This document shows, one piece after another, positions 1-64,000 of a stretch of 64,000 bases of DNA. The first letter of the stretch is position 1. Each line of letters opens with the position of its first letter. The translations under genes were made by a program, and so were the position numbers. The notes under the pieces were generated by a model. It was not told the origin of the DNA. It made no database searches and saw only the letters and a program-made list of their open reading frames with translations. The stretch is from Frigoriflavimonas asaccharolytica (GTDB lineage: Bacteria > Bacteroidota > Bacteroidia > Flavobacteriales > Weeksellaceae), in the NCBI RefSeq assembly GCF_013294015.1, contig NZ_JABSNO010000006.1:1-64000 (forward strand), given 5' to 3'.

Positions 1-186
1 TATAAACATTTTACTCGCTGCAGCGGCATTTAACTTTAAAAGGATGATGAATAAATGGAAATCTTCCATTTGCCAAATTTTAAATGTACTTTTATCCGTG
101 ATAACTTTAACTTGGAATCAAAAATTCCAGAAAATATCAATATTAAAATTTTAGAAATTGAAAATCATAGTGTTTTTAAGCGCTGA
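1..186 (+). mobile_element. Right end of an insertion sequence, cut by the window edge
   Basis: The segment carries the last residues of a DDE transposase and about 30 bases of non-coding end. It stops where the reverse-strand antitoxin-like gene begins. The terminal inverted repeat and target duplication cannot be verified because the other end lies outside the window. The boundary near 186 is inferred from the point where the neighbouring gene loses its expected C-terminus. Confidence 0.55.
2..154 (+). CDS. IS5/IS1182-like transposase, C-terminal fragment (partial)
   Basis: Frame 2 is open from the window edge to a TAG at 152-154 and gives 50 residues. They start with INILLAAAAFNFKRMMNKWK, the typical last helix of IS5/IS4-superfamily DDE transposases in Bacteroidota (LLAAAAFNFKRMMN). 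The catalytic DDE residues would lie upstream of the window, so activity cannot be judged. Exact family assignment is uncertain; the transposase call is fairly secure. Confidence 0.7.
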   Translation: MNILLAAAAFNFKRMMNKWKSSICQILNVLLSVITLTWNQKFQKISILKF

Positions 187-384
187 CTATTTATCCTTGT
201 TTTCTTGCCACCAATTTGTTTTAGACTCTTCGGCTAATTGATCTGCAATCTCTTGCGTTGCTTCACTTTTTTTAATTATTTCTTTATATTTCAAATAATT
301 AATGATGCGCTGCAATCCCAAAATGTCAAAATCAGCAGGAATTTTAAGAATAATTTCGTTGTCTTTACTATTTTCTAAAACCAT
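187..384 (-). CDS. Small antitoxin-like protein, probably truncated at its 3' end by the IS
   Basis: This 65-residue acidic protein contains ILKIPADFDILGLQRIINY and a tail SEATQEIADQLAEESKTNWW. Bacteroidota have many small proteins with an 'ATQE..D.LA.E....WW..N' tail, often lying just upstream of a PIN-type toxin gene; that partnership is recalled knowledge, not seen here. The longest frame starts with a TTG at 403-405, but that TTG lies inside a -7 box (403-410), so the ATG at 382-384 is the better start. The stop codon sits at the presumed IS junction, and no toxin gene follows. The gene may therefore be an orphan left by the IS. Confidence 0.6.
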   Translation of the reverse strand: MVLENSKDNEIILKIPADFDILGLQRIINYLKYKEIIKKSEATQEIADQLAEESKTNWWQENKDK

Positions 385-402
385 AACAATGTTATTAATA
401 AA

Positions 403-410
403 CAAATATA
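403..410 (-). promoter_or_regulatory. Promoter -7 box of the antitoxin-like gene
   Basis: On the reverse strand this reads TATATTTG, matching the Bacteroidota -7 consensus TANNTTTG, 18 bases before the ATG at 384. Confidence 0.5.
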
Positions 411-528
411 ACTAAAAATTTCAGCATCTTTTGCTTAAATTTGTCGGATATAATAGATCGAAAAAAGAATTTGATTGTTAAATTTTTGGTGTTTTTATCT
501 ATTGTTTTTAATTAATAGAATTTTATAA

Positions 529-612
529 ATGAAACTATTAGCAAGATTTATTGTTTTATGGTCAAGTTTTTTTAATATATTTTTACTCACTTTTTTTATT
601 TTTATAAAATGA
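529..612 (+). CDS. Possible 27-residue hydrophobic peptide
   Basis: A short frame encodes MKLLARF followed by a strongly hydrophobic stretch. It overlaps the next short frame by ATGA (609-612), a layout typical of translational coupling. The region is very AT-rich, so chance is quite possible. Together with the next frame it could also be the remnant of one small membrane protein. Confidence 0.2.
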   Translation: MKLLARFIVLWSSFFNIFLLTFFIFIK

Positions 613-761
613 GAGATAGCATAAATTTTAGTCTTTCAGAATTTATATTTTGGGGTTTTTGGATTACAATTTACTCGATAATTAATTGTTTTTTTGCAAC
701 TAAAATTTTTAGAAAAACTCGAAAACTCAGAAACTCAAAAACTCAATTAAGCAATATATGA
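609..761 (+). CDS. Possible 50-residue single-span membrane peptide
   Basis: The frame starts in the ATGA overlap at 609 and encodes MRDSINFSLSEFIFWGFW, one likely membrane helix, then a basic tail. Its TGA (759-761) overlaps the ATG (758) of the epimerase gene, so the two could be translationally coupled. No family is recognised. Support is positional only. Confidence 0.25.
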   Translation: MRDSINFSLSEFIFWGFWITIYSIINCFFATKIFRKTRKLRNSKTQLSNI

Positions 762-1765
762 TTCTCATAACAGGCGCAACAGGAATTCTCGGTAGAGTAG
801 TGGTTTTGGAACTTTTGAAAAGTGGCAAACAAGTTCGTGCTTGCAAACGTGCAACTTCAAATGTAGAAGATGTGAGAAATTCTTTCAAATTTTACACAGA
901 AAATCCCGACGAATATTATAATAAAATAGAATGGGTAGATGTAGATTTTGAAGATGCAGAGTCTTTGAAAACCGCTTTAGAAAACGTTACAGAAATTTAT
1001 CATTGTGCTGGAAAAGTAAGTTTTCACCCGAAAGATAAAAAGGAATTGCACCAGAATAATATAAAATTTACAGAGCAACTTTTGTATGCCTGTGAAAACT
1101 CTAGCGTACAAAATTTTTGTTACATTAGTTCTATCGCAGTTTTGGATGGAGTAAATGACTCTGGCGAAATAGATGAAACTTGCGATTACAACCCGAAAAT
1201 TTCGCATTCTGCTTATGCAGCTTCCAAACATTTTGCAGAAATGGAAGTTTGGCGCGCTTCCGCAGAAGGTTTGAATACCGTAATTCTTAATCCAGGTGTG
1301 ATCCTCGGAAGTGGAAATTGGAAAAATAGCAGTGGAACATTATTCTCAACTTTTATTAAAAATAAATTTACTTTTTCTGGCGGCACAGCTTATGTAGATG
1401 TGCGAGACGTTGCCAAAATTGCCCTAGAATTAATGGATAATAAACATTTTGGAGAGCGATTTGTTGTAGTTGCAGAAAACAAGAATTTCGTGACAATTGC
1501 AGATCAAATTCGCGAAAAAGTTGGACTTTCTAAGACAAAATTGTTGCCAATGTTTTTATTAAATATAGGTAGAATTCTCAATATTTTGCTGGGTTGGCTC
1601 ATTTCACCATTAAAAATGATTTCTAAGCCAAACATAGAAGCCGTAAGCACAAATACAAAAGTGAGCAACAAGAAATTGCTAAAAACTATCAATTATCCAT
1701 TTATTTCTATACAAGAGAGTGTAGAATTCCATTTAAATAATTATATTTCAGATCATAAAAAATAA
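758..1765 (+). CDS. NAD(P)-dependent epimerase/dehydratase (extended SDR)
   Basis: This 335-residue protein starts with the Rossmann dinucleotide-binding motif ITGATGILG (residues 4-12), carries serines at 124-125 and the catalytic pair Tyr153/Lys157 (YAASK), and so is an intact extended SDR. The length fits the family. The 3-beta-hydroxysteroid dehydrogenase / dihydroflavonol reductase-like branch is plausible, but the substrate cannot be read from sequence. Its stop codon shares a base with the start of the acyl-CoA ligase gene (1765), so the two are almost certainly co-translated. This suggests a lipid or isoprenoid-related substrate. Confidence 0.88.
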   Translation: MILITGATGILGRVVVLELLKSGKQVRACKRATSNVEDVRNSFKFYTENPDEYYNKIEWVDVDFEDAESLKTALENVTEIYHCAGKVSFHPKDKKELHQNNIKFTEQLLYACENSSVQNFCYISSIAVLDGVNDSGEIDETCDYNPKISHSAYAASKHFAEMEVWRASAEGLNTVILNPGVILGSGNWKNSSGTLFSTFIKNKFTFSGGTAYVDVRDVAKIALELMDNKHFGERFVVVAENKNFVTIADQIREKVGLSKTKLLPMFLLNIGRILNILLGWLISPLKMISKPNIEAVSTNTKVSNKKLLKTINYPFISIQESVEFHLNNYISDHKK

Positions 1766-3528
1766 TGAACGTAGCAGAATTTTTAAATAAAAATACAGAG
1801 AAATTTCCCTCAAAACCAGCAATTGGTTTTAAGAAAAAAGAGGAATGGACGGAAATATCGTGGTCTCAATTTAGAACAATAGTTTTTAAAACAGCAAATG
1901 CACTGCGAAATGCGGGCATTTCCTCTGGAGATAATGTTGCCATTTATTCAGATAATTCTGCAGAATGGATCATCTTAGATTTAGCAATTCTATCAGTTGG
2001 AGCTGTTACAGTTCCTATTTATTCTACGAATAATCTCGAACAAGCAGAATATATTTTAAATGAAACCGCATGCAAAATGATCTTGGTGGGAAACCAAGAG
2101 CAATATGATGCTGCTTTTGAAATATTAAATAAAAATAAAATCTTACAGCAAATAATTGTTGCTAAAAAAGCGATCTGGATAAAGAAAGAAAGCAGCCAAT
2201 ATTTAGAAGATTTAATAGAAGATGAAGATGAAAATTTCGAATTGGTTTCTAAAGAAGATGAAGATTTGGCTACCATTATCTATACTTCTGGCACAACTGG
2301 AGTTCCCAAAGGAGTGATGCTTTCGCACGGGAATTTCCACCAATCTGTAGATGCGCATTTTAGCTTTTTTAAATTCAAAAATTTTGAAAATGAAACTTCA
2401 TTAGCGTTTTTGCCATTAACGCATATTTTTGAAAGAAGCTGGACATTACTCGCGCTTTCTGGTGGTGCAAAGGTTTATTTTTTAGAAAATACCAAATTAA
2501 TTGCACATGCATTATCAGAAATAAAACCGACCATAATGTGTGCTGTTCCAAGGTTTTACCAAAAAATTTATGCAAGTGTGAATGAAACGGCAAATACCAG
2601 TTCGAGCACCAAAAAGAATATTTTTAAATGGGCTTTGAAAACCGGAACTGAAGTTGCAGAATTGAAACGTTTGGATAAGAAAATTCCACTTCTGTTAAAA
2701 TTTAAAAATAAAATTGCTGGAACTTTAGTTTTCGATAAAATTAAAAATAAAATGGGTGGTAAACTTTGGTTTATGCCTTGTGGTGGAGCTTCCGTTTCTG
2801 CAGAAGTTACTCAATTATTTGAAGCCATGGGAATTCACATTACAGTTGGCTATGGTTTGACGGAAACTACGGCTACTTTAACGTGTTTTTCTACCCATCA
2901 TTTCGAGCACGGATCCGCAGGAATTCCAATTGGTGATACCGAAATTAAAATTGGCGAAAACGACGAAATTCTCGCCAAAGGAAGAGGTATAATGAAAGGT
3001 TATTATAAAAAACCGATAGAAACTGCAGAGGTTTTCACGGAAGATGGCTGGTTTAAAACTGGAGATTTAGGCAAATTTGATGCAGCAGGAAATCTTATCA
3101 TCACAGATAGGATAAAAGATTTAATGAAAACATCTAACGGAAAATATATAACGCCGCAACCTATTGAAAATCTGCTTTCTAATGATAATTACATCAATCA
3201 AGTAATGGTAGTTGCAGAGGGCAAACCGTATGTAACGGCTTTAATAATTCCTAACTTTGAAGCTTTGCAAGAACTTATTTCTAAGATGAATATTCCTTTT
3301 ACAAATTGGTCTGAAATGGTGAATTCTGATAAAATAAAACAATTTTACGATGAAAAAATTGATGAAATTCAGAAAAAATTATCTGGTTTTGAAAAGGTGA
3401 AAAAATTTGTTTTGATGTCTGCAGAATTTGAAATTGGCAGTGGAGAAATAACCCCAACTTTGAAAATAAAAAGAAATGTAGTGATGAAAAAGTACGCAGA
3501 AATCATCGATAAAATGTACAATTCTTAA
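1765..3528 (+). CDS. Long-chain fatty acid--CoA ligase (AMP-forming)
   Basis: This 587-residue adenylate-forming enzyme activates a fatty acid to acyl-AMP and then acyl-CoA. The P-loop IIYTSGTTGVPKG lies at 171-183, followed by the conserved YGLTET motif and TGDLG in the hinge region (DGWFKTGDLG), and a C-terminal lysine domain near KIKRN. Length and motifs match the FAA1/FadD-like long-chain group of Bacteroidota. The start overlaps the epimerase stop by one base, and diphosphomevalonate decarboxylase follows 27 bases later. Chain-length specificity is not determinable. Confidence 0.9.
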   Translation: MNVAEFLNKNTEKFPSKPAIGFKKKEEWTEISWSQFRTIVFKTANALRNAGISSGDNVAIYSDNSAEWIILDLAILSVGAVTVPIYSTNNLEQAEYILNETACKMILVGNQEQYDAAFEILNKNKILQQIIVAKKAIWIKKESSQYLEDLIEDEDENFELVSKEDEDLATIIYTSGTTGVPKGVMLSHGNFHQSVDAHFSFFKFKNFENETSLAFLPLTHIFERSWTLLALSGGAKVYFLENTKLIAHALSEIKPTIMCAVPRFYQKIYASVNETANTSSSTKKNIFKWALKTGTEVAELKRLDKKIPLLLKFKNKIAGTLVFDKIKNKMGGKLWFMPCGGASVSAEVTQLFEAMGIHITVGYGLTETTATLTCFSTHHFEHGSAGIPIGDTEIKIGENDEILAKGRGIMKGYYKKPIETAEVFTEDGWFKTGDLGKFDAAGNLIITDRIKDLMKTSNGKYITPQPIENLLSNDNYINQVMVVAEGKPYVTALIIPNFEALQELISKMNIPFTNWSEMVNSDKIKQFYDEKIDEIQKKLSGFEKVKKFVLMSAEFEIGSGEITPTLKIKRNVVMKKYAEIIDKMYNS

Positions 3529-3555
3529 AAATATATTATATAAATAATTTAGAAT

Positions 3556-4611
3556 ATGACCGAATTTTCAGGAAATAGAAACTTCAAAATCTCTAATCAA
3601 AAGGTTGTAGAATCTTGTTCTTCCAACATCGCACTGATAAAATATTGGGGCAAATATGAGGGCCAAATTCCGGCCAATCCAAGCATCAGCTTTACATTAA
3701 ACCACTGTAAAACAAATACTGAGATGGAGTTTTTTGCTGCGGAAGAATTTTCAGTACAAACTTATTTAGCAGGAAATGAAGAAGTGAAATTCGCCGAAAA
3801 AATAGAAAAATACTTCAAAAGCATCGAAGTGTATTTACCATGGATTTTAAAAGGGAAATATATCATCAAAACTGAAAATACATTTCCGCACAGCTCTGGT
3901 ATTGCAAGTTCTGCATCGGGTTTTGGTGCCATCGCAAAATGTTTGATGAGTTTAGATCATAATTTTAATGTTGACAACCAACAAGCAACAACCGACACGC
4001 AAAAAACGAGTTTTTTGGCTCGATTAGGCAGCGGAAGTGCTTGCAGAAGCTTGTACAATGGTTTGGTAGTTTGGGGAAAGACGGAAGAAGTTGCAGAAAG
4101 TTCTAATCTTTTTGCGGTACCTTATCCAAATGAGGAAATTCATCCTGTTTTCAAAAAATTTAACGATTGGGTTTTGCTCGTTCACGAAGGAGAAAAAACA
4201 GTAAGTTCTACAGTTGGTCATGCTTTGATGGACGATAATGCATATGCAGAACGAAGATTTGAAGAAGCCCATGAAAATTTTAAAATTTTAAAAGAAATTT
4301 TGAAAACTGGCGACATGAAAAGGTTCATCACTTTTGTAGAGCACGAAGCATTAACCTTGCATGCGATGATGATGATGAGCAATCCGGCGTATATTTTGAT
4401 GAAATCTGGTACGCTAGAAATCATCAATAATATTTGGGAATTTAGAAAAGAAACAGGGTTGAATATTTTTTTCACGTTGGATGCGGGTGCAAATGTGCAT
4501 GTTCTTTTTCCAGAAAATGAGGAATCGGATTCAATAAAATCATTTATAAAAGAAGAACTTTTGCCAAGTACACAAAATGGAAAAATGGTAATGGATGAGA
4601 TGAGTTTTTAA
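3556..4611 (+). CDS. mvaD: Diphosphomevalonate decarboxylase
   Basis: This 351-residue GHMP-fold enzyme decarboxylates mevalonate diphosphate to isopentenyl diphosphate with ATP, the last step of the mevalonate pathway. It shows the N-terminal signature ALIKYWGKYEG, the GHMP glycine/serine loop FPHSSGIASSASG, a second loop RLGSGSACRS, and the catalytic aspartate in TLDAGANVH. These are all expected for MvaD. The gene sits in a rightward run after the acyl-CoA ligase. Its presence indicates that this organism makes isoprenoids through mevalonate, as most Flavobacteriia do. Confidence 0.92.
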   Translation: MTEFSGNRNFKISNQKVVESCSSNIALIKYWGKYEGQIPANPSISFTLNHCKTNTEMEFFAAEEFSVQTYLAGNEEVKFAEKIEKYFKSIEVYLPWILKGKYIIKTENTFPHSSGIASSASGFGAIAKCLMSLDHNFNVDNQQATTDTQKTSFLARLGSGSACRSLYNGLVVWGKTEEVAESSNLFAVPYPNEEIHPVFKKFNDWVLLVHEGEKTVSSTVGHALMDDNAYAERRFEEAHENFKILKEILKTGDMKRFITFVEHEALTLHAMMMMSNPAYILMKSGTLEIINNIWEFRKETGLNIFFTLDAGANVHVLFPENEESDSIKSFIKEELLPSTQNGKMVMDEMSF

Positions 4612-4613
4612 AA

Positions 4614-5045
4614 ATGATAAAGAAAATCCGTAAAAAGTCTAATCTTTTCACAAAAATTCCAGTAAGTTTAATAATTCTTATTTTTGCTTTATACAGAATT
4701 GAAACCTCTGAAAATGCTAAAAAATTTGGCGTGGAAGTTTTCGTTTATTCAATAGTGATTTTTGGAATTTTTGTGAAAGCACTTTTAGCTTACGTTTTTC
4801 CTGAAATTATTTTAGATCAGGAGATAATTAAGTTTATTGGAAGAAGCAAGTTGAAGTGGAGCGCCACTAAATCTATAAAAATTACTGAAGTAGATAATGA
4901 AATTAGCATTGTCATAGAAAAATTTAATTCAAAAAAAATAATAGAACATCTAAAAGATTTAAATACCAATCAAATAGAGTTAGAAAAACTGATAAGGAAA
5001 TTTGCGCCAAATATAGATATTTCGCCAAATTTAAGTAGTTTTTAA
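4614..5045 (+). CDS. Small membrane protein of unknown function
   Basis: This 143-residue protein starts two bases after the mvaD stop. It has a basic N-terminus, two hydrophobic helices (about 15-27 and 40-62), then a cytoplasmic-looking region that resembles the PH-like domains of small two-helix membrane proteins (FIGRSKLKWSATKSIKITEV). No family can be named with certainty. Tight spacing suggests co-transcription with mvaD. Confidence 0.65.
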   Translation: MIKKIRKKSNLFTKIPVSLIILIFALYRIETSENAKKFGVEVFVYSIVIFGIFVKALLAYVFPEIILDQEIIKFIGRSKLKWSATKSIKITEVDNEISIVIEKFNSKKIIEHLKDLNTNQIELEKLIRKFAPNIDISPNLSSF

Positions 5046-5090
5046 AAATATTAATAAAGAAAATAAGACAATCAAAAGATTGTACTACAG

Positions 5091-5684
5091 ATGGAAAATA
5101 TAGAAAGAATAAGCGTTTTTTGCGGAAGCAGTTCCGGCGAAGACGAAATTTTTGTGAAGGAAGCCTACAAAGTTGGGAAATTGCTCGCAGATAATGGCAT
5201 CACCGTTGTTTATGGAGGTGCAAAAATAGGTGTAATGGGAAGTGTAGCAGATGGTGCGCTTGAAAATGAAGGTGAAGTAATTGGTGTGATTCCAGAATTT
5301 TTGGAAACCAAGGAAGTTTCTCACGACGGTCTTACAGATTTGATTGTAGTAGAAAGTATGCACCAAAGAAAGGCAATAATGTATCAACTATCAGACGCAA
5401 TTATCGTTCTGCCTGGTGGTTTTGGCACGATGGAAGAATTTTTTGAAATGCTAACTTGGGCACAATTAGGAATGCATCAAAAACCCATCGGAATTTTGAA
5501 TACCAAAGGATTTTATGATCATTTGCTTACCTTTTTTGATGAAATGCAAAAGCAAAATTTTATTACCAATACACATCAAAAATTATTTATTGTTGGCAAA
5601 ACAATGCCCACATTATTGAAAAGAATGGGGAAATACAAAGCCCCAAAATTGAAAAAATGGATAACAGAAGAGGAAGTGATTTAG
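5091..5684 (+). CDS. LOG-family (TIGR00730) Rossmann-fold phosphoribohydrolase
   Basis: This 197-residue protein belongs to the LOG / cytokinin riboside 5'-monophosphate phosphoribohydrolase family, which cleaves nucleoside 5'-monophosphates to base and ribose 5-phosphate. The signature PGGFGTMEE is at 108-116 and the paired basic residues R93/K94 precede it (MHQRK), as required for catalysis. In bacteria the physiological substrate is usually unknown. The gene ends 39 bases before the convergent EEP gene. Confidence 0.88.
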   Translation: MENIERISVFCGSSSGEDEIFVKEAYKVGKLLADNGITVVYGGAKIGVMGSVADGALENEGEVIGVIPEFLETKEVSHDGLTDLIVVESMHQRKAIMYQLSDAIIVLPGGFGTMEEFFEMLTWAQLGMHQKPIGILNTKGFYDHLLTFFDEMQKQNFITNTHQKLFIVGKTMPTLLKRMGKYKAPKLKKWITEEEVI

Positions 5685-5723
5685 TCTGATTTAAGATTTT
5701 ATCGTAATAAATTAATCAAAAAA

Positions 5724-6788
5724 TCATCTATCGCTTTCTGCTTTTTTACCTTCGTCAATTAATTCTTCTGCTTCAGTTTTTTCCTCGGTATCGCTCTTTT
5801 CTACTTCATTTTTTTGTTTTTGATCATTCTTATCAATATAAAATTCACAAAGGATAGGCAAATGATCTGAGCCAAAAGCTTCCAAAGTTTTCAAATTTTC
5901 TATAAAAATATCTGGAGAATGAAACATCAAATCTATCGGAAATCGCAATAATTTGTATTTAGCATGATAGGTTGATATAAAACCGCGACCAATTCTGGGA
6001 TCTATTAATTCGCTTACTTTTTTAAATAAAATCGAAGAATTAGACCATGCCACATTATTAAAATCACCGATTACCAAAACAGGTTTTTCTATATTTTTCA
6101 CTTCTTTTGCAACGCTCAAAATATCGCCATCTCGCTCTTTTGATGTTTCTTCTTCCGTAGGACTTGGTGGAGGAGGATGCACACCAAAAAATACAAATTT
6201 AAAACCATCTTCCGTTTCTAGATGCGCTTCTATACTGGGAATATCGTCTGCTACAAAATAATGAACTTTGGATTTTGCAACTTTAAATTTAGAGTAGAAG
6301 TGCATACCATACGTATTGTCCAATGATACTTTTATATGGTTTGGATAGTCTTTTTCTAAAATTTTCACAGCGTTTTCCCAATGTTCATCGCTTTCCATCA
6401 TAAGAAATAAGTCTGGTTCATTTTTTTTTATTAAAGAAATAAATGAAGCATAATCTTTATTAAATAAGTAAATATTTGCAGAAATAATCTTTATATTTTT
6501 AGAAGAATTTCTAGATTTTTGGTGCTTACTTCTTGGGTAAAGTGGTGTGTATTTAGCAAGAACAATACAATGATATGCTATGGTAATTAATAAAAATCCT
6601 TGGATTATATAAAATGAAGTAGAGAAATTGTTTAATAAAAATCCAGCTAAAAATGTTGCCAACATTATAATAGTCAATTGTGTTTTCCCAAAATCCCACA
6701 CGCGAAAAAGCCAATGTTGGTTTTTAAATCTTGGTAAAAAACTCACGACAAGCAGTACAGCACTGAATATTATATAAGCTTCCCACAT
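5724..6788 (-). CDS. Membrane-anchored endonuclease/exonuclease/phosphatase (EEP) family protein
   Basis: Three N-terminal membrane helices (within residues 1-80 of the chosen start) are followed by a full EEP domain with SANIYLF, the metal-binding glutamate in MMESDEHW, GVHPPPPSP, IGDFNNVAWS and the terminal GSDHLPI. The active site should face the periplasm. The longest frame reaches 6902, but that would cross the upstream E2 terminator and overlap the E2 gene. The ATG at 6786-6788 (MWEAYIIF) is chosen instead, giving 354 residues. The tail is rich in Glu and Lys. The substrate could be a phosphodiester, lipid or nucleic acid. Confidence 0.85.
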   Translation of the reverse strand: MWEAYIIFSAVLLVVSFLPRFKNQHWLFRVWDFGKTQLTIIMLATFLAGFLLNNFSTSFYIIQGFLLITIAYHCIVLAKYTPLYPRSKHQKSRNSSKNIKIISANIYLFNKDYASFISLIKKNEPDLFLMMESDEHWENAVKILEKDYPNHIKVSLDNTYGMHFYSKFKVAKSKVHYFVADDIPSIEAHLETEDGFKFVFFGVHPPPPSPTEEETSKERDGDILSVAKEVKNIEKPVLVIGDFNNVAWSNSSILFKKVSELIDPRIGRGFISTYHAKYKLLRFPIDLMFHSPDIFIENLKTLEAFGSDHLPILCEFYIDKNDQKQKNEVEKSDTEEKTEAEELIDEGKKAESDR

Positions 6789-6824
6789 AAAATATCTTTT
6801 TTCAAATTTAATAAATTTAATCAC

Positions 6825-6854
6825 AAAAAACGCACTCTCGTTTGAAAGTGCGTT
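6825..6854 (-). terminator. Rho-independent terminator of the E2 gene
   Basis: Arms 6829-6836 (AACGCACT) and 6847-6854 (AGTGCGTT) pair over 8 bp. On the reverse strand they are followed by six T. It lies 24 bases after the E2 stop. Confidence 0.85.
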
Positions 6855-6877
6855 AAGTTTATCGTAATTTAAAGATA

Positions 6878-8194
6878 TTAAATTTCTGTATTCATATCCC
6901 AATTTTGGAGATAATCGTGTACATGTTTCAAAAACATTCCGCCTAAAGAACCATCTACCACACGATGATCGTAAGAGTGAGACATAAACATCAAACTTCT
7001 AATTGCAATTACATCTCCGTCTTCGGTTTCCAAAACTGCAGGTTTTTTCACAATGGCACCAACAGCTAAAATGGCAACCTGAGGTTGTGGAATAATAGGT
7101 GTTCCCATTAAATTTCCAAATCCACCAACGTTTGAGATGGTATATGTTGCACCTTGCGTATCTTCTGGTTTCAATTTTTTATTTCTAGCTCTGTGTGCCA
7201 AATCATTGATGGCTTTTGCGAGACCAGAAAGCGATAGTTGGTCTGCATTCTTAATTACAGGTACAATCAAATTTCCGTCTGGTAAAGCGGTTGCCATACC
7301 AATATTGATGTTTTTCTTTTTGATGATTTTATCTCCATCTACAGAAACATTGATCATTGGGAAATCTTGAATTGCTTTCACAATAGCTTTCACAAAGATG
7401 GGCATAAACGTTAGTTTTTCGCCGTCTCTTTTCATAAAAAGATCTTTGTTTTTCGTACGCCATTTTACTACGTTCGTTACGTCTGTTTCTATAAAAGAAG
7501 TTACGTGTGGAGAAGTATGTTTGCTCTTCACCATTGCATCTGCAATTATTTTTCGCACTCTATCCATTTGGATTATTTCATCTCCTTCATTCAATTTTAT
7601 AGGTGCAACTGGAGCAGGAATGTTTTGTGCTTGCGCAGTTTGTGCAACTGGAATTGTTGCAACTGGTGCATTTCCTCTATTTTTAACGAAAGAGAGTATA
7701 TCTTCTTTAGTTATTCTACCTTCTAGACCAGAACCTTTTATAGAATTTAATTCGTTTTCAGTAATGTTTTCCTCTTTTACGATGGATTTCACCAATGGAG
7801 AAAGGTATAAATCTGAATCCAAAATCGTGGAGTTTCCAACACCATTTTGCAAGGGTTGTTCCAATTGCTGTAGAGTTTCTGCATCCGATGTAGGAATTTG
7901 ATTACTCACTTCCTCATGATCTTTTGGCTCATTATTTTGCATCGCTGCATCAGAATCTGTTTCCAAAATCGCGATTGCTTCGCCAATTTTCACAACATCG
8001 TCTTTTTGCTTCAGAAGCTTCACAATTTTTCCCGAAACTGGTGTCGGAACATCAGAATCTACTTTATCTGTTGCAATTTCTACAACGCTATCATCTTCAT
8101 TTACGGTGTCACCTTCATTGGCAAGCCAACTGATAATCGTAGCTTCCATCACGCCTTCTCCCATAGATGGAAGTAGTAATTTATATTCTGCCAT
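6878..8194 (-). CDS. 2-oxoacid dehydrogenase E2 (dihydrolipoamide acyltransferase)
   Basis: This 438-residue protein has one lipoyl domain (1-75, lipoyl lysine K44 in ATDKVDSDV), a proline/alanine-rich linker, a peripheral subunit-binding domain around 130-168 (LSPLVKSIVKEENI ... GRITKEDIL), and a C-terminal catalytic acyltransferase domain ending with the active-site SHSYDHRVVDG. It is the core of an E1-E2-E3 complex that transfers an acyl group to CoA. The MGEGVMEATI N-terminus resembles branched-chain/2-oxoglutarate types more than pyruvate types, but E1 and E3 are not in the window, so the substrate stays open. Confidence 0.9.
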   Translation of the reverse strand: MAEYKLLLPSMGEGVMEATIISWLANEGDTVNEDDSVVEIATDKVDSDVPTPVSGKIVKLLKQKDDVVKIGEAIAILETDSDAAMQNNEPKDHEEVSNQIPTSDAETLQQLEQPLQNGVGNSTILDSDLYLSPLVKSIVKEENITENELNSIKGSGLEGRITKEDILSFVKNRGNAPVATIPVAQTAQAQNIPAPVAPIKLNEGDEIIQMDRVRKIIADAMVKSKHTSPHVTSFIETDVTNVVKWRTKNKDLFMKRDGEKLTFMPIFVKAIVKAIQDFPMINVSVDGDKIIKKKNINIGMATALPDGNLIVPVIKNADQLSLSGLAKAINDLAHRARNKKLKPEDTQGATYTISNVGGFGNLMGTPIIPQPQVAILAVGAIVKKPAVLETEDGDVIAIRSLMFMSHSYDHRVVDGSLGGMFLKHVHDYLQNWDMNTEI

Positions 8195-8212
8195 TATAAT
8201 ATTTGATTTTTA

Positions 8213-8220
8213 CAAATATA
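8213..8220 (-). promoter_or_regulatory. Promoter -7 box of the E2 gene
   Basis: Reverse-strand TATATTTG, 18 bases ahead of the E2 ATG at 8194. No clear TTG at the -33 position was found. Confidence 0.5.
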
Positions 8221-8248
8221 AGAAAATTTGTGTTTTTTAACGGGTAAA

Positions 8249-9079
8249 TTATAGATTGTTAGAAAATTGTATGAAAATTTTGTCTCCAATATTCAAACCA
8301 AACAGTGTTTTTGCACCATTGTTTATATTGCCTTTGTATATTGTAAGCTCCAGAAGATCAAATTCGTTGAATATTGCAGCTGCTTTGCCTAGATATTCCT
8401 TTTCATTGTCCCAATCTGCAACTACTCCTGTTCTTGTATTATATATTTTTGTGAGCGCTTGGTTTCTAAATTGGATACTAAAAGAATCGTAATTCACCAT
8501 TTTTTTGGTGAAGATTGTTTTGCTTATGTTAGAAACCACATTTCCAAAATGATCTATATACATGAATTCTCCTACAATTTTGCCTGATGAAAAAGTAGGT
8601 CTTGGAAAAGATAATTCTTTGGGATTAGATAATTTTCTACCAATTATCTCTGGCAAACCACCTTTTTGAAGATGTGCCGCCGTTTCTGCAAACAAATCTA
8701 TGGTTGTAAATTTATCATCTTGTTCAAACCTATTTTTAAAGGTGATCTCGAAAATATTTGTAGGTATAATATCAAAGAAAATTAAACTCAATAGTCCGTT
8801 ATCTGCGGCTAAAAAGTAATGTCCATCTGCCTCATACAGAATACATTTTCTATTTTTATTATAAAAACTATCCACGGCAATGATGTGAATAGAACCTTTG
8901 GGAAAAGATTTGTAGGTATTTCTTACGATATAAGATGCTTCTATCAGGTTGTAGGCATCAATTTCGTGAGAAATATCAATCAATCTTCCACCTATATTTA
9001 ATGAAAGAATTTTGCCTTTCATTGCAGGAACGCGAAAATCTTTGTTCCCAAAATCTGATGTTAGAGTAATAATTGGCAT
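8249..9079 (-). CDS. SAM hydroxide adenosyltransferase (DUF62 / chlorinase-fluorinase fold)
   Basis: The 276-residue protein starts with ITLTSDFG, the diagnostic N-terminus of the family, and continues with DISHEIDAYN and IHIIAVDSF. The C-terminal domain contains YIDHFGNVVSNI. Family members hydrolyse S-adenosylmethionine to adenosine and methionine using hydroxide as nucleophile; halogenase members are rare and marine or actinobacterial. Nothing here points to halogenase activity. The gene is 54 bases upstream of the E2 gene. Confidence 0.88.
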   Translation of the reverse strand: MPIITLTSDFGNKDFRVPAMKGKILSLNIGGRLIDISHEIDAYNLIEASYIVRNTYKSFPKGSIHIIAVDSFYNKNRKCILYEADGHYFLAADNGLLSLIFFDIIPTNIFEITFKNRFEQDDKFTTIDLFAETAAHLQKGGLPEIIGRKLSNPKELSFPRPTFSSGKIVGEFMYIDHFGNVVSNISKTIFTKKMVNYDSFSIQFRNQALTKIYNTRTGVVADWDNEKEYLGKAAAIFNEFDLLELTIYKGNINNGAKTLFGLNIGDKIFIQFSNNL

Positions 9080-9107
9080 TTTGCGCTTTCTTCAAATTGA
9101 TGAACTG

Positions 9108-9115
9108 CAAATTTA
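9108..9115 (-). promoter_or_regulatory. Promoter -7 box of the SAM hydrolase gene
   Basis: Reverse-strand TAAATTTG, 28 bases upstream of the ATG at 9079. Confidence 0.45.
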
Positions 9116-9298
9116 ATTTAAAAATAAAAAAGAATAAGATTCATTATCAATAAATGTTTTTAAATGAGAAAATTAATTTAACTTTATTACATACTTTTAA
9201 AATAAAACAAAATATAGATGAGTAACCTATATTATGAACATAAAAGAAGTAAAAATGAAAGTTTTTTTAACATATAAAAATTATATTTTAAATAATTT

Positions 9299-10288
9299 TT
9301 ATAAATTCCAGAAACCAATTTGATCATTTTCAATTGGGGTGATTGCGGAAATTGGCATATCTGTAGGAAACATCAAAACTTCGCTCATATAACCTGTGTA
9401 AGGTGTATTTGTACTATTTCCAAAGGCGTTACCGATCCAGAATTGACCACCTGTTTGCGTGCTTGAAGTTGCTGCAGAATTGTTAAGAGCTGTTGTGGCT
9501 CCACTTACTCTAACCGTTTTGTAGGAAGTTCCTCTTATAAAAGAATATTGTTTCCAAAGTCCTATGTTTGGTGCATTATAATATCTACGATTTGATGCAC
9601 AACAATTTTCTCCACTGTCAAAATAGGAATTACCATCGCTCCAATTGACGTGAAAACTCCATCGCCAGTTTGTGGCAGTATTTATATAACCAAAAGAAAA
9701 TTGATTGTTATTTGCCAAAGGTTTTATCGCTACTACAAAAGATCCAGTAATACCATTATTTACAATATTTTGTATCGGTTGATTAATGGCTAAATAATCA
9801 TTAGATCCATCAAAATAAATGCTAGGTTTGGTATTTCCGCTGCCTGCAGTATTTAATTGTAATTGAGGTTGATTTGCAATTATAGTTTGTGTGGAGTCAT
9901 ACGCTGTCGCTCCTTGATCGTACCATGTTGTAACATATAAAACAGCCGAACCTTTAAAACTGGAAAGAGTCGTAGTATTTCCCACAGAAAACCCTCCGCC
10001 CGCTAAAGTAATTGTTACCTCACTATTTGTACTCACTACACCTGTATTATCAAAAGCAACATTGGCTTCAGCATTAGTGCTACCATTTCTAATTTTTATG
10101 GAAAAACCAGAATAACTATTTTTTAATTTTCTTAAGCTATAGCCAAAACTAGAAGCAGTAGAAGTAATATCTAAAGGTCCAGCTGGTCTGTAATACCGAT
10201 TTGTAGGCAAAACTTGCCCAAAAATATTTTGAGTTATTAGAATTAGTACTAAAGCAAAAAGTTTTACATTTATTAATTGTTTAAACAT
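9299..10288 (-). CDS. Exported protein with arabinofuranosidase-like / LamG-like lectin fold
   Basis: This 329-residue protein has a signal peptide (LFALVLILITQNIFGQ). The body contains YSLRKLKNSYSGFSIKIRN and TTWYDQ, then a GSNDYLAI stretch. These resemble the region called alpha-L-arabinofuranosidase B catalytic-like in many Bacteroidota and phage-like surface proteins, and a concanavalin-type fold. Catalytic activity is not shown. The longest frame starts at 10399 inside the upstream gene; the ATG at 10286-10288 directly precedes the signal peptide and is chosen. It lies 17 bases after the upstream stop, in an operon of three exported proteins. Confidence 0.75.
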   Translation of the reverse strand: MFKQLINVKLFALVLILITQNIFGQVLPTNRYYRPAGPLDITSTASSFGYSLRKLKNSYSGFSIKIRNGSTNAEANVAFDNTGVVSTNSEVTITLAGGGFSVGNTTTLSSFKGSAVLYVTTWYDQGATAYDSTQTIIANQPQLQLNTAGSGNTKPSIYFDGSNDYLAINQPIQNIVNNGITGSFVVAIKPLANNNQFSFGYINTATNWRWSFHVNWSDGNSYFDSGENCCASNRRYYNAPNIGLWKQYSFIRGTSYKTVRVSGATTALNNSAATSSTQTGGQFWIGNAFGNSTNTPYTGYMSEVLMFPTDMPISAITPIENDQIGFWNL

Positions 10289-10305
10289 TCTTCGTTTATA
10301 TAAAA

Positions 10306-11634
10306 TTATTGAACATCTCCACTTAACACAGATGAACCTGCTGCTCTTACTTCCAAACCAGCTTTTGCCCATTGTCCAGAAGTTTTTGTAGCTCCCCATC
10401 TATTGTTTATTGTCATTCCACTTCCAGAAATTGTAATTGCACCTGCTCCAGCTTGTGTGATACTTACTTGAAAACCAATTGGTAAAGTACTTGGAGCTGT
10501 GAGTGTTATGGCCGAAGAATTAGTAAAATCTAATATTTTTCCATTGTCAGCATTTGAAAGAGTGTAAGTAGTTCCAGGTACTGTAATTACTGAAAATACA
10601 CCAAAATTGGTAGGTTTCCAAGTGCTTGTTGTTGTATCCCAAACCAATGCTTGACCATCTGTAGGAGCTGTTGTAGAAATTGCTTTTCCCTGTAGTTGAT
10701 TGGCATTCCAAAGTGGAGCAGTATTATTTACGGTAAAAGTTGCATCATTTGCACCAACAATTTGGCCTGTGCTATTTGTTAAAACCAGTGGTGAAGTTGC
10801 TGTATTTACAGAAGTACCTGTTGCTAAATCTTTTGTAGTAAGTAAAGAAGAAACAACATCTCCTGTAGAATTTGTACCTAAAAAAGCTGCACTGGTAAGA
10901 TTGGTTAATCTTAAACCTGAATTTCCAGTTGTCCCTTGAGTTATTTCTAATTTATTATTAGGTGTAGCTGTACCAATTCCAACATTTGCACCATTTCCTA
11001 AAATCACAGTATTGGCTTGCGCTGCAGTAGTGTTGTATCCTATTGCTGTAGAATTATTTGCTGATGCAGTTGTATTAGAACCCAAAGCTGTAGCTTGAAA
11101 TCCTGCAGTTGCTATATTCCCAATTGCTACAGATTGATTATTAGTTGTATTTGCTGCAGATCCAACAGCTACAGACTGATATTTAGCTAAAGAAGTTTGT
11201 CCGATACTAACACTTTCAGTTCCTGTATCTGCTGAAGAAATTGAACTACCAATAGCTACAGATTTGTACCCTGCTGTTGTTTGATAACCTAAAGCAGTAG
11301 AAATTTGATATAAATCTATTCTACCGGATTCAAAATTATTTACTTTGAATACTAAAGGTACATTATTGGTTGAACCTAAAAAATTGGTTGCAACTATATT
11401 ATTCCCAGTTAAACCCCATCCCGATCCTTTATGTTTTTCCCATGCAGAACCATTATAAACGTATAAACTTGTATCGTCTGTATTATAAATCAAAACGCCT
11501 GTTTCTGCTGGCGTTAGAGCATTCATAGCTGTGGTATTTACCGAGTGGACTTTTATTAATGACCCTACTTGAACTTGACCGAAAGCAAACAAAGAGAATA
11601 ATCCTAGTGCTATGGTAAATAAATATTTTTTCAT
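10306..11634 (-). CDS. Exported surface protein with YadA-head-like repeats
   Basis: The 442-residue protein starts with a signal peptide (MKKYLFTIALGLFSLFAFG). Residues about 115-210 hold short repeats of the form S.AIG / ATALG..T.A / STAIGYNTTA, the left-handed parallel beta-roll signature of trimeric autotransporter heads (Hep_Hag). Then comes GIGTATPNNKLEI, a motif Bacteroidota share with tail-fibre-like proteins, and a C-terminal beta-rich module. No membrane anchor domain is seen. Likely a trimeric surface or secreted adhesin; the exact role is inferred. Confidence 0.7.
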   Translation of the reverse strand: MKKYLFTIALGLFSLFAFGQVQVGSLIKVHSVNTTAMNALTPAETGVLIYNTDDTSLYVYNGSAWEKHKGSGWGLTGNNIVATNFLGSTNNVPLVFKVNNFESGRIDLYQISTALGYQTTAGYKSVAIGSSISSADTGTESVSIGQTSLAKYQSVAVGSAANTTNNQSVAIGNIATAGFQATALGSNTTASANNSTAIGYNTTAAQANTVILGNGANVGIGTATPNNKLEITQGTTGNSGLRLTNLTSAAFLGTNSTGDVVSSLLTTKDLATGTSVNTATSPLVLTNSTGQIVGANDATFTVNNTAPLWNANQLQGKAISTTAPTDGQALVWDTTTSTWKPTNFGVFSVITVPGTTYTLSNADNGKILDFTNSSAITLTAPSTLPIGFQVSITQAGAGAITISGSGMTINNRWGATKTSGQWAKAGLEVRAAGSSVLSGDVQ

Positions 11635-11684
11635 AAGTTACATTCTTTAAAATAGTGTTAATGATTGAATTTCTGTTTCAAATA

Positions 11685-14600
11685 TTAAAAATCAAATACA
11701 GAAAACATGAATTCTATGTCTCTTTTCGAACTATTGCTTCCACCATTATCATTATCTGCAGTATATACTGTAAAACCTGTAGTGGTTTGATTGGTGTAAT
11801 TTACGCTAGGTGAATCATTTGCAACACCTAATAAATCTTTATTAGTTAATTGAATCACATAATCTGCAGAACTCATAGCGGTTGTGAAAGTTACTTGATA
11901 AACACCAACCGATGTTCTAGAAACAGTTGCACCTTTTATCTTTGCAGCAGTACCAGTTGCATTCACTTTTCCCATTGCTTTCAGTGGGCTTGCAAAATAA
12001 GCACCTCCATCGGTTCCAACCGTGATATCATTTTTCGCGTTTGCACTTACAACATTTGCAGTCTGTGCAGTAGAACTTTCGTTAGTGTACGTAATAACGC
12101 CGGTAGTTGTATTTTGCAATAGTGTAGTTACTACATTTGAAGGCAATGTAACCGTATTTCCACCTGTACCAGAGATGGTAAGATTATTTCCAGAAATTGA
12201 AAGTGTTTGAATTTCATTGGTAATACTTCCGTCAATTTCCGTAAAGGTATTGTTTACTTTATAAGGATCAGCAGTTGTTCCAGTTCCTGTAACGGTTACC
12301 GCTCCAGTTCCAGCTTCTACTTTGGTATCGCTACCATCAGAAACGGGAAGCGTGATTGCAGTTCCAGCCACACCATTTACGGTAGTTGTCAGTTGACCAG
12401 CAGTAATATTATTTGCCACAGAATTTACGATCGGCGCAGTTAAAGTTCCGTTTGAATCTGTTATGGAAAGAGTATTTACAGCACTTGATAAAGCGGTGTT
12501 TACCTCATTGGTAATGCTTCCATCCACTTCTGTTCCTGTTATTAAATAAGGAGTTGCAGCTGTACCATTTCCAGAAATAGTATTTATTCCTGCAGCAGTT
12601 ACTTTGGTATCGCTACCATCAGAAACGGGAAGCGTGATTGCAGTTCCGGCAACACCATTTACGGTGGTTGTTAGTTGACCAGCAGTAATATTATTTGCCA
12701 CAGAATTTACGATCGGCGCAGTTAAAGTTCCGTTTGAATCTGTGATAGAAAGAGTATTTACAGCACTTGATAAAGCGGTATTTACTTCATTGGTAATACT
12801 TCCATCAATTTCTGTGAAAGTATTGTTTACTTTATAAGGATCAGCAGTTGTCCCAGTTCCGGTAACAGTTACCGCTCCAGTTCCAGCTTCTACTTTGGTA
12901 TCGCTACCATCAGAAACGGGAAGCGTGATTGCAGTTCCAGCCACACCATTTACGGTAGTTGTCAGTTGACCAGCAGTAATATTATTTGCCACAGAATTTA
13001 CGATATGCGCAGTTAAAGTTCCGTTTGAATCTGTAATAGAAAGAGTATTTACAGCACTTGATAAAGCGGTATTTACTTCATTGGTAATACTTCCATCAAT
13101 TTCTGTGAAAGTATTGTTTACTTTATAAGGATCAGTAGTTGTTCCAGTTCCTGTAACGGTTACCGATCCAGTTCCAGCTTCTACTTTGGTATCGCTACCA
13201 TCGGAAACGGGAAGCGTGATTGCAGTTCCAGCTACACCATTTACATTAGTTGTCAGTTGACCAGCAGTAATATTATTTGCAACAGAGTTCACGATCGGCG
13301 CAGTTAAAGTTCCGTTTGAATCTGTGATAGAAAGAGTATTTACAGCACTTGATAAAGCGGTATTTACTTCATTGGTAATGCTTCCATCCACTTCTGTTCC
13401 TGTTATTAAATAAGGAGTTGCAGCTGTACCATTTCCAGAAATAGTATTTATTCCTGCAGCAGTTACTTTGGTATCGCTACCATCAGAAACGGGAAGCGTG
13501 ATTGCAGTTCCGGCAACACCATTTACAGTAGTTGTCAGTTGACCAGCAGTAATATTATTTGCCACAGAATTTACGATCGGGGCAGTTAAAGTTCCGTTTG
13601 AATCTGTAATAGAAAGCGTATTTACAGCACTTGATAAAGCGGTATTTACTTCATTAGTAATGCTTCCATCCACTTCTGTTCCTGTTATTAAATAAGGAGT
13701 TGCAGCTGTACCATTTCCAGAAATAGTATTTATTCCTGCCGCAGTTACTTTGGTATCGCTACCATCAGAAACGGGAAGCGTGATTGCAGTTCCGGCAACA
13801 CCATTTACGGTGGTTGTTAGTTGACCAGCAGTAATATTATTTGCAACAGAGTTTACCATCGGGGCAGTTAAAGTTCCGTTTGAATCTGTAATAGAAAGAG
13901 TATTTACAGCACTTGATAAAGCGGTATTTACTTCATTGGTAATGCTTCCATCAATTTCTGTGAAGGTATTGTTTACTTTATAAGGATCAGCGGTTGTTCC
14001 AGTTCCTGTAACGGTTACCGCTCCAGTTCCAGCTTCTACTTTGGTATCGCTACCATCAGAAACGGGAAGAGTAACAGTAGAATCCACCCCATTAACAGAA
14101 GATTTTAAAACTCCAGAAGTAATGGTTAAATTATTAGAATTAACCACTGGCGCAGTTAAAGTTCCGTTTGAATCTGTTATGGAAAGAGTATTTACAGCAC
14201 TTGATAAAGCGGTATTTACTTCATTGGTAGTGCTTCCGTCAATTTCTGTAAAAGTATTATTTACTTTATAAGGATCAGCAGTTGTTCCAGTTCCGGTAAC
14301 GGTTACCGCTCCAGTTCCAGCTTCTACTTTGGTATCGCTACCATCAGAAACGGGAAGCGTAATAGTAGATTCTACACCATTTACTGATGATTTTAAAACT
14401 CCAGCAGTGATGCTTATTGCATTGCTATTGATGATGGGAACAGTAGCGCCAATTGTTCCATTTACCGTGGTTGATAATAGATTTCCTGTAGAAGTATTTG
14501 AAACTGTAGTTCCTAAAGCTGCTGTATTAACTGGAAGCCAAGTTAAACCGTTCCAAGCTAAAACTTGACCTGCAGTTGCACCTTGCTGAGCTAATCCCAA

Positions 14601-14897
14601 TTCATTTCCGGTACTTCCATTACCGATTAAAGTAGAATTGGTGAGTACTTTTGAGCTTCCTGCAGCTGCTTGAGAAACCACTTTGCTTGCACTTACATAT
14701 TTCACAACGCCATCTGCATCAAATACCATTATGGAATCTTTTGCAGATTGATCTGGTCCTATCTGATTTATTTTTCTCACTCGCAAAGAACCATTTACAT
14801 CCAAAGTTTCAGTTGGCGAGGTAGTATTTACACCCACTTGCGCGCTGTATAAGCCAGATATTATTAGTAAAGTAATAACTAATAATTTTAATTTCAT
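11685..14897 (-). CDS. Large repetitive exported adhesin-like protein
   Basis: This 1070-residue protein has a signal peptide (LLVITLLIISGLYSAQ) and then VGVNTTSPTETLDVNG, the N-terminal motif of Bacteroidota tail-fibre-like surface proteins. Residues roughly 190-890 are eight tandem modules, each beginning DGSDTK. Type A modules are 96-97 residues (VEAGTGAVTVTGTG...) and type B are 94 (VTAAGINTISGNG...); the order is A A B B A A B and a partial A. The C-terminal 180 residues are non-repetitive and end SKRDIEFMFSVFDF. The protein is Thr/Asn/Ser/Gly-rich and acidic. No enzymatic domain or T9SS tail is visible. First gene of the three-gene surface operon. Confidence 0.75.
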   Translation of the reverse strand: MKLKLLVITLLIISGLYSAQVGVNTTSPTETLDVNGSLRVRKINQIGPDQSAKDSIMVFDADGVVKYVSASKVVSQAAAGSSKVLTNSTLIGNGSTGNELGLAQQGATAGQVLAWNGLTWLPVNTAALGTTVSNTSTGNLLSTTVNGTIGATVPIINSNAISITAGVLKSSVNGVESTITLPVSDGSDTKVEAGTGAVTVTGTGTTADPYKVNNTFTEIDGSTTNEVNTALSSAVNTLSITDSNGTLTAPVVNSNNLTITSGVLKSSVNGVDSTVTLPVSDGSDTKVEAGTGAVTVTGTGTTADPYKVNNTFTEIDGSITNEVNTALSSAVNTLSITDSNGTLTAPMVNSVANNITAGQLTTTVNGVAGTAITLPVSDGSDTKVTAAGINTISGNGTAATPYLITGTEVDGSITNEVNTALSSAVNTLSITDSNGTLTAPIVNSVANNITAGQLTTTVNGVAGTAITLPVSDGSDTKVTAAGINTISGNGTAATPYLITGTEVDGSITNEVNTALSSAVNTLSITDSNGTLTAPIVNSVANNITAGQLTTNVNGVAGTAITLPVSDGSDTKVEAGTGSVTVTGTGTTTDPYKVNNTFTEIDGSITNEVNTALSSAVNTLSITDSNGTLTAHIVNSVANNITAGQLTTTVNGVAGTAITLPVSDGSDTKVEAGTGAVTVTGTGTTADPYKVNNTFTEIDGSITNEVNTALSSAVNTLSITDSNGTLTAPIVNSVANNITAGQLTTTVNGVAGTAITLPVSDGSDTKVTAAGINTISGNGTAATPYLITGTEVDGSITNEVNTALSSAVNTLSITDSNGTLTAPIVNSVANNITAGQLTTTVNGVAGTAITLPVSDGSDTKVEAGTGAVTVTGTGTTADPYKVNNTFTEIDGSITNEIQTLSISGNNLTISGTGGNTVTLPSNVVTTLLQNTTTGVITYTNESSTAQTANVVSANAKNDITVGTDGGAYFASPLKAMGKVNATGTAAKIKGATVSRTSVGVYQVTFTTAMSSADYVIQLTNKDLLGVANDSPSVNYTNQTTTGFTVYTADNDNGGSNSSKRDIEFMFSVFDF
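12208..14345 (-). repeat. Tandem coding repeat array, eight modules of 282-291 bp
   Basis: The 18-base segment encoding DGSDTK recurs on the plus strand starting at 12321, 12603, 12894, 13185, 13467, 13749, 14040 and 14328. Spacings are 282, 291, 291, 282, 282, 291 and 288, all multiples of three. Copies are nearly identical at the DNA level, with scattered silent changes. Confidence 0.95.
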
Positions 14898-14945
14898 ATC
14901 AAATATTTTAAATTAATAATTAAATATATTAATTATAAAAATAAT

Positions 14946-14953
14946 CAAATATA
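14946..14953 (-). promoter_or_regulatory. Candidate -7 box of the surface-protein operon
   Basis: Reverse-strand TATATTTG, about 49 bases before the ATG at 14897. A -33 TTG at proper distance is not clear. Confidence 0.4.
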
Positions 14954-15160
14954 TTTCTCCAAAAATACAAAATTTTAATGATTTATGCTTGTAATTTAAG
15001 TATTTACATATAAATTTTCACAAATAATTATGATTTATTGTAAAATTAGTGGATTTCATTACAAACTAAAAGGCTAAATTGTATTTCTAACAAATTCATG
15101 CAATTTTTATCAAATAAAATTTTTAACTTTAATTTTTACAATAAAAATAAAAAATACTAA

Positions 15161-16117
15161 ATGTTTGAACTCAATTATGAACTAAGTGGTGTAGATCCAA
15201 AAATTTTCTACGGCGTAAATAACCAATTCTTTAACCTCCTAAAATCTAGTTTTCCCACTGTGAAAATAAATGGTAGAGACCAATGGATATTTGCTCAAGG
15301 TACTCAAGAAGCATTAAATATTTTACAAAATAAGTTGGATGACATTTTAAGATTTATTCACAAAAATAATAGTATTGGATTAAAAGATTTAGAAAATATT
15401 TTGAATCTAAAGAATGAAACTGAAAGAGAATTGATTTTTAATCAAGATATCATCATCAAAGGTATCAATGGAAAAGTGATAAAAGCGAAAACCATCAACC
15501 AGAAAAAATTGGTGCGAGAATCTGAATCCAAAGATATGGTATTTGCAATAGGACCTGCAGGAACAGGAAAAACCTACACCAGTGTTGCTCTGGCTGCAAG
15601 AGCTTTGCGAGATAGAGAAGTGAAAAGAATAATATTGACAAGACCAGCTGTAGAAGCGGGAGAAAGTTTAGGATTTTTGCCAGGTGATTTGAAAGAAAAA
15701 CTAGATCCTTATCTACAACCTTTGTATGACGCACTTCGAGATATGATTCCGCATGAAAAATTGGAAGGCTTTATGGAGAAAAATATAATTGAAGTTGCTC
15801 CTTTAGCATTCATGCGTGGTAGAACGCTAGACGAAGCTTTTGTCATTTTAGATGAAGCACAAAATACAACACATGCTCAAATGAAAATGTTCCTAACCAG
15901 AATGGGCATGAATGCAAAATTCATCATCACCGGAGATCCTACCCAAGTAGATTTGCCACTGAAACAGAAATCTGGCTTGAAAGAAGCCATGAGGATTTTG
16001 GAAGGAGTGAAGGAAATTGGTTTTGTGCATCTTACAGAAGAAGATGTAGTGAGGCATCCTGTTGTTCGGAAGATAATTAATGCATATAGTGAAGAAGAAA
16101 AAAGAAATCAATCTTGA
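15161..16117 (+). CDS. PhoH family ATPase
   Basis: The 318-residue protein has a P-loop GPAGTGKT (131-138), a Walker B VILDEAQN and the sensor motif TGDPTQVDLP, all typical of the PhoH/PhoL ATPase domain. The first 110 residues form the KH-like N-terminal region usual for this family. PhoH-like proteins are RNA-linked ATPases; their detailed role is not settled. The 260-base spacer upstream has no recognisable feature other than the divergent operon's promoter. Confidence 0.9.
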   Translation: MFELNYELSGVDPKIFYGVNNQFFNLLKSSFPTVKINGRDQWIFAQGTQEALNILQNKLDDILRFIHKNNSIGLKDLENILNLKNETERELIFNQDIIIKGINGKVIKAKTINQKKLVRESESKDMVFAIGPAGTGKTYTSVALAARALRDREVKRIILTRPAVEAGESLGFLPGDLKEKLDPYLQPLYDALRDMIPHEKLEGFMEKNIIEVAPLAFMRGRTLDEAFVILDEAQNTTHAQMKMFLTRMGMNAKFIITGDPTQVDLPLKQKSGLKEAMRILEGVKEIGFVHLTEEDVVRHPVVRKIINAYSEEEKRNQS

Positions 16118-16132
16118 TAATTTAAAATAATT

Positions 16133-16414
16133 GTGGATTTATTATGTATAATAATTCTAAATTTTGGTGGATTTTTTGGGGAAGAAGATGGAAATAGCGC
16201 TGAAGCAAATTTAAGCGCAATTGGTGGTGGTGTAAGAGCTGGATATCAATGGATATTTGGATCAGGTTTTACCTTAGATATAAACTTAAGAGCATCTTAC
16301 AAAACATTTACCTATAAATATGATAATGCTGCAGATGAAGAATTCTATGGAAATGATTTAAAAGCAAGTGGAGTTTTACTAACAAGATCCTTCGGATTGG
16401 GTTACGCATTTTAG
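16133..16414 (+). pseudogene. Remnant of an outer-membrane beta-barrel gene (DUF3575-like C-terminus)
   Basis: The frame starts with a GTG and its first ten residues are unlike any barrel start. From about residue 20 it reads NSAEANLSAIGGGVRAGYQW and ends RSFGLGYAF, the last strands and terminal aromatic of a small beta-barrel outer-membrane protein. There is no signal peptide, and an in-frame stop lies just upstream at 16118-16120. It is best read as the 3' part of a gene whose front is lost. Its own terminator is still present downstream. Confidence 0.6.
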
Positions 16415-16433
16415 TCAAGTATTTATTATTTTC

Positions 16434-16464
16434 AAAAATCCTATCAATATGATGGGATTTTTTT
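16434..16464 (+). terminator. Rho-independent terminator after the barrel remnant
   Basis: An 11-bp stem with one G-T pair (AAATCCTATCA against TGATGGGATTT) is followed by a T run. Confidence 0.75.
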
Positions 16465-16685
16465 ATATAATTACGTTCTCAACAATAATAAATACACTTT
16501 GTTGTATTATTGATTTTTTCCATTTTCTGTGAATTAATGTCGTGAAATCTCAGAATTGTATCATAGTAATCATAAAATTTGTTAAAAATTTGATTATTTT
16601 AAAATTTTGAGCTAAATCAATATTGATGATAATTCATTATATAGGTTGATTTTTGTCTATATGATAAAAATCTTGTTTTAAACAT
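16465..16685. other. AT-rich spacer with no recognised feature
   Basis: Between the terminator at 16464 and the promoter at 16686 there is no open frame of interest, no repeat and no RNA gene that can be supported. Confidence 0.6.
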
Positions 16686-16715
16686 TTGTTTACATTGATT
16701 TTTGATATACATTTG
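16686..16715 (+). promoter_or_regulatory. Promoter of the first barrel gene
   Basis: TTG at 16686-16688, a 19-base spacer, then TACATTTG at 16708-16715, a close match to the Bacteroidota TTG-N19-TANNTTTG promoter. The ATG follows 24 bases later. Confidence 0.75.
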
Positions 16716-16738
16716 CACCCAATTTAAATATTAAAATA

Positions 16739-17347
16739 ATGAAAAAAGTAATTTTAGCAAGTGCAATAGCACTTTTCGGTATGGTATCTGCTCAAGAATC
16801 TGAAACTCCAGGTTTCGTAAAAGGTGATACTTTCATTACAGGTGCAGTTGGTTTTACTAATTCTACTCAAGGTGAAGTTAAAAACAATACATTTACAATT
16901 GCTCCAAGCGTTGGATATTTCGTAAGCCCAAACATCGCAGTAGGTGTAAGAGCTGGTTATACTAACATGAACGAAACTGATAAAACAACTTCTATCACGG
17001 TAGAAAATGAGTCAGATACTTTCGCTGTTGGTGCTTTCGGTAGATATTACTATACACCTGCATCTAGATTCTCTATTTTTGGTGAATTAAATGCAAACTA
17101 TGGTAATCAAAAATTCACCAATACTGTTGGTGGTGTTTCTACAGATGCAAAATTTAATGCATTTGATGTAAACATTGCTCCAGGTGTAAACTATTTTATC
17201 TCTAAAAACTTTGCTTTAGAAGCAACTTGGGGAGTATTAGGATATTCTTCATTCAAGCAAGATGTTGCTGGTGCAGAATCTCAAGATAACTTCAATATCG
17301 GTTTAGATTTAAATGATCTTTCTTTAGGTTTGGTTTACAAATTCTAA
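16739..17347 (+). CDS. Outer-membrane beta-barrel protein (porin-family, OmpW/OmpX-like size)
   Basis: The 202-residue protein has a signal peptide (MKKVILASAIALFGMVSAQ), alternating strands with aromatic ends (SVGYFVSPNIAVGVRAGY), and ends in LGLVYKF, a classic BAM-recognised terminal phenylalanine. It is an eight-strand-sized barrel. Its own promoter and terminator show it is transcribed alone. Codon choice and a strong consensus promoter suggest high expression. The ligand is unknown. Confidence 0.85.
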   Translation: MKKVILASAIALFGMVSAQESETPGFVKGDTFITGAVGFTNSTQGEVKNNTFTIAPSVGYFVSPNIAVGVRAGYTNMNETDKTTSITVENESDTFAVGAFGRYYYTPASRFSIFGELNANYGNQKFTNTVGGVSTDAKFNAFDVNIAPGVNYFISKNFALEATWGVLGYSSFKQDVAGAESQDNFNIGLDLNDLSLGLVYKF

Positions 17348-17370
17348 TTAGAAAATTTAATCAAAAATTT

Positions 17371-17400
17371 AATCCTAGTTCGCAAGAGCTAGGATTTTTT
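17371..17400 (+). terminator. Terminator of the first barrel gene
   Basis: AATCCTAG and CTAGGATT form an 8-bp stem with a ten-base loop, followed by TTTT. Confidence 0.85.
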
Positions 17401-17459
17401 AGCTGTAAAGATACGGAACTCAAAAAATTGAATGAATTATATAAAATTCCTTTTAAAAT

Positions 17460-17494
17460 TTGAAAACAACGTGTTACAATAAGATTTATCTTTG
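17460..17494 (+). promoter_or_regulatory. Promoter of the second barrel gene
   Basis: TATCTTTG at 17487-17494 fits the -7 consensus. The nearest TTG (17460-17462) gives a 24-base spacer, longer than ideal. Confidence 0.55.
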
Positions 17495-17535
17495 CATTAT
17501 AATAAAACAACAACTAATTATAAATATTAAAAAAC

Positions 17536-18117
17536 ATGAAAAAATTATTTTTAGCAGCAGCAATCGGTTTGTTCGGTTTGTCTAATGCACAAATTCAAAA
17601 AGGAAATTATATGGTAGGTGGAGAATTGGCTGCGGCTGGTTTCGGTCTGAACGAAGGTGCTGGTTACCAAGTGAAAATTTCTCCTAATGCAGCTTACTTT
17701 GTACAAGACAACTGGGCAGTTGGTGGTTATGTAGATTTAGGTTTTTCTGGCGCGAAAAGTAGTTCTACAACATTTGATTACGGAGTAGGAGCATTGACGA
17801 GATATTATTTCTCTCCAGGTGAAGCTGGTGTTGACAATTTATTGAAGCACGGTAGATTCTATTTACAAGGTAAAGCAGGTATTGGTGGACAAACTACTTC
17901 TGATGGTGGAGATTCTGCTAATGGTTTAGATCTTGGATTCGGACCTGGTTACACTTATTTCATCACCTCAAACATTGGTTTAGATGCATCTTTAAACTAT
18001 AATGGTAATTTAGGTTTTGGTAATAGAGGTACAACTTCTAATCTAGATTTTAGATTAGGTTTAAATATCTTCTTGCCATCTAGCAAAGCAATGAGCAACG
18101 TGAAAGACGAGTACTAA
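17536..18117 (+). CDS. Outer-membrane beta-barrel protein
   Basis: This 193-residue protein has a signal peptide (MKKLFLAAAIGLFGLSNAQ), similar in layout to the gene upstream, and strands such as YFVQDNWAVGGYVDLGF and LDFRLGLNIFL. The last residues (SSKAMSNVKDEY) form a short hydrophilic tail after the final strand, so the terminal aromatic is a tyrosine. It is a paralogue-like neighbour of the first barrel, but the sequences are only broadly similar. Function unknown. Confidence 0.82.
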   Translation: MKKLFLAAAIGLFGLSNAQIQKGNYMVGGELAAAGFGLNEGAGYQVKISPNAAYFVQDNWAVGGYVDLGFSGAKSSSTTFDYGVGALTRYYFSPGEAGVDNLLKHGRFYLQGKAGIGGQTTSDGGDSANGLDLGFGPGYTYFITSNIGLDASLNYNGNLGFGNRGTTSNLDFRLGLNIFLPSSKAMSNVKDEY

Positions 18118-18136
18118 ACTTCGGTATATTTAAAAG

Positions 18137-18172
18137 AAAATCGCCTCAAATTTTATTTGAGGCGATTTTTTT
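18137..18172 (+). terminator. Bidirectional terminator between barrel and permease genes
   Basis: AATCGCCTCAAA and TTTGAGGCGATT form a long stem with T runs on both strands. It serves the rightward barrel gene and the leftward permease gene. Confidence 0.88.
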
Positions 18173-18190
18173 ATGCATCTAATTCAGATA

Positions 18191-19897
18191 TTATATCTGC
18201 TCTACTTCTGATCTCAAATGGCTTTTTCTATATCCATACATAAAATAGATTATTAGGCCTAATGCAAACCAAAGTCCAAACCAGAACCAATTGTTATGCG
18301 TCATTCCCGTCAAAAGATAAAGACAACTGCTTAAACCCAAAAGCGGAATCAAAGATAAATTTTTTGCAAAAGATAAAACTACCAATACAAGATTGATAAG
18401 GATATAAAAGAATACAGACATTCTAAATTCTCCTTCATTGGCATCACTCCAATCAAATAAATTTTGAAAAAACTCTGGTACCCAGAAATAAAATCCTACC
18501 AAACTTCCCAAGAATAAAACTGGAAATATTATTTTAGAATTTACGTAAGGCATGTGAAATCTTCCAGCAATTTTCTCTTTCGCAGGCATCAAAAGTATTC
18601 CAGCGTTTACCAATACAAATGCGAAAATAGTTCCTATACTCGTAAAGTCTAGAATGAAGGATTTATCGGTAAATAAAATTGGCAAACCAACAGCTATTCC
18701 AGTTATGATGGTTGCAAAACCTGGAGTTTTATATTTAGGGTGTATACTAGAGAATTTTTTTGGCAAAAGTCCATCTCTACTCATCGCATACCAAATTCTC
18801 GGTTGTCCCATTTGAAAAACTAACAATACGGAAGTGATAGCAATAATTGCTGCAATAGAAACTGCAAATTCCATCCACGGTAAGTTTCCATTTTCTGGTG
18901 CGAATATAAAAGCTAAAGGATCTCCGATGCCTTCAAATTTCCTGTAATCTACAATTCCTGTGAGAATTAATGTCAATACTATATATACTACGGTACTTAC
19001 CACCAGCGAAATAATCATTCCTTTTGGTAAATTTTTCTGCGGGTCTTTTGTTTCTTCAGAAAGTACACTCAACGCATCAAAACCAATATACGCAAAGAAA
19101 ACTCCCGAAACTGCGGCCATAACACCAGAAAATCCATTTGGCATCATGCTTTGCACGCCTTCATTATTTACAGGGGTCCAATTATCAGAATTAATGTAGA
19201 AAATACCAACACCAATTATTAAAAATATAACGGCTAATTTTAATATGACCAATAAATTATTTACATTTTTACTTTCTTTTATTCCAATGTATACCAACCA
19301 AGTGATAAATGCATTGATCAATAATGCTGGAATATCTAAAATCATTTTAAGATTACCGATCATAGGAGCTGAAGTCCAAGCATTCACATGTTCTTTGTTT
19401 GTGAAAGATAAATCTGATGAAGCTTGGGCAATAGATTTATCAAAAGCTAGCTTAGCTTCTGGATAGCTAGTGCAAAGATAATCTGGAAAATGAATGTTAA
19501 TCCGTTCTAGAAATGAAGTAAAATAATCGCTCCAAGAAAATGCGACATAAATGTTACCAAAAGAATATTCCATAATCAGAGCCCAACCAATTACCCAAGC
19601 TATTAATTCTCCAAAACTTGCGTAAGCGTATGTGTAGGCAGATCCAGCTGTAGGAATTCTACTTGCAAATTCTGCGTAAGACATCGCTGTAAAAGCACAT
19701 GCAACACCGCAAATTATATATAAATTGATAACTCCAGGGCCACCACGAAATATAGCTTCTCCCAAACTACTGAAACTTCCTGCACCAATGATGGCTGCTA
19801 AACCAAAAAATACAATATCCCAAACTCCTAAAACTCTATGCAATCCCGATGAATCTGCATTTTTACTGTAATTTTTTCTGCGGAAAAGTTGATTCAT
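18191..19897 (-). CDS. APC-family amino-acid permease (cationic amino-acid transporter-like)
   Basis: The 568-residue inner-membrane protein starts GVWDIVFFGLAAIIGAGSF, the TM1 unwound-helix signature of APC transporters, and has about 12-14 hydrophobic helices. It also shows FFAYIGFDALSVLSEETKDPQ, the TM6 / conserved loop of the CAT subfamily. An insertion of about 60 polar residues around 128-190 (after TSFLERINIHFPDYL) is longer than in most APC carriers and probably faces the periplasm. The substrate is likely an amino acid but cannot be specified. Confidence 0.88.
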   Translation of the reverse strand: MNQLFRRKNYSKNADSSGLHRVLGVWDIVFFGLAAIIGAGSFSSLGEAIFRGGPGVINLYIICGVACAFTAMSYAEFASRIPTAGSAYTYAYASFGELIAWVIGWALIMEYSFGNIYVAFSWSDYFTSFLERINIHFPDYLCTSYPEAKLAFDKSIAQASSDLSFTNKEHVNAWTSAPMIGNLKMILDIPALLINAFITWLVYIGIKESKNVNNLLVILKLAVIFLIIGVGIFYINSDNWTPVNNEGVQSMMPNGFSGVMAAVSGVFFAYIGFDALSVLSEETKDPQKNLPKGMIISLVVSTVVYIVLTLILTGIVDYRKFEGIGDPLAFIFAPENGNLPWMEFAVSIAAIIAITSVLLVFQMGQPRIWYAMSRDGLLPKKFSSIHPKYKTPGFATIITGIAVGLPILFTDKSFILDFTSIGTIFAFVLVNAGILLMPAKEKIAGRFHMPYVNSKIIFPVLFLGSLVGFYFWVPEFFQNLFDWSDANEGEFRMSVFFYILINLVLVVLSFAKNLSLIPLLGLSSCLYLLTGMTHNNWFWFGLWFALGLIIYFMYGYRKSHLRSEVEQI

Positions 19898-19923
19898 TAG
19901 ATGTTTTTATTTATTTATAAAAA

Positions 19924-19931
19924 CAAATGTA
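19924..19931 (-). promoter_or_regulatory. Promoter -7 box of the permease gene
   Basis: Reverse-strand TACATTTG, 26 bases before the ATG at 19897. Confidence 0.45.
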
Positions 19932-20070
19932 AGCAATAATCTAAAAAATTTGTTAAAACAGTCTTAAAAAAAACCAATCTTTTACACATTTTATTGTTAA
20001 TAACGTGTGAATAACAATAAGTTTTCCTTAATTTCGTTGCTTTAAAAAGTATCAATTTTTAAATATTAAA

Positions 20071-23037
20071 ATGAATAATAAAAAAATACTATTGGCTTCC
20101 ATTATTTCTCTTTCCGGGATTGTAGAAGCTCAAAATTCTCAATATTTCAGCAATATAGATAGCTACGAATTCAATTTGGCAGAAAATCTCTATCAAACAA
20201 AAGTTTACAATGCTTCCCAATACGAGTACGCGCAGCAATATTTTTACAATTCCAATTTAAGTAATTCTAAAAAAGAAGCCGCGCAATTTTTTGATAATAT
20301 AATCGGGGTTATTTTGCAAAAAAACCATGCGGAAAAAGGTTTGGCGGCATTTATGAAGGAATATCCAAATTCTGCTTACTTCGCGAAAGCAAATTTGCCT
20401 CTAGCTGATTTTTACCTCGCCAAAAAAGATTTTCCAAAAGCCTTGGAAACTTTGCAAAAGATCAATCAGTACCAATTAACTGCCGATGAAAATACCCAAT
20501 ACATCATGAAATTGGGCTATGCAAAATTCATGACGGGAGATGCAAAAGGTGCAACTAGAGCGTTAGAAGAAGCCTACAAAAGCGGAAACGAAACTACAAA
20601 ACCAGATGTAGCTTATATGCTTGGTCATCTTTATTACGCTGATAAACAAATAGATAAATCTTTTCAATATTTAGATACGATTAAAGAAAATCCAAAATAT
20701 TCTAAATTAGTGCGTCCTTATTACGTGCAACTTTTTTATAATGACAAAAATTATGATAAAGCTATTGCAGAAGGTAAAATGCTTCTAAATGAAGATATTT
20801 CTACAGAATACAAAGCAGAAGTTCATAAAATAATTGGCGAAAGCTATTTTATGAAAAAAGATTACGCTGCAGCATATCCTAGTTTGAAAATATTTTTGGA
20901 AAGCAAGGAAAATCCTACGGAAAGCGATTTGTATGAAGCGGGTTTCGTAGCTGCACAACTTAAAAAATATGAAGAAGCGGTTGGATATTACAACCAATTG
21001 ATCAACAATCAATCTCAACTTTCGCAAAATGCTTATTACCAATTAGGGAATGCTTATTTAGAAATTGATAAAAAACAAGAAGCACTTTCTGCTTTTAGAT
21101 CTGCTTATCAGATGACTTTTGATGCTTCTGTGCAGCAATTGGCGCACGAACAATACGCAAAATTGAGCTACGATATTGGAAATCCTTTTGAAGCGGCACC
21201 TTCTGTAATTCAATCCTATATTGTGAATTACCCAAAAAGCAACAAAATTTCTGAGATGAAAAAGTTGCTGGTAAAATCTTACTTATATTCTGGAAATTAC
21301 AAAGAAACTTTGAAAGCAATTGATGAGGTGAATAATGCTTCGTCTGAAATAAATAAAATCAATCAAGAGGTTTCTTATTTATTAGGTACAGAAGAATTTA
21401 ATAAAGGAAATTACGATGCAGCAGAACAGTATTTCAATAGAAGTTTGAAGTTTAATCTGAATACAGAATTTAACGATAGAGCAAACTATTGGTTGGCGCA
21501 AACCTACTACCAAAAAGGAAATTATCCTTCTGCAATTGTTCGTTTTGAAAAATTATTGAACGCCAGCGAATTTCCAGAGAAATCTCAATTAAATTATGAT
21601 TTGGGCTATTCTTATTTTAAATCTAAAAAGTTTGATAAAGCACAAAACTATTTTAAAAATTATCTAAAAAATCCGAATCCATCTTTCAAAAATGATGCGG
21701 AACTGAGATTAGCAGATACTTATTATGCTAACAATCAACTAAGTGAAGCGATTGCTATTTATGATAAAGCAGAAAATGCAGACGATTATACATTGTTCCA
21801 AAAAGGAATGTCACTTGGTTTTCAAGGGAATTCTACTGCAAAAATTTCAGCTTTAAAGAATTTGCTCTCTCAATTTCCAAAATCCGAATATGCAGACGAT
21901 GCTCAATATGAAATTGCCGTTGCCTACGCTTCTACAGACGATTTTAATAATTCTAACGACTATTTTCAAAAAGTAAAAAAATCCAGTGAAGATTTAGATT
22001 TAATTGCCAATGCAAAAATTTATACGGCTCAAAATTACATTGATCAGAATCAAAATCAGAACGCACTTTCTGAGTTTCAAAGTTTGGCGAGTGAATATAG
22101 AAATACAGCCTATTCTTCTAAAATAGTTCAAGCTGCAAGACCATTATTTCTAAAATCTGGCGACATTTCTGGCTACGAAAATTTTGCTAAAAATGCCGGA
22201 GTTAAAATTAATGCTTCAGAAATAGATGAATTAAATCTTTCTAGCGCTCAGCAATTTTATGCCAAAAAAGATTTTGCAAAAGCGATTCCTTTTTACGAGA
22301 AATATTTAACTGAAAATCCTACCGGAGAAGGAAAATATCAAGCAGAATATGAGTTGGGCGAAAGTTATTTTCAAAATGGAAATCCTACAAAAGCACTTTT
22401 AACATTGCAAAATGTAGGTAGTTCTCAAAATGATTATCAGCAGGATGCGCAAACAAGAATTGCGCAAATCTATATCTCGCAAGGAAATTCTACCGAAGCT
22501 AAAAAATATCTGGACAATCTTTCTAGATCTTCAAATTCAACAATTAAAAACTTTGCAAACGTAGAATTGATGAAAATTTATTCTGACGAAAAAGATTTTA
22601 AAAATGCAGAAAAATTTGCAGATTTAGTTTTATTAAATAGCAAAAATTCGCCATCTGTGGTAGAGCAAGCGAAAGTGATAAAAGCCAGAAGTTTGATGAA
22701 TAGTGGCAAAGATAAAGATGCGCAAACCGCTTATGCAGCATTAGAAAAATCTGGAAATACAGAAGTGGCTGCAGAAAGTTTGTATGCGAAAGCATTCTAT
22801 CAAAATAAAGGGAAAGCCTTTAAATCTAGTAACGAAACCATATTTAAATTAGCAAATAATTACGCATCCGAAGAATATTGGGGTGCAAAAGCCTTGGTTT
22901 TGATGGCAAAAAATTACATCGGTTTGAAAGACAATTACCAAGCAAGTTATACAGCAGATCAAATAATTGCGAACTACAAAGATTTTCCAGAGATTGTTGC
23001 GGAAGCGAAAGCTGTAAAAAGTCAAATTAAAAAGTAA
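20071..23037 (+). CDS. Large exported tetratricopeptide-repeat protein
   Basis: The 988-residue protein has a signal peptide (LLASIISLSGIVEAQ) followed by TPR units almost to its end; recurring forms include AYYQLGNAYLEIDKKQEALSA, YWLAQTYYQKGNYPSAI and YELGESYFQNGNPTKALL. It should act as a periplasmic scaffold. The beta-barrel gene follows after 50 bases without a terminator, so the two probably form an operon and may work as a periplasm/outer-membrane pair. No gliding or T9SS component name can be assigned from sequence alone. Confidence 0.85.
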   Translation: MNNKKILLASIISLSGIVEAQNSQYFSNIDSYEFNLAENLYQTKVYNASQYEYAQQYFYNSNLSNSKKEAAQFFDNIIGVILQKNHAEKGLAAFMKEYPNSAYFAKANLPLADFYLAKKDFPKALETLQKINQYQLTADENTQYIMKLGYAKFMTGDAKGATRALEEAYKSGNETTKPDVAYMLGHLYYADKQIDKSFQYLDTIKENPKYSKLVRPYYVQLFYNDKNYDKAIAEGKMLLNEDISTEYKAEVHKIIGESYFMKKDYAAAYPSLKIFLESKENPTESDLYEAGFVAAQLKKYEEAVGYYNQLINNQSQLSQNAYYQLGNAYLEIDKKQEALSAFRSAYQMTFDASVQQLAHEQYAKLSYDIGNPFEAAPSVIQSYIVNYPKSNKISEMKKLLVKSYLYSGNYKETLKAIDEVNNASSEINKINQEVSYLLGTEEFNKGNYDAAEQYFNRSLKFNLNTEFNDRANYWLAQTYYQKGNYPSAIVRFEKLLNASEFPEKSQLNYDLGYSYFKSKKFDKAQNYFKNYLKNPNPSFKNDAELRLADTYYANNQLSEAIAIYDKAENADDYTLFQKGMSLGFQGNSTAKISALKNLLSQFPKSEYADDAQYEIAVAYASTDDFNNSNDYFQKVKKSSEDLDLIANAKIYTAQNYIDQNQNQNALSEFQSLASEYRNTAYSSKIVQAARPLFLKSGDISGYENFAKNAGVKINASEIDELNLSSAQQFYAKKDFAKAIPFYEKYLTENPTGEGKYQAEYELGESYFQNGNPTKALLTLQNVGSSQNDYQQDAQTRIAQIYISQGNSTEAKKYLDNLSRSSNSTIKNFANVELMKIYSDEKDFKNAEKFADLVLLNSKNSPSVVEQAKVIKARSLMNSGKDKDAQTAYAALEKSGNTEVAAESLYAKAFYQNKGKAFKSSNETIFKLANNYASEEYWGAKALVLMAKNYIGLKDNYQASYTADQIIANYKDFPEIVAEAKAVKSQIKK

Positions 23038-23087
23038 TTAGACTTAGGTAAAAATTCGCAATTTCCATTAAATTATAAAAAATTACT

Positions 23088-24851
23088 ATGAATTTAAAAA
23101 TTCAAAAAATAAGCATATTGTTATTTCTCTTTTCAGGATTAAGTGTTTTCTCTCAGATAAAAGAGGAACAATTAATCTTGGACAAAAAGAGAGAACCCGA
23201 AGTGAAAAAAATTGAGAAAAAGAAAACTTCTGTGGAGAGTATAAAAAATTATCCGCCAGAAGAAAAATCTCAAAATCCTGTTGAATATAGTATTACCAAC
23301 GTTCCAGCTTTATCAGATTTTCAAACGTCTACGTTACAAGCAGATGATATTTCGCCAAATTTAAAAACAGATTACTATAGCAATTATGTAAGATTTGGGA
23401 TGGGGAATTACGGAAAAATATTAGGAGATGCTAATGTTTCCTACACTTTAGAAAACAAATTGGAAGTGGGAGCAGATGCACACATTAATGCTAACCATGG
23501 TTTACAAAATATTTACGCATGGGATTCTCGCCAAACAAGCTTGAAAGCTGGCGCGTTTTTAAATGGTTACGGAGAGAAAGGAAAATATAATGTTACTGCA
23601 GATTTTGGACAAGAAAATTATAATTATTATGGTATTTATGCTTTAAATCCTGCATCAGATGTAGATATTAATCAAAAAGTAAACGCGTTTAGAGTAAAAG
23701 GTTCTTACGATCATTTTTCCAATGAATATTTAAATAATATCACCTTCAAATCATCATTTTTATCAGATAGATTTGGTGCAAAAGAAAATAAAGGCGCTTT
23801 GGATTTTAATTTCTCAAAACACGACTTAGAACTTCCCCTGAATGATGTGAAAATGAATGCAGATCTTGGATTAGGTTTGGAAACTCAAAGTACTGATTTT
23901 GAAATTTTAAATACGAATTCTTCATCCTATTTTCTAGGAAATTTATCACCGAAAGTTACCTTTATCAAAGATAAATCTTACCTTACGATAGGTTCTGGAT
24001 TTACCTATTTAAGTACAAATGAATCCAATCTTAGTTTGGATAGAAAAGCAAACAAGACCTATTGGTTTCCAAAAGCAGAATTGCAATTAGCAAAAAGTGA
24101 CGAGTTGAAATTCTATGCAGGAGTAGATGGAGGTCTATCTTTAAATTCTTACGCATCTATGTTGGAAAAAAATCTCTATATAGTTTCAGATCAACGTGTA
24201 ACACCTACGGAAACAAAATATAACGTCTATTTGGGTATTCGTGGAGATGTAGATGAATTGATAAAATATGACGTTTCTATTGGACATTCCAAAGTGAATG
24301 ATATCCTTTTTTATCAGACAAACAACCTTTTTGATACCTCTATTGCCGCTATTAGAAACGCTTATGATTTTGCCAATACATTTTCGGCAATCTATGACAA
24401 TGGAACAAAAAATGAAGTAAATGCAAGTTTACAATATTTTCCGCGTGAAAATTTTAATGTTTCAGGCTCATTTCATTACATCAATTATAAAATGGAAAAT
24501 TTTGATAATATTTATAATGTTCCTACTTTTTCTGCAGAATTAGGTGCAGAATACACACTTTTGAATAAAAAGTTATTGCTCGGATTCAAAGGATTTATGG
24601 CATCAACGATGGTTACCAACTTATACGATGTCACAAATACTGGACTGTCAACAAATTACACAACTACAGAGCAATTAAATACAAAATTTGGTGGTTATGT
24701 AGATTTTAATCTTTCTGCAGAATACAAAATTCACAAAAATTTCAGTATTTTTGCCATCGGTAATAATTTGATAGGTGGAAATTATTCTACTTTACAAGGT
24801 TACCAAGTTTTGGGAGCGCAAATTTTGGGAGGCTTAAAAGTTTCTTTTTAA
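23088..24851 (+). CDS. Outer-membrane beta-barrel protein, TonB-receptor-like but without a plug
   Basis: This 587-residue protein has a signal peptide (SILLFLFSGLSVFSQ), a Lys/Glu-rich linker (residues 25-65), then long barrel strands from about 95 (YVRFGMGNYGKILGDANVSY) to the end (GGLKVSF). The C-terminus resembles TonB-dependent receptors (NFSIFAIGNNLIGGNY), but no plug domain or TonB box is seen; a true receptor would usually exceed 650 residues. It most likely forms a barrel partner of the TPR protein upstream. Annotation pipelines would probably call it a TonB-dependent receptor. Confidence 0.75.
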   Translation: MNLKIQKISILLFLFSGLSVFSQIKEEQLILDKKREPEVKKIEKKKTSVESIKNYPPEEKSQNPVEYSITNVPALSDFQTSTLQADDISPNLKTDYYSNYVRFGMGNYGKILGDANVSYTLENKLEVGADAHINANHGLQNIYAWDSRQTSLKAGAFLNGYGEKGKYNVTADFGQENYNYYGIYALNPASDVDINQKVNAFRVKGSYDHFSNEYLNNITFKSSFLSDRFGAKENKGALDFNFSKHDLELPLNDVKMNADLGLGLETQSTDFEILNTNSSSYFLGNLSPKVTFIKDKSYLTIGSGFTYLSTNESNLSLDRKANKTYWFPKAELQLAKSDELKFYAGVDGGLSLNSYASMLEKNLYIVSDQRVTPTETKYNVYLGIRGDVDELIKYDVSIGHSKVNDILFYQTNNLFDTSIAAIRNAYDFANTFSAIYDNGTKNEVNASLQYFPRENFNVSGSFHYINYKMENFDNIYNVPTFSAELGAEYTLLNKKLLLGFKGFMASTMVTNLYDVTNTGLSTNYTTTEQLNTKFGGYVDFNLSAEYKIHKNFSIFAIGNNLIGGNYSTLQGYQVLGAQILGGLKVSF

Positions 24852-24885
24852 TTTGCTTTAAATTTTCTAAAATTTTCAGATAAAT

Positions 24886-24957
24886 GGTTGCATAGTTCAA
24901 CGGATAGAACTTCGGATTTCGGCTCCGACGATGAGGGTTCGAATCCTTCTGCGACCA
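24886..24957 (+). tRNA. tRNA-Arg (anticodon TCG)
   Basis: Full cloverleaf: acceptor GGTTGCA/TGCGACC, D arm GTTC/GAAC, anticodon stem TCGGA/TCCGA with loop TTTCGGC (anticodon TCG, reading CGA), T arm GAGGG-TTCGAAT-CCTTC, discriminator A. The 3' CCA is not encoded. Confidence 0.92.
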
Positions 24958-24962
24958 CTTTT

Positions 24963-24997
24963 AAAACCTAGACTTTAATTAGTTTAGGTTTTTTTTG
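24963..24997 (+). terminator. Terminator after tRNA-Arg
   Basis: AAACCTA and TAGGTTT pair around an AT-rich loop, followed by a run of T. Confidence 0.75.
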
Positions 24998-25048
24998 CGT
25001 TAAATTTTCAATTTAAATTTTTATATTAAATTTACCAAAAATTAATAC

Positions 25049-25504
25049 ATGCAAAATATTTTCGATGCTCAGCAAACGCAGCAATATATTAATAGAATTC
25101 AAAAGTTAACGGCAGAAACAGAACGTTTGTGGGGCAGAATGAGCGTAGAAGATATGCTCGCTCATTGCAACGTAACCTACGAATTTGTATATGAGCCAGA
25201 AAAACATAAAAAACCTGGTGCTATCGCAAAATTTATTTTAAAAACTTTTGTGAAAAAAAAGGTAACAGGAGAAGGCTCGTTTTCAAAAAATTTACCAACT
25301 GCGCCACAATTCATTATCAAAAATGAAAGAGATTTTATTCTAGAACAAAAGAGATTGATAGGTTTTCTACAAAAAACACAGCAGTTGGGAGCCGAAGCAT
25401 TTGATGGAAAAGAATCTTTCTCTTTCGGAAAATTGAATGCTACAGAATGGAATAATATGTTTGCCAAACATCTTAATCATCATCTTGAACAGTTTGGCGT
25501 TTAA
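25049..25504 (+). CDS. DUF1569 domain protein (DinB-like four-helix fold)
   Basis: The 151-residue protein carries the DUF1569 signature: RLWGRMSVEDMLAHCNVTY near the start and WNNMFAKHLNHHLEQFG at the end. The histidines (MLAHC, KHLNHH) are in the positions where DinB-like proteins bind a metal. The biochemical role is unknown; DinB-superfamily enzymes are often thiol-dependent metalloenzymes. It is transcribed alone or with the next two small genes. Confidence 0.8.
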   Translation: MQNIFDAQQTQQYINRIQKLTAETERLWGRMSVEDMLAHCNVTYEFVYEPEKHKKPGAIAKFILKTFVKKKVTGEGSFSKNLPTAPQFIIKNERDFILEQKRLIGFLQKTQQLGAEAFDGKESFSFGKLNATEWNNMFAKHLNHHLEQFGV

Positions 25505-25522
25505 AATTTAAAATACATTGAT

Positions 25523-25990
25523 ATGAAACAAATTACTTTTATTTTTTTACTAATTTCTACTTTCTGTTTTTCACAAATGCCAGATATATCTACTGTTTGG
25601 TTAAACAATCATCAGTTTTATACTGGCTCAATTTCTCCAAGTAAAACAGAATTAAAATTAAAAATAGAACTTTCTAGCCAAGATAAAAAAAATGATCAGG
25701 AATATTATATTTCTGGATTGTCTAGCGTAGAGAAAAATATATCTGATTTTGAGGGTAAAATTAAAATCACAAGCTATAAAAACTCAAAAAAAGGCGGAAA
25801 AATTTTTGGTAATTATGAGTTTTTTGAAAAGCCCGATGGAAAACATACGGGAATTTTTCAAGGGAAATTTATTTACACTTTTAAATTTAACAAGAAAACA
25901 CAAAAAATTGAAAGTCAATATTTGGAATTTGTTGGAGATTGGGAAAATTATAAGAAAAATCTGAATTTCAAAACCAATTGGAAAAATTAA
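25523..25990 (+). CDS. Small exported protein of unknown function
   Basis: This 155-residue protein has a signal peptide (ITFIFLLISTFCFSQ) and a mature part rich in beta-strand-like segments (GKIFGNYEFFEKPDGKHTGIFQGKF). No family is recognised. It lies 18 bases after the DUF1569 gene and 25 before the VOC gene. Confidence 0.65.
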   Translation: MKQITFIFLLISTFCFSQMPDISTVWLNNHQFYTGSISPSKTELKLKIELSSQDKKNDQEYYISGLSSVEKNISDFEGKIKITSYKNSKKGGKIFGNYEFFEKPDGKHTGIFQGKFIYTFKFNKKTQKIESQYLEFVGDWENYKKNLNFKTNWKN

Positions 25991-26015
25991 TTGTAGATCT
26001 TTATAAATTTAAATT

Positions 26016-26465
26016 ATGGCAACTGTAAATGTTTATCTTACTTTCAACGGAAACTGCGAAGAGGCTTTTACGTTCTATAAATCTGTTTTTGGTGGAAATT
26101 TCCCTTATGTTGGGAGATTTGGTGAAATGCCAAACGAAAATGATGCATCAAAATTATCGGAAGAAGACAAGCGGAAAATAATGCATATTTCTCTTCCTAT
26201 TTCAAAAGAAACAATGTTGTATGGAAGTGATATATTAGAAAATCAAAGTTCTGATTTTGTAATTGGTAATAATTTTTCCCTCTCATTAAATGTAAATTCT
26301 AGAGAAGAAGCTGAATCATTATTTCAAAGTTTAAGTGAAAACGGAATTATTACGATGCCTTTAGAAGATACTTTTTGGGGTGCATATTTTGGAATGTGGA
26401 GAGATAAATTTGGCATCAATTGGATGATTAATTTTGATGATCCTAAAGATGAAATCAAATTATAA
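26016..26465 (+). CDS. VOC-family protein, PhnB/glyoxalase-like
   Basis: The 149-residue protein starts VNVYLTFNGNCEEAFTFYKS and contains MHISLPI and WGAYFGMWRDKFGINWMIN, the pattern of PhnB-like VOC proteins. Such proteins bind or modify small molecules through a metal site; the conserved histidine is at MHISL. The substrate is not determinable. A strong terminator follows. Confidence 0.82.
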   Translation: MATVNVYLTFNGNCEEAFTFYKSVFGGNFPYVGRFGEMPNENDASKLSEEDKRKIMHISLPISKETMLYGSDILENQSSDFVIGNNFSLSLNVNSREEAESLFQSLSENGIITMPLEDTFWGAYFGMWRDKFGINWMINFDDPKDEIKL

Positions 26466-26467
26466 AA

Positions 26468-26507
26468 GAAAAATACCCAAAACAATAAATGTCTTGGGTA
26501 TTTTTTT
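26468..26507 (+). terminator. Terminator between the VOC and ABC-exporter genes
   Basis: AAATACCCAA and TTGGGTATTT form a 10-bp stem with T runs on both sides, serving two convergent units. Confidence 0.85.
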
Positions 26508-26525
26508 AGATCAATTTTATTTTTT

Positions 26526-27833
26526 TTAATTCCTTATCCATTTCCAAAGCTCTTTCAAAGTAGCCTTATTTCCGTACATCAAAATTCCGACTTTATATAT
26601 TTTTGAGGCTACAAAGATCATAAACAATGCAGATATCAAAAGTAAAGTCATAGATAATGCAATTTGCCAAGCCGGAACTCCAAAGGGAATTCTAGCTACC
26701 ATCGCAACTGGCGATGTAAATGGAATGATGGATAGCCAAAATCCCATCGGTCCATCTGGATTATTGATGATGGTAAAACTTCCGTAAACACCAATCATCA
26801 ATGGTATGATTGCAAACATGGTAAATTGTTGCGTTTCCGTTTCGTTATCTACAGCAGAACCAATTGCAGCATAAATTGAGCTATAAAAAATATATCCAAA
26901 CAAGAAGAAAAAGATAAAAACAACAATTATTAATGGGAAATTTAATTCTAAAAGATGATGAGAAGCTTCTACTGCAATTTGCTGAAAATCCATTTTCCCT
27001 GTAAGTTCTTCAGCTTGAGAAGCAGATTTTTGTAGGGTAGAAAATCCTGTATTCAAAACTAAAGCACCTGCAACAGCCATGATTATCCATACGATAAATT
27101 GCGTGAGAGCAACCATCGTAACTCCAATTATTTTCCCCATCATCAATTGAAATGGTTTCACAGAAGAGATGATAATTTCTACCACTCGGTTGTTTTTCTC
27201 TTCCAAAACGCTGCGCATTACTCGAACTCCATATATTATGATGAACATAAATGTTGCATACATTAAAACTAAAGATAAGCCATATTTTACACCAAAGCTT
27301 AAATCTGAATCTAAATCTTTGTCATCAGAAACATTTTGGCTAGCCAATTCAAATTTCTTGTCTATATTGGTAATTTGAGTTTCATCTAGCTTTAAATTTT
27401 TTATTTTTTCTGCTCGTAATACTTTGGAAATATCTGAGATTATATGCTGCTTCGTTTCAAATCCAATTTTGGAGTTTACCAATAATTTGGATTTTTTTTC
27501 TAAGCCGTCGAGATTATTTTTAGGCAAATTTCCCAAGATTAAAAGGCCATCGATGCTTTCCATATCTTTCAATCCTGCAACCATTTGCTTTTCAAGATCT
27601 GCGGGAATTAAAATATATTTTACAGTTTCATCAGATTTCAATTTTCCTGCAAAAATTCCACTTTTATCAATTACATTAATGGTGTGTTGCGTTTCATTTG
27701 CTTTAAACATAAACGCGATGAAAGCACCAAAAGCCAACATCATTATTGGTGCGAGAATGGTAAGCAAAATAAAAGATTTTTTCTTAACTTGAGTAAGATA
27801 CTCTCTTTTCGTTATTAATATAATATTTCTCAT
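26526..27833 (-). CDS. ABC-2 type transporter permease (NatB-like)
   Basis: The 435-residue protein has a helix near the N-terminus (SFILLTILAPIMMLAFGAF), a periplasmic domain of about 140 residues (40-180), then five to six helices. GVRVMRSVLEEKNNRVVEIIISS is the conserved coupling segment of NatB-like sodium or peptide exporters. Its ATG overlaps the stop of the ATPase gene (ATGA at 27830-27833). The exporter substrate is unknown. Confidence 0.85.
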   Translation of the reverse strand: MRNIILITKREYLTQVKKKSFILLTILAPIMMLAFGAFIAFMFKANETQHTINVIDKSGIFAGKLKSDETVKYILIPADLEKQMVAGLKDMESIDGLLILGNLPKNNLDGLEKKSKLLVNSKIGFETKQHIISDISKVLRAEKIKNLKLDETQITNIDKKFELASQNVSDDKDLDSDLSFGVKYGLSLVLMYATFMFIIIYGVRVMRSVLEEKNNRVVEIIISSVKPFQLMMGKIIGVTMVALTQFIVWIIMAVAGALVLNTGFSTLQKSASQAEELTGKMDFQQIAVEASHHLLELNFPLIIVVFIFFFLFGYIFYSSIYAAIGSAVDNETETQQFTMFAIIPLMIGVYGSFTIINNPDGPMGFWLSIIPFTSPVAMVARIPFGVPAWQIALSMTLLLISALFMIFVASKIYKVGILMYGNKATLKELWKWIRN

Positions 27834-28750
27834 ACTGCTTTATAATTTTGACTTACCGCATTAATGAAAACTTCATTCATGCTTGGAATTTTTTCATCAA
27901 AAGATCTTATTTTCCCTATTTTCATTAGTTCTGAAAGAAGAATGTTCTGGTTGTTTTCTGTCTTTATCTCAAAAGAAAGCAATCCATTTTTTTGATCATT
28001 ATGGATAACAGAAAATTGTTTTTGAAAATTTCCCCAAATTTCTGTGTCGAAGTCTGCTATTTGTACAGAAAAGATATTTTTCTTAAATTTTTCTCTCACT
28101 TCAAAAATTTTTCCATCCAAAACTTTCTTTGCATTGTTGATTAATGCTACATGATCGCACATTTCTTCCACACTTTCCATTCTATGTGTAGATAGGATGA
28201 TGGTTGTTCCTTTCTCCTTCAATTTTATAATTTGATCTTTGATTAAGTTCGCATTCACAGGATCAAAACCAGAAAATGGTTCATCTAAAATTAGCAATTT
28301 TGGACGATGGAGTACGGTAACTACAAATTGTATTTTTTGCGCCATTCCTTTAGAAAGTTCAGAGAGTTTTTTCTTCCACCAATGGTCTATTTGCAACTGA
28401 TCAAACCAATATTTTGCCTCTTGCAGTGCATCAGATTTTTTCATTCCTTTTAATTCTCCAAAATATAAAAGTTGATCTCCCACAGTCATATTTTTGTACA
28501 AACCACGTTCTTCTGGCATATATCCAATATCTGCAATGTGGCTAGGCTTTAGTTTTTCATTATTAATAAAAATATTGCCAGAATCTGGTTGAGAAATCTG
28601 ATTGATGATTCTTATAAAAGTTGTTTTTCCTGCACCATTTGGACCAAGAAGTCCGTAAATACTTGCTTCTGGTACATCAATGGAAAAATCTTCTAATGCA
28701 ATTTTTTTACCTGCATTGTAGGATTTAGTTACGTTTTCTGCTCGAAGCAT
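27830..28750 (-). CDS. ABC transporter ATP-binding protein (NatA-like)
   Basis: The 306-residue protein has a Walker A GPNGAGKT (36-43), ABC signature LSKGM (132-136), Walker B LLILDEP (152-158) and switch histidine in STHRMES. The last about 90 residues match the DUF4162-type tail seen on exporter ATPases. Overlap with the permease gene shows they form one exporter. Confidence 0.9.
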   Translation of the reverse strand: MLRAENVTKSYNAGKKIALEDFSIDVPEASIYGLLGPNGAGKTTFIRIINQISQPDSGNIFINNEKLKPSHIADIGYMPEERGLYKNMTVGDQLLYFGELKGMKKSDALQEAKYWFDQLQIDHWWKKKLSELSKGMAQKIQFVVTVLHRPKLLILDEPFSGFDPVNANLIKDQIIKLKEKGTTIILSTHRMESVEEMCDHVALINNAKKVLDGKIFEVREKFKKNIFSVQIADFDTEIWGNFQKQFSVIHNDQKNGLLSFEIKTENNQNILLSELMKIGKIRSFDEKIPSMNEVFINAVSQNYKAV

Positions 28751-28775
28751 ACATCTATTTTAAGAGTTAATTTTT

Positions 28776-28783
28776 CAAATTTA
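28776..28783 (-). promoter_or_regulatory. Promoter -7 box of the ABC exporter operon
   Basis: Reverse-strand TAAATTTG, 25 bases before the ATPase ATG at 28750. Confidence 0.45.
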
Positions 28784-28811
28784 AGGATAATAGAAACCAA
28801 AAACTATTAAA

Positions 28812-28843
28812 CAAAAAAAAATTCTAAAATAAATTAGAATTTT
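28812..28843 (-). terminator. Terminator of the T9SS-tailed gene
   Basis: ATTCTAA and TTAGAAT form a short stem; on the reverse strand it is followed by a long T run. Confidence 0.65.
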
Positions 28844-28869
28844 TAAATTTCGTAGAATATATTTGCTAA

Positions 28870-29223
28870 TTATTGCTTAATAATCTGCTTTATTTTGCTA
28901 GTATTATCACTCAAAATATATCTCATCAAATATTTTCCTGGTCTCAATTTTTCTAAATTAAGTTCTGCAGAGGAAGTATTTAAATTGTAAGAGGCAACTT
29001 GCGTACCTAAAATTGAGTAAAATGCTACAGTTTTTATTTTGGTCGAATTGTCTTTAGTTTTAATGAAAATGCTAGTTTTCACAGGATTTGGATAGGCAAT
29101 CAGAATTCCATCGTCCGTATTTTGGGAGATGGAGCTTGATTCTTGAACAGATTGAGATTTAAAATCTGTAGAAAATATCATTGTTGATGCGTAAACAAAG
29201 GCAATTAGTAATAATTTCTTCAT
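28870..29223 (-). CDS. Minimal protein made of a signal peptide and a T9SS sorting domain
   Basis: At 117 residues this protein has a signal peptide (LLLIAFVYASTMIFS), about 25 Ser/Gln-rich residues, and then a complete type IX secretion C-terminal domain: AYPNPVKTSIFIKT, FYSILGTQV, LRPGKYLMRYI, ending IKQIIKQ. There is no cargo domain. Most type A tails sit on large enzymes or adhesins, so a stand-alone tail is unusual. It could be a stripped remnant of a larger gene or a small surface peptide. Confidence 0.85.
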   Translation of the reverse strand: MKKLLLIAFVYASTMIFSTDFKSQSVQESSSISQNTDDGILIAYPNPVKTSIFIKTKDNSTKIKTVAFYSILGTQVASYNLNTSSAELNLEKLRPGKYLMRYILSDNTSKIKQIIKQ

Positions 29224-29306
29224 CAGTTTTCAGTTCTTGTATAATAATTATGCTAAGGTATAAAATTAAAATAAATTTTAAATAGTTTTTTTTAAAATAC
29301 TATAAT

Positions 29307-29314
29307 TAAATTTG
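29307..29314 (+). promoter_or_regulatory. Promoter -7 box of hemB
   Basis: TAAATTTG, 28 bases before the hemB ATG. No clear -33 TTG. Confidence 0.4.
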
Positions 29315-29342
29315 CAAATAGAATTTCAAAAATTAAGCCAAA

Positions 29343-30335
29343 ATGATAATTTATTCCAGAAATAGAAGATTAAGATCAAATTCTACAATAAGATCTCTTG
29401 TTCAAGAAACTTATTTGACTACAAATGATTTAGTGATGCCACTTTTTGTGATGGAAGGAAAAAATAAACAAGAAGCAATTTCCTCAATGCCAGGAATTTT
29501 CCGCAGATCGGTAGATTTAACAGTTTTGGAATGCAAAGAATTGCTTTCTCTAGGCGTGAAAGCTATCAATCTGTACATGAAAGTAGCAGAAAATCTTAAA
29601 GACAACACCGGAAAAGAAGCTTGGAATGCAAACGGATTGATGCAAACAACCATAAAGGCTATAAAAGATGCTGTTCCAGAAATGATAATAATGCCAGATA
29701 TTGCACTAGATCCTTATTCAGAATTTGGACATGATGGCATCATAGAGAACGGAAAAATTCATAATGATAAAACGAATGATGCGCTCGCTAAAATGAGTTT
29801 GTCTTTGGCAGAAGCTGGTGCAGATATCCTTGCGCCAAGCGATATGATGGACGGTAGAGTTGCGGCAATTCGTACTGTTTTAGAAGAAAATAATTTTACA
29901 GATGTAGGTATCTTAAGTTATGCAGCAAAATACGCGAGTTCCTATTACGGACCATTTAGAAGTGCTTTGGATTCTGCTCCGGTAGAAAATTTAGATATCC
30001 CAAAGGATAAAAAAACCTATCAAATGGATTTTCACAATTCGAGAGAAGCTATTGACGAAGTTTTAAAAGATGTTGCAGAAGGTGCAGATATTATCATGAT
30101 AAAACCAGGAATTGCCTATTTGGACATCGTTGCAAAAGTGAGACAAGCCATAGATTTGCCAATCGCGGTTTACAATGTAAGTGGAGAATATGCAATGCTA
30201 AAAGCAGCTGCTCAAAATGGTTGGATAGATAATGATAAAGCCATCATAGAAACACTTACTTGCATTAAAAGAGCAGGTGCAGACATGATTTTTTCCTATG
30301 CAAGCAAAGAAGCAGCAGTGCTTTTAAATAATTAA
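29343..30335 (+). CDS. hemB: Porphobilinogen synthase (delta-aminolevulinic acid dehydratase)
   Basis: The 330-residue enzyme condenses two 5-aminolevulinate to porphobilinogen in haem biosynthesis. Active-site lysines are K196 (SYAAKYAS) and K254 (IMIKPG). The metal region reads DIALDPYSEFGHDG (119-132), in which the cysteines of zinc-type enzymes are replaced by Ala/Asp; this is the magnesium-type arrangement seen in Pseudomonas. Length and motifs are complete. Confidence 0.93.
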   Translation: MIIYSRNRRLRSNSTIRSLVQETYLTTNDLVMPLFVMEGKNKQEAISSMPGIFRRSVDLTVLECKELLSLGVKAINLYMKVAENLKDNTGKEAWNANGLMQTTIKAIKDAVPEMIIMPDIALDPYSEFGHDGIIENGKIHNDKTNDALAKMSLSLAEAGADILAPSDMMDGRVAAIRTVLEENNFTDVGILSYAAKYASSYYGPFRSALDSAPVENLDIPKDKKTYQMDFHNSREAIDEVLKDVAEGADIIMIKPGIAYLDIVAKVRQAIDLPIAVYNVSGEYAMLKAAAQNGWIDNDKAIIETLTCIKRAGADMIFSYASKEAAVLLNN

Positions 30336-30343
30336 ACAAAAAT

Positions 30344-30631
30344 TTATAACCAAGGTTTTTTGCCAATTACATAAGTGTCATCAAAGTCTTTATCAGACAT
30401 CATTAGATATAAAATTCCTTCTACTAATGGAATTATTGTAGCGATACCACAAGTAAAAACATTAGCAATTAATTGTATTACACCTTCTTTTGTATAACCC
30501 AAATAGAATTTATTTAATGCAAGCCATCCAACTAAAATTCCTAGCAAAGCTGCGGGGATTTTCTTTTCGGATTTGTAATTGCTGAAATTTTTATTAGGAT
30601 TTTCGTTTTGATTGTAACCGAAGTTTTCCAT
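30344..30631 (-). CDS. TM2 domain membrane protein
   Basis: This 95-residue protein has an Asn/Lys-rich cytoplasmic start, then two helices with the TM2 pattern LLGILVGWLALNKFYLGYT and IATIIPLVEGILYLM, plus DKDFDDTYV at the end. TM2 proteins are common small membrane proteins of unknown role. It converges with hemB, ending 8 bases away with no visible terminator between. Confidence 0.8.
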   Translation of the reverse strand: MENFGYNQNENPNKNFSNYKSEKKIPAALLGILVGWLALNKFYLGYTKEGVIQLIANVFTCGIATIIPLVEGILYLMMSDKDFDDTYVIGKKPWL

Positions 30632-30822
30632 GATAGTAGTTTAGCAAATAGGTAGGCGAATTTAGATATTTGTTACAAATCAAATAATTATTTAGTAGGA
30701 TAGTTTTTAAATAAATTTATAAATTTATAAATTTTTAAGTTCAAAATTATAGGTGATTTTAGCCCATTATTAAATCTTTCCGTCTTTAAGAGAATTTTAT
30801 TCATCTACATAAATTAAAATAG

Positions 30823-30830
30823 TAAATTTG
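30823..30830 (+). promoter_or_regulatory. Promoter -7 box directly before lptB
   Basis: TAAATTTG ends only five bases before the lptB ATG, so the transcript may start at or next to the start codon. Confidence 0.5.
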
Positions 30831-30835
30831 CTACT

Positions 30836-31897
30836 ATGATTTTACGCGGAGAAAATTTAATTAAAGAATACGGTCCCAAAAAAGTAGTGAAAGGTGTTTC
30901 GATAGAAGTTGCCCAAGGCGAAATTGTAGGATTGCTTGGTCCTAATGGAGCTGGGAAAACCACCTCGTTTTATATGATTGTGGGATTAGTGAAACCCACT
31001 TCCGGAAAAATATATCTTGATAATAAAGAAATTACCAATGATGCAATGTATCGCAGAGCTCAAAATGGTATTGGATATTTAGCACAAGAAGCTTCCATTT
31101 TTCGTAAATTGACGGTAGAAGAAAACATAAAAGGAATTTTGCAACTCACAAAACTTTCTAAACGTGAACAAAATATAAAATGTGAAGAATTAATTGAAGA
31201 ATTTTCTTTGGATCATGTTCGCAACAACCGTGGAGATTTACTATCTGGTGGAGAAAGAAGGCGTACGGAAATTGCGAGATGTTTGGCAACGAGCCCAAAT
31301 TTCATCCTTTTGGATGAGCCATTTGCCGGTGTAGATCCTATTGCGGTAGAAGATATTCAGAAAATTGTCCGCAGTTTGGTAGATAAAAATATTGGAATTT
31401 TAATCACAGATCACAATGTGCAACAAACTTTGGCAATCACCAACAAAACCTACATTATGTTTGAAGGTAGAATCTTGAAGGAAGGTGCACCAGAAGATTT
31501 AGCGAACGATCCGCAAGTTAGGGAAGCATATCTTGGCGAGAATTTTGTGTATCAAAGTATTGATAATCGCCCAAAAAAGAAGGAGAGAATGTATCATATA
31601 TATTCTGGAAATTTCAATGATAGAAAGGAATTAGAAGTTTTTGCTGATCAATATTTTAAAGATAAAGATATTCAGATTTTTCATGGTTTTAAGGATATAA
31701 GTTTTGCAACAATGGCAAATTCTGAAGTAGAATATGTTTTCAATAATGTGGTAGATAAAAATAAAAATAACTCATTTATATTTGAAAAAGAAACCGTAAA
31801 TGGTGATAGCGGAACGTCTAAAGATGAAGATTTTATTAGCAAGATAAATGCTTCAAACAAAATGAAATACGAAATTTCGCATTCTTTTCTGGGCTAA
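30836..31897 (+). CDS. lptB: LPS export ABC ATPase LptB with an extra C-terminal domain
   Basis: Residues 1-243 are a normal LptB: Walker A GPNGAGKT (35-42), LSGGERRR (136-143), Walker B FILLDEPFAGVDP, and the switch ITDHN. LptB powers LPS transport from the inner to the outer membrane with LptFG. Usual length is about 240; this protein has 353 residues. The added 110 (from about 244) are charged and unlike ABC domains (MYHIYSGNFNDRKELEVFAD, HGFKDISF). An in-frame ATG at 31589 is preceded by AAGGAGAG, so the extension might also be made as a separate 102-residue protein. Confidence 0.88.
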   Translation: MILRGENLIKEYGPKKVVKGVSIEVAQGEIVGLLGPNGAGKTTSFYMIVGLVKPTSGKIYLDNKEITNDAMYRRAQNGIGYLAQEASIFRKLTVEENIKGILQLTKLSKREQNIKCEELIEEFSLDHVRNNRGDLLSGGERRRTEIARCLATSPNFILLDEPFAGVDPIAVEDIQKIVRSLVDKNIGILITDHNVQQTLAITNKTYIMFEGRILKEGAPEDLANDPQVREAYLGENFVYQSIDNRPKKKERMYHIYSGNFNDRKELEVFADQYFKDKDIQIFHGFKDISFATMANSEVEYVFNNVVDKNKNNSFIFEKETVNGDSGTSKDEDFISKINASNKMKYEISHSFLG

Positions 31898-31944
31898 AAT
31901 ACTACAGATGAAATTGTCTATTAATATTTAAACTATTTTAAAAT

Positions 31945-32535
31945 TTGAAAAACACAATCTTACTTTTATTCTTTTTTTTAGTTTTTTCTTCTTGCCAGAA
32001 AATTGAGGAAAAGATTTCTCAAACCGTTGATGAAACCACTCAAAAAGTAAAGGATAAATCTAATAAAATTATTCAAGAAAAGTTTGATGACAAAATCAAC
32101 GAGACCATCAAAAATCTTACAAATTCAGAAGATATTGCTTTTTCGAAAGTGTTTCAAAATAATACATTACAAACCTTAGACTCCATAAAAGGGAAAAGTC
32201 TTGTGCTTCCAACTGGCTCAAAAGTTATTATTTTTAAATATAAAATGGAGAAAAAAACTTTGTTGGAATTTCTTCAAAGTCAGCCAAGTACGGATAATGC
32301 AAATTCTGATAAAATTGCTAAAAAAATAGATGGTCAGGAAATATTAGCAAAACTAAAAATGGCAGAATCTTTTTTACCCAAAGAATTGACAGATAATCCT
32401 GTTTTTCAATCTAATAAAGACAATAAATCTCTAGAATTTTTTAGACTAAATAGAATTCCGCTGCAATCTACCTTAATATACAACCCAAAAGATTCTACTT
32501 TTTTTCACTTGGTAGACGCTAAAATTGAAAAATAA
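31945..32535 (+). CDS. Lipoprotein of unknown function
   Basis: This 196-residue protein starts with TTG (no ATG in the leader) and has a lipoprotein signal, ILLLFFFLVFSSC, with the lipid-anchored Cys at about position 17. Residues 18-60 are a charged, coiled-coil-like stretch (EEKISQTVDETTQKVKDK). The remaining part is unrecognised. It lies 32 bases before the cobalamin adenosyltransferase gene, which may be co-transcribed. Confidence 0.7.
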   Translation: MKNTILLLFFFLVFSSCQKIEEKISQTVDETTQKVKDKSNKIIQEKFDDKINETIKNLTNSEDIAFSKVFQNNTLQTLDSIKGKSLVLPTGSKVIIFKYKMEKKTLLEFLQSQPSTDNANSDKIAKKIDGQEILAKLKMAESFLPKELTDNPVFQSNKDNKSLEFFRLNRIPLQSTLIYNPKDSTFFHLVDAKIEK

Positions 32536-32567
32536 ATGTAACTTTTCATTTTAAAAATAAAATTTTT

Positions 32568-33137
32568 ATGAAGATTTATACAAAAACTGGCGACAAAGGA
32601 GAAACTGCCTTATATGGCGGAACTCGCGTGTCCAAAGCCAATGCTAGAGTAGAAGCTTATGGAACGATAGACGAAGTGAATGCTTTTATCGGTCTTGCGA
32701 AAGCAAATATTTTGGATGAGACCATTATTTTTCAATTAAAACAAATACAATTTAATCTCTTCACCGTTGGTTCAGAAGCTGCTACACCTACAGATCAATT
32801 GATGTTGGCAAACGGAAAACCAAGATTACCATTGATGATATCTGAAAAAGAAATAGAAGAATTGGAAAATTGGATGGATGCGATGGAGGAAAAATTGAAT
32901 CCTTTGCAGTTTTTTATACTTCCAGGTGGTGGAAATGCTACAACATCTTTGCACGTTGCAAGAACGGTTTGCAGAAGAGCAGAGCGCAGTTTGGTGTTTC
33001 TAAATGAAACTGAAGAAGTGCGGGTTGATTTGATAAAATATTTGAATCGTTTGTCGGATTATCTATTTGTTTTAGCAAGATTTGTGGCTTCAAATAATAA
33101 TGAAGAAGAAGAATATTGGAATCCTAACAATCGTTAA
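32568..33137 (+). CDS. Cob(I)alamin adenosyltransferase, PduO/MMAB type
   Basis: The 189-residue enzyme transfers adenosine from ATP to cob(I)alamin to give coenzyme B12. It begins KIYTKTGDKGETALYGG, the diagnostic ATP-binding N-terminus, and contains FILPGGGNATTSLHVARTVCRRAER with the conserved basic pair. Length fits. It implies the organism uses adenosylcobalamin. The thiamine pyrophosphokinase gene starts four bases after its stop, so the two cofactor genes are one operon. Confidence 0.9.
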   Translation: MKIYTKTGDKGETALYGGTRVSKANARVEAYGTIDEVNAFIGLAKANILDETIIFQLKQIQFNLFTVGSEAATPTDQLMLANGKPRLPLMISEKEIEELENWMDAMEEKLNPLQFFILPGGGNATTSLHVARTVCRRAERSLVFLNETEEVRVDLIKYLNRLSDYLFVLARFVASNNNEEEEYWNPNNR

Positions 33138-33140
33138 TTT

Positions 33141-33779
33141 ATGAAAAAAGCGCTTTTATTTCTCAACGGAGAACCACCAAAATGTTTGCCCAACTTCACC
33201 GAGTACAATTTTATTACCTGTACAGATGGTGCTTTTTTATATTTAAAAGAAAGAAACTTCCCGGTGAAAAAACTAGATTTTATTTCGGGCGATTTTGACA
33301 AAAGAAACAAAGAAGAAGAGCATTTTTCTGAACTGATAGCGTACGAGCATTTAAATTTTATCCATACTCCAGATCAAAATAAAACAGATTTTGAAAAAAA
33401 TTTGGAAATTTTGATACAGAAAAAAATAACCGATGTAGATATCTACGGTGGAAGTGGAAAAGAAATGGATCATTTCTTGGGCAATCTTTCTGTTGCGTTA
33501 AAATTTAAAGATCAAATAAAAATTACTTTTTTTGATGAATTTTCTAGTTACTTTTTTGCTGAAAAACAAACAGTTTTAGAAGACGTGAAAGATAAAATGA
33601 TTTCTCTTTATCCTTTTCCATCCGTAGAAAATATAACTACAAAAGGCTTGAATTGGGAATTAGAAAATGCCACGCTAAACCAGTTGGATAAAATTTCAAC
33701 CAGAAATTTTGCAAAAGAAAATTTGGTGGAAGTTACATTTGAGGAAGGCAATTTATTAATCTTTGTTGATGTAAATTAA
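33141..33779 (+). CDS. Thiamine diphosphokinase
   Basis: The 212-residue protein transfers diphosphate from ATP to thiamine. It shows the family features ALLFLNGEPP near the start, TDGAFLYLKE, the acidic motif ISGDFD, TPDQNKTDFEKNLEIL and YGGSGKEMDHFLGNLS. The catalytic aspartates of the first domain are present. Identity to a particular subgroup is not determinable, but the family call is secure. No TPP riboswitch is visible upstream. Confidence 0.88.
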   Translation: MKKALLFLNGEPPKCLPNFTEYNFITCTDGAFLYLKERNFPVKKLDFISGDFDKRNKEEEHFSELIAYEHLNFIHTPDQNKTDFEKNLEILIQKKITDVDIYGGSGKEMDHFLGNLSVALKFKDQIKITFFDEFSSYFFAEKQTVLEDVKDKMISLYPFPSVENITTKGLNWELENATLNQLDKISTRNFAKENLVEVTFEEGNLLIFVDVN

Positions 33780-33877
33780 CATGAAGATATTTTTTACATA
33801 CTTTTTTAGCTAAAAATCATCTTTAAAATCTCAAATTTTTTCACGATTTTTGCATTTACAATTTACTTTTTAAGAAA

Positions 33878-35269
33878 ATGAAAATAAAATATTCCGAACT
33901 TATAGATCAGACTTTATATTTCCCAACGGAAGAATTTAATGTTGCTGACAATCAACTTTCTTTTCATGATATTCCTTTGATGGAAGTGATAGAGGAATTT
34001 GGTACACCATTGAAAGTGAGTTATTTGCCAAAAATTTCCCAAAATATACAGCGTGCAAAAGCTTGGTTCAAAGAAGCTATTGAAATCAATGATTACAAAA
34101 AATCTTACCGTTATTGCTACTGCACAAAGTCTAGCCATTTTAGTTTTGTAGTAGAAGAAGCCTTGAAAAATGATATTTCTATGGAAACTTCTTCCGCTTA
34201 TGATATAGAAATCATCAAATCTCTCTATGCGAAAGGTAAGGTAGATAATTCGGTGGAAGTTATCTGCAACGGCTTTAAAACGGACGATTATCTAGAGAAT
34301 ATTTCTGAACTGATCAACAAAGGTTTTGAAAATATTACCCCAATTCTGGATAATTACAGAGAATTGGATAAACTTTCTGAAAATATTGATAAAAAATTTA
34401 ATATAGGAATTAGAATTGCTGCAGAAGAAGAACCAAAATTCGAATTTTATACCTCTAGGTTGGGTATTGGTTACAAAGATATTATTCCATATTATGCGCA
34501 AAAAATTGCCAATCATCCAAATGCAAGGCTGAAAATGCTGCATTTCTTCATCAATACAGGAATAAAAGATACCGCTTATTATTGGAATGAATTGTATAAA
34601 TGTCTGCGCGTCTATGCAAGACTAAAAAAAATAGCACCAGAAGTAGATTCTCTAAATATTGGTGGCGGATTTCCTATCAAAACTTCATTAAATTTCGATT
34701 ATGATTACCAATATATGGTGAACGAAATTGTATCACAAATAAAAAAATTCTGCGAAGAAGAAGGTGTAGAAGAACCGAATATCTATACAGAATTTGGGAG
34801 TTTTACCGTAGGAGAAAGTGGTGCAAATCTTTACAAAATAATTTCGCAAAAACGCCAAAACGATCGTGAAAAATGGAATATGATAGATTCTTCTTTCATG
34901 ACTACTTTGCCAGATACTTGGGCAATTTCTCGCAAGTTCATCATGCTTCCGCTTAATAGATGGGAAGATACTTATGAGCGCGTTTTCTTGGGTGGATTAA
35001 CCTGTGATTCCGACGATTATTATAATTCTGAGCAACACACCAATGCAATTTATTTACCTATTTTTAGTGATACTAAACCATTATACATCGGTTTTTTCAA
35101 CACGGGAGCATATCAAGAAACCATTGGTGGATATGGTGGAGTGCATCATTGTTTGATGCCACAACCAAGGCATATTTTGATAGATAAAGATGAGGAAGGC
35201 AATTTCAAATATGAAATTTTCCGCGAAAAACAAGAACCACAAGATATTTTGAAAATTCTGGGGTATTAG
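33878..35269 (+). CDS. speA: Arginine decarboxylase, PLP fold type III
   Basis: The 463-residue enzyme converts arginine to agmatine. The PLP lysine is K84 in YCTKSSHFSF, and the glycine loop NIGGGFPIKTS and C-terminal CDSDDYYN substrate region are in place. It is shorter than the 630-660-residue proteobacterial SpeA and matches the flavobacterial form. Together with the agmatinase at 38952 it would make putrescine. No terminator with a T run follows; only a hairpin at 35289-35319. Confidence 0.85.
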   Translation: MKIKYSELIDQTLYFPTEEFNVADNQLSFHDIPLMEVIEEFGTPLKVSYLPKISQNIQRAKAWFKEAIEINDYKKSYRYCYCTKSSHFSFVVEEALKNDISMETSSAYDIEIIKSLYAKGKVDNSVEVICNGFKTDDYLENISELINKGFENITPILDNYRELDKLSENIDKKFNIGIRIAAEEEPKFEFYTSRLGIGYKDIIPYYAQKIANHPNARLKMLHFFINTGIKDTAYYWNELYKCLRVYARLKKIAPEVDSLNIGGGFPIKTSLNFDYDYQYMVNEIVSQIKKFCEEEGVEEPNIYTEFGSFTVGESGANLYKIISQKRQNDREKWNMIDSSFMTTLPDTWAISRKFIMLPLNRWEDTYERVFLGGLTCDSDDYYNSEQHTNAIYLPIFSDTKPLYIGFFNTGAYQETIGGYGGVHHCLMPQPRHILIDKDEEGNFKYEIFREKQEPQDILKILGY

Positions 35270-35288
35270 AATTTTTTTCACAGCAAGG

Positions 35289-35319
35289 ATCCTTCAAGGT
35301 TTTTAAAATCTTGAAGGAT
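35289..35319. other. Hairpin between speA and the HAD gene
   Basis: ATCCTTCAAG (35289-35298) pairs with CTTGAAGGAT (35310-35319). No T run follows on either strand, so it is a weak terminator at best. It overlaps the last codon of the convergent HAD gene. Confidence 0.4.
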
Positions 35320-35975
35320 TATAAAGAAGTAATTTTCTCAAATTCAATTTCTGAAAAATCTGAAATTACGAGATTCGCTTTCTCGTAATTTTGTCCAATA
35401 CTGTGTTCGCTTTTATAAGCCACGCAAAATATTTCTGCAGCGTGCGCAGCTAAAATTCCATTGGTAGAATCTTCTATTACAATACAATTTTCTTTTTTCT
35501 CTTTTGCCATTTCTGCAGCTTTGATGAAGATTTCTGGATGAGGTTTGGATTCCCGCAAATCTGCACCGCTTATTTTAGATATAAAATAAGGCTCTAATTC
35601 AAATTTTTGGAAAACCCAATTGATGGTGTTCATACTTGCAGAAGATGCCAAAACCAATTTTACTCCATTTTGATGGTAGTTTTTTATTAAATTTAAAACC
35701 CCAGGAATTAAATCAAAATCCTTATCATGATCAAAAAAATGTTTGAAATACTTTCTTTTTATTATAGAAAGTTCTTCAATACTTTGGATTAAATTGAATT
35801 TGGAAATAAGGGTTTCACATACTTTTTTGGTAGAATTTCCTGTAAAAGAATCGTACAATTCTTCAGAAACCTCAATTCCGACATCTTCAAACATTTGAAA
35901 ATAGGCTTTGCGGTGAAGTGGTTCCGTATCCACAATTACACCGTCCATATCGAAAAGTACTGCTTTTAATGGCAT
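35319..35975 (-). CDS. HAD-superfamily phosphatase, beta-phosphoglucomutase-like
   Basis: The 218-residue protein begins KAVLFDMDGVIVDTEPLHRK, with the nucleophile Asp and general-acid Asp of HAD enzymes. It has a helical cap domain, motif II LASSASM, and motif IV CIVIEDSTNG. It resembles beta-phosphoglucomutase and small sugar phosphatases; the true substrate is unknown. It is convergent with speA. Confidence 0.87.
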   Translation of the reverse strand: MPLKAVLFDMDGVIVDTEPLHRKAYFQMFEDVGIEVSEELYDSFTGNSTKKVCETLISKFNLIQSIEELSIIKRKYFKHFFDHDKDFDLIPGVLNLIKNYHQNGVKLVLASSASMNTINWVFQKFELEPYFISKISGADLRESKPHPEIFIKAAEMAKEKKENCIVIEDSTNGILAAHAAEIFCVAYKSEHSIGQNYEKANLVISDFSEIEFEKITSL

Positions 35976-35988
35976 TTAATTTTTTTTG

Positions 35989-35996
35989 CAAATTTA
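35989..35996 (-). promoter_or_regulatory. Promoter -7 box of the HAD gene
   Basis: Reverse-strand TAAATTTG, 13 bases before the ATG at 35975. Confidence 0.45.
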
Positions 35997-36113
35997 ATCA
36001 AATAATAATTTAGCGCTAATTGCTATTTCAGTCTTTCAAAATCCAAATAAATTTAATAATGTAGATCAGAAATAAACTTTAACTATTTCAATTAAAGATT
36101 GTTTTTACAGCTT

Positions 36114-36299
36114 TTAATGCTGGTTTTTATTTATCATAAATGCAAGGAAAATAAAAAAGGCAAGCAATGCTAAAAACGCTAGAATGGATTTAGTATTTGC
36201 GAAATTAACCGTCCATCCAAATGCGGGAGTTCTCTTTGGTGGAAAAATTCTTACATCTTCTTTTTTGTAATAGAAAATTCCCCATTTCCAGTTTTCATA
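36114..36299 (-). pseudogene. DUF5808-like membrane protein lacking a start codon
   Basis: Reading from 36299 leftward gives YENWKWGIFYYKKEDVRIFP, then PKRTPAFGWTVNFANTKSIL, one membrane helix, and a stop at 36114. The W-K-W-G-I-F-Y-Y and P-K-R...G-W-T-V-N-F pattern is that of DUF5808 tails. The frame continues only five codons further upstream to a TGA (36315-36317) overlapping the end of the hydrolase gene, and contains no ATG, GTG or TTG. Either the front was lost or translation starts from a non-standard codon. The frame is too short for standard gene calls. Confidence 0.55.
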
Positions 36300-36309
36300 T
36301 TTAAAAAAT

Positions 36310-37689
36310 TTATTTCAGTTTTAAAATCCACTCAGTCATTTCATTTAAAGCTCTTGGTGAAAAAGTTTCTTCAATCTGCCCATATTCTGAAGGATTTCCA
36401 GTGTTAGTCGTTTGAAAAAGATGATTTAAGCCTTCTAATTCTACAATTTTAAATTCTTTATTGCCTGCTTTTGTTAGAGATTTTTTTATTCCATCCAGAT
36501 TTTCCTTTGCAGAAACTTGCAGATCTAAACTTCCATTTATTGCTAAAACTGGAATTTTTATCTTAGATAAATAATCACTTGGATTAAATTCTATGAAATA
36601 CCGAAACCACGGCGAAGAGATTTCATCCGCTTGTTGTTCTGCAAGATCTTCCAAGCTAACTGTATTTTTTTCTGGTTTAGGTAATTTTTCGAGCTCAATT
36701 ATTAAAAATTCTTTCAAATCTTTTTTAAGGTCCTTACCTTTATATTTTTTGACAAAAGAATAAATATCGCTATTTAATTTCTCATTAATTTTGATAAGTA
36801 CATTTGACGCTCCGCTAATTTTTGCAATATTTTCAGATTGAATTCTCATCAGATCTTCAATCGGAATACCTGGTCCTGCCATTAATACTAAAAATTTCAC
36901 ATTTTTATTTTTGATTGCAACCATTGGAGCTATCATTCCACCTTCGGAATGGCCTACCAAACCAATATTTTTGTAGCCGTTTTTTATCAAATAATTTACC
37001 GCAGAATTTATATCTGTTGCAAAATCTGCCGTTGTTGCACCATGTTTTCCTGCGCTAGAACCGCCAATCCCACGATCGTCTAGTCGTAAAGTTGCAATTC
37101 CTTTTTTTGCAAAATCATCTGCAATTACGAGAAATGGTTTGTGGCCCACAAGTTCTTCATCACGATTTTGCGCTCCGCTTCCCGTAATCATCACAAGAAT
37201 TGGGCTGCTTTTATCAAAATTTTTAGGAGTTGTCAAAGTTCCGGCTAAATTATTTCCTTCTATTTCATTTTTAAAACTAATGTCTTCATTATTGTAATTA
37301 AATGGCGACTTTGGTTCTTGCGGACGATTGTTGGTTATTTCATCATCAGTTCTGGATAGGTTTAAGGGCAGATTCATCCCACTTTGCCTAAAAGTTCCTT
37401 CAAATTTATTATTATTAAATACTCCAGAATAATAAATTCCAAGATTATTTGCGTCGAAAATAAGCTCATTATTCTCGAATTTCGTTTCCTTAATTGCAAT
37501 TCCTTTTGCACCTTGCATTGGGCTATCTAAGGTAGATTTATAAGCATTTCCCTCCTTTTCTATATGAAATACCAATGGCAATTGCGTACCTTGAATTTGC
37601 AAATTTCCGTACCAAGTTCCTGTAATTTCTTGAGAAAATAGATTTTGAAATAGAAGAAATATTGTGCAGATGAATAATTTTGCTTTCAT
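36310..37689 (-). CDS. Exported alpha/beta-hydrolase (esterase/peptidase-like)
   Basis: The 459-residue protein has a signal peptide (FICTIFLLFQNLFSQ), a beta-rich N-terminal domain of about 115 residues (ITGTWYGNLQIQG, DUF-type lipocalin-like), then an alpha/beta-hydrolase with oxyanion region MITGSGAQNRDEE, LDDRGIGGS and the nucleophile GHSEGG. The catalytic acid and histidine are likely NGSLDLQV and GLNHLFQ. Substrate unknown. It is the fourth gene of a leftward cassette that starts with a DUF2089 regulator. Confidence 0.85.
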   Translation of the reverse strand: MKAKLFICTIFLLFQNLFSQEITGTWYGNLQIQGTQLPLVFHIEKEGNAYKSTLDSPMQGAKGIAIKETKFENNELIFDANNLGIYYSGVFNNNKFEGTFRQSGMNLPLNLSRTDDEITNNRPQEPKSPFNYNNEDISFKNEIEGNNLAGTLTTPKNFDKSSPILVMITGSGAQNRDEELVGHKPFLVIADDFAKKGIATLRLDDRGIGGSSAGKHGATTADFATDINSAVNYLIKNGYKNIGLVGHSEGGMIAPMVAIKNKNVKFLVLMAGPGIPIEDLMRIQSENIAKISGASNVLIKINEKLNSDIYSFVKKYKGKDLKKDLKEFLIIELEKLPKPEKNTVSLEDLAEQQADEISSPWFRYFIEFNPSDYLSKIKIPVLAINGSLDLQVSAKENLDGIKKSLTKAGNKEFKIVELEGLNHLFQTTNTGNPSEYGQIEETFSPRALNEMTEWILKLK

Positions 37690-37694
37690 AATTA

Positions 37695-38000
37695 TTAAAT
37701 TAAATTTATTAAAGTTTTTGATAGAATTTCACTGATGACTAAAGCTATAACAAACCAAATGTAATTTTGCCATTTTCTTAAATTCGTAGCAGTTCGGAAA
37801 CCATTTGTTAGCAGTACGATTGCATATATTATTATTAAAATCATTATTATAGAAAAAATAATAAGTATTGACATTTCCGAAAAATTAAATTGCAGGTTTT
37901 CAGGATTTTGAATTTCTTTAATGATTTTTTCGTTTATTTTTTCTAAAAACGGATTATTAATAATCAAACTTATTGCATAAATTGGAATTCTATAGATCAT
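37695..38000 (-). CDS. Three-helix membrane protein of the DUF2089 cassette
   Basis: About 101 residues with three hydrophobic segments. A GTG at 38021 would start it 13 bases inside the upstream gene (108 residues); the ATG at 38000, eight bases after that gene's stop, is chosen. No family is recognised. Position suggests it pairs with the 87-residue membrane protein upstream, perhaps as a split DUF2975-like protein. Confidence 0.6.
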   Translation of the reverse strand: MIYRIPIYAISLIINNPFLEKINEKIIKEIQNPENLQFNFSEMSILIIFSIIMILIIIYAIVLLTNGFRTATNLRKWQNYIWFVIALVISEILSKTLINLI

Positions 38001-38008
38001 CGAAATTA

Positions 38009-38272
38009 CTAAAATATCCACAATTCTCGTTTTTTATAAATGATTTTTCCGATGATAAATAGTAGCGTAAATAGGACAAAAATATTGATTAAATTTTCTT
38101 TCAGCGAGTCTACGAATGTTACTTCTGAAGAGTGTGCATCCAGAATTCCATCAAAAGTTACAGAAAAATAATGTCCGCACAAACTTCCAACCAGAATAGA
38201 TAGTATCCCAATAAAAAGAAGATTTTTTTCTGAAAATTTCTCAAATGGATTTGAAATAATTTTCCAGCACAT
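38009..38272 (-). CDS. Two-helix membrane protein of the DUF2089 cassette
   Basis: This 87-residue protein has helices around 18-38 (LLFIGILSILVGSLCGHYF) and 60-75 (NIFVLFTLLFIIGKIIY). It starts three bases after the DUF2089 stop and is clearly in one operon with it. No family name can be given. Confidence 0.65.
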   Translation of the reverse strand: MCWKIISNPFEKFSEKNLLFIGILSILVGSLCGHYFSVTFDGILDAHSSEVTFVDSLKENLINIFVLFTLLFIIGKIIYKKRELWIF

Positions 38273-38274
38273 CG

Positions 38275-38541
38275 TTATTTTTTTAAATTTTTAATTTCAT
38301 CGATCATATCATCCATTTTGTTCCGCATGGTTGGATAGGAAAGTCCAGCTTGTTTTGCCATTTCTTTGATGCTTCCACTTGAAAGGAAAAAATCTAAAAT
38401 AAATGCTTGATTTTCGTGCGAAAGTTTCATTAATAAAGGCAATTCATAATCGCCATTTACCGAAGTTTTGCAATTTGAACATTTCAGCTGACTAACATTT
38501 AAAGTATTCTCACAACTGGGACAAATGATAGGAAGTTTCAT
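38275..38541 (-). CDS. DUF2089-family zinc-ribbon/HTH regulator
   Basis: The 88-residue protein has a CPSC...CSNC zinc ribbon (C7, C10, C21, C24) followed by a helix-turn-helix region (IKEMAKQAGLSYPTMRNKMDDM). This is the DUF2089 architecture. It probably regulates the cassette downstream (two membrane proteins, hydrolase, DUF5808-like piece). Confidence 0.85.
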   Translation of the reverse strand: MKLPIICPSCENTLNVSQLKCSNCKTSVNGDYELPLLMKLSHENQAFILDFFLSSGSIKEMAKQAGLSYPTMRNKMDDMIDEIKNLKK

Positions 38542-38560
38542 TTATTAATATTTATTGAAA

Positions 38561-38568
38561 CAAATATA
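38561..38568 (-). promoter_or_regulatory. Promoter -7 box of the DUF2089 cassette
   Basis: Reverse-strand TATATTTG, 19 bases before the ATG at 38541. The nearest TTG is 25 bases away, longer than usual. Confidence 0.5.
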
Positions 38569-38894
38569 GGGAAATGTTTAATAAAGTTGAAATCAATTTT
38601 AATAAAGTGTAATATTTTTAGATTTTAGTTTAAATTTTATCTGAATTTTTTAACACCTATTCCACATAAGTCAAATAGTGAAGGCAAATAATTATTCATA
38701 ATACACAAAGTTAAACAATCAAAGATTCATAAAACGAATGTGCACTTAAGCGAAATAATTTGTGCACTATGCTTAAGAAACTAATGTGGTAAATTTTGCA
38801 GTTTAGCAATAAATAATCGGGGAATTTTCCTTACAGACCTTAATTCCTTCACAAATCTAAATGGTTAAAATTCTTTATTTTTTCTACAAAATTT
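38569..38894. other. Divergent intergenic region with no further recognised feature
   Basis: AT-rich spacer between the leftward DUF2089 promoter and the rightward agmatinase promoter. No open frame or RNA gene is supported. Confidence 0.5.
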
Positions 38895-38924
38895 TTGCGG
38901 CTTCTTCTTTAAGTTTTATCTTTG
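38895..38924 (+). promoter_or_regulatory. Promoter of the agmatinase gene
   Basis: TTG at 38895-38897, 19-base spacer, TATCTTTG at 38917-38924. The fit is excellent. It shows that the earlier ATG at 38922 lies inside the promoter and is not the start. Confidence 0.8.
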
Positions 38925-38951
38925 AAAATTCATCATAAAAAAATATTTCAA

Positions 38952-39803
38952 ATGAAAACATACGCCGGAATTCCCGAAGAAAACGCAAGTCTAGAAAACT
39001 CAAAAGTAATGCTCGTAACTGTACCTTACGATGGAACTTCCACTTGGGGAAAAGGCGCAGACAAAGGACCAGAATTGTTTCTAGATGCGTCTGAAAATAT
39101 GGAATTATACGACATCGAAACTAAAACCGAACCTTATTTAGAAGGTGTATTTCTTGCAGGTGAAATTTCTGAAAAATCTTCACCAGAAGCAATGACGGAA
39201 GCAGTTTACCAAAAAACAAAATCACTTTTAGAAAACGAGGGAAAATTATTCACCCTTTTTGGTGGCGAACATTCCGTTTCCATTGGTTCTATCAGAGCAG
39301 TTGGCGAAAAATTTGAGAACCTAACGGTTTTGCAATTTGATGCGCACACAGATTTACGTCCAGATTTTCATGGAAGCACTTCCAATCATGCTTGTGCTGT
39401 TTTTGAAGCGAGCCAAAAGCATAATTTAGTTCAGGTTGGAATACGTTCTGGAGATATTGAGGAAATGCAATACATACAAGAAGGAAATTGTTTTTGGGCA
39501 CATGAAATTCATAAAAATGAAAATTGGATAGATGATGTTCTCGCAAAAGTTTCTGGAAACGTTTACATTACCATAGATTTAGACGCTTTTGATCCTTCCA
39601 TCGCACCTTCTACAGGAACGCCAGAACCAGGAGGTTTGCAATGGTATCCAACTTTAGAATTACTAAAAAAAGTTTTTGAAAAATGCAATGTGGTCGCTTT
39701 TGATATTGTAGAATTGATGGATTCTCCTTTCAGCAAACCTACAGCTTTCTTATCTGCGAAATTGTATTATAAAATGTTGGCTTATTATCATTTGAAAGGA
39801 TAA
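38952..39803 (+). CDS. speB: Agmatinase (ureohydrolase family)
   Basis: The 283-residue binuclear manganese enzyme hydrolyses agmatine to putrescine and urea. Metal motifs are GGEHSVSIG, DAHTDLR and DLDAFDPSIAP. The longest frame starts at 38922 inside the -7 box, so the ATG at 38952 (MKTYAGIPEE) is taken. Together with speA, 3.7 kb upstream on the same strand, it completes a putrescine route. Arginase specificity cannot be excluded, but the paired decarboxylase favours agmatine. Confidence 0.87.
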   Translation: MKTYAGIPEENASLENSKVMLVTVPYDGTSTWGKGADKGPELFLDASENMELYDIETKTEPYLEGVFLAGEISEKSSPEAMTEAVYQKTKSLLENEGKLFTLFGGEHSVSIGSIRAVGEKFENLTVLQFDAHTDLRPDFHGSTSNHACAVFEASQKHNLVQVGIRSGDIEEMQYIQEGNCFWAHEIHKNENWIDDVLAKVSGNVYITIDLDAFDPSIAPSTGTPEPGGLQWYPTLELLKKVFEKCNVVAFDIVELMDSPFSKPTAFLSAKLYYKMLAYYHLKG

Positions 39804-39920
39804 TTAATAATACAAGAAAAGAAACTAGATTTTCCTTCAATTCAATTCTAAACTATCATTTTTTTTTCGATAATAATCTGAAAACCGGATGAAAAATTTT
39901 GCACTTTATGATAGGATTTT

Positions 39921-39958
39921 AAATCTGTCAGAATATTAATTTTCTGGCAGATTTATTT
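39921..39958 (+). terminator. Hairpin terminator between agmatinase and the next, convergent gene
   Basis: AAATCTGTCAGAA pairs with TTCTGGCAGATTT with one mismatch, followed by ATTTTA. It may serve both directions, though the T runs are short. Confidence 0.5.
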
Positions 39959-39978
39959 TAAAAAAAAGTGTAATTTCT

Positions 39979-41145
39979 TCACTTTCCAAATTGAAAATCT
40001 TGCAGTTTATCCTCAAAATAGGTGAAATAGGTTTCGTCTATCATTTTTTTTAATCTTGATATCATTTCTTCATTATTTTTTATTTCTGAATTTTGTAATA
40101 AAGCAAAATAATATAATATCGAATAATATTTTTTCCAGCCAATACCTAAATTTTCCACATTGACTTTGTTTAAGTGATAAGATGTTTTTTGCTTGTCATT
40201 CATCTTGCAATATGCAGTGGCGCACAAAATATTCCAGGCTTCATCGTGCGTTTTCTTCCTATTTGTTGGGACAAAATCTAAATCTTTACTTTTTTGCAAG
40301 GTATTATTTTCTATTAAATATTTCATTTCATCAATTCTATTGGTGAAAATTAAAGATTCTAAAACCGTATATTCAAAACTACAAACAGAACTTTGCGAGG
40401 CTTTTATATATTGCAAACGTGTTTTTTTCATTTCCGAAAATGTGCTTTTGAAAAGAGGCTCATTTCTCGTAAAATCTGCATAAAGCAATAGAATACCATA
40501 TTTTAATCCAGCTGGAATTACGTGTATATCATCATCTAATTGCGTATCATAAATTTTCTGAAAATACAATTCTATCAGTTCCTCATTTTGTTGAAGAAAG
40601 GCACTATGAAAGAGAAAACCATAGGCAAAGATTTTGGCTTCATTGGTTCTATTAAATTTTAAATAAACGGAAAAGTATTGGGTATAAACCGTGCCCAAAA
40701 GATCTCGCATCGGATGATGTTCCATGAAATATTTTCTTGCCAAAGGGAATTTAAGCAATCTATTGTGTGTACTTACCATAAACTCGGCAGATTCGGAAAT
40801 TTGCATACAGATTTGTTCGCTTCTTTCCCAATAATTTTTCGTTTGGCACTCTTCCAATACAAAAAAATCTTTCAATTCTTCTTCACTATAAGCATTCGTA
40901 AAAGATTCTAGATCTGCAAAACCGCAAAATTTACAAAGTAGATTTAAATTATATTTTCCTAAACCTGAATTAGATTTTACTAAGGCAAAAAATCTTCGCA
41001 GTGTTTGTGCGCTTATATTTTCGTTTAAATTTTTCTTAATAATATTTGATAATTCTTCGCAATCCGTTGCGGTAGAGACAGATTTACCAAAATGTTTCTC
41101 TATTTTTTTTTGAAGGTGCGATAGAATTTCTTGATTTTTATTCAT
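39979..41145 (-). CDS. Unrecognised protein with an HTH-like N-terminal region
   Basis: The 388-residue cytoplasmic protein begins NKNQEILSHLQKKIEKHFGK. It holds AQTLRRFFALVKSNSGLGKY and a Cys-containing CKFCGFADLESF, a pattern found at the N-terminus of Bacteroidota regulator-like proteins. The remaining 280 residues are helical (TPR-like in composition) with no known domain. The longest frame begins with a TTG at 41163 that is part of a -7 box; the ATG at 41145 is used. Function is not assigned. Confidence 0.65.
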   Translation of the reverse strand: MNKNQEILSHLQKKIEKHFGKSVSTATDCEELSNIIKKNLNENISAQTLRRFFALVKSNSGLGKYNLNLLCKFCGFADLESFTNAYSEEELKDFFVLEECQTKNYWERSEQICMQISESAEFMVSTHNRLLKFPLARKYFMEHHPMRDLLGTVYTQYFSVYLKFNRTNEAKIFAYGFLFHSAFLQQNEELIELYFQKIYDTQLDDDIHVIPAGLKYGILLLYADFTRNEPLFKSTFSEMKKTRLQYIKASQSSVCSFEYTVLESLIFTNRIDEMKYLIENNTLQKSKDLDFVPTNRKKTHDEAWNILCATAYCKMNDKQKTSYHLNKVNVENLGIGWKKYYSILYYFALLQNSEIKNNEEMISRLKKMIDETYFTYFEDKLQDFQFGK

Positions 41146-41160
41146 AAAAATTGGCCTTTT

Positions 41161-41168
41161 CAAATATA
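41161..41168 (-). promoter_or_regulatory. Promoter -7 box of the regulator-like gene
   Basis: Reverse-strand TATATTTG, 15 bases before the ATG at 41145. Confidence 0.5.
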
Positions 41169-41578
41169 GAAATAAAAAAGCAGATTAATTTTGTACAAAA
41201 TTGTACAGCAGATGAGAATTTTAATTATACTAATTTTACCCTTCAATACAAATGATGAAGATAATACATTCCCTTTTTCAAACCGACGCAGTTCGTTTGG
41301 ATTAGGGAATATCTTTGTTAAATGATTCAACCATGCAATATTATGACTTTCGATATTGTGGTAAAAATCGATTAGTATTGCAATATTAGCGGCGATATTT
41401 TGATAGCATCGTATAAATAACAGCGTCAAAATTTAGTAAAAATGCAACAAAGTAAATTACACATATATTGTGGAACTTATTGAGAGGCCTTAAAGCACAA
41501 ATAGCTTATTTATCTGTGAAATTGTATTGTGAAATTTTGGTGTAATAGTATTTGTGGATATATTAATATTTGGAATAA
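41169..41578. other. Intergenic region with no supported gene
   Basis: About 410 bases between the regulator-like gene's promoter and the OmpA-family terminator. An 89-codon reverse frame runs from 41429 into the promoter, but it has no recognisable product. Nothing else can be named. Confidence 0.5.
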
Positions 41579-41615
41579 ACAAAAAAACCGCCCTGATAAA
41601 AAATCGGGGCGGTTT
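41579..41615 (-). terminator. Terminator of the OmpA-family gene
   Basis: AAACCGCCC and GGGCGGTTT with inner GAT/ATC form a long GC-rich stem; on the reverse strand it is followed by T7. Confidence 0.9.
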
Positions 41616-41635
41616 CGTATTTAAAGCAGTATCAA

Positions 41636-43441
41636 TTATTTAGGACAAATTACTTTAAATTCTGTTCTTCTGTTGATTTGCTGTTCTGCATCCGAACATT
41701 GTACACCGTTTGCACATTGGTTAAGCAATACAGTTTCACCATATCCTTTGGCAACGATTCTGTCTCTAGAAATTCCTTTCGTGATGATGTAATCTACCGC
41801 TGCTTGTGCTCTGTTTTGCGATAATTTCAAGTTGTAAGCATCACTACCTCTAGAATCTGTATGAGAACCCAATTCTACTTTTACGCTAGGATTGTCTTCT
41901 AAAAATCTCACCAATTTGTTCAATTCTGGTTTCGCATCTTCACGGATAAAAAATTTATCCAAATCATACAAGATGTCTTTCAATGCGATTCCTTTTCCAC
42001 ATTCTGTCTGCTGTGCACAGATTTCTATATTCACAAATAGGTTTCTATCTCTGCTGTAGTTTTGCGTATTGATCATCTCTACTTGAGAGAAATAGTTGGC
42101 TTGTTTTGCATACAATTCATAAGTTGCATTTGGTGGCAATTGTAAGATAAATTCTCCGTTTGCATCAGAAAGTGTAGACTTTTTGTAAGCATCAAATTTA
42201 TTTTCAAGGTAAACTGCTGCGCCAGAAAGTGGTACGCTAGAATTACATTGGAAGGTTTTACCTTTCAAAATAAAGTTTCTATCTGAATAGATAATTTCTT
42301 TATTCAAATCTCCATTGGCAACAAATTCCCCAGTTTTGGTAGCATTTGGATCGAGTGGTATTTTATTAAAATCACCAGTAATTTGATAATTATTTGGGTT
42401 GATTCCATCTACATACACTTTTCCAGAAGTATCCGTCATTGCTGTATTGATAATGTTTCCTTGGTAATCTTTCACAAAAACTTGCGTGTTCGGGATCACT
42501 TGTCCGGTATATTTGTCTTTCGCGGTAATTACCAAACGGTAGGTTTTTTCTGCAGCAACTTCATTTACAATTTCTTCATTTTTTTTCGTTTTGCCAAATC
42601 GGTAAGAAATTCCTGCGAAAACTCCAACAGAACTTAAGTTCATTTTCTCCATTTGAGTAGTAGAACTTCCTGGTTGATCCATTCTAGTTGTGCCAGTATT
42701 TTGGTAAACATCTCCTATTTTATCTCTTTCAAAATAATACATTTTGAGTGGTGCAATAGGATAATTTGCATTTAAAATCACATTTTGATCAGATTCCTCT
42801 ACATTATAATGATTCATATAATAAGCTCCAGCATTCACAGACCAGTTTGGGTGAAACCAATAATTAAATTTCATTTGAGCTTTGGTAGAAAATACTTTTT
42901 CATTATCAAAACCAGAATGATAAGTGATTGGATCTTTAATAGTTAAATTTTGCTGAACACCATCTATCAAAATTTCTCCGCCATTGATGAATCCAATTCC
43001 ACCTAATAGACCTAATTCTGCAGAAAATTTATTGTCGTTAGTTTCATATTTAAAAGCAGGTCCTATTCCCACAAAAGTTCTAGATATATCTTTCTTTTGG
43101 GTTTCAAACGAAGTGTAATCTTCTGGCGCACCCAATTTTCCAGGATATTGTCCTGCCAAATCTACACCTTCTGGTGTGTTTTTAATAAAATCTGCATCTG
43201 CTTGAATTCCAAACCAATTCCAATACTTGTTGATGGAAACTCCACCCATAAAACCGCCTTTGTAATCGATTAGGCGAAAATCTTCTTTGTAGGTTGGGAA
43301 ATCAAAACCTCCTCTTGCGGAAATTTGCCAATAAGATTTTTTGTTGTCTACTTTTTCTGTTGGATTTACTTGTGCATTCAAAGAGCCAAAAGTTGAGCTT
43401 GCTAAAAGTGCACTTGCTAAAATAAGTTTTAAATTTTTCAT
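41636..43441 (-). CDS. OmpA-family outer-membrane protein with two inserted beta-sandwich domains
   Basis: The 601-residue protein has a signal peptide (LILASALLASSTFGSLNAQ) and a barrel of about 270 residues ending near GVFAGISYRFGK. Two carboxypeptidase-regulatory/CNA-B-like domains follow (KDKYTGQVIPNTQVFVKD and FQCNSSVPLSGAAVYLEN). A C-terminal OmpA peptidoglycan-binding domain (LYDLDKFFIRE, LGSHTDSRGSDAYNLKLSQNR, INRRTEFKV) completes it. It anchors the outer membrane to peptidoglycan and carries extra domains that may bind partners. Confidence 0.88.
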   Translation of the reverse strand: MKNLKLILASALLASSTFGSLNAQVNPTEKVDNKKSYWQISARGGFDFPTYKEDFRLIDYKGGFMGGVSINKYWNWFGIQADADFIKNTPEGVDLAGQYPGKLGAPEDYTSFETQKKDISRTFVGIGPAFKYETNDNKFSAELGLLGGIGFINGGEILIDGVQQNLTIKDPITYHSGFDNEKVFSTKAQMKFNYWFHPNWSVNAGAYYMNHYNVEESDQNVILNANYPIAPLKMYYFERDKIGDVYQNTGTTRMDQPGSSTTQMEKMNLSSVGVFAGISYRFGKTKKNEEIVNEVAAEKTYRLVITAKDKYTGQVIPNTQVFVKDYQGNIINTAMTDTSGKVYVDGINPNNYQITGDFNKIPLDPNATKTGEFVANGDLNKEIIYSDRNFILKGKTFQCNSSVPLSGAAVYLENKFDAYKKSTLSDANGEFILQLPPNATYELYAKQANYFSQVEMINTQNYSRDRNLFVNIEICAQQTECGKGIALKDILYDLDKFFIREDAKPELNKLVRFLEDNPSVKVELGSHTDSRGSDAYNLKLSQNRAQAAVDYIITKGISRDRIVAKGYGETVLLNQCANGVQCSDAEQQINRRTEFKVICPK

Positions 43442-43566
43442 TGTTTTAAATTTTAATAATTATTACTTGCTGTAATTTGTACTACAAAGGTGCGACGATT
43501 GGAAGCCCAATAAAGAAGGGAATAGACTAGAAACGTTAAGGGAAAACACCCCTAAAATTTAGGGGC

Positions 43567-43597
43567 AAAAAAAACCGTTCGCTAAAATAGCGAACGG
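43567..43597 (-). terminator. Terminator after the response-regulator transcript
   Basis: CCGTTCGCTA (43575-43584) pairs with TAGCGAACGG (43588-43597) over 10 bp; A8 on the plus strand gives a T run on the reverse strand. It lies about 235 bases after the response-regulator stop. Confidence 0.8.
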
Positions 43598-43830
43598 CGT
43601 TTATGCAGTTATTAGTTTTTATAAACATATCTCTAGAAATTGTGTTTTTATTTATAGTTATTGAGGAAAAACTGCTGCATAAATTTAATAATGATAATTT
43701 TAATGATTTTTTAGTATTAATTTAAAATGTTGAATTGTTGAAAACGATTTATTTAAAAAATAGTTTGCACTTTCTCTTACAAGTTAAGATTTTATCTCTT
43801 ATAATATTTTAAATGCTTGGTAATGCTACA
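43598..43830 (-). other. Long 3' region of the two-component operon
   Basis: These 233 bases contain no frame of note. TTTATGCAGTT near 43610 and AACTGCTGCATAAA near 43670 could fold together. No promoter of a separate small RNA was found. It may be a long 3' UTR or an unrecognised RNA. Confidence 0.35.
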
Positions 43831-44475
43831 TTAGTTCATATTATGTTTTAAGGCAAACAAAACCAGACCAACTCGGCTTTTTACATCTAATTTTGTGAAG
43901 ACGGAATCTCTGTATCCATCAATAGTTTTTGGGCTCAAAAACATAACTTCGGCAATTTCTTTGTAGGTCATTTCGCTGCAAGCTAGTTTTATAAATTCTT
44001 TTTCGCGGTCTTTTAAATCATCTACAGAATCCTTCACCTCATTTTCTTCGGTGCGAATATTGAGTAAGCATTGCGTAACCATATCCGTGTAGAAAACGCC
44101 TTTTTCGTAGACGGTATCAATGGCTTCAAACAAAATTTTCGGCGACATATCTTTTAGCAAATATCCTCTTGCTCCGGCTTTTAGCATTGCGATAATAGTC
44201 TTTTCATCGTCTTCCATCGTTAAGGCAATCACTTTTATATCTGGGAAATGATCTTTCAAATGTTGTGTAGTTTCTATTCCGTTTTTAATGGGCATATTTA
44301 CATCCATCAAAACTACTTCTGGAATGCAATCATCAGTTTCTAGGCGATCAATAAATTCTTCACCGTTGTAAGAATTGCACACAACTTCATATTTTTTATT
44401 AATAGAAATCATCTTTTCTATAGCCGCAGAAAGCATTCTATGATCATCTACAATTCCTATTTTAATGGTTTCCAT
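43831..44475 (-). CDS. NarL/FixJ (LuxR-type) response regulator
   Basis: The 214-residue protein has an N-terminal receiver with the phospho-acceptor D58 in VLMDVNMP, acidic pair DD (10-11), and conserved Lys in YLLKDMSP. A C-terminal LuxR helix-turn-helix reads LKDREKEFIKLACSEMTYKE. It is the partner of the histidine kinase four bases upstream. Target genes are not seen; the adjacent lipoprotein and membrane protein are candidates. Confidence 0.9.
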   Translation of the reverse strand: METIKIGIVDDHRMLSAAIEKMISINKKYEVVCNSYNGEEFIDRLETDDCIPEVVLMDVNMPIKNGIETTQHLKDHFPDIKVIALTMEDDEKTIIAMLKAGARGYLLKDMSPKILFEAIDTVYEKGVFYTDMVTQCLLNIRTEENEVKDSVDDLKDREKEFIKLACSEMTYKEIAEVMFLSPKTIDGYRDSVFTKLDVKSRVGLVLFALKHNMN

Positions 44476-44479
44476 ATTC

Positions 44480-45256
44480 TTAATTTTTGTTGTATTTAAT
44501 TCTTATTTCGGTTCCATTTCCGGTTGCAGTTTTTATTTGAAAATCTGTATTGATGAGCTTGGCTCTTTTTTGCATACTGATTAAGCCGCTCCCTTTACTA
44601 TTAGAATTTTTTTCAAAACCAATTCCGTTGTCCTTCAAAATTATTTCTATAAAGTTAGGTAAATCTAGCAAATCAATATTCATTGTCTTTGCGCGAGAAT
44701 GTTTTAAAGAATTATTGATGGATTCTTGTACAATTCTAAATAAAATCAATCCATCTTTTGCTTCAATATCTGTATCCTCAATATTGTGCTCAAAATTAAT
44801 TTTCATTAAATTTAATCTATCAATTCTAGACACTTCTCTTTGGATGGATTTTATTAAACCTAAATTTTCTATCTGTTCTGTGATGAAACTTTTACTTAAA
44901 CTTCTAATATCTCTTATACTTTCGCCGATTATTTCGTTTATTTCTGTTAAAATTTCTTTTTGATTTCCGTTCTCATCTTCCAAACCATGGTTGATCATCA
45001 ATTTGGCGACAGACATTTTTTGTCCCAAATCATCATGCAATTCTTGCCCAATGTAGCTTAATGTAGTTTCCTTCATTTCTGCAATAGCCATAGATAATTC
45101 TTGCTCAAATTGAGTTTGCTTTTTCTGTCTTTCTAATAGAAGTTCAGATTTTTTTCTGTAGAAAAAAATGTATATTAATACAAATATTGCTACAATTGCA
45201 AAAACTAACCCCGTTATATAAAGTATTACATTATCCGTAGATGAAAAATCCGTCAT
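44480..45256 (-). CDS. Sensor histidine kinase with no periplasmic sensor (HisKA_3 type)
   Basis: The 258-residue protein has one membrane helix (residues 11-33), then the phosphorylation motif ELHDDLGQ with H74. The ATP-binding domain follows: N box VQESINNSLKHS, G1 DNGIGF, G2 GSGLISMQKRA. It lacks any extracytoplasmic sensor of its own. The upstream membrane protein overlaps its start by one base and may supply sensing. Confidence 0.88.
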   Translation of the reverse strand: MTDFSSTDNVILYITGLVFAIVAIFVLIYIFFYRKKSELLLERQKKQTQFEQELSMAIAEMKETTLSYIGQELHDDLGQKMSVAKLMINHGLEDENGNQKEILTEINEIIGESIRDIRSLSKSFITEQIENLGLIKSIQREVSRIDRLNLMKINFEHNIEDTDIEAKDGLILFRIVQESINNSLKHSRAKTMNIDLLDLPNFIEIILKDNGIGFEKNSNSKGSGLISMQKRAKLINTDFQIKTATGNGTEIRIKYNKN

Positions 45257-45912
45257 TAATCTAATTTTTTTGCTGTAAATAGACCCACAAATATAATTCC
45301 ATAACCAATAAAATTAACAAAAAATATAATGATAGACCAAAGTTCATTATTTTTTATTGACTTTGGCGAACTACTTATTATTATGGAAGGAATTATTGCC
45401 AGATAGATAATTATTAATCCTAAAGAGAACCAAAATGGATAATAATTTTTTAAATTTAATATGATATCCGTTTTAAAAGTATCTAATAGAAATAAGGTGA
45501 TAGCGAATAATAACAAAAACACATCAAAATATAAAATGTTTTGTAATAATTTAATAGATATATCTAATTGATATATTTGAAAAAGGAAAAATATTACAAA
45601 AGATATTAAAATTAATTTAGCAATTTTTTGCAGTTTTTTATCTTTAATTAAATTTTGATACATTAAAAATAATAACATAAAAAAAACTCCTGTTTGCCCG
45701 TAAATATAGATGTATAGAGAAGAAATGCCTGGGATATTTTTTTGTATTCCTATATAATAAATTATAACGTCTATAACAAATGAAACTACCATTGCAGCAA
45801 ACATATATTTACCATATGTTCCCAAAATAGTTTTCTTCTTGTACATCAAAATACAGATACTCAACATTAAAATATCTATTACCAAAAGCCCTATATCTTT
45901 ATCCCAACTCAC
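45256..45912 (-). CDS. Multi-span membrane protein, probable sensor partner of the kinase
   Basis: The 218-residue protein starts with GTG, six bases after the exported-protein gene. It has about seven hydrophobic helices and no large soluble part, so its fold resembles 7TM receptor-like sensor modules. No family can be named. Overlap with the kinase start suggests stoichiometric production. Confidence 0.6.
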   Translation of the reverse strand: MSWDKDIGLLVIDILMLSICILMYKKKTILGTYGKYMFAAMVVSFVIDVIIYYIGIQKNIPGISSLYIYIYGQTGVFFMLLFLMYQNLIKDKKLQKIAKLILISFVIFFLFQIYQLDISIKLLQNILYFDVFLLLFAITLFLLDTFKTDIILNLKNYYPFWFSLGLIIIYLAIIPSIIISSSPKSIKNNELWSIIIFFVNFIGYGIIFVGLFTAKKLD

Positions 45913-45918
45913 TGTTAA

Positions 45919-46461
45919 TTAATTAGGAGGTGATAATCTACCAAAATCTAAAGCGCTTATTTTATCAAGCGATCCATTTGTTTTTTCTTGTTCGGCGCCA
46001 CCTTTTCCTACTTTATTTCCTTGCATTGCAGGATCTACAGTTGCTTTTAAATATACGGTTTGTTGTCCTTTATATTCATTTTTTAATCTCGCATCAAAAA
46101 TTTCATTTTTCGGATATTGCCCAAAAGCAATCGTAATTCCAACATTATTAATTCCCTCTTTTTTCGCTTCTTTTTTCACGTACTTTATGTAATCTTCCAG
46201 AACTTCTAAATCATAAAATACCTCTTTCGTTTCAGCTTGAGGTTTACCCACATTTACTTTTTGATAATTATTTTGTGTGTACTCATTACTCAATATTTGC
46301 GCCTTCGCTGGGGAAAGAAGATGTTCGGATAGCAATGAAACTATAGATGTAGTAGTTCCTGTTTCTCCGCCAACTCCAATATTAAGCATACAAGAATAAA
46401 CGGTTAAAGATGCTGCAAGTGCGATGGTCGCAGGAAGAAAAAATTTGTTTTTAGTTTTCAT
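45919..46461 (-). CDS. Exported probable lipoprotein, first gene of the two-component locus
   Basis: This 180-residue protein has an export signal (PATIALAASLTVYSC) with a plausible lipid-anchor Cys at about 24. The central part EVFYDLEVLEDYIKYVKKEAKKEG then NVGITIAFGQYP is a pattern I recall from Flavobacteriia proteins of unknown function. The C-terminus is polar. It is likely a ligand-binding or reporter protein for the kinase downstream; this is inference. Confidence 0.6.
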   Translation of the reverse strand: MKTKNKFFLPATIALAASLTVYSCMLNIGVGGETGTTTSIVSLLSEHLLSPAKAQILSNEYTQNNYQKVNVGKPQAETKEVFYDLEVLEDYIKYVKKEAKKEGINNVGITIAFGQYPKNEIFDARLKNEYKGQQTVYLKATVDPAMQGNKVGKGGAEQEKTNGSLDKISALDFGRLSPPN

Positions 46462-46510
46462 AATTATTAATTTTTAACAAATGTACAGATATGAATACAT
46501 CTTTAATAAG

Positions 46511-46559
46511 GAAAAACACCCTTTTTATAAATTATAAAATTCATAAAAGGATGTTTTTA
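46511..46559 (-). terminator. Hairpin terminator after the CocE-like gene
   Basis: AACACCCTTTTTAT and ATAAAAGGATGTT form an imperfect stem; on the reverse strand a T run follows. Confidence 0.5.
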
Positions 46560-46666
46560 ATTAATTGTGCTAAATTTAGCTAGACTACTTAATAATATTA
46601 TACTAGTTATTTCATTGTTTCTAAACGTTTACTTTTTCACATCATATTCATCCCTAATTTTGGGTT

Positions 46667-48529
46667 TTATTTCTTATCAGATTTTCCCAATACATCCACC
46701 TCCAAATAGCTATCCCCAAAAATTTTGATGAAAGCTTTCGTGTAATCTTCTTTCGTAGCAAAATTTGGATTTTCCAGAAATTTCTGCGGATTTACAGCAA
46801 ATAAGGGAAACCAAGTGCTAGAAATTTGAACCTGTATTTTATGTCCTTTTTTGAAAGTGTGCATCACATCTTGCAATTGAAAATTAACCGCGGATTTTTG
46901 GTTTGGGATCAATGCTTCTCCTTTTTCGCGAGAATTTCTAAATCTTGCTGGCATTATTTCGCTGCGTACCATTTGGTGATAATTGCCATAAATCACGCCC
47001 TCTTTTTTCTCTGTTGGTTTGTAATCTTCTGGATACACGTCTATTAATTTCACTGCAAAATCCGCATCAGTAGAAGTGGATGCAATGTTTAATTTCGCCA
47101 TTATTTCGCCACCAAAAGTCATGTCTTCTGTTAAAATATCTGTGGTAAAAGTTACAACATCTGGTCTTCCTTCTGCAAAACGTTGATCTTCGCTCATGTA
47201 ATTTCTAGGCGTGAATCCGTTGAAATCTTTTAAATTGTCAGAACTCAATACCGGATTGTTCGGATCACTATAATATTCTGAATTTTTTGAAGAAGCGTTC
47301 TTTTCTAAGGTTCCATTTGCTAAATAGAATTTTACTTTCTTAGCTTCTTTTGGAGGATATGTTGCAAATTCTCTCCATTCTTTGCTACCAGTGTCAAACA
47401 TCACTGCCTCTGGCAAACCTGCATCTGTTTTTGTATCACCTTTTAAATAATGATTGAAAAATTTTGTCTCCAGATTTTTTTGGTAATAGGTAGCAATGCT
47501 ATCTCCAAAATAAATATCATTGTGAAATGCTTTTCCCGTTTCTCTTCCCCAAGCTCCGTGAGAGAATGGTCCCATCACAATCGTGTTTTTCGCTTTTGGA
47601 CTGGTTTTCTCTATGGTTTTGTAAATATTCAAAGGTCCGGAAAGATCTTCCGCATCAAACCAACCGCCAACAGACATTACTGCATGATTTACGTTTTTTA
47701 AATGAGGTAGAATACTTCTTTTTTGCCAATATTCATCGTAGTTTGGATGGTTCATAATTTCCGTCATGAAGAAATTATTTTTGTAATATTTTTGGTAACC
47801 ATCATTTAAAGTTCCCATATCTCTGTAAAATTTTAGACCATCTTCAGAAGTTGGCTTCACGTAAGTATCCATATACCAATCTTCTTTTTCTGCTTTTGTT
47901 TTTTGTACGCCAAATACGGGGAATGTGCGGAAGTAGCCCATCATGATTTTCCCGTTGTGAAGAAAATCATCATTCCAAAAGTTTGAAATCGGAGCTTGCG
48001 GAGAAGAAGCGACCAAAGCAGGATGATCTGCTAAAATACCTGCAGCAGTATAAAATCCTGGATAAGAAGTTCCGTATTGCCCCACTTTTTTATTATTGTT
48101 TTCAATATTTTTAATGAGCCAATCGATGGTATCATAAGTATCTGTGCTTTCGTCTACATCTTTTTTGGTTTTTCTTTCTACTTGCGGCGTCATATTGGTG
48201 AAGGTGCCTTCGCTCATATATCTTCCGCGTACATCTTGATACACGAAAATGTATCCATCATTCATCAAAAATTTGTTGGGACCGAGGGAAGATTTATATT
48301 CATTTTCACCATAAGGTGCAACGCTGTAGCAAGTACGTTGCATAATGATTGGTAATTTTTTTGTTTTAGAAATATCTTTTGGAGTGTAGATGGAGGTAAA
48401 TAATTTTACACCATCTCGCATGGTAATGTAAATTTCTTTTTTAGTAAAATTTTCCTTTACATAATTTTTATTTTGAGCAATAGAAAATGCGAGGATAAAT
48501 AGAAATAGAAAACCGAAATATTTTTTCAT
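46667..48529 (-). CDS. CocE/NonD-family exported hydrolase (X-Pro dipeptidyl-peptidase / acyl ester hydrolase)
   Basis: The 620-residue protein has a signal peptide (YFGFLFLFILAFSIAQ), an alpha/beta-hydrolase domain with the nucleophile in GQYGTSYPGF, a helical cap, and a C-terminal beta-jelly-roll domain (X-Pro_dipept_C: GHKIQVQISSTWFPLFAVNP). It likely cleaves acyl-amino-acid esters or X-Pro dipeptides in the periplasm. Length and motifs match the alpha-amino-acid ester hydrolase group, but exact specificity is unknown. Confidence 0.87.
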   Translation of the reverse strand: MKKYFGFLFLFILAFSIAQNKNYVKENFTKKEIYITMRDGVKLFTSIYTPKDISKTKKLPIIMQRTCYSVAPYGENEYKSSLGPNKFLMNDGYIFVYQDVRGRYMSEGTFTNMTPQVERKTKKDVDESTDTYDTIDWLIKNIENNNKKVGQYGTSYPGFYTAAGILADHPALVASSPQAPISNFWNDDFLHNGKIMMGYFRTFPVFGVQKTKAEKEDWYMDTYVKPTSEDGLKFYRDMGTLNDGYQKYYKNNFFMTEIMNHPNYDEYWQKRSILPHLKNVNHAVMSVGGWFDAEDLSGPLNIYKTIEKTSPKAKNTIVMGPFSHGAWGRETGKAFHNDIYFGDSIATYYQKNLETKFFNHYLKGDTKTDAGLPEAVMFDTGSKEWREFATYPPKEAKKVKFYLANGTLEKNASSKNSEYYSDPNNPVLSSDNLKDFNGFTPRNYMSEDQRFAEGRPDVVTFTTDILTEDMTFGGEIMAKLNIASTSTDADFAVKLIDVYPEDYKPTEKKEGVIYGNYHQMVRSEIMPARFRNSREKGEALIPNQKSAVNFQLQDVMHTFKKGHKIQVQISSTWFPLFAVNPQKFLENPNFATKEDYTKAFIKIFGDSYLEVDVLGKSDKK

Positions 48530-48593
48530 GGAAATAATTTTTGCACTAATTTATAAAATAAAATGCAGAAATTTGAAACTATAAATATTAAAG

Positions 48594-49208
48594 ATGGAAT
48601 TATTTGAAAATCTGCCAAATCCCGATCAAAATCTGTTGCCAATAGATGGAACTGTCAATTATTTCGGGAAAGTTTTTGATAAGGACGAAACGGATTATTT
48701 ATTCATAAATCTTCTAAAAAATATCGAATGGAAAAATGATGAAGCGATAATATTTGGAAAAAAAATAATTACAAAACGTAAAGTTGCTTGGTATGGTGAA
48801 GAAAAATTTAACTATACCTATTCAAAAATTACGAAAGTTGCCTTAAAATTTACTCCAGAATTATCTTTGATAAAGAATAGAGTAGAGGCTATGACAGGAC
48901 AAAAATTCAATTCTTGTTTGCTCAATTTATATCATGATGGAAGCGAAGGAATGGCCTATCATAGTGATGCAGAAAAGGATTTGAAGAAAAATGGCGTGAT
49001 AGCAAGTTTAAGTTTTGGAGCGGAAAGAAAATTTAGTTTTAAACACAAAGAATCCAAAGAGAGAGTGGATGTGTTTTTAGAAAATGGAAGTCTTTTAGTA
49101 ATGAAAGATGAAACACAAACGCATTGGCTGCACAGATTGCCACCGACGAAAAAAGTTTTATCAGAAAGAATCAATTTAACTTTTAGGCAAATTGATGAAA
49201 AAATTTAA
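48594..49208 (+). CDS. alkB: AlkB-like 2-oxoglutarate/Fe(II) dioxygenase
   Basis: The 204-residue enzyme contains the iron ligands H123 and D125 (AYHSDAEK) and H180 (HWLHRLPP), and the oxoglutarate arginines in RINLTFR. It repairs 1-methyladenine and 3-methylcytosine in DNA. Length is normal. It belongs to the AlkB homologue 2/3-like group rather than the E. coli Ada operon form, as no ada lies nearby. Confidence 0.9.
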   Translation: MELFENLPNPDQNLLPIDGTVNYFGKVFDKDETDYLFINLLKNIEWKNDEAIIFGKKIITKRKVAWYGEEKFNYTYSKITKVALKFTPELSLIKNRVEAMTGQKFNSCLLNLYHDGSEGMAYHSDAEKDLKKNGVIASLSFGAERKFSFKHKESKERVDVFLENGSLLVMKDETQTHWLHRLPPTKKVLSERINLTFRQIDEKI

Positions 49209-49260
49209 AATCGGATGGCTCTAAGATTAAATTTTAAGAAAAATTTAGCATTTAATACCA

Positions 49261-49289
49261 TTGAAAATTTAAGATTTGTAGTAAATTTG
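49261..49289 (+). promoter_or_regulatory. Promoter of the BON-domain lipoprotein gene
   Basis: TTG at 49261-49263, 18-base spacer, TAAATTTG at 49282-49289, 37 bases before the ATG. Good match. Confidence 0.7.
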
Positions 49290-49326
49290 GATTTAATAAA
49301 TGTCATTAATTTAATAAACTAATTAT

Positions 49327-49800
49327 ATGAAAAATAAAATCGCAATAGCAACGTTGGCTTTAGCAATATCTATAGGAAGCATTTCTTGTAAGAAAAATAT
49401 TTCTGATGCAGATTTGCAAAAAACCTCTACAACCATAGTTTCTTCCAATTCCGCAGCTTCTGTAGAAGTAATCGATGGGACAGCGCATCTTTCTGGAACT
49501 TTTAATTCTGAAGCCGAAAGAGACGAAATGATCGCAAATTTGAAGAAAACAGAAGGTGTGAAAGACGTGATGGATATGACAACTATTTCTAAACCAGTAG
49601 TTACGACTTCTGCTGTAGACCCAGAAATGTTGCAAAAAGTGCAAGACGCTGTAAAAGATTTTCCATCTGTAACCGTGGGTATTGTGAATGGAGAATTGAC
49701 TTTGACTGGTGATGTTTCTAGCATCCAAGCTAGAAAAATTAAGGAATCTGTGGATGCTTTGAAATTAGGTAAAGTAAATTATAATTACACTGTTAAATAA
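49327..49800 (+). CDS. BON-domain lipoprotein
   Basis: The 157-residue protein has a lipoprotein signal (ATLALAISIGSISC) with the lipid Cys at about 21. Two BON domains follow (VEVIDGTAHLSGTFNSEAER and VTVGIVNGELTLTGDVSSIQ). BON domains bind phospholipid membranes and protect the envelope under stress. It shares an operon with the BON+SH3 protein 8 bases later. Confidence 0.82.
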   Translation: MKNKIAIATLALAISIGSISCKKNISDADLQKTSTTIVSSNSAASVEVIDGTAHLSGTFNSEAERDEMIANLKKTEGVKDVMDMTTISKPVVTTSAVDPEMLQKVQDAVKDFPSVTVGIVNGELTLTGDVSSIQARKIKESVDALKLGKVNYNYTVK

Positions 49801-49808
49801 TTAAAAAA

Positions 49809-50228
49809 ATGAGCACATTACAAGATAAATATGCAAGTGTGATTTCTTCTGCACAAACTATTGGCGTTAGAAATTTACAAATTAGAGAGCAAGATGGAAT
49901 TCTTTACATCTCTGGAGATGCGGCAGATACTGCTACAAAAGACGCTGTTTGGAATGCATTAGGAGCAATTGATACTACTTATTCCGCCTCAGACATCAAC
50001 TTGGATGTTCAAGTTTCTGGACTTTCTGCTGGTGCAAGCCTTACTATAAACACTGAAGAAGGAAATTTAAATATTCGCCAAGAGCCTTCTACAGATGCTT
50101 CCATTATTGGAAAAGCTGGTAAAGGTGATTCTGTTTCTTTGGTAGAGCAAACTTCTGATGATTGGTGGAAAATAAAAACAAGCGACGGAGTTGAAGGTTA
50201 TGCCTATGCAAGATATCTAAAAGCATAA
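49809..50228 (+). CDS. BON-like domain plus SH3 domain protein
   Basis: The 139-residue protein has a BON-like first half (LQIREQDGILYISGDAADT) and a C-terminal bacterial SH3 domain (GNLNIRQEPSTDASIIGKAG ... WWKIKTSDGVEGYAYARYL). Similar YgaU-like proteins pair BON with LysM; here SH3 replaces it, likely for cell-wall contact. No signal peptide is seen, so the location is unclear. Confidence 0.8.
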   Translation: MSTLQDKYASVISSAQTIGVRNLQIREQDGILYISGDAADTATKDAVWNALGAIDTTYSASDINLDVQVSGLSAGASLTINTEEGNLNIRQEPSTDASIIGKAGKGDSVSLVEQTSDDWWKIKTSDGVEGYAYARYLKA

Positions 50229-50253
50229 CTTACCGACAAGTAAATAATTGATG

Positions 50254-50283
50254 AACCTTTGAAAAATTTCAAAGGTTTTTTTT
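50254..50283 (+). terminator. Terminator of the BON operon
   Basis: AACCTTTGAAA and TTTCAAAGGTT form an 11-bp stem with a short loop and a T8 run. Confidence 0.88.
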
Positions 50284-50310
50284 GTGAATAATTTTGATGT
50301 AAATTATAAC

Positions 50311-50342
50311 TTGTTAAATTTTGTTAAAAAAAACTATATTTG
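50311..50342 (+). promoter_or_regulatory. Promoter of the symporter gene
   Basis: TTG at 50311-50313, 21-base spacer, TATATTTG at 50335-50342, 18 bases before the ATG at 50361. Confidence 0.65.
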
Positions 50343-50360
50343 TAGGATAGCAAAAAAATT

Positions 50361-51611
50361 ATGAAAGGACAAAACAAATTATTTATCGCCATCATCATTG
50401 CATTAATCATTGGTGTTGTGATGGGAGGCGTTGTGCACACACAATATCCAGATAGTGCAGAAGGATTTTCAAAAAATATAAAACTTTTAGGCACCATCTT
50501 TATCCGTTTGGTACAAATGATCATTGCACCCTTGGTTTTCACTACTTTGGTGGTAGGTATCGCAAAAATGAGCGATATCAGCATGATTGGTAGAGTAGGA
50601 TCTAAAGCGATGCTTTGGTTTATCACCGCATCTTTAGTTTCATTAACGATAGGTTTAATTTTTGTTAACTGGCTAGAACCAGGAAAAGTAATGAATCTAG
50701 CAAAACCTGCCGCAGATGCAGCAGGCGAGGTGGTTTCAAATAGTAAAGGTTTATCTTTAGAAGAATTTGTGAAACATATAATTCCAAAAAGTTTATTTGA
50801 AGCTTTTGCTACCAATGAAGTATTACAAATAGTAGTATTTTCTATCATGTTTGGAATTGCACTTGCAAATATGGGCGAAGAATATACAAAACCAATTGTG
50901 AGAGCATTAGATATTTGTGCGCACGCAATTTTAAAAATGGTTGGCTATATTATGTGGTTTGCACCGTTGGGAGTTTTGGGAGCAATTGCAGCAGTTGTGG
51001 CGACTAACGGATTTGATATTTTCACGGTATATGCAATTTATCTAAGAGATTTCTTCTTTGCATTAGCTATTCTGTGGTTGGTATTATGTATTGTTGGATA
51101 TTTTATATTAGGCAATCGTCTATTTGAACTTTTAAGAAGAATAAAAGAACCATTGTTGATCGCTTTTTCTACTACAAGTTCTGAAGCAGTTTTTCCGAAA
51201 TTAGTAGAAGAATTGGAAAGATTTGGATGTAATAATAGAATTGTATCTTTTATATTACCACTAGGATATTCCTTTAATTTAGATGGAAGTATGATGTACA
51301 TGACGTTTGCAGCCATATTTATTGCTCAAATTTATGGTATTGATATGACGATTGGCGAACAAATAATAATGCTTCTGGTATTAATGCTCACTTCAAAAGG
51401 AATTGCTGGAGTTCCAAGAGCAAGTTTAGTCATCATTGTTGCAACTTGCACCATGTTTGGAATTCCACCAGAAGGGATTGCTCTAATTTTGCCGATAGAT
51501 CATTTTTGCGATATGGGAAGAAGTATGACCAATGTTTTGGGTAATGCATTAGCAACATCCGCCGTTTCTAAATGGGAAGGACAATTGGATAAGCATGGTG
51601 GAGACATGTAA
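50361..51611 (+). CDS. Dicarboxylate/amino-acid:cation symporter (DAACS family)
   Basis: The 416-residue inner-membrane carrier has about eight helices and the two re-entrant loops of the family: FSTTSSEAVFPKL and SKGIAGVPRAS. The substrate/cation motif is SFNLDGSMMYM. It imports glutamate, aspartate or C4-dicarboxylates with sodium or protons; which one is not determinable. Transcribed alone with its own promoter and terminator. Confidence 0.9.
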   Translation: MKGQNKLFIAIIIALIIGVVMGGVVHTQYPDSAEGFSKNIKLLGTIFIRLVQMIIAPLVFTTLVVGIAKMSDISMIGRVGSKAMLWFITASLVSLTIGLIFVNWLEPGKVMNLAKPAADAAGEVVSNSKGLSLEEFVKHIIPKSLFEAFATNEVLQIVVFSIMFGIALANMGEEYTKPIVRALDICAHAILKMVGYIMWFAPLGVLGAIAAVVATNGFDIFTVYAIYLRDFFFALAILWLVLCIVGYFILGNRLFELLRRIKEPLLIAFSTTSSEAVFPKLVEELERFGCNNRIVSFILPLGYSFNLDGSMMYMTFAAIFIAQIYGIDMTIGEQIIMLLVLMLTSKGIAGVPRASLVIIVATCTMFGIPPEGIALILPIDHFCDMGRSMTNVLGNALATSAVSKWEGQLDKHGGDM

Positions 51612-51637
51612 TTTATTTAAACATAATCTATAATCTT

Positions 51638-51671
51638 AACTTTGCTAATAATTTTGGCAAAGTTTTTTTTT
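51638..51671 (+). terminator. Terminator of the symporter gene
   Basis: AACTTTGC and GCAAAGTT form an 8-bp stem followed by a T run. Its right arm is part of a TTGGCAAAGTTTT motif repeated elsewhere. Confidence 0.85.
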
Positions 51672-51901
51672 GAATAAAAAATAAGATCAGACACGTTTAT
51701 TTTCTCTTTAATACGATTGGAAATTTCTTAAACTTTGTTTCTTTGTGGTTTTATAAATTTTTAAAAAAACCCTTAATTATTAAATTTTCTGAACGTTCTT
51801 ATTTGTAAAATTAAAATCTTTTTCAACCCAAACAATTTTTTTAAAATTTTTAAAAAAATAGCTTAGTTTTTTTTCATACTTTTATTATTAATTTTAAAAT
51901 T

Positions 51902-52465
51902 ATGATAGAAGGTAACGAATACTCTTTTGATCTTTTTCAAATCTTTTTCGGTGATTTTAATCTAACGGTATATCTGGAAATTCTAATCCGAGTAATAATA
52001 ATTATGGCTTATACCATATTGATTATTAGATGGATAGGAAAGAGAGCAGTTGGTGGTTTGGGAAGTGCAGATATTTTATTAATCATTGCAATGGGAAGTG
52101 CGGTAGGAGATGCAATGCTCTATCCTACAATTCCGCTTTTGATACCCATTTCTGTGATATCTTTAATTGCAATTTTTCAGAAAATATATGTGTACATCGG
52201 CATAAAACATGAATCTGTAAGAAAAATTACACATCCCACGGTTTTGAAATTAGTTGAAAACGGTAAACTTTTGAAACAAAATTTCACCATAGATGAAATT
52301 GATGAAAATGAAGTGTATATGCTTTTAAGAGAAGCTGGTATTCAATATCTCTCCGAAGTTGAGCACGCTTATTACGAACAATCTGGCCAGTTGAGCGTTT
52401 TTAAATATGAAAATCCAATATTTAAAAATTCTATTCTTCCAGAAAATTTAAAGCATGAGAAATAA
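51902..52465 (+). CDS. DUF421 (YetF-like) membrane protein
   Basis: The 187-residue protein has three membrane helices (RVIIIMAYTILIIRWIGKRA, LLIIAMGSAVGDAML, LLIPISVISLIAIFQKIYVY) and a C-terminal soluble domain (TIDEIDENEVYMLLREAGI). This is the DUF421/YetF architecture of unknown function. The umuD-like gene follows after 8 bases, so it is co-transcribed with the umuDC pair. Confidence 0.82.
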   Translation: MIEGNEYSFDLFQIFFGDFNLTVYLEILIRVIIIMAYTILIIRWIGKRAVGGLGSADILLIIAMGSAVGDAMLYPTIPLLIPISVISLIAIFQKIYVYIGIKHESVRKITHPTVLKLVENGKLLKQNFTIDEIDENEVYMLLREAGIQYLSEVEHAYYEQSGQLSVFKYENPIFKNSILPENLKHEK

Positions 52466-52473
52466 TTAAAATA

Positions 52474-52839
52474 ATGGAAGAATCTGATGCTCAAAAAATA
52501 AAAAAACCAGAGGAGAATCATCGTGTTGCAAAATCTACGCAAACGGGATTTTCTAGTCCGGCCACACATTACAACGAACCAAGAATAGATCTCAATTCTG
52601 TACTCATTTCTAATTCTGAATCCACATTTTTTATCCGTGTGATAGATGATGCTTCGGAAAAATATGGTATCTCAAAAAATGATGTGCTGATTGTTGATAA
52701 ATCTCTTAGCCCGAAGAGAAATCAAATGGCAATCATCATCGAAGATGGAGAATTTCAAATACAAAAATTTCATAAAAAATTGACGGAAGAAATTAAGATT
52801 TGGGGCGTTATCACCTACATTATAAAATCTGTACTATGA
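52474..52839 (+). CDS. UmuD-like protein with both catalytic residues replaced
   Basis: The 121-residue protein aligns with E. coli UmuD position by position in its first 100 residues (GFSSPATHYNEPRIDLN, then FFIRV...GISKNDVLIVDKS and DGEFQIQKF). At the catalytic serine position (60) there is Ala, and at the catalytic lysine position (97) there is Gln. The cleavage dipeptide Cys24-Gly25 is Thr-Gly. A stretch of about 18 residues near the C-terminus is missing relative to E. coli. It should not self-cleave, yet it overlaps umuC by ATGA and is preserved in frame. S61 adjacent to A60 could conceivably substitute; that is unlikely. Confidence 0.85.
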   Translation: MEESDAQKIKKPEENHRVAKSTQTGFSSPATHYNEPRIDLNSVLISNSESTFFIRVIDDASEKYGISKNDVLIVDKSLSPKRNQMAIIIEDGEFQIQKFHKKLTEEIKIWGVITYIIKSVL

Positions 52840-54110
52840 TAGCTTTGGTAGATTGCAATAGTTTTTATGCATCTTGTGAACAAGTTTTTCGTCCAGATTT
52901 GCAAAATAAACCCGTCATAGTTTTGAGTAATAACGATGGTTGCGCAATTGCGGCAAACAAACATGCAAAAGCGCTTACAGAAATTCCTATGTTTCAGCCA
53001 ATTTTTAAAATAAAAAACTTGTTGGATGAAAACAATGTATCCTATTTTTCTTCCAATTATACTTTGTATAGCGATATGTCTAGACGAGTGATGAATACTT
53101 TGAGAGCATTTTCGCCATTGGTAGAGGAATATAGTATAGACGAAAGCTTTGTAGATTTATCTCATTCCACAGATTTGGATTTTCAAAATTTGGGCAGTAT
53201 TATAAAAAAAACGGTAGAAAAAAATACAGGAATTCCTGTTGGAGTTGGTATTGCGAAAACGAAATCTTTATCCAAATTAGCTAATAAATTTGCTAAAAAA
53301 ATTCCAGAAAATAATGATGTTTATGTAGTAGATACAGAAGAAAAAAGGCGAAATCTTCTAATAAACTTGAAAGTAAAAGATATTTGGGGAATTGGAAAAA
53401 AGCATACAGAAAGACTACAGAAAATCAATATAATTACTGCATTAGATTTTGCAGAAATGCCATTAGATTGGGTTCGAAAAGAAATGACCATCATTGGCGA
53501 AAGACTTTGGCGAGAATTAAATAATGAAATTTGCTTAGAATTAAATCCAATTCCAGACGCAAAACAAGGCATAGGAACGGCAAAATCTTTTGGAAAAAAA
53601 TTGACAGATTACACTTTGATAGAAGAAGCCTGCAGTTTTTACGTCTCCGAGGTTGCAGATTTGCTTCGTCAACAAAAAAGTGCCGCTACAGAAATTGAAG
53701 TTTTTCTGCAAACCAACCAATTTAGCCAATCGGATCCGCAGTATAAGAATAAAATTATTGTGAAATTATACTCACCCACGAATAGTACAATTTCTTTAAC
53801 AAAGGCCGCCTTGAAAGGTTTGAGAGAAATTTATTTACCCGGATATCGCTATAAAAAAGTAGGCGTAAATCTCACACATTTTGTTCCAGAAAATGAAATA
53901 CAAGCGAGTTTATTTGATGAAAAAACCAAGATTGAAAGTGAAGAAATAACCAAAGTGATGGATATTCTCAACAATAAATTTGGAAAAAACAAAGTGAAAC
54001 TAGCCGTAGTTGGAACTCGAGAAAAAGAATGGTCTTTGATTAAAGAACATCGCAGTCCAAGATTTACTACGCAATGGGACGAATTATTGACCATCGGAAA
54101 AGCAGAATAG
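52836..54110 (+). CDS. umuC: Y-family DNA polymerase, UmuC-like
   Basis: The 424-residue translesion polymerase begins MIALVDCNSFYASCEQVFRP with the first catalytic Asp, and contains SIDESFVDL with the catalytic DE pair. The little-finger region and C-terminal tail (GTREKEWSLIKEHRSPRFTT) match UmuC rather than DinB. The longest frame starts at 52800, but the ATG at 52836 overlaps the umuD stop (ATGA) and is the right start. It bypasses DNA lesions. Confidence 0.9.
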   Translation: MIALVDCNSFYASCEQVFRPDLQNKPVIVLSNNDGCAIAANKHAKALTEIPMFQPIFKIKNLLDENNVSYFSSNYTLYSDMSRRVMNTLRAFSPLVEEYSIDESFVDLSHSTDLDFQNLGSIIKKTVEKNTGIPVGVGIAKTKSLSKLANKFAKKIPENNDVYVVDTEEKRRNLLINLKVKDIWGIGKKHTERLQKINIITALDFAEMPLDWVRKEMTIIGERLWRELNNEICLELNPIPDAKQGIGTAKSFGKKLTDYTLIEEACSFYVSEVADLLRQQKSAATEIEVFLQTNQFSQSDPQYKNKIIVKLYSPTNSTISLTKAALKGLREIYLPGYRYKKVGVNLTHFVPENEIQASLFDEKTKIESEEITKVMDILNNKFGKNKVKLAVVGTREKEWSLIKEHRSPRFTTQWDELLTIGKAE

Positions 54111-54149
54111 ACGGTAGATTTCCTTAAAAATTTTCTCATTTTAAAAACT

Positions 54150-54215
54150 TACACCTAATTAATTAGGTATATTCGGTTTTTATAGTATCTTTGTATCACT
54201 AAATAATTAGGTGTA
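54150..54215 (+). promoter_or_regulatory. BlaI-type operator and promoter of the blaI/blaR-like operon
   Basis: A near-perfect 22-base palindrome (54150-54171) with core ACCTAATTAATTAGGT (54153-54168) lies just upstream of the -7 box TATCTTTG (54186-54193). An exact 12-base half-site TAATTAGGTGTA (54204-54215) overlaps the start codon. Two copies flanking the promoter indicate autorepression by the BlaI-like product. Confidence 0.75.
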
Positions 54216-54580
54216 TGAAAATTCCTTCCTTAACAAAAGCAGAAGAACAAGTGATGCAATATCTTTGGACGCTAGAAAAAGCCTTTCTCAAGGATATTCT
54301 AGAGCTTTTTCCAGAGCCAAAACCGCACACGAATACCGTTTCTACCACTTTAAAATTTTTGAAAGACAAAAAAATTGTCGATTTCAAAATTTTTGGACGG
54401 CAACACGAATATTTTCCCTTGATACCAAAGGAAAAGTACAGCGGAAAAACGATGAAAAATTTGGTAAAAGATTATTTTGAAGGATCTTACAAAGAAGCGG
54501 TTTCTTATTTAATACAAAAAGAAGAACTTTCTGTAGAAGATTTAGAATTACTGCTCAACGAATTTAAAAACAACGACTAA
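54215..54580 (+). CDS. BlaI/MecI/CopY-family transcriptional repressor
   Basis: The 121-residue winged-helix protein begins LTKAEEQVMQYLWTLEKAFL and contains TNTVSTTLKFLKDKKIVDF, the DNA-recognition helix, plus the dimerising C-terminus. It should repress its own operon through the palindrome just upstream. It is followed with one-base overlap by a membrane M56 protease, the usual antirepressor partner. No beta-lactamase lies nearby, so the inducer may not be a beta-lactam. Confidence 0.88.
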   Translation: MKIPSLTKAEEQVMQYLWTLEKAFLKDILELFPEPKPHTNTVSTTLKFLKDKKIVDFKIFGRQHEYFPLIPKEKYSGKTMKNLVKDYFEGSYKEAVSYLIQKEELSVEDLELLLNEFKNND

Positions 54581-56700
54581 TGGAAACACTATTACTATAT
54601 TTTCTGAAAATGATCGTATTTTCTAGTTTGATGTTTGTGTATTATTTTGTGTTTTTAAAGGATAAAACTTTTCACCATTACAACAGATTTTATTTGCTAT
54701 CGATAATTTTTATAAGCATTTTATTGCCTTTGATAAAAGTAGAATACTTCACGATAGAAGTGAATCCAGATGTTTATTTGTTGCTAGAAAATATGCAAAT
54801 CATTAAATCTGATGCAGAAAGTAATTTTCAATTTTCACCCTATTTTCTAGTTGGTAGTTTACTATTTTTGGGCTCAATATTTTATTTAATTAAATTATCT
54901 ATAGGATTATACAAGATTCATCGCCTACAATTTAATTATGAAAAAGAAACATTCCAAGGCATTAATTTTTATCAAACAAAATTAGAAGATGCACCATTTT
55001 CATTTTTAAAAAATCTCTTCTGGAAAGATTCCATTGCAATCAATTCTACCTATGGAAAGCAAATCTTGAAACACGAAATGGTGCACATCGAGCAAAATCA
55101 TACGTTGGATAAATTATTAATTTCTACAGTAACCGCAATATTTTGGTTCAACCCGATATTTCATTTATTAAAAAGAGAAATTTCTCTCTTGCACGAATAT
55201 TTGGCAGACAAAAAAACGGTGCAAAAAAACGACGTGAAAGCTTTTGCACAAATGCTTTTAAGCAGCCATTTCGCGGAAACTAATTTGCCAGCAACCAGTC
55301 AATTCTTAAATTCTAACCTCAAAAAAAGATTAATCATGCTTAAAAAATCACACACAAAATTCAGTTATGCCCGCAAAATTTTAGCTCTACCATTGGTATT
55401 TATTTTAGGTTTCGCATTTTTGGTAAATGCTAAAAACAGAGAAATTTCTAAAACAAATGTTGAAATTGCAAAAGCGGTTTTTCAGATTAAGAATGATACT
55501 ATTAAAAATCCGTACAAAAGAAATAATATAGACACTTTTAGTTTTAAAAATAAAATAGCAGAATCATCAGAAACAGAAGTTTTCACAATTGATAATAAAG
55601 TTGTTTCCAAACAAGAATACAAAGATTTTTATTTGAAAAATATTGGGAACGAAAATTTTAAATATTTTTTAAATGAAATTACGGATTTAAATCCTAAAAG
55701 AGTTTTTGGAGCTTCATTAGTTGAAAAAAGCGGATATGAAATTTCTGAGAACAAAATAAAATTTAATGAAAAAACAACAGATAACGGTAGAGAAGGGCTT
55801 GTTGCATCATCTCACTCACAAGGAATAAATTCTTATTATTCAAAAAATGTAAACAATTCAACAGAAAAAGATCAATTCTATTTTAATTACAAAAAAATTT
55901 CAAGAAAAGATTTTTTAAAATTAGTGAATGAGGATTTAGGAAAATCTACCAATTACTTTGGTTATATTGAAAGTGTAAATAATAATAAGATTTTCAGCGC
56001 AAAAAGTGACATGAATTTGCAATTACCTGATGAATTTATAAATGCATTAGATAAAAAGTATTCTTTTCAAACTCAAAAATATACATCAACTGCAACTAAT
56101 TCAATAGCCAATTCTCAATCAAAGAATAATAGTAAAACTGGTAATGCAAAAAATGCTAAAGAATCAGATATATTTATTATAGATGAAGTAAAGAAAACGA
56201 AAATTGAATATTTAAATATGCTCGCTGAAATTGAGAATAAAGATCAATTAAAATTCATTTTTAAAACCGATAAAACTGAAAATGATGTGAAAATCTACGG
56301 TGTTTGGACTAAAGGTTTTGCGAAAATTAAAAATTACTCAGCGACATCTACATTTGTTGAAGATGATTATGACAAGCAGTATGATGCAGATGCGGCTAAA
56401 GTAATAGAAATTCAAGAAAATTTAAAAAAGAAATTAGGAAAAAAAGTAGTGTTAGAAAATGTAGCAATTGAAAGAAAATTTCCTGATGGTTCAAATTATA
56501 AAATAGAAGTAAAAGGGGACAAAGTAACTATGGATCCTACTTTATCCAATAAGTACGATAAAATCTACATCAATGGAAAACTTTCTACACAAGCAGATTT
56601 AGATAAAATTGATAAAAATAAAATCACATCTCAAAAAATCAAAAAAAATAACGATAACGGAGAAATTAACAATGAAATAAAAATTCGAACAAAAAAATAG
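54580..56700 (+). CDS. M56-family membrane metalloprotease (BlaR1-like)
   Basis: The 706-residue protein has about four membrane helices; the zinc motif HEMVHIEQNH at 165-174 faces the cytoplasm. Further zinc residues lie in LLHEYLADKKT. A fourth helix (ILALPLVFILGFAFLV, about 265-285) leads to a long periplasmic region of about 420 residues, Lys/Asn-rich. This region is not a penicillin-binding domain as in true BlaR1. It should sense an unknown signal and cleave the BlaI-like repressor. A terminator follows. Confidence 0.85.
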   Translation: METLLLYFLKMIVFSSLMFVYYFVFLKDKTFHHYNRFYLLSIIFISILLPLIKVEYFTIEVNPDVYLLLENMQIIKSDAESNFQFSPYFLVGSLLFLGSIFYLIKLSIGLYKIHRLQFNYEKETFQGINFYQTKLEDAPFSFLKNLFWKDSIAINSTYGKQILKHEMVHIEQNHTLDKLLISTVTAIFWFNPIFHLLKREISLLHEYLADKKTVQKNDVKAFAQMLLSSHFAETNLPATSQFLNSNLKKRLIMLKKSHTKFSYARKILALPLVFILGFAFLVNAKNREISKTNVEIAKAVFQIKNDTIKNPYKRNNIDTFSFKNKIAESSETEVFTIDNKVVSKQEYKDFYLKNIGNENFKYFLNEITDLNPKRVFGASLVEKSGYEISENKIKFNEKTTDNGREGLVASSHSQGINSYYSKNVNNSTEKDQFYFNYKKISRKDFLKLVNEDLGKSTNYFGYIESVNNNKIFSAKSDMNLQLPDEFINALDKKYSFQTQKYTSTATNSIANSQSKNNSKTGNAKNAKESDIFIIDEVKKTKIEYLNMLAEIENKDQLKFIFKTDKTENDVKIYGVWTKGFAKIKNYSATSTFVEDDYDKQYDADAAKVIEIQENLKKKLGKKVVLENVAIERKFPDGSNYKIEVKGDKVTMDPTLSNKYDKIYINGKLSTQADLDKIDKNKITSQKIKKNNDNGEINNEIKIRTKK

Positions 56701-56723
56701 TTTATATTTATTTTTACTCATTC

Positions 56724-56765
56724 ACTTTGCCACACCTGTAGCTATCGGGATTGGCAAAGTTTTTT
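56724..56765 (+). terminator. Terminator of the blaI/blaR-like operon
   Basis: ACTTTGCCA and TGGCAAAGT form a 9-bp stem around a 19-base loop, followed by T6. Confidence 0.75.
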
Positions 56766-56831
56766 CGTGAAAATTCAACTTTTTCCATTTTTTAAATCAT
56801 ATTCTAAACGATAGTTCTTTGTAGTAATATC

Positions 56832-56851
56832 AAAATCTTTGGCAAAGTTTT
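56832..56851 (+). repeat. 20-base direct repeat, left copy, before the GLPGLI gene
   Basis: AAAATCTTTGGCAAAGTTTT is found again at 57756-57775 with one mismatch, on the other side of the broken GLPGLI gene. Confidence 0.6.
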
Positions 56852-56873
56852 ATATATTTACAAAAACATTATT

Positions 56874-57725
56874 ATGAAAAAATCTTCCCTTTTGTTTTTG
56901 CTTTTCGCCGTTTTTTTTTCCGCACAAAACCAACGTTTTTCTTATGAATATAAATTCGTGAAAGATTCTACAGCAAAAGACAAAATAACCTCTGAAATGA
57001 TGGATTTGGATATTACTGCCAAAGGTTCTAAATTCTATAGCAGCACTCAGAAAATCGCAGATTCATTACTAGAAAAATTGTATGCTCAGAATACCGAAAC
57101 TTTTGATTATTCAGGAATTACTTGAGGGAAAGTAGACGAGGTGGTAGAAAAAACCTACCCAGATTATAAAATTTTTCTTTTCCAAAGATTAGAAAGAGAT
57201 ATGTATAAAATTGAAGAAGATAGAAAATTAGTTTGGAAAATCGCTCCTGAAGTAGAAAAAATTGGAAGTTGGGATGCACAAAAAGCAACCACCAAAATGT
57301 ATGGCAGAACTTGGACGGCATGGTTTGCAAAAAGTTTACCTTTTCAAGATGGACCGTATAAATTTCATGGTTTGCCAGGTTTGATTGTGAAAATTTCAGA
57401 TGATTCTCAATCTCATCTATTTGAATTAAAAGCTGTGAAAAATTTACCAAAAGATTACGATTGGAAAACTGCCGCAGAAAAAATTGCACACATTCAGCCA
57501 ATTTCCTTAAATCCAGAAAGATTTAAAAAAGTTTTTAAGATTTTCCGAAAAGATCCAATGGCTTCTACAAGACAAATGATGGGCAGTAGTGGTGTAACAA
57601 TATCTTGGACGGATGAAAATGGAAAAGTATTAGATCCGAATAAACAGATAAAATCACAAGAGGAAAATATGCTAGAGGGGTTTAAAAAAGATAATAATTT
57701 GCTGGAAATAGATTTGTTGAAATAA
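56874..57725 (+). pseudogene. GLPGLI-family exported protein broken by one in-frame stop
   Basis: Reading in one frame from the ATG at 56874 to the TAA at 57725 gives a complete protein of 283 codons. It has a signal peptide (LLFLLFAVFFSAQ) and the family hallmark FHGLPGLIVKISDD. A single TGA at 57123-57125 interrupts it after residue 83 (DYSGIT). The reading frame is unchanged on both sides, so this is a point mutation rather than a frameshift. Standard callers would report an 83-residue and a 194-residue piece. A sequencing error is possible but cannot be judged here. Confidence 0.85.
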
Positions 57726-57755
57726 CAATTTTTCTATGCTAAATTTTGAAAGTTT

Positions 57756-57775
57756 AAAATCTGTGGCAAAGTTTT
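57756..57775 (+). repeat. 20-base direct repeat, right copy
   Basis: AAAATCTGTGGCAAAGTTTT matches the element at 56832 in 19 of 20 positions and is followed by T3. Confidence 0.6.
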
Positions 57776-57791
57776 TTTATCTAAAATCTAT

Positions 57792-58466
57792 TTACAATTT
57801 AGAATTCATTAATAAAAGTGAAACAAAATCTATTATAAAGTGTACCATAATCAGAACTTTTAGATTAGAATATTTGTAATAGAAAATCCCAAATATAAGT
57901 CCCATAACTGTCGGAACCAAAACATTGCTTATTGTTCCATAGCTGAAATGCATGAGGCCAAAAAACACGGAAGTTATACCAATCGCAATATAAGGATTCT
58001 TGTAGATTTTCATTAATCTAGATTGCATGTAGCCTCTAAACATCAGTTCTTCCGTAACTGCTGCTGTAATACTGATGAAGAAAATCATAAAATAATTGTC
58101 TTTTATCAGCATGGATATTTGTCCCAATTTTTTGCTGCTTTCTTCTTTTATGATGAGTTTTATGAAGAGATTTACCGTTGCAGAAGGAATGATCGTTACA
58201 AAATACACCAAAATTACAATACCAAAAAATCTAAAAATGGGAAAATTGTTTTCATTTTGAAGCAGCATATTTTGTTTTTCTACAAATTTGCAATAGAAGA
58301 AAAGCAATAAAAGAACAAACCAAATTATGAGTCTCGAAATAAAAAATGAAGTAATATTAAATCCTTTTCTTTCAGAAAATAGATCAATAAAATTAGAACT
58401 ATATAATAGTATTGAAAATAGAGAAATTACTAAAAGTATAATTCCAATTGAATATTTTTTCGTCAT
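57792..58466 (-). CDS. CPBP-family intramembrane metalloprotease
   Basis: The 224-residue protein has about seven helices and the Abi/CPBP motifs TEELMFRGY, FGLMHF and VHFIIDF, with the zinc-binding Glu and His residues intact. Such proteases act in protein maturation or immunity to bacteriocins. It sits between the GLPGLI pseudogene and the GH92 gene, with its own promoter. Confidence 0.85.
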   Translation of the reverse strand: MTKKYSIGIILLVISLFSILLYSSNFIDLFSERKGFNITSFFISRLIIWFVLLLLFFYCKFVEKQNMLLQNENNFPIFRFFGIVILVYFVTIIPSATVNLFIKLIIKEESSKKLGQISMLIKDNYFMIFFISITAAVTEELMFRGYMQSRLMKIYKNPYIAIGITSVFFGLMHFSYGTISNVLVPTVMGLIFGIFYYKYSNLKVLIMVHFIIDFVSLLLMNSKL

Positions 58467-58489
58467 TGTTGATAGTAAGTTTTGATGTG

Positions 58490-58497
58490 CAAATTTA
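58490..58497 (-). promoter_or_regulatory. Promoter -7 box of the CPBP gene
   Basis: Reverse-strand TAAATTTG, 23 bases before the ATG at 58466 and just after the end of the GH92 gene. Confidence 0.45.
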
Positions 58498-58499
58498 AA

Positions 58500-61307
58500 T
58501 TATCTCACCTCAATTTCATCAATAAAAATAAAAGCATCGCCACCAACTCCTTGATGCCAATCTGGTAGCTTTCCAAAATTGTAGGCTTTTACTTTTATAA
58601 ATCTTGTCGTTGTTGGTAATAATTTTGCAACAATTTTTTTAATGCTTATGTCGTAATTTTTCGCATCTACTTCATTGTTAATCGTTTCAATTAGGAAATA
58701 TTCTTTATCGTTTCTGGAGGCATAAAATTCCACTTTTGAAGGCATCAAAATCCATGAGCGAGAATCTTGCAGAAAATTCGCAGAAATCTCTGAGATTTCC
58801 TTTTCTTTTTTCAAATCGATCACCGCTTCAAAATCTTGCGATTGATAACCTTGCCATTCGCCTTTTTTCCAATTTTCGTCGCCGTAAATTCCGTCTATCA
58901 AACCTTCATCTCCACCTGCAGTATATTGCGAATTGTATTTTGAATGGATGTTGATAGAATAATTATTGGGTTTTTTGTAGAAAGTTCCAGAAATGGTATT
59001 GCTTTGTCCGTTTTTATTTTTCACATAAGCTTGAATTGTTGAGGTTTCATTAATGAAAAAAGCTTCTTTATATTTAACAAAAGTTCGTTTTTTTGTAGAA
59101 TAGTCAAAGCCTTTTATACTTTCTAAAAAGTAAATTTCATCATGAGGACTTTCAGAAAAAAGGTCAATTTTTAAATTATTTTTAAAAGATTTGCTTTCTG
59201 CTTCAATTGTAGGAACTGGAATAATGACCGGATAGATTTTTAAGCCACCAAAATTTTTATCAAAGTTGTTTACTTTAGCAATAGATTCTGCAATATTTTC
59301 TAATTTTCCTTCACCAAAATTAATTTTCCCATTTTTAAAATAAGGTTCCACACTTTCCCATTTATCTAAACCTGGGGTAACTTGATAAATTCCCATCGAA
59401 CTTAAAACATACCACGCAGACATTTGTCCGCAATCTTCATTGCCGATCAATCCATCTGGGGAATTTTTGTAGAAATTTTCTAAAATATAATGAACTTTTT
59501 TCTTCGTTTTGTTGGGTTTTCCGATGTAATTATACAAATAAGCCATGTGATGACTTGGCTCGTTTCCGTGCGCATATTGCCCGATTAATCCCGTAACATC
59601 CACTTGTTCTCTTCCTGTCGTTTTACTTTCAGAATTAAACATTTCGTCTAATTTTTGTTCAAATTTTGCATTTCCACCAAAAGTTTCTATCATTCCAGAA
59701 ATATCTTGCGGTACGAAGAAAGTATATTGCCACGCATTTCCTTCCGTATAATTATTATTCACTTCTCGCGGATCAAAAGGTTTTTCCCAACCGCCATTTT
59801 TCTTGGGTTGAATGAAACCCGTTTTATAATTGAAGAGATTTTTCCAATTTTGAGAACGTTTCATGAAGTATTCGTAATCAGAATTTTTATTTAAAATTTG
59901 CGCCATTTGTGCAATGCACCAATCGTCATAAGCATATTCCAAGGTTTTAGAAACGCTCTCATGATCGTCGTCTATAGAAATAAATCCGTTTTCTTTGTAG
60001 GCTTTCAATCCCAAAACATCTAGCATTGCAGAACTTTTGCTCGCTTCAAATGCTTTTTCATAATCAAAACCTGTAATTCCTTTTGCCATAGCGTCTGCAA
60101 TCACAGAAACAGAGTGATAGCCTATCATACAATCGGTTTCGTTGCTGGCTAATTCCCAAACTGGCAATCTTCCACCTTGTTCGTACATTTTCAGAAATGT
60201 ATTGATGTAATCTGCGGTTCTTTTTTTATCAATTAAAGTATAAAGCGGATGTGCAGCACGAAAAGTATCCCAAAGTGAAAAGACGGAATAATAATTAAAA
60301 CCTTCTGCTCTGTGAATTTTATTGTCCATTCCGCGGTATTTTCCATCTAAATCTTGTGCAATATTGGGTTGAATCATGGTGTGATACAGCGCAGTGTAGA
60401 AAATCGCCATTTTATCTTGATCCTTATCTTTCACTTCAATTTTAGAAAGTTCTTTGTTCCAAAGATTTTCTGCATCAGCTTTCACTTTTTCGAAATCCCA
60501 ATGTTTTATTTCTGTTGAATTCAATTTTGCACCTTCAAAACTTGTGGGCGAAAGTGAAACTTTTACGAGAATTTTCTCGCCTTTTTTGACTTTATTAGAA
60601 AATGCCACCTTAATATTAAATCCCTTGTAACCAGTATGCATTGTTCCAATTTGTGGTATGCTTTCTTCATATCCTGTACTTTCAGGCATTGGTTTTGAAA
60701 ATTCGATTCTAGCATAGACATATTGATTTTGCGCCCAAGATTTGCTTCTTCGCAAAATTTCAACAGTTTTATTATCAATAATTCTTACTTCGCCTTCCAA
60801 TAATTCATCCCGATGATTTAGATCTAAAATAATGTTGGCATTTCCAGCTTTATTAAAAGTATATTCGTGAAAACCAACTCGGGTAGAAGTGGTTAAACGA
60901 ACATCTATATCGTCATCATCTAATTTTACGGAATAAAATCCTGCGCTTGCTTTTTCATTTTCATGAGAAAATTTTGAAGAATACACTTTGTTATCAAAAC
61001 TCGGTTCGCCCATAGTTGGCATCAACATGATATCTCCAAAATCTGAAACACCAGTTCCGTTGAGATGTGTGTGCGAAAACCCGTATATCACATTATCTGA
61101 ATAATGATAACCAGAACAACCATCCCAACTACCATCAATTCTGGTATCTGGCGAAAGTTGCACCATTCCGTGTGGCACAGTTGCACCAGGAAAAGTATGT
61201 CCATGTCCGCCAGTTCCGATGAAAGGATTTACGTGTTTTGCGAAGTTTTGAGCGTTAGAAAAAATCGAAATTATAATTAATAATGTTGTAGAAATATATT
61301 TCATCAT
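58500..61307 (-). CDS. GH92 exo-alpha-mannosidase, exported
   Basis: The 935-residue protein has a signal peptide (TLLIIISIFSNAQ) and the GH92 start NPFIGTGGHGHTFPGATVPH. The catalytic core runs through VFSLWDTFRAAHPLY, LPVWELASNETDCMIGYHSV and TEGNAWQYTFFVPQD to GNEDCGQMSAWYVLSSMGIY, with the calcium-binding acidic residues of the family. A C-terminal F5/8-type (discoidin) carbohydrate-binding domain of about 150 residues follows. It likely trims alpha-mannose from glycans in the periplasm. No SusCD pair or other glycan genes are next to it. Confidence 0.9.
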   Translation of the reverse strand: MMKYISTTLLIIISIFSNAQNFAKHVNPFIGTGGHGHTFPGATVPHGMVQLSPDTRIDGSWDGCSGYHYSDNVIYGFSHTHLNGTGVSDFGDIMLMPTMGEPSFDNKVYSSKFSHENEKASAGFYSVKLDDDDIDVRLTTSTRVGFHEYTFNKAGNANIILDLNHRDELLEGEVRIIDNKTVEILRRSKSWAQNQYVYARIEFSKPMPESTGYEESIPQIGTMHTGYKGFNIKVAFSNKVKKGEKILVKVSLSPTSFEGAKLNSTEIKHWDFEKVKADAENLWNKELSKIEVKDKDQDKMAIFYTALYHTMIQPNIAQDLDGKYRGMDNKIHRAEGFNYYSVFSLWDTFRAAHPLYTLIDKKRTADYINTFLKMYEQGGRLPVWELASNETDCMIGYHSVSVIADAMAKGITGFDYEKAFEASKSSAMLDVLGLKAYKENGFISIDDDHESVSKTLEYAYDDWCIAQMAQILNKNSDYEYFMKRSQNWKNLFNYKTGFIQPKKNGGWEKPFDPREVNNNYTEGNAWQYTFFVPQDISGMIETFGGNAKFEQKLDEMFNSESKTTGREQVDVTGLIGQYAHGNEPSHHMAYLYNYIGKPNKTKKKVHYILENFYKNSPDGLIGNEDCGQMSAWYVLSSMGIYQVTPGLDKWESVEPYFKNGKINFGEGKLENIAESIAKVNNFDKNFGGLKIYPVIIPVPTIEAESKSFKNNLKIDLFSESPHDEIYFLESIKGFDYSTKKRTFVKYKEAFFINETSTIQAYVKNKNGQSNTISGTFYKKPNNYSINIHSKYNSQYTAGGDEGLIDGIYGDENWKKGEWQGYQSQDFEAVIDLKKEKEISEISANFLQDSRSWILMPSKVEFYASRNDKEYFLIETINNEVDAKNYDISIKKIVAKLLPTTTRFIKVKAYNFGKLPDWHQGVGGDAFIFIDEIEVR

Positions 61308-61396
61308 TTAATTTTTTTAAATTTAATAAAATTTCATTTAATAATTTGCTGATATAGATTTGTTTTTAATCATTCTAAATTACAGAAATAAATCCT

Positions 61397-61404
61397 TAAA
61401 TTTG
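61397..61404 (+). promoter_or_regulatory. Promoter -7 box of the mrp-like gene
   Basis: TAAATTTG, 24 bases before the ATG at 61429. It lies inside the longer open frame that starts at 61360, which rules out that earlier start. Confidence 0.45.
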
Positions 61405-61428
61405 TGGTATCAATTTATTATTAAAATT

Positions 61429-62535
61429 ATGATTAATAAAGAAAAAGTACAAGCTTTTCTAAAAGAAATAGAAGTAGACGATTTGGTAACAAATCTACAA
61501 TTGATGGGTGGAAATGTATTGATAGATATGGTTGCACATTCTCCAGCGATGCATGAAAAAAAGAAATTAGAAGTTGCAATGAAGCAAGCCTTTTCTACAG
61601 AATTTGGAGATGAGGTTGTTTTAAAATTAAAAATTACTTCGCCAGAACCTACGCAGATTCAACAAAGCCAAATAAAAGGAAAACAAATTCCTGGAATTAC
61701 CAATATTATTGCCATTGCCTCTGGAAAAGGTGGTGTAGGAAAATCTACTGTTGCCGCAAATCTTGCAGTTACATTGGCCAAAATGGATTTTAAAGTTGGA
61801 CTTTTAGATGCAGATATTTATGGACCATCTGTACCAACAATGATGGATACAGACGGACAAAAACCACTTTCTGTAGAAATTGACGGCAAAACAATGATGC
61901 AACCTCTAGAAAATTACGGCGTGAAAATGCTATCAATCGGATATTTTTCTGGTGCAAATCAAGCAGTAGTTTGGCGTGGACCAATGGCCAGCAAAGCTTT
62001 AAATCAATTGATTAGAGATGCGAATTGGGGAGAATTAGATTTTTTATTAATAGATCTTCCCCCAGGAACGGGCGATATTCATTTATCAATCATTCAAGAA
62101 GTTCCTGTAACAGGAGCTGTGATTGTAAGTACACCACAACATGTTGCTTTGGCAGATGTGAAACGTGGAATTGCAATGTTCCAAATGGAAAGCATCAATA
62201 TTCCTGTTTTAGGATTGATAGAAAATATGTCTTACTTTTCTCCTGAAGAATTGCCAGAGAACAAGTATTATATTTTTGGGAAACAAGGTGCACAATATCT
62301 AGCAGTAGATTTGAATATTCCTATTTTGGGAGAAATTCCATTAATACAAAGCATCCGAGAATCTGGAGATGTAGGTAGACCTGCAGCTTTGCAAGATGGT
62401 AGCAAAATTCAAAAAATCTATGTAGATGTTGCACAAAAAATGATTGAAAGTTTGGTAGAAAGGAATAAAAATATGCCACCAACAGAAGCGGTGAAAATAA
62501 CCACAATGGCTGGTTGTGCGCCAAAAAATAAATAG
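61429..62535 (+). CDS. Mrp/NBP35-family P-loop Fe-S carrier
   Basis: The 368-residue protein has an N-terminal MIP18/DUF59-like domain (1-75), then deviant Walker A GKGGVGKST (99-107), LLDADIYGPSVPTM and LLIDLPPGTGD. It acts in Fe-S cluster assembly or transfer. The CPxC cluster motif of many Mrp proteins is absent here; only one cysteine lies near the end (MAGCAPKN), a form common in Bacteroidota. The start at 61429 follows a -7 box. The NifU-like gene lies 11 bases downstream. Confidence 0.9.
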   Translation: MINKEKVQAFLKEIEVDDLVTNLQLMGGNVLIDMVAHSPAMHEKKKLEVAMKQAFSTEFGDEVVLKLKITSPEPTQIQQSQIKGKQIPGITNIIAIASGKGGVGKSTVAANLAVTLAKMDFKVGLLDADIYGPSVPTMMDTDGQKPLSVEIDGKTMMQPLENYGVKMLSIGYFSGANQAVVWRGPMASKALNQLIRDANWGELDFLLIDLPPGTGDIHLSIIQEVPVTGAVIVSTPQHVALADVKRGIAMFQMESINIPVLGLIENMSYFSPEELPENKYYIFGKQGAQYLAVDLNIPILGEIPLIQSIRESGDVGRPAALQDGSKIQKIYVDVAQKMIESLVERNKNMPPTEAVKITTMAGCAPKNK

Positions 62536-62546
62536 TAAAAAAATTG

Positions 62547-62795
62547 ATGAACGCAGAAATTACACACGAAGAAACTGTAACCAAAGTTTTAGCAGCTTTG
62601 GAAAAAATACGTCCATTTTTGGTAAATGATGGCGGAGATATAGAATTAGTAAGTGTATTAGATAATAAAGTTTTAGTAAAACTACATGGCAACTGCAACG
62701 GTTGCCCAATGAGTTTCTCTACCATAAAATTAGGAGTTGAAAGTACCATAAAACAATATGTACCACAAATAATAGAAGTTATTAGTATAAATTAA
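62547..62795 (+). CDS. NifU-like Fe-S scaffold domain protein
   Basis: The 82-residue protein is a single NifU C-terminal domain with the cluster motif CNGCP and a DGGDIELVSV strand. It provides a scaffold for [4Fe-4S] clusters. The ATG at 62547 follows a TTG at 62544 that could also be read as a start; the ATG is taken. It works with the Mrp protein upstream. Confidence 0.9.
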   Translation: MNAEITHEETVTKVLAALEKIRPFLVNDGGDIELVSVLDNKVLVKLHGNCNGCPMSFSTIKLGVESTIKQYVPQIIEVISIN

Positions 62796-62852
62796 ACACT
62801 TAGATATTTATTACTTAATAATTTCTAGTGCTGATTAACATAAATATTATGA

Positions 62853-62887
62853 AGCCGTCTCATAACTTAATGAGACGGTTTTTTTAT
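62853..62887 (+). terminator. Terminator of the mrp/nifU-like operon
   Basis: AGCCGTCTCAT and ATGAGACGGTT form an 11-bp stem followed by T7. Confidence 0.9.
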
Positions 62888-62996
62888 ATAGTTTTCTCAC
62901 GGATTGCGATTTGATATTTGTACTTAGATATGAGAATATTATTGGGTTTAATTGATTATTAAGACGCTTTCTTTATTAATTCTATTTTTTTTGTGG

Positions 62997-63004
62997 TAAA
63001 TTTG
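62997..63004 (+). promoter_or_regulatory. Promoter -7 box of the reprolysin-like gene
   Basis: TAAATTTG, 12 bases before the ATG at 63017. The -33 region has no clear TTG. Confidence 0.5.
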
Positions 63005-63016
63005 AAAAAAAATACC

Positions 63017-64000
63017 ATGAAAATATTATTACTTTTTCTCAGCTTTACGTGTAGTTTATTTTTTTCCCAAAGTATTTCTGAAAATGAAATTCCAGGAAAA
63101 GTATTTCCTATTTCTATATCATCTTTGCAAAATAAGGTGAATTTGCAAAAAGCTTCTACAAAACCGATTAAAAATATAAGCATTGCTTTGCCCAATATTT
63201 CTGGTAACCTGATAAAGTATAATTTAACAGAAAACAATCTTACCGAAAAAAGATTGAACAATCTTATTACTTTTGATGGAGTATCAGAAGATGGTTTTTC
63301 TACATTAAAACTATCACTTTTTAACGATCGTTTTGAAGCTATAATTAAAAATAAAGAGGGTTTTTTCTACATAGAACCTTACGAAACAAGTGCCGGAAAT
63401 TACAGAGTTTATCCTGCATTTGCAGATTTTGGAAAGAATTTTACTTGTGATATTTCTCAAGATGAAGATATTCTGAGAGAATTAAATACCATCAAATCTA
63501 GTTTGATAGCAAAAGCCTCTGCACCTAATTTTCCTTATGGAAATCAAATGAGGAAATTTAGAATGGCAATTGCAACAACTGGAGAATTTACCCAAGCATT
63601 TGCTGGTAATCAAGATAATGCGTTGGCAGAAGCTGTGACCATGATGAATCTCATCAACCTCATTTATGAATCTGAAGTTTCTATTTCTTTTACTATAATT
63701 GCAAAAACTACCGATAAAACTTTAATTTTTACAAATCCTAGTACAGATCCATTTACGGTAGATCCTAGTTTTGCTAGTGCGGCAAATTCGCAAACTGGGT
63801 TTACAACTTTAAACACAAACGGAACTTTAGCCTATTCTTTGTACGATATCGGGCATACATTTAATGTGATTACTTCTGGTGGAGCACAAGGTCAAGCTGG
63901 AACTCAACCCTGCTCAAATACTGCAAAAGCAAGAGCATGGAGCCAATGGACATTAACTTTGCCAAAATCCATCACCGCAAATCTTATTGTACATGAAATG
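63017..64000 (+). CDS. Secreted reprolysin-type metalloprotease (partial, runs off the window)
   Basis: The frame is open from 63017 to the window end. The protein starts with a signal peptide (MKILLLFLSFTCSLFFSQS), a propeptide-like region, then RKFRMAIATTGEFTQAFAGN, the start of a reprolysin-like (M12) domain. The last visible residues are ANLIVHEM, the beginning of the zinc motif HExxH. In flavobacteria such proteases usually end in a T9SS sorting tail, not visible here. The plus strand shows no stop, so the gene continues. Confidence 0.85.
   Translation, partial: MKILLLFLSFTCSLFFSQSISENEIPGKVFPISISSLQNKVNLQKASTKPIKNISIALPNISGNLIKYNLTENNLTEKRLNNLITFDGVSEDGFSTLKLSLFNDRFEAIIKNKEGFFYIEPYETSAGNYRVYPAFADFGKNFTCDISQDEDILRELNTIKSSLIAKASAPNFPYGNQMRKFRMAIATTGEFTQAFAGNQDNALAEAVTMMNLINLIYESEVSISFTIIAKTTDKTLIFTNPSTDPFTVDPSFASAANSQTGFTTLNTNGTLAYSLYDIGHTFNVITSGGAQGQAGTQPCSNTAKARAWSQWTLTLPKSITANLIVHEM

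Follow-up and report, generated by a model that had tools for sequence, protein, structure and literature searches.

How can a Pol V be activated when its small subunit has lost the means to cut itself? This question is raised by a short umuD gene, directly followed by umuC, in the 64,000-nucleotide stretch of DNA that was analysed as a whole (hereafter the window; Table 1). In the textbook account, Pol V is activated by the RecA-stimulated cutting of UmuD, and the finding is of fairly high interest since this step is missing from a broad and conserved set of Pol V operons. No description of a naturally dyad-less UmuD was found in a literature search that left most subscription papers out of reach.

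Table 1. Features of the umuDC region, in positions of the window
Feature	Positions	Strand	Evidence
Gene for a DUF421/YetF-like membrane protein (8 bp before umuD)	51902..52465	+	PF04239, E 1.1e-13
Short UmuD homologue without catalytic dyad, 121 aa (A60, Q97, T24-G25, hairpin 106-123 deleted)	52474..52839	+	ORF, profile matches, alignment, model
N-terminal extension, residues 1-23, ahead of T24-G25	52474..52542	+	Alignment of relatives
UmuD arm segment, starting at T24-G25	52543..52596	+	Alignment; PMC11791011
umuC, 424 aa, start in ATGA overlap with umuD	52836..54110	+	ORF, profile matches, alignment

The window protein matched the Pfam profile Peptidase_S24 (E 1.3e-9) and the Pol V UmuD model NF007621 (E 3.4e-24), its 85 bits lying below the curated cut-off of 110. 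An initial annotation had claimed a gapless alignment with E. coli UmuD over the first 100 residues; with phmmer (against 8gmt) this held for residues 22-105, but residues 1-21 displayed no significant similarity. The other losses that it had described were all recovered in this comparison: the catalytic Ser60 and Lys97 are Ala and Gln, the Cys24-Gly25 cleavage site reads Thr-Gly (i.e. no Ala/Cys-Gly bond is left), and 18 residues are absent near the C-terminus (E. coli 106-123), residues 106-119 pairing with E. coli 124-137. The structural model was confident in its core only (mean pLDDT 63.6, residues 1-47 mostly below 50); UmuD' was its best match, and the core superposed on it (1umu) with a Z of 9.4 and 2.2 A over 70 residues. 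This is the only UmuD of the genome. By fold, arm and operon the window protein is a UmuD; by its chemistry, as read from the sequence, it is no S24 peptidase.

With the window UmuC as query, 15 close loci were found in named genomes (Halpernia, Kaistella, Cellulophaga, Maribacter, Algibacter, Lacinutrix, Pricia and Zobellia), every one with a short UmuD upstream. Two Desulfovibrio-type loci from the same scan displayed the ordinary UmuD form. A search profile built from 18 short UmuDs was matched at E <= 1.2e-40 in 38 of 397 Flavobacteriaceae genomes; a gap in the scores followed, ordinary UmuDs of about 150 aa starting at 1.3e-28 in this family. Short UmuDs also occurred in three of the 246 sampled Weeksellaceae genomes, and the phylum sample outside these two families contained no match better than 4.6e-28. 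The short clade, as used below, is composed of 53 distinct short UmuDs from Flavobacteriaceae, Halpernia and Kaistella. One genome (G898) carries two of these dyad-less (hereafter dead) umuDC loci (L085 and L139), one per subclade by score and tail. An origin from mobile elements was considered and rejected: the closest phage and plasmid proteins were less than 60% identical, and five plasmid copies that were read (one from a Bacteroidota plasmid) all keep the dyad.

None of the 53 short UmuDs combines Ser60 with Lys97, the few with Lys97 being without Ser and vice versa. The hairpin is absent from every one of them, and P1 is always Thr or Ser. The initial annotation had asked whether S60A/K97Q is fixed in a clade; this was rejected, as both columns drift (A/E/G/S/T/L/D/K/N at position 60, I/V/L/Q/K/A/M/E/N/R/H at position 97); the constant feature is that the Ser60-Lys97 pair is missing. 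Such variety gives both positions the look of relaxed sites. Ser61, named earlier as a candidate for the active-site position, lies at a site that is not conserved (Ala in Kaistella; Phe, Trp or Tyr in most relatives), and the loss of the dyad stands. Both catalytic regions were also looser than in dyad-bearing UmuDs (entropy 2.48 versus 1.58 for the Ser loop, 1.76 versus 0.61 for the Lys strand). The arm was more conserved in dead than in dyad-bearing UmuDs (0.56 versus 1.17 bits), and among 18 representatives Q23-T24-G25-F26, S28, A30-T31-H32-Y33, E35, D39, L40 and W110-G111 were invariant.

A clear selective constraint was observed on both genes. Between close pairs, dN/dS of dead umuD was mostly 0.04-0.17 (one noisy pair reached 0.40) and that of umuC 0.00-0.13. 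The window UmuC is intact, as had been proposed together with the ATGA overlap: it keeps D6, D101 and E102 (E. coli numbering), the clamp motif, the RecA-NT motif and the C-terminal tail. The three catalytic residues were found in 50/50 partners of short UmuDs, and the motifs and tail in the representative partners inspected. Given the low dN/dS and the intact UmuC active-site residues, dead umuD is not decaying. umuC follows short umuD in all 53 loci, with a 4-bp ATGA overlap in 43; the two genes stand apart at a single locus (L051 of G501), where a YefM/YoeB-type toxin-antitoxin pair (PF02604, PF06769; positions 1874-2430) lies between them. In a quick tree, all 50 UmuC partners formed one clade (SH-aLRT 100), inside which Halpernia and Kaistella were nested among Flavobacteriaceae; this nesting suggests horizontal transfer.

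The DUF421 gene reported upstream of umuD is indeed there and is, in Halpernia, probably the first gene of the umuDC operon. It adjoins umuD in two Halpernia genomes only and was not found beside it in Kaistella or in the Flavobacteriaceae loci examined. Because of this narrow occurrence the neighbour is probably incidental, and the earlier hint that it bears on Pol V regulation was abandoned. Directly after umuC, the window displays a BlaI/MecI-type repressor gene (PF03965) and then one for an M56 BlaR1-like membrane peptidase (54215-56700).

The segment preceding the arm distinguishes the short family further. With about 23 residues and the motif IKKxxxNHRVxxxTQ, it has about the length of the segment that E. 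coli UmuD cuts off. It is basic in the short family and hydrophobic in E. coli: its fraction of F, W, L, I, V and M was 0.19 against 0.37 in ordinary UmuDs, and its net charge +2.8 against -0.8. The hydrophobic docking residues are lost from it, as in the UmuD 3A mutant (T14A L17A F18A), whose full-length non-cleavable arms are undocked from the core and which is considered a mimic of UmuD' (PMC5342242). UmuD 3A is a laboratory mutant that has its active site, whereas the short family represents an old, natural state in which the active site itself has gone.

Several known systems may be compared. With E. coli UmuD/UmuD' (NF007621, S24) the window protein shares the fold, the arm sequence, the umuC operon and the similar extension length ahead of the cleavage site, and in both systems the partner UmuC has a RecA-NT motif and a tail that binds UmuD; the differences lie in the dyad, the Thr-Gly site, the missing 18-residue hairpin and the basic segment described above. 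HumD of phage P1 and relatives (NF051876) is likewise a UmuD-like subunit, made in a UmuD'-like form for which no cutting is needed. Unlike HumD, the window UmuD has lost the dyad and does not begin at the UmuD' end, 23 residues preceding T24-G25, and its score with the HumD model (60.4 bits) is below the cut-off of 120. In Bacillus, YqjX/YolD is a small partner of the Pol Y YqjW that is not known to be cut and whose N-terminal arm is inserted in models (PMC12926913, PMC6511836); it is a different family by sequence, and the window UmuD displayed no YolD match in Pfam. The S24 SOS repressors of Bacteroidetes (PMC8565304) have the S24 fold in common with it, yet they carry an HTH domain and the dyad, of which the window UmuD has neither.

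The operators of these repressors, GGA-N5-TCC and CTAA-N5-TTAG (PMC8565304), precede most dead umuDC operons. Of the 53 dead umuD genes, 40 have GGA-N5-TCC in the 300 bp upstream, against an expectation of 2.1. In one subclade (28/30) it was usually paired, at about -43 and -24, over a TAnnTTTG element at -12; in subclade B about 12 bp separate the TAnnTTTG element from the start codon that follows. CTAA-N5-TTAG was found within 150 bp of all ten operons of another dyad-less group (f18, see below), 0.1 being expected in 29. The repressor itself keeps its dyad in all 11 dead-UmuD genomes checked (AAAG-YP, GDSM, VKK/IKK), so that RecA-triggered S24 cleavage is apparently preserved there and lost in UmuD. 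Near the window's own operon GGA-N5-TCC was not found; a divergent palindrome may still be present there. The initial idea of a Pol V regulated in some other way thus agrees with the SOS operators of most relatives but has no recognised operator behind it in the window, where SOS control of the Halpernia operon would be an extrapolation from relatives.

Some further observations concern these regions. The window UmuD is not the only S24-like protein of its genome: on contig 27 (L216, positions 1477-2241), divergent from a Y-family polymerase, an HTH-S24 SOS-regulator homologue was found that PF00717 misses and that matches the Kaistella regulator used as query. Its Ser and Lys are kept, and it reads AQMG-Y where other repressors read AAAG-Y. 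An inverse link between SOS box and dyad was rejected, since the cleavable UmuDs of G534 and G796 also have boxes. Between SOS box and dead umuD, a conserved ORF of about 90-100 aa (MSKTVFRNYDI...) without Pfam match was observed in L006 (about 2351-2623) and at the same place in L007, L008, L011-L013, L016 and L052; in Maribacter-type loci the GGA-N5-TCC box overlaps its start codon.

We consider it likely that in this Pol V (UmuD2C) the small subunit has given up self-cleavage and serves uncut in a UmuD'-like state, RecA control being exerted on transcription. This proposal builds on what the sequences document, namely loss of the cutting machinery, conservation of what is left, the operon and, in relatives, the operators and an intact repressor. 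The window UmuD has neither nucleophile nor general base left, and the Ala/Cys-Gly bond and the hairpin next to the Lys strand are gone as well. The arm, which in the E. coli enzyme is inserted next to the active site of UmuC (PMC11791011), would be presented without cutting: the segment before it has kept its roughly 23 residues but is basic where ordinary UmuDs have a hydrophobic stretch that docks on the core, and a basic, less hydrophobic segment should stay undocked, as in UmuD 3A. By this analogy, dead UmuD may be regarded as a natural, permanently arms-free subunit, which would activate UmuC uncut and whose basic extension may contact UmuC or DNA. In most relatives, RecA would act through the dyad-keeping S24 repressor, the GGA-N5-TCC and CTAA-N5-TTAG sequences being predicted to work as operators.

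The explanation leans on the altered N-terminal extension because non-cleavable S60A forms of E. coli UmuD, the arms of which are otherwise normal, give little mutagenesis (PMC5342242). The same forms would also suit an uncut UmuD2C acting as a permanent checkpoint or inhibitor that slows replication or holds UmuC off, translesion synthesis not being its job, and full-length UmuD does bind the Pol III alpha subunit and disrupt the alpha-clamp contact (PMC5342242). Such a role appears unlikely, as a checkpoint would not require the three UmuC catalytic residues maintained in every partner at low dN/dS, and the hydrophobic segment that docks has been lost. The "always inhibited" Pol V of the initial annotation is unlikely as well, considering that UmuC also keeps its clamp motif, RecA-NT motif and UmuD-binding tail. 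Alternatively, dead UmuD might still be processed to the UmuD' form, either by a different protease or in trans by an S24 protein such as a cleavable UmuD. In E. coli, a partner that has an active site is able to cleave UmuD S60A in trans (PMC5342242), and some genomes with a dead UmuD also have a cleavable one. Yet P1 is Thr or Ser and not Ala or Cys, most genomes checked have no cleavable UmuD, and the extension is conserved within subclades, which would be odd for a discarded piece; we regard such processing as quite improbable.

The coexistence of both kinds of UmuD in G317, G501, G534, G646, G827, G733 and G796 might also indicate a heterodimer. Where a cleavable UmuD is present the dead one might act as its partner, but that dead UmuD is mainly a modifier of the cleavable form, and not the subunit of a Pol V of its own, seems very doubtful: it is alone in most genomes examined (the window's included) and always comes with its own umuC, such UmuCs forming their own clade. 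Least credible is a pseudogene in decay that only its translational coupling to umuC maintains. The lost catalytic residues and the deletion would fit it, but it is already contradicted by the selection data (dN/dS mostly 0.04-0.17) and hardly agrees with an invariant arm and C-terminal strand, with one old clade spanning two families, or with the absence of internal stops among the dead loci listed.

Retaining the explanation of an uncut, UmuD'-like subunit, its extent may be considered at the level of the phylum. Two further dyad-less groups occurred in other Bacteroidota families; their UmuDs are longer and keep the hairpin but also display Thr-Gly. In f18 (10/10 read) the site is NATGFG or DATGFG, with A (once S) at position 60 and R at position 97, and in f38 (19/19 read) mostly ETGF, with A/G/D/E/S at 60 and R or C at 97. 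A relationship between dyad and P1 was observed in a set of 166 UmuDs: the dyad was always accompanied by Ala or Cys at P1 (84 sequences, one being truncated there), and its absence by Thr or Ser in 81 of 82. In a UmuD of f62 (L178) the cleavage site is Ala-Gly, and Arg occupies the two catalytic positions. The three dyad-less groups may go back to one loss or to several: holding them as one clade was not rejected (AU p 0.736 and 0.645), and the UmuD tree, which rests on few columns, needs four changes. It is possible, and we put it forward tentatively, that self-cleavage was lost once, early in Bacteroidota, together with a change of P1 from Ala/Cys to Thr. The outcome would be a Pol V, shared across the lineage, that works with its small subunit uncut, the new basic extension of this subunit reaching into polymerase or DNA, and post-translational activation by RecA would then be a dispensable layer of Pol V control.

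In current annotation, many Bacteroidota proteins probably carry the label "autoproteolytic subunit" wrongly. A large natural set of Pol V operons without cutting, most of them behind SOS operators and with the polymerase under strong selection, asks which control layers mutagenic repair needs, and the same set offers a probe of the role of the UmuD arm once cutting is gone. Since self-cutting is lost in a UmuD that is strongly conserved beside its polymerase, the many Bacteroidota with a dead UmuD probably control Pol V mainly through the transcription of its genes.
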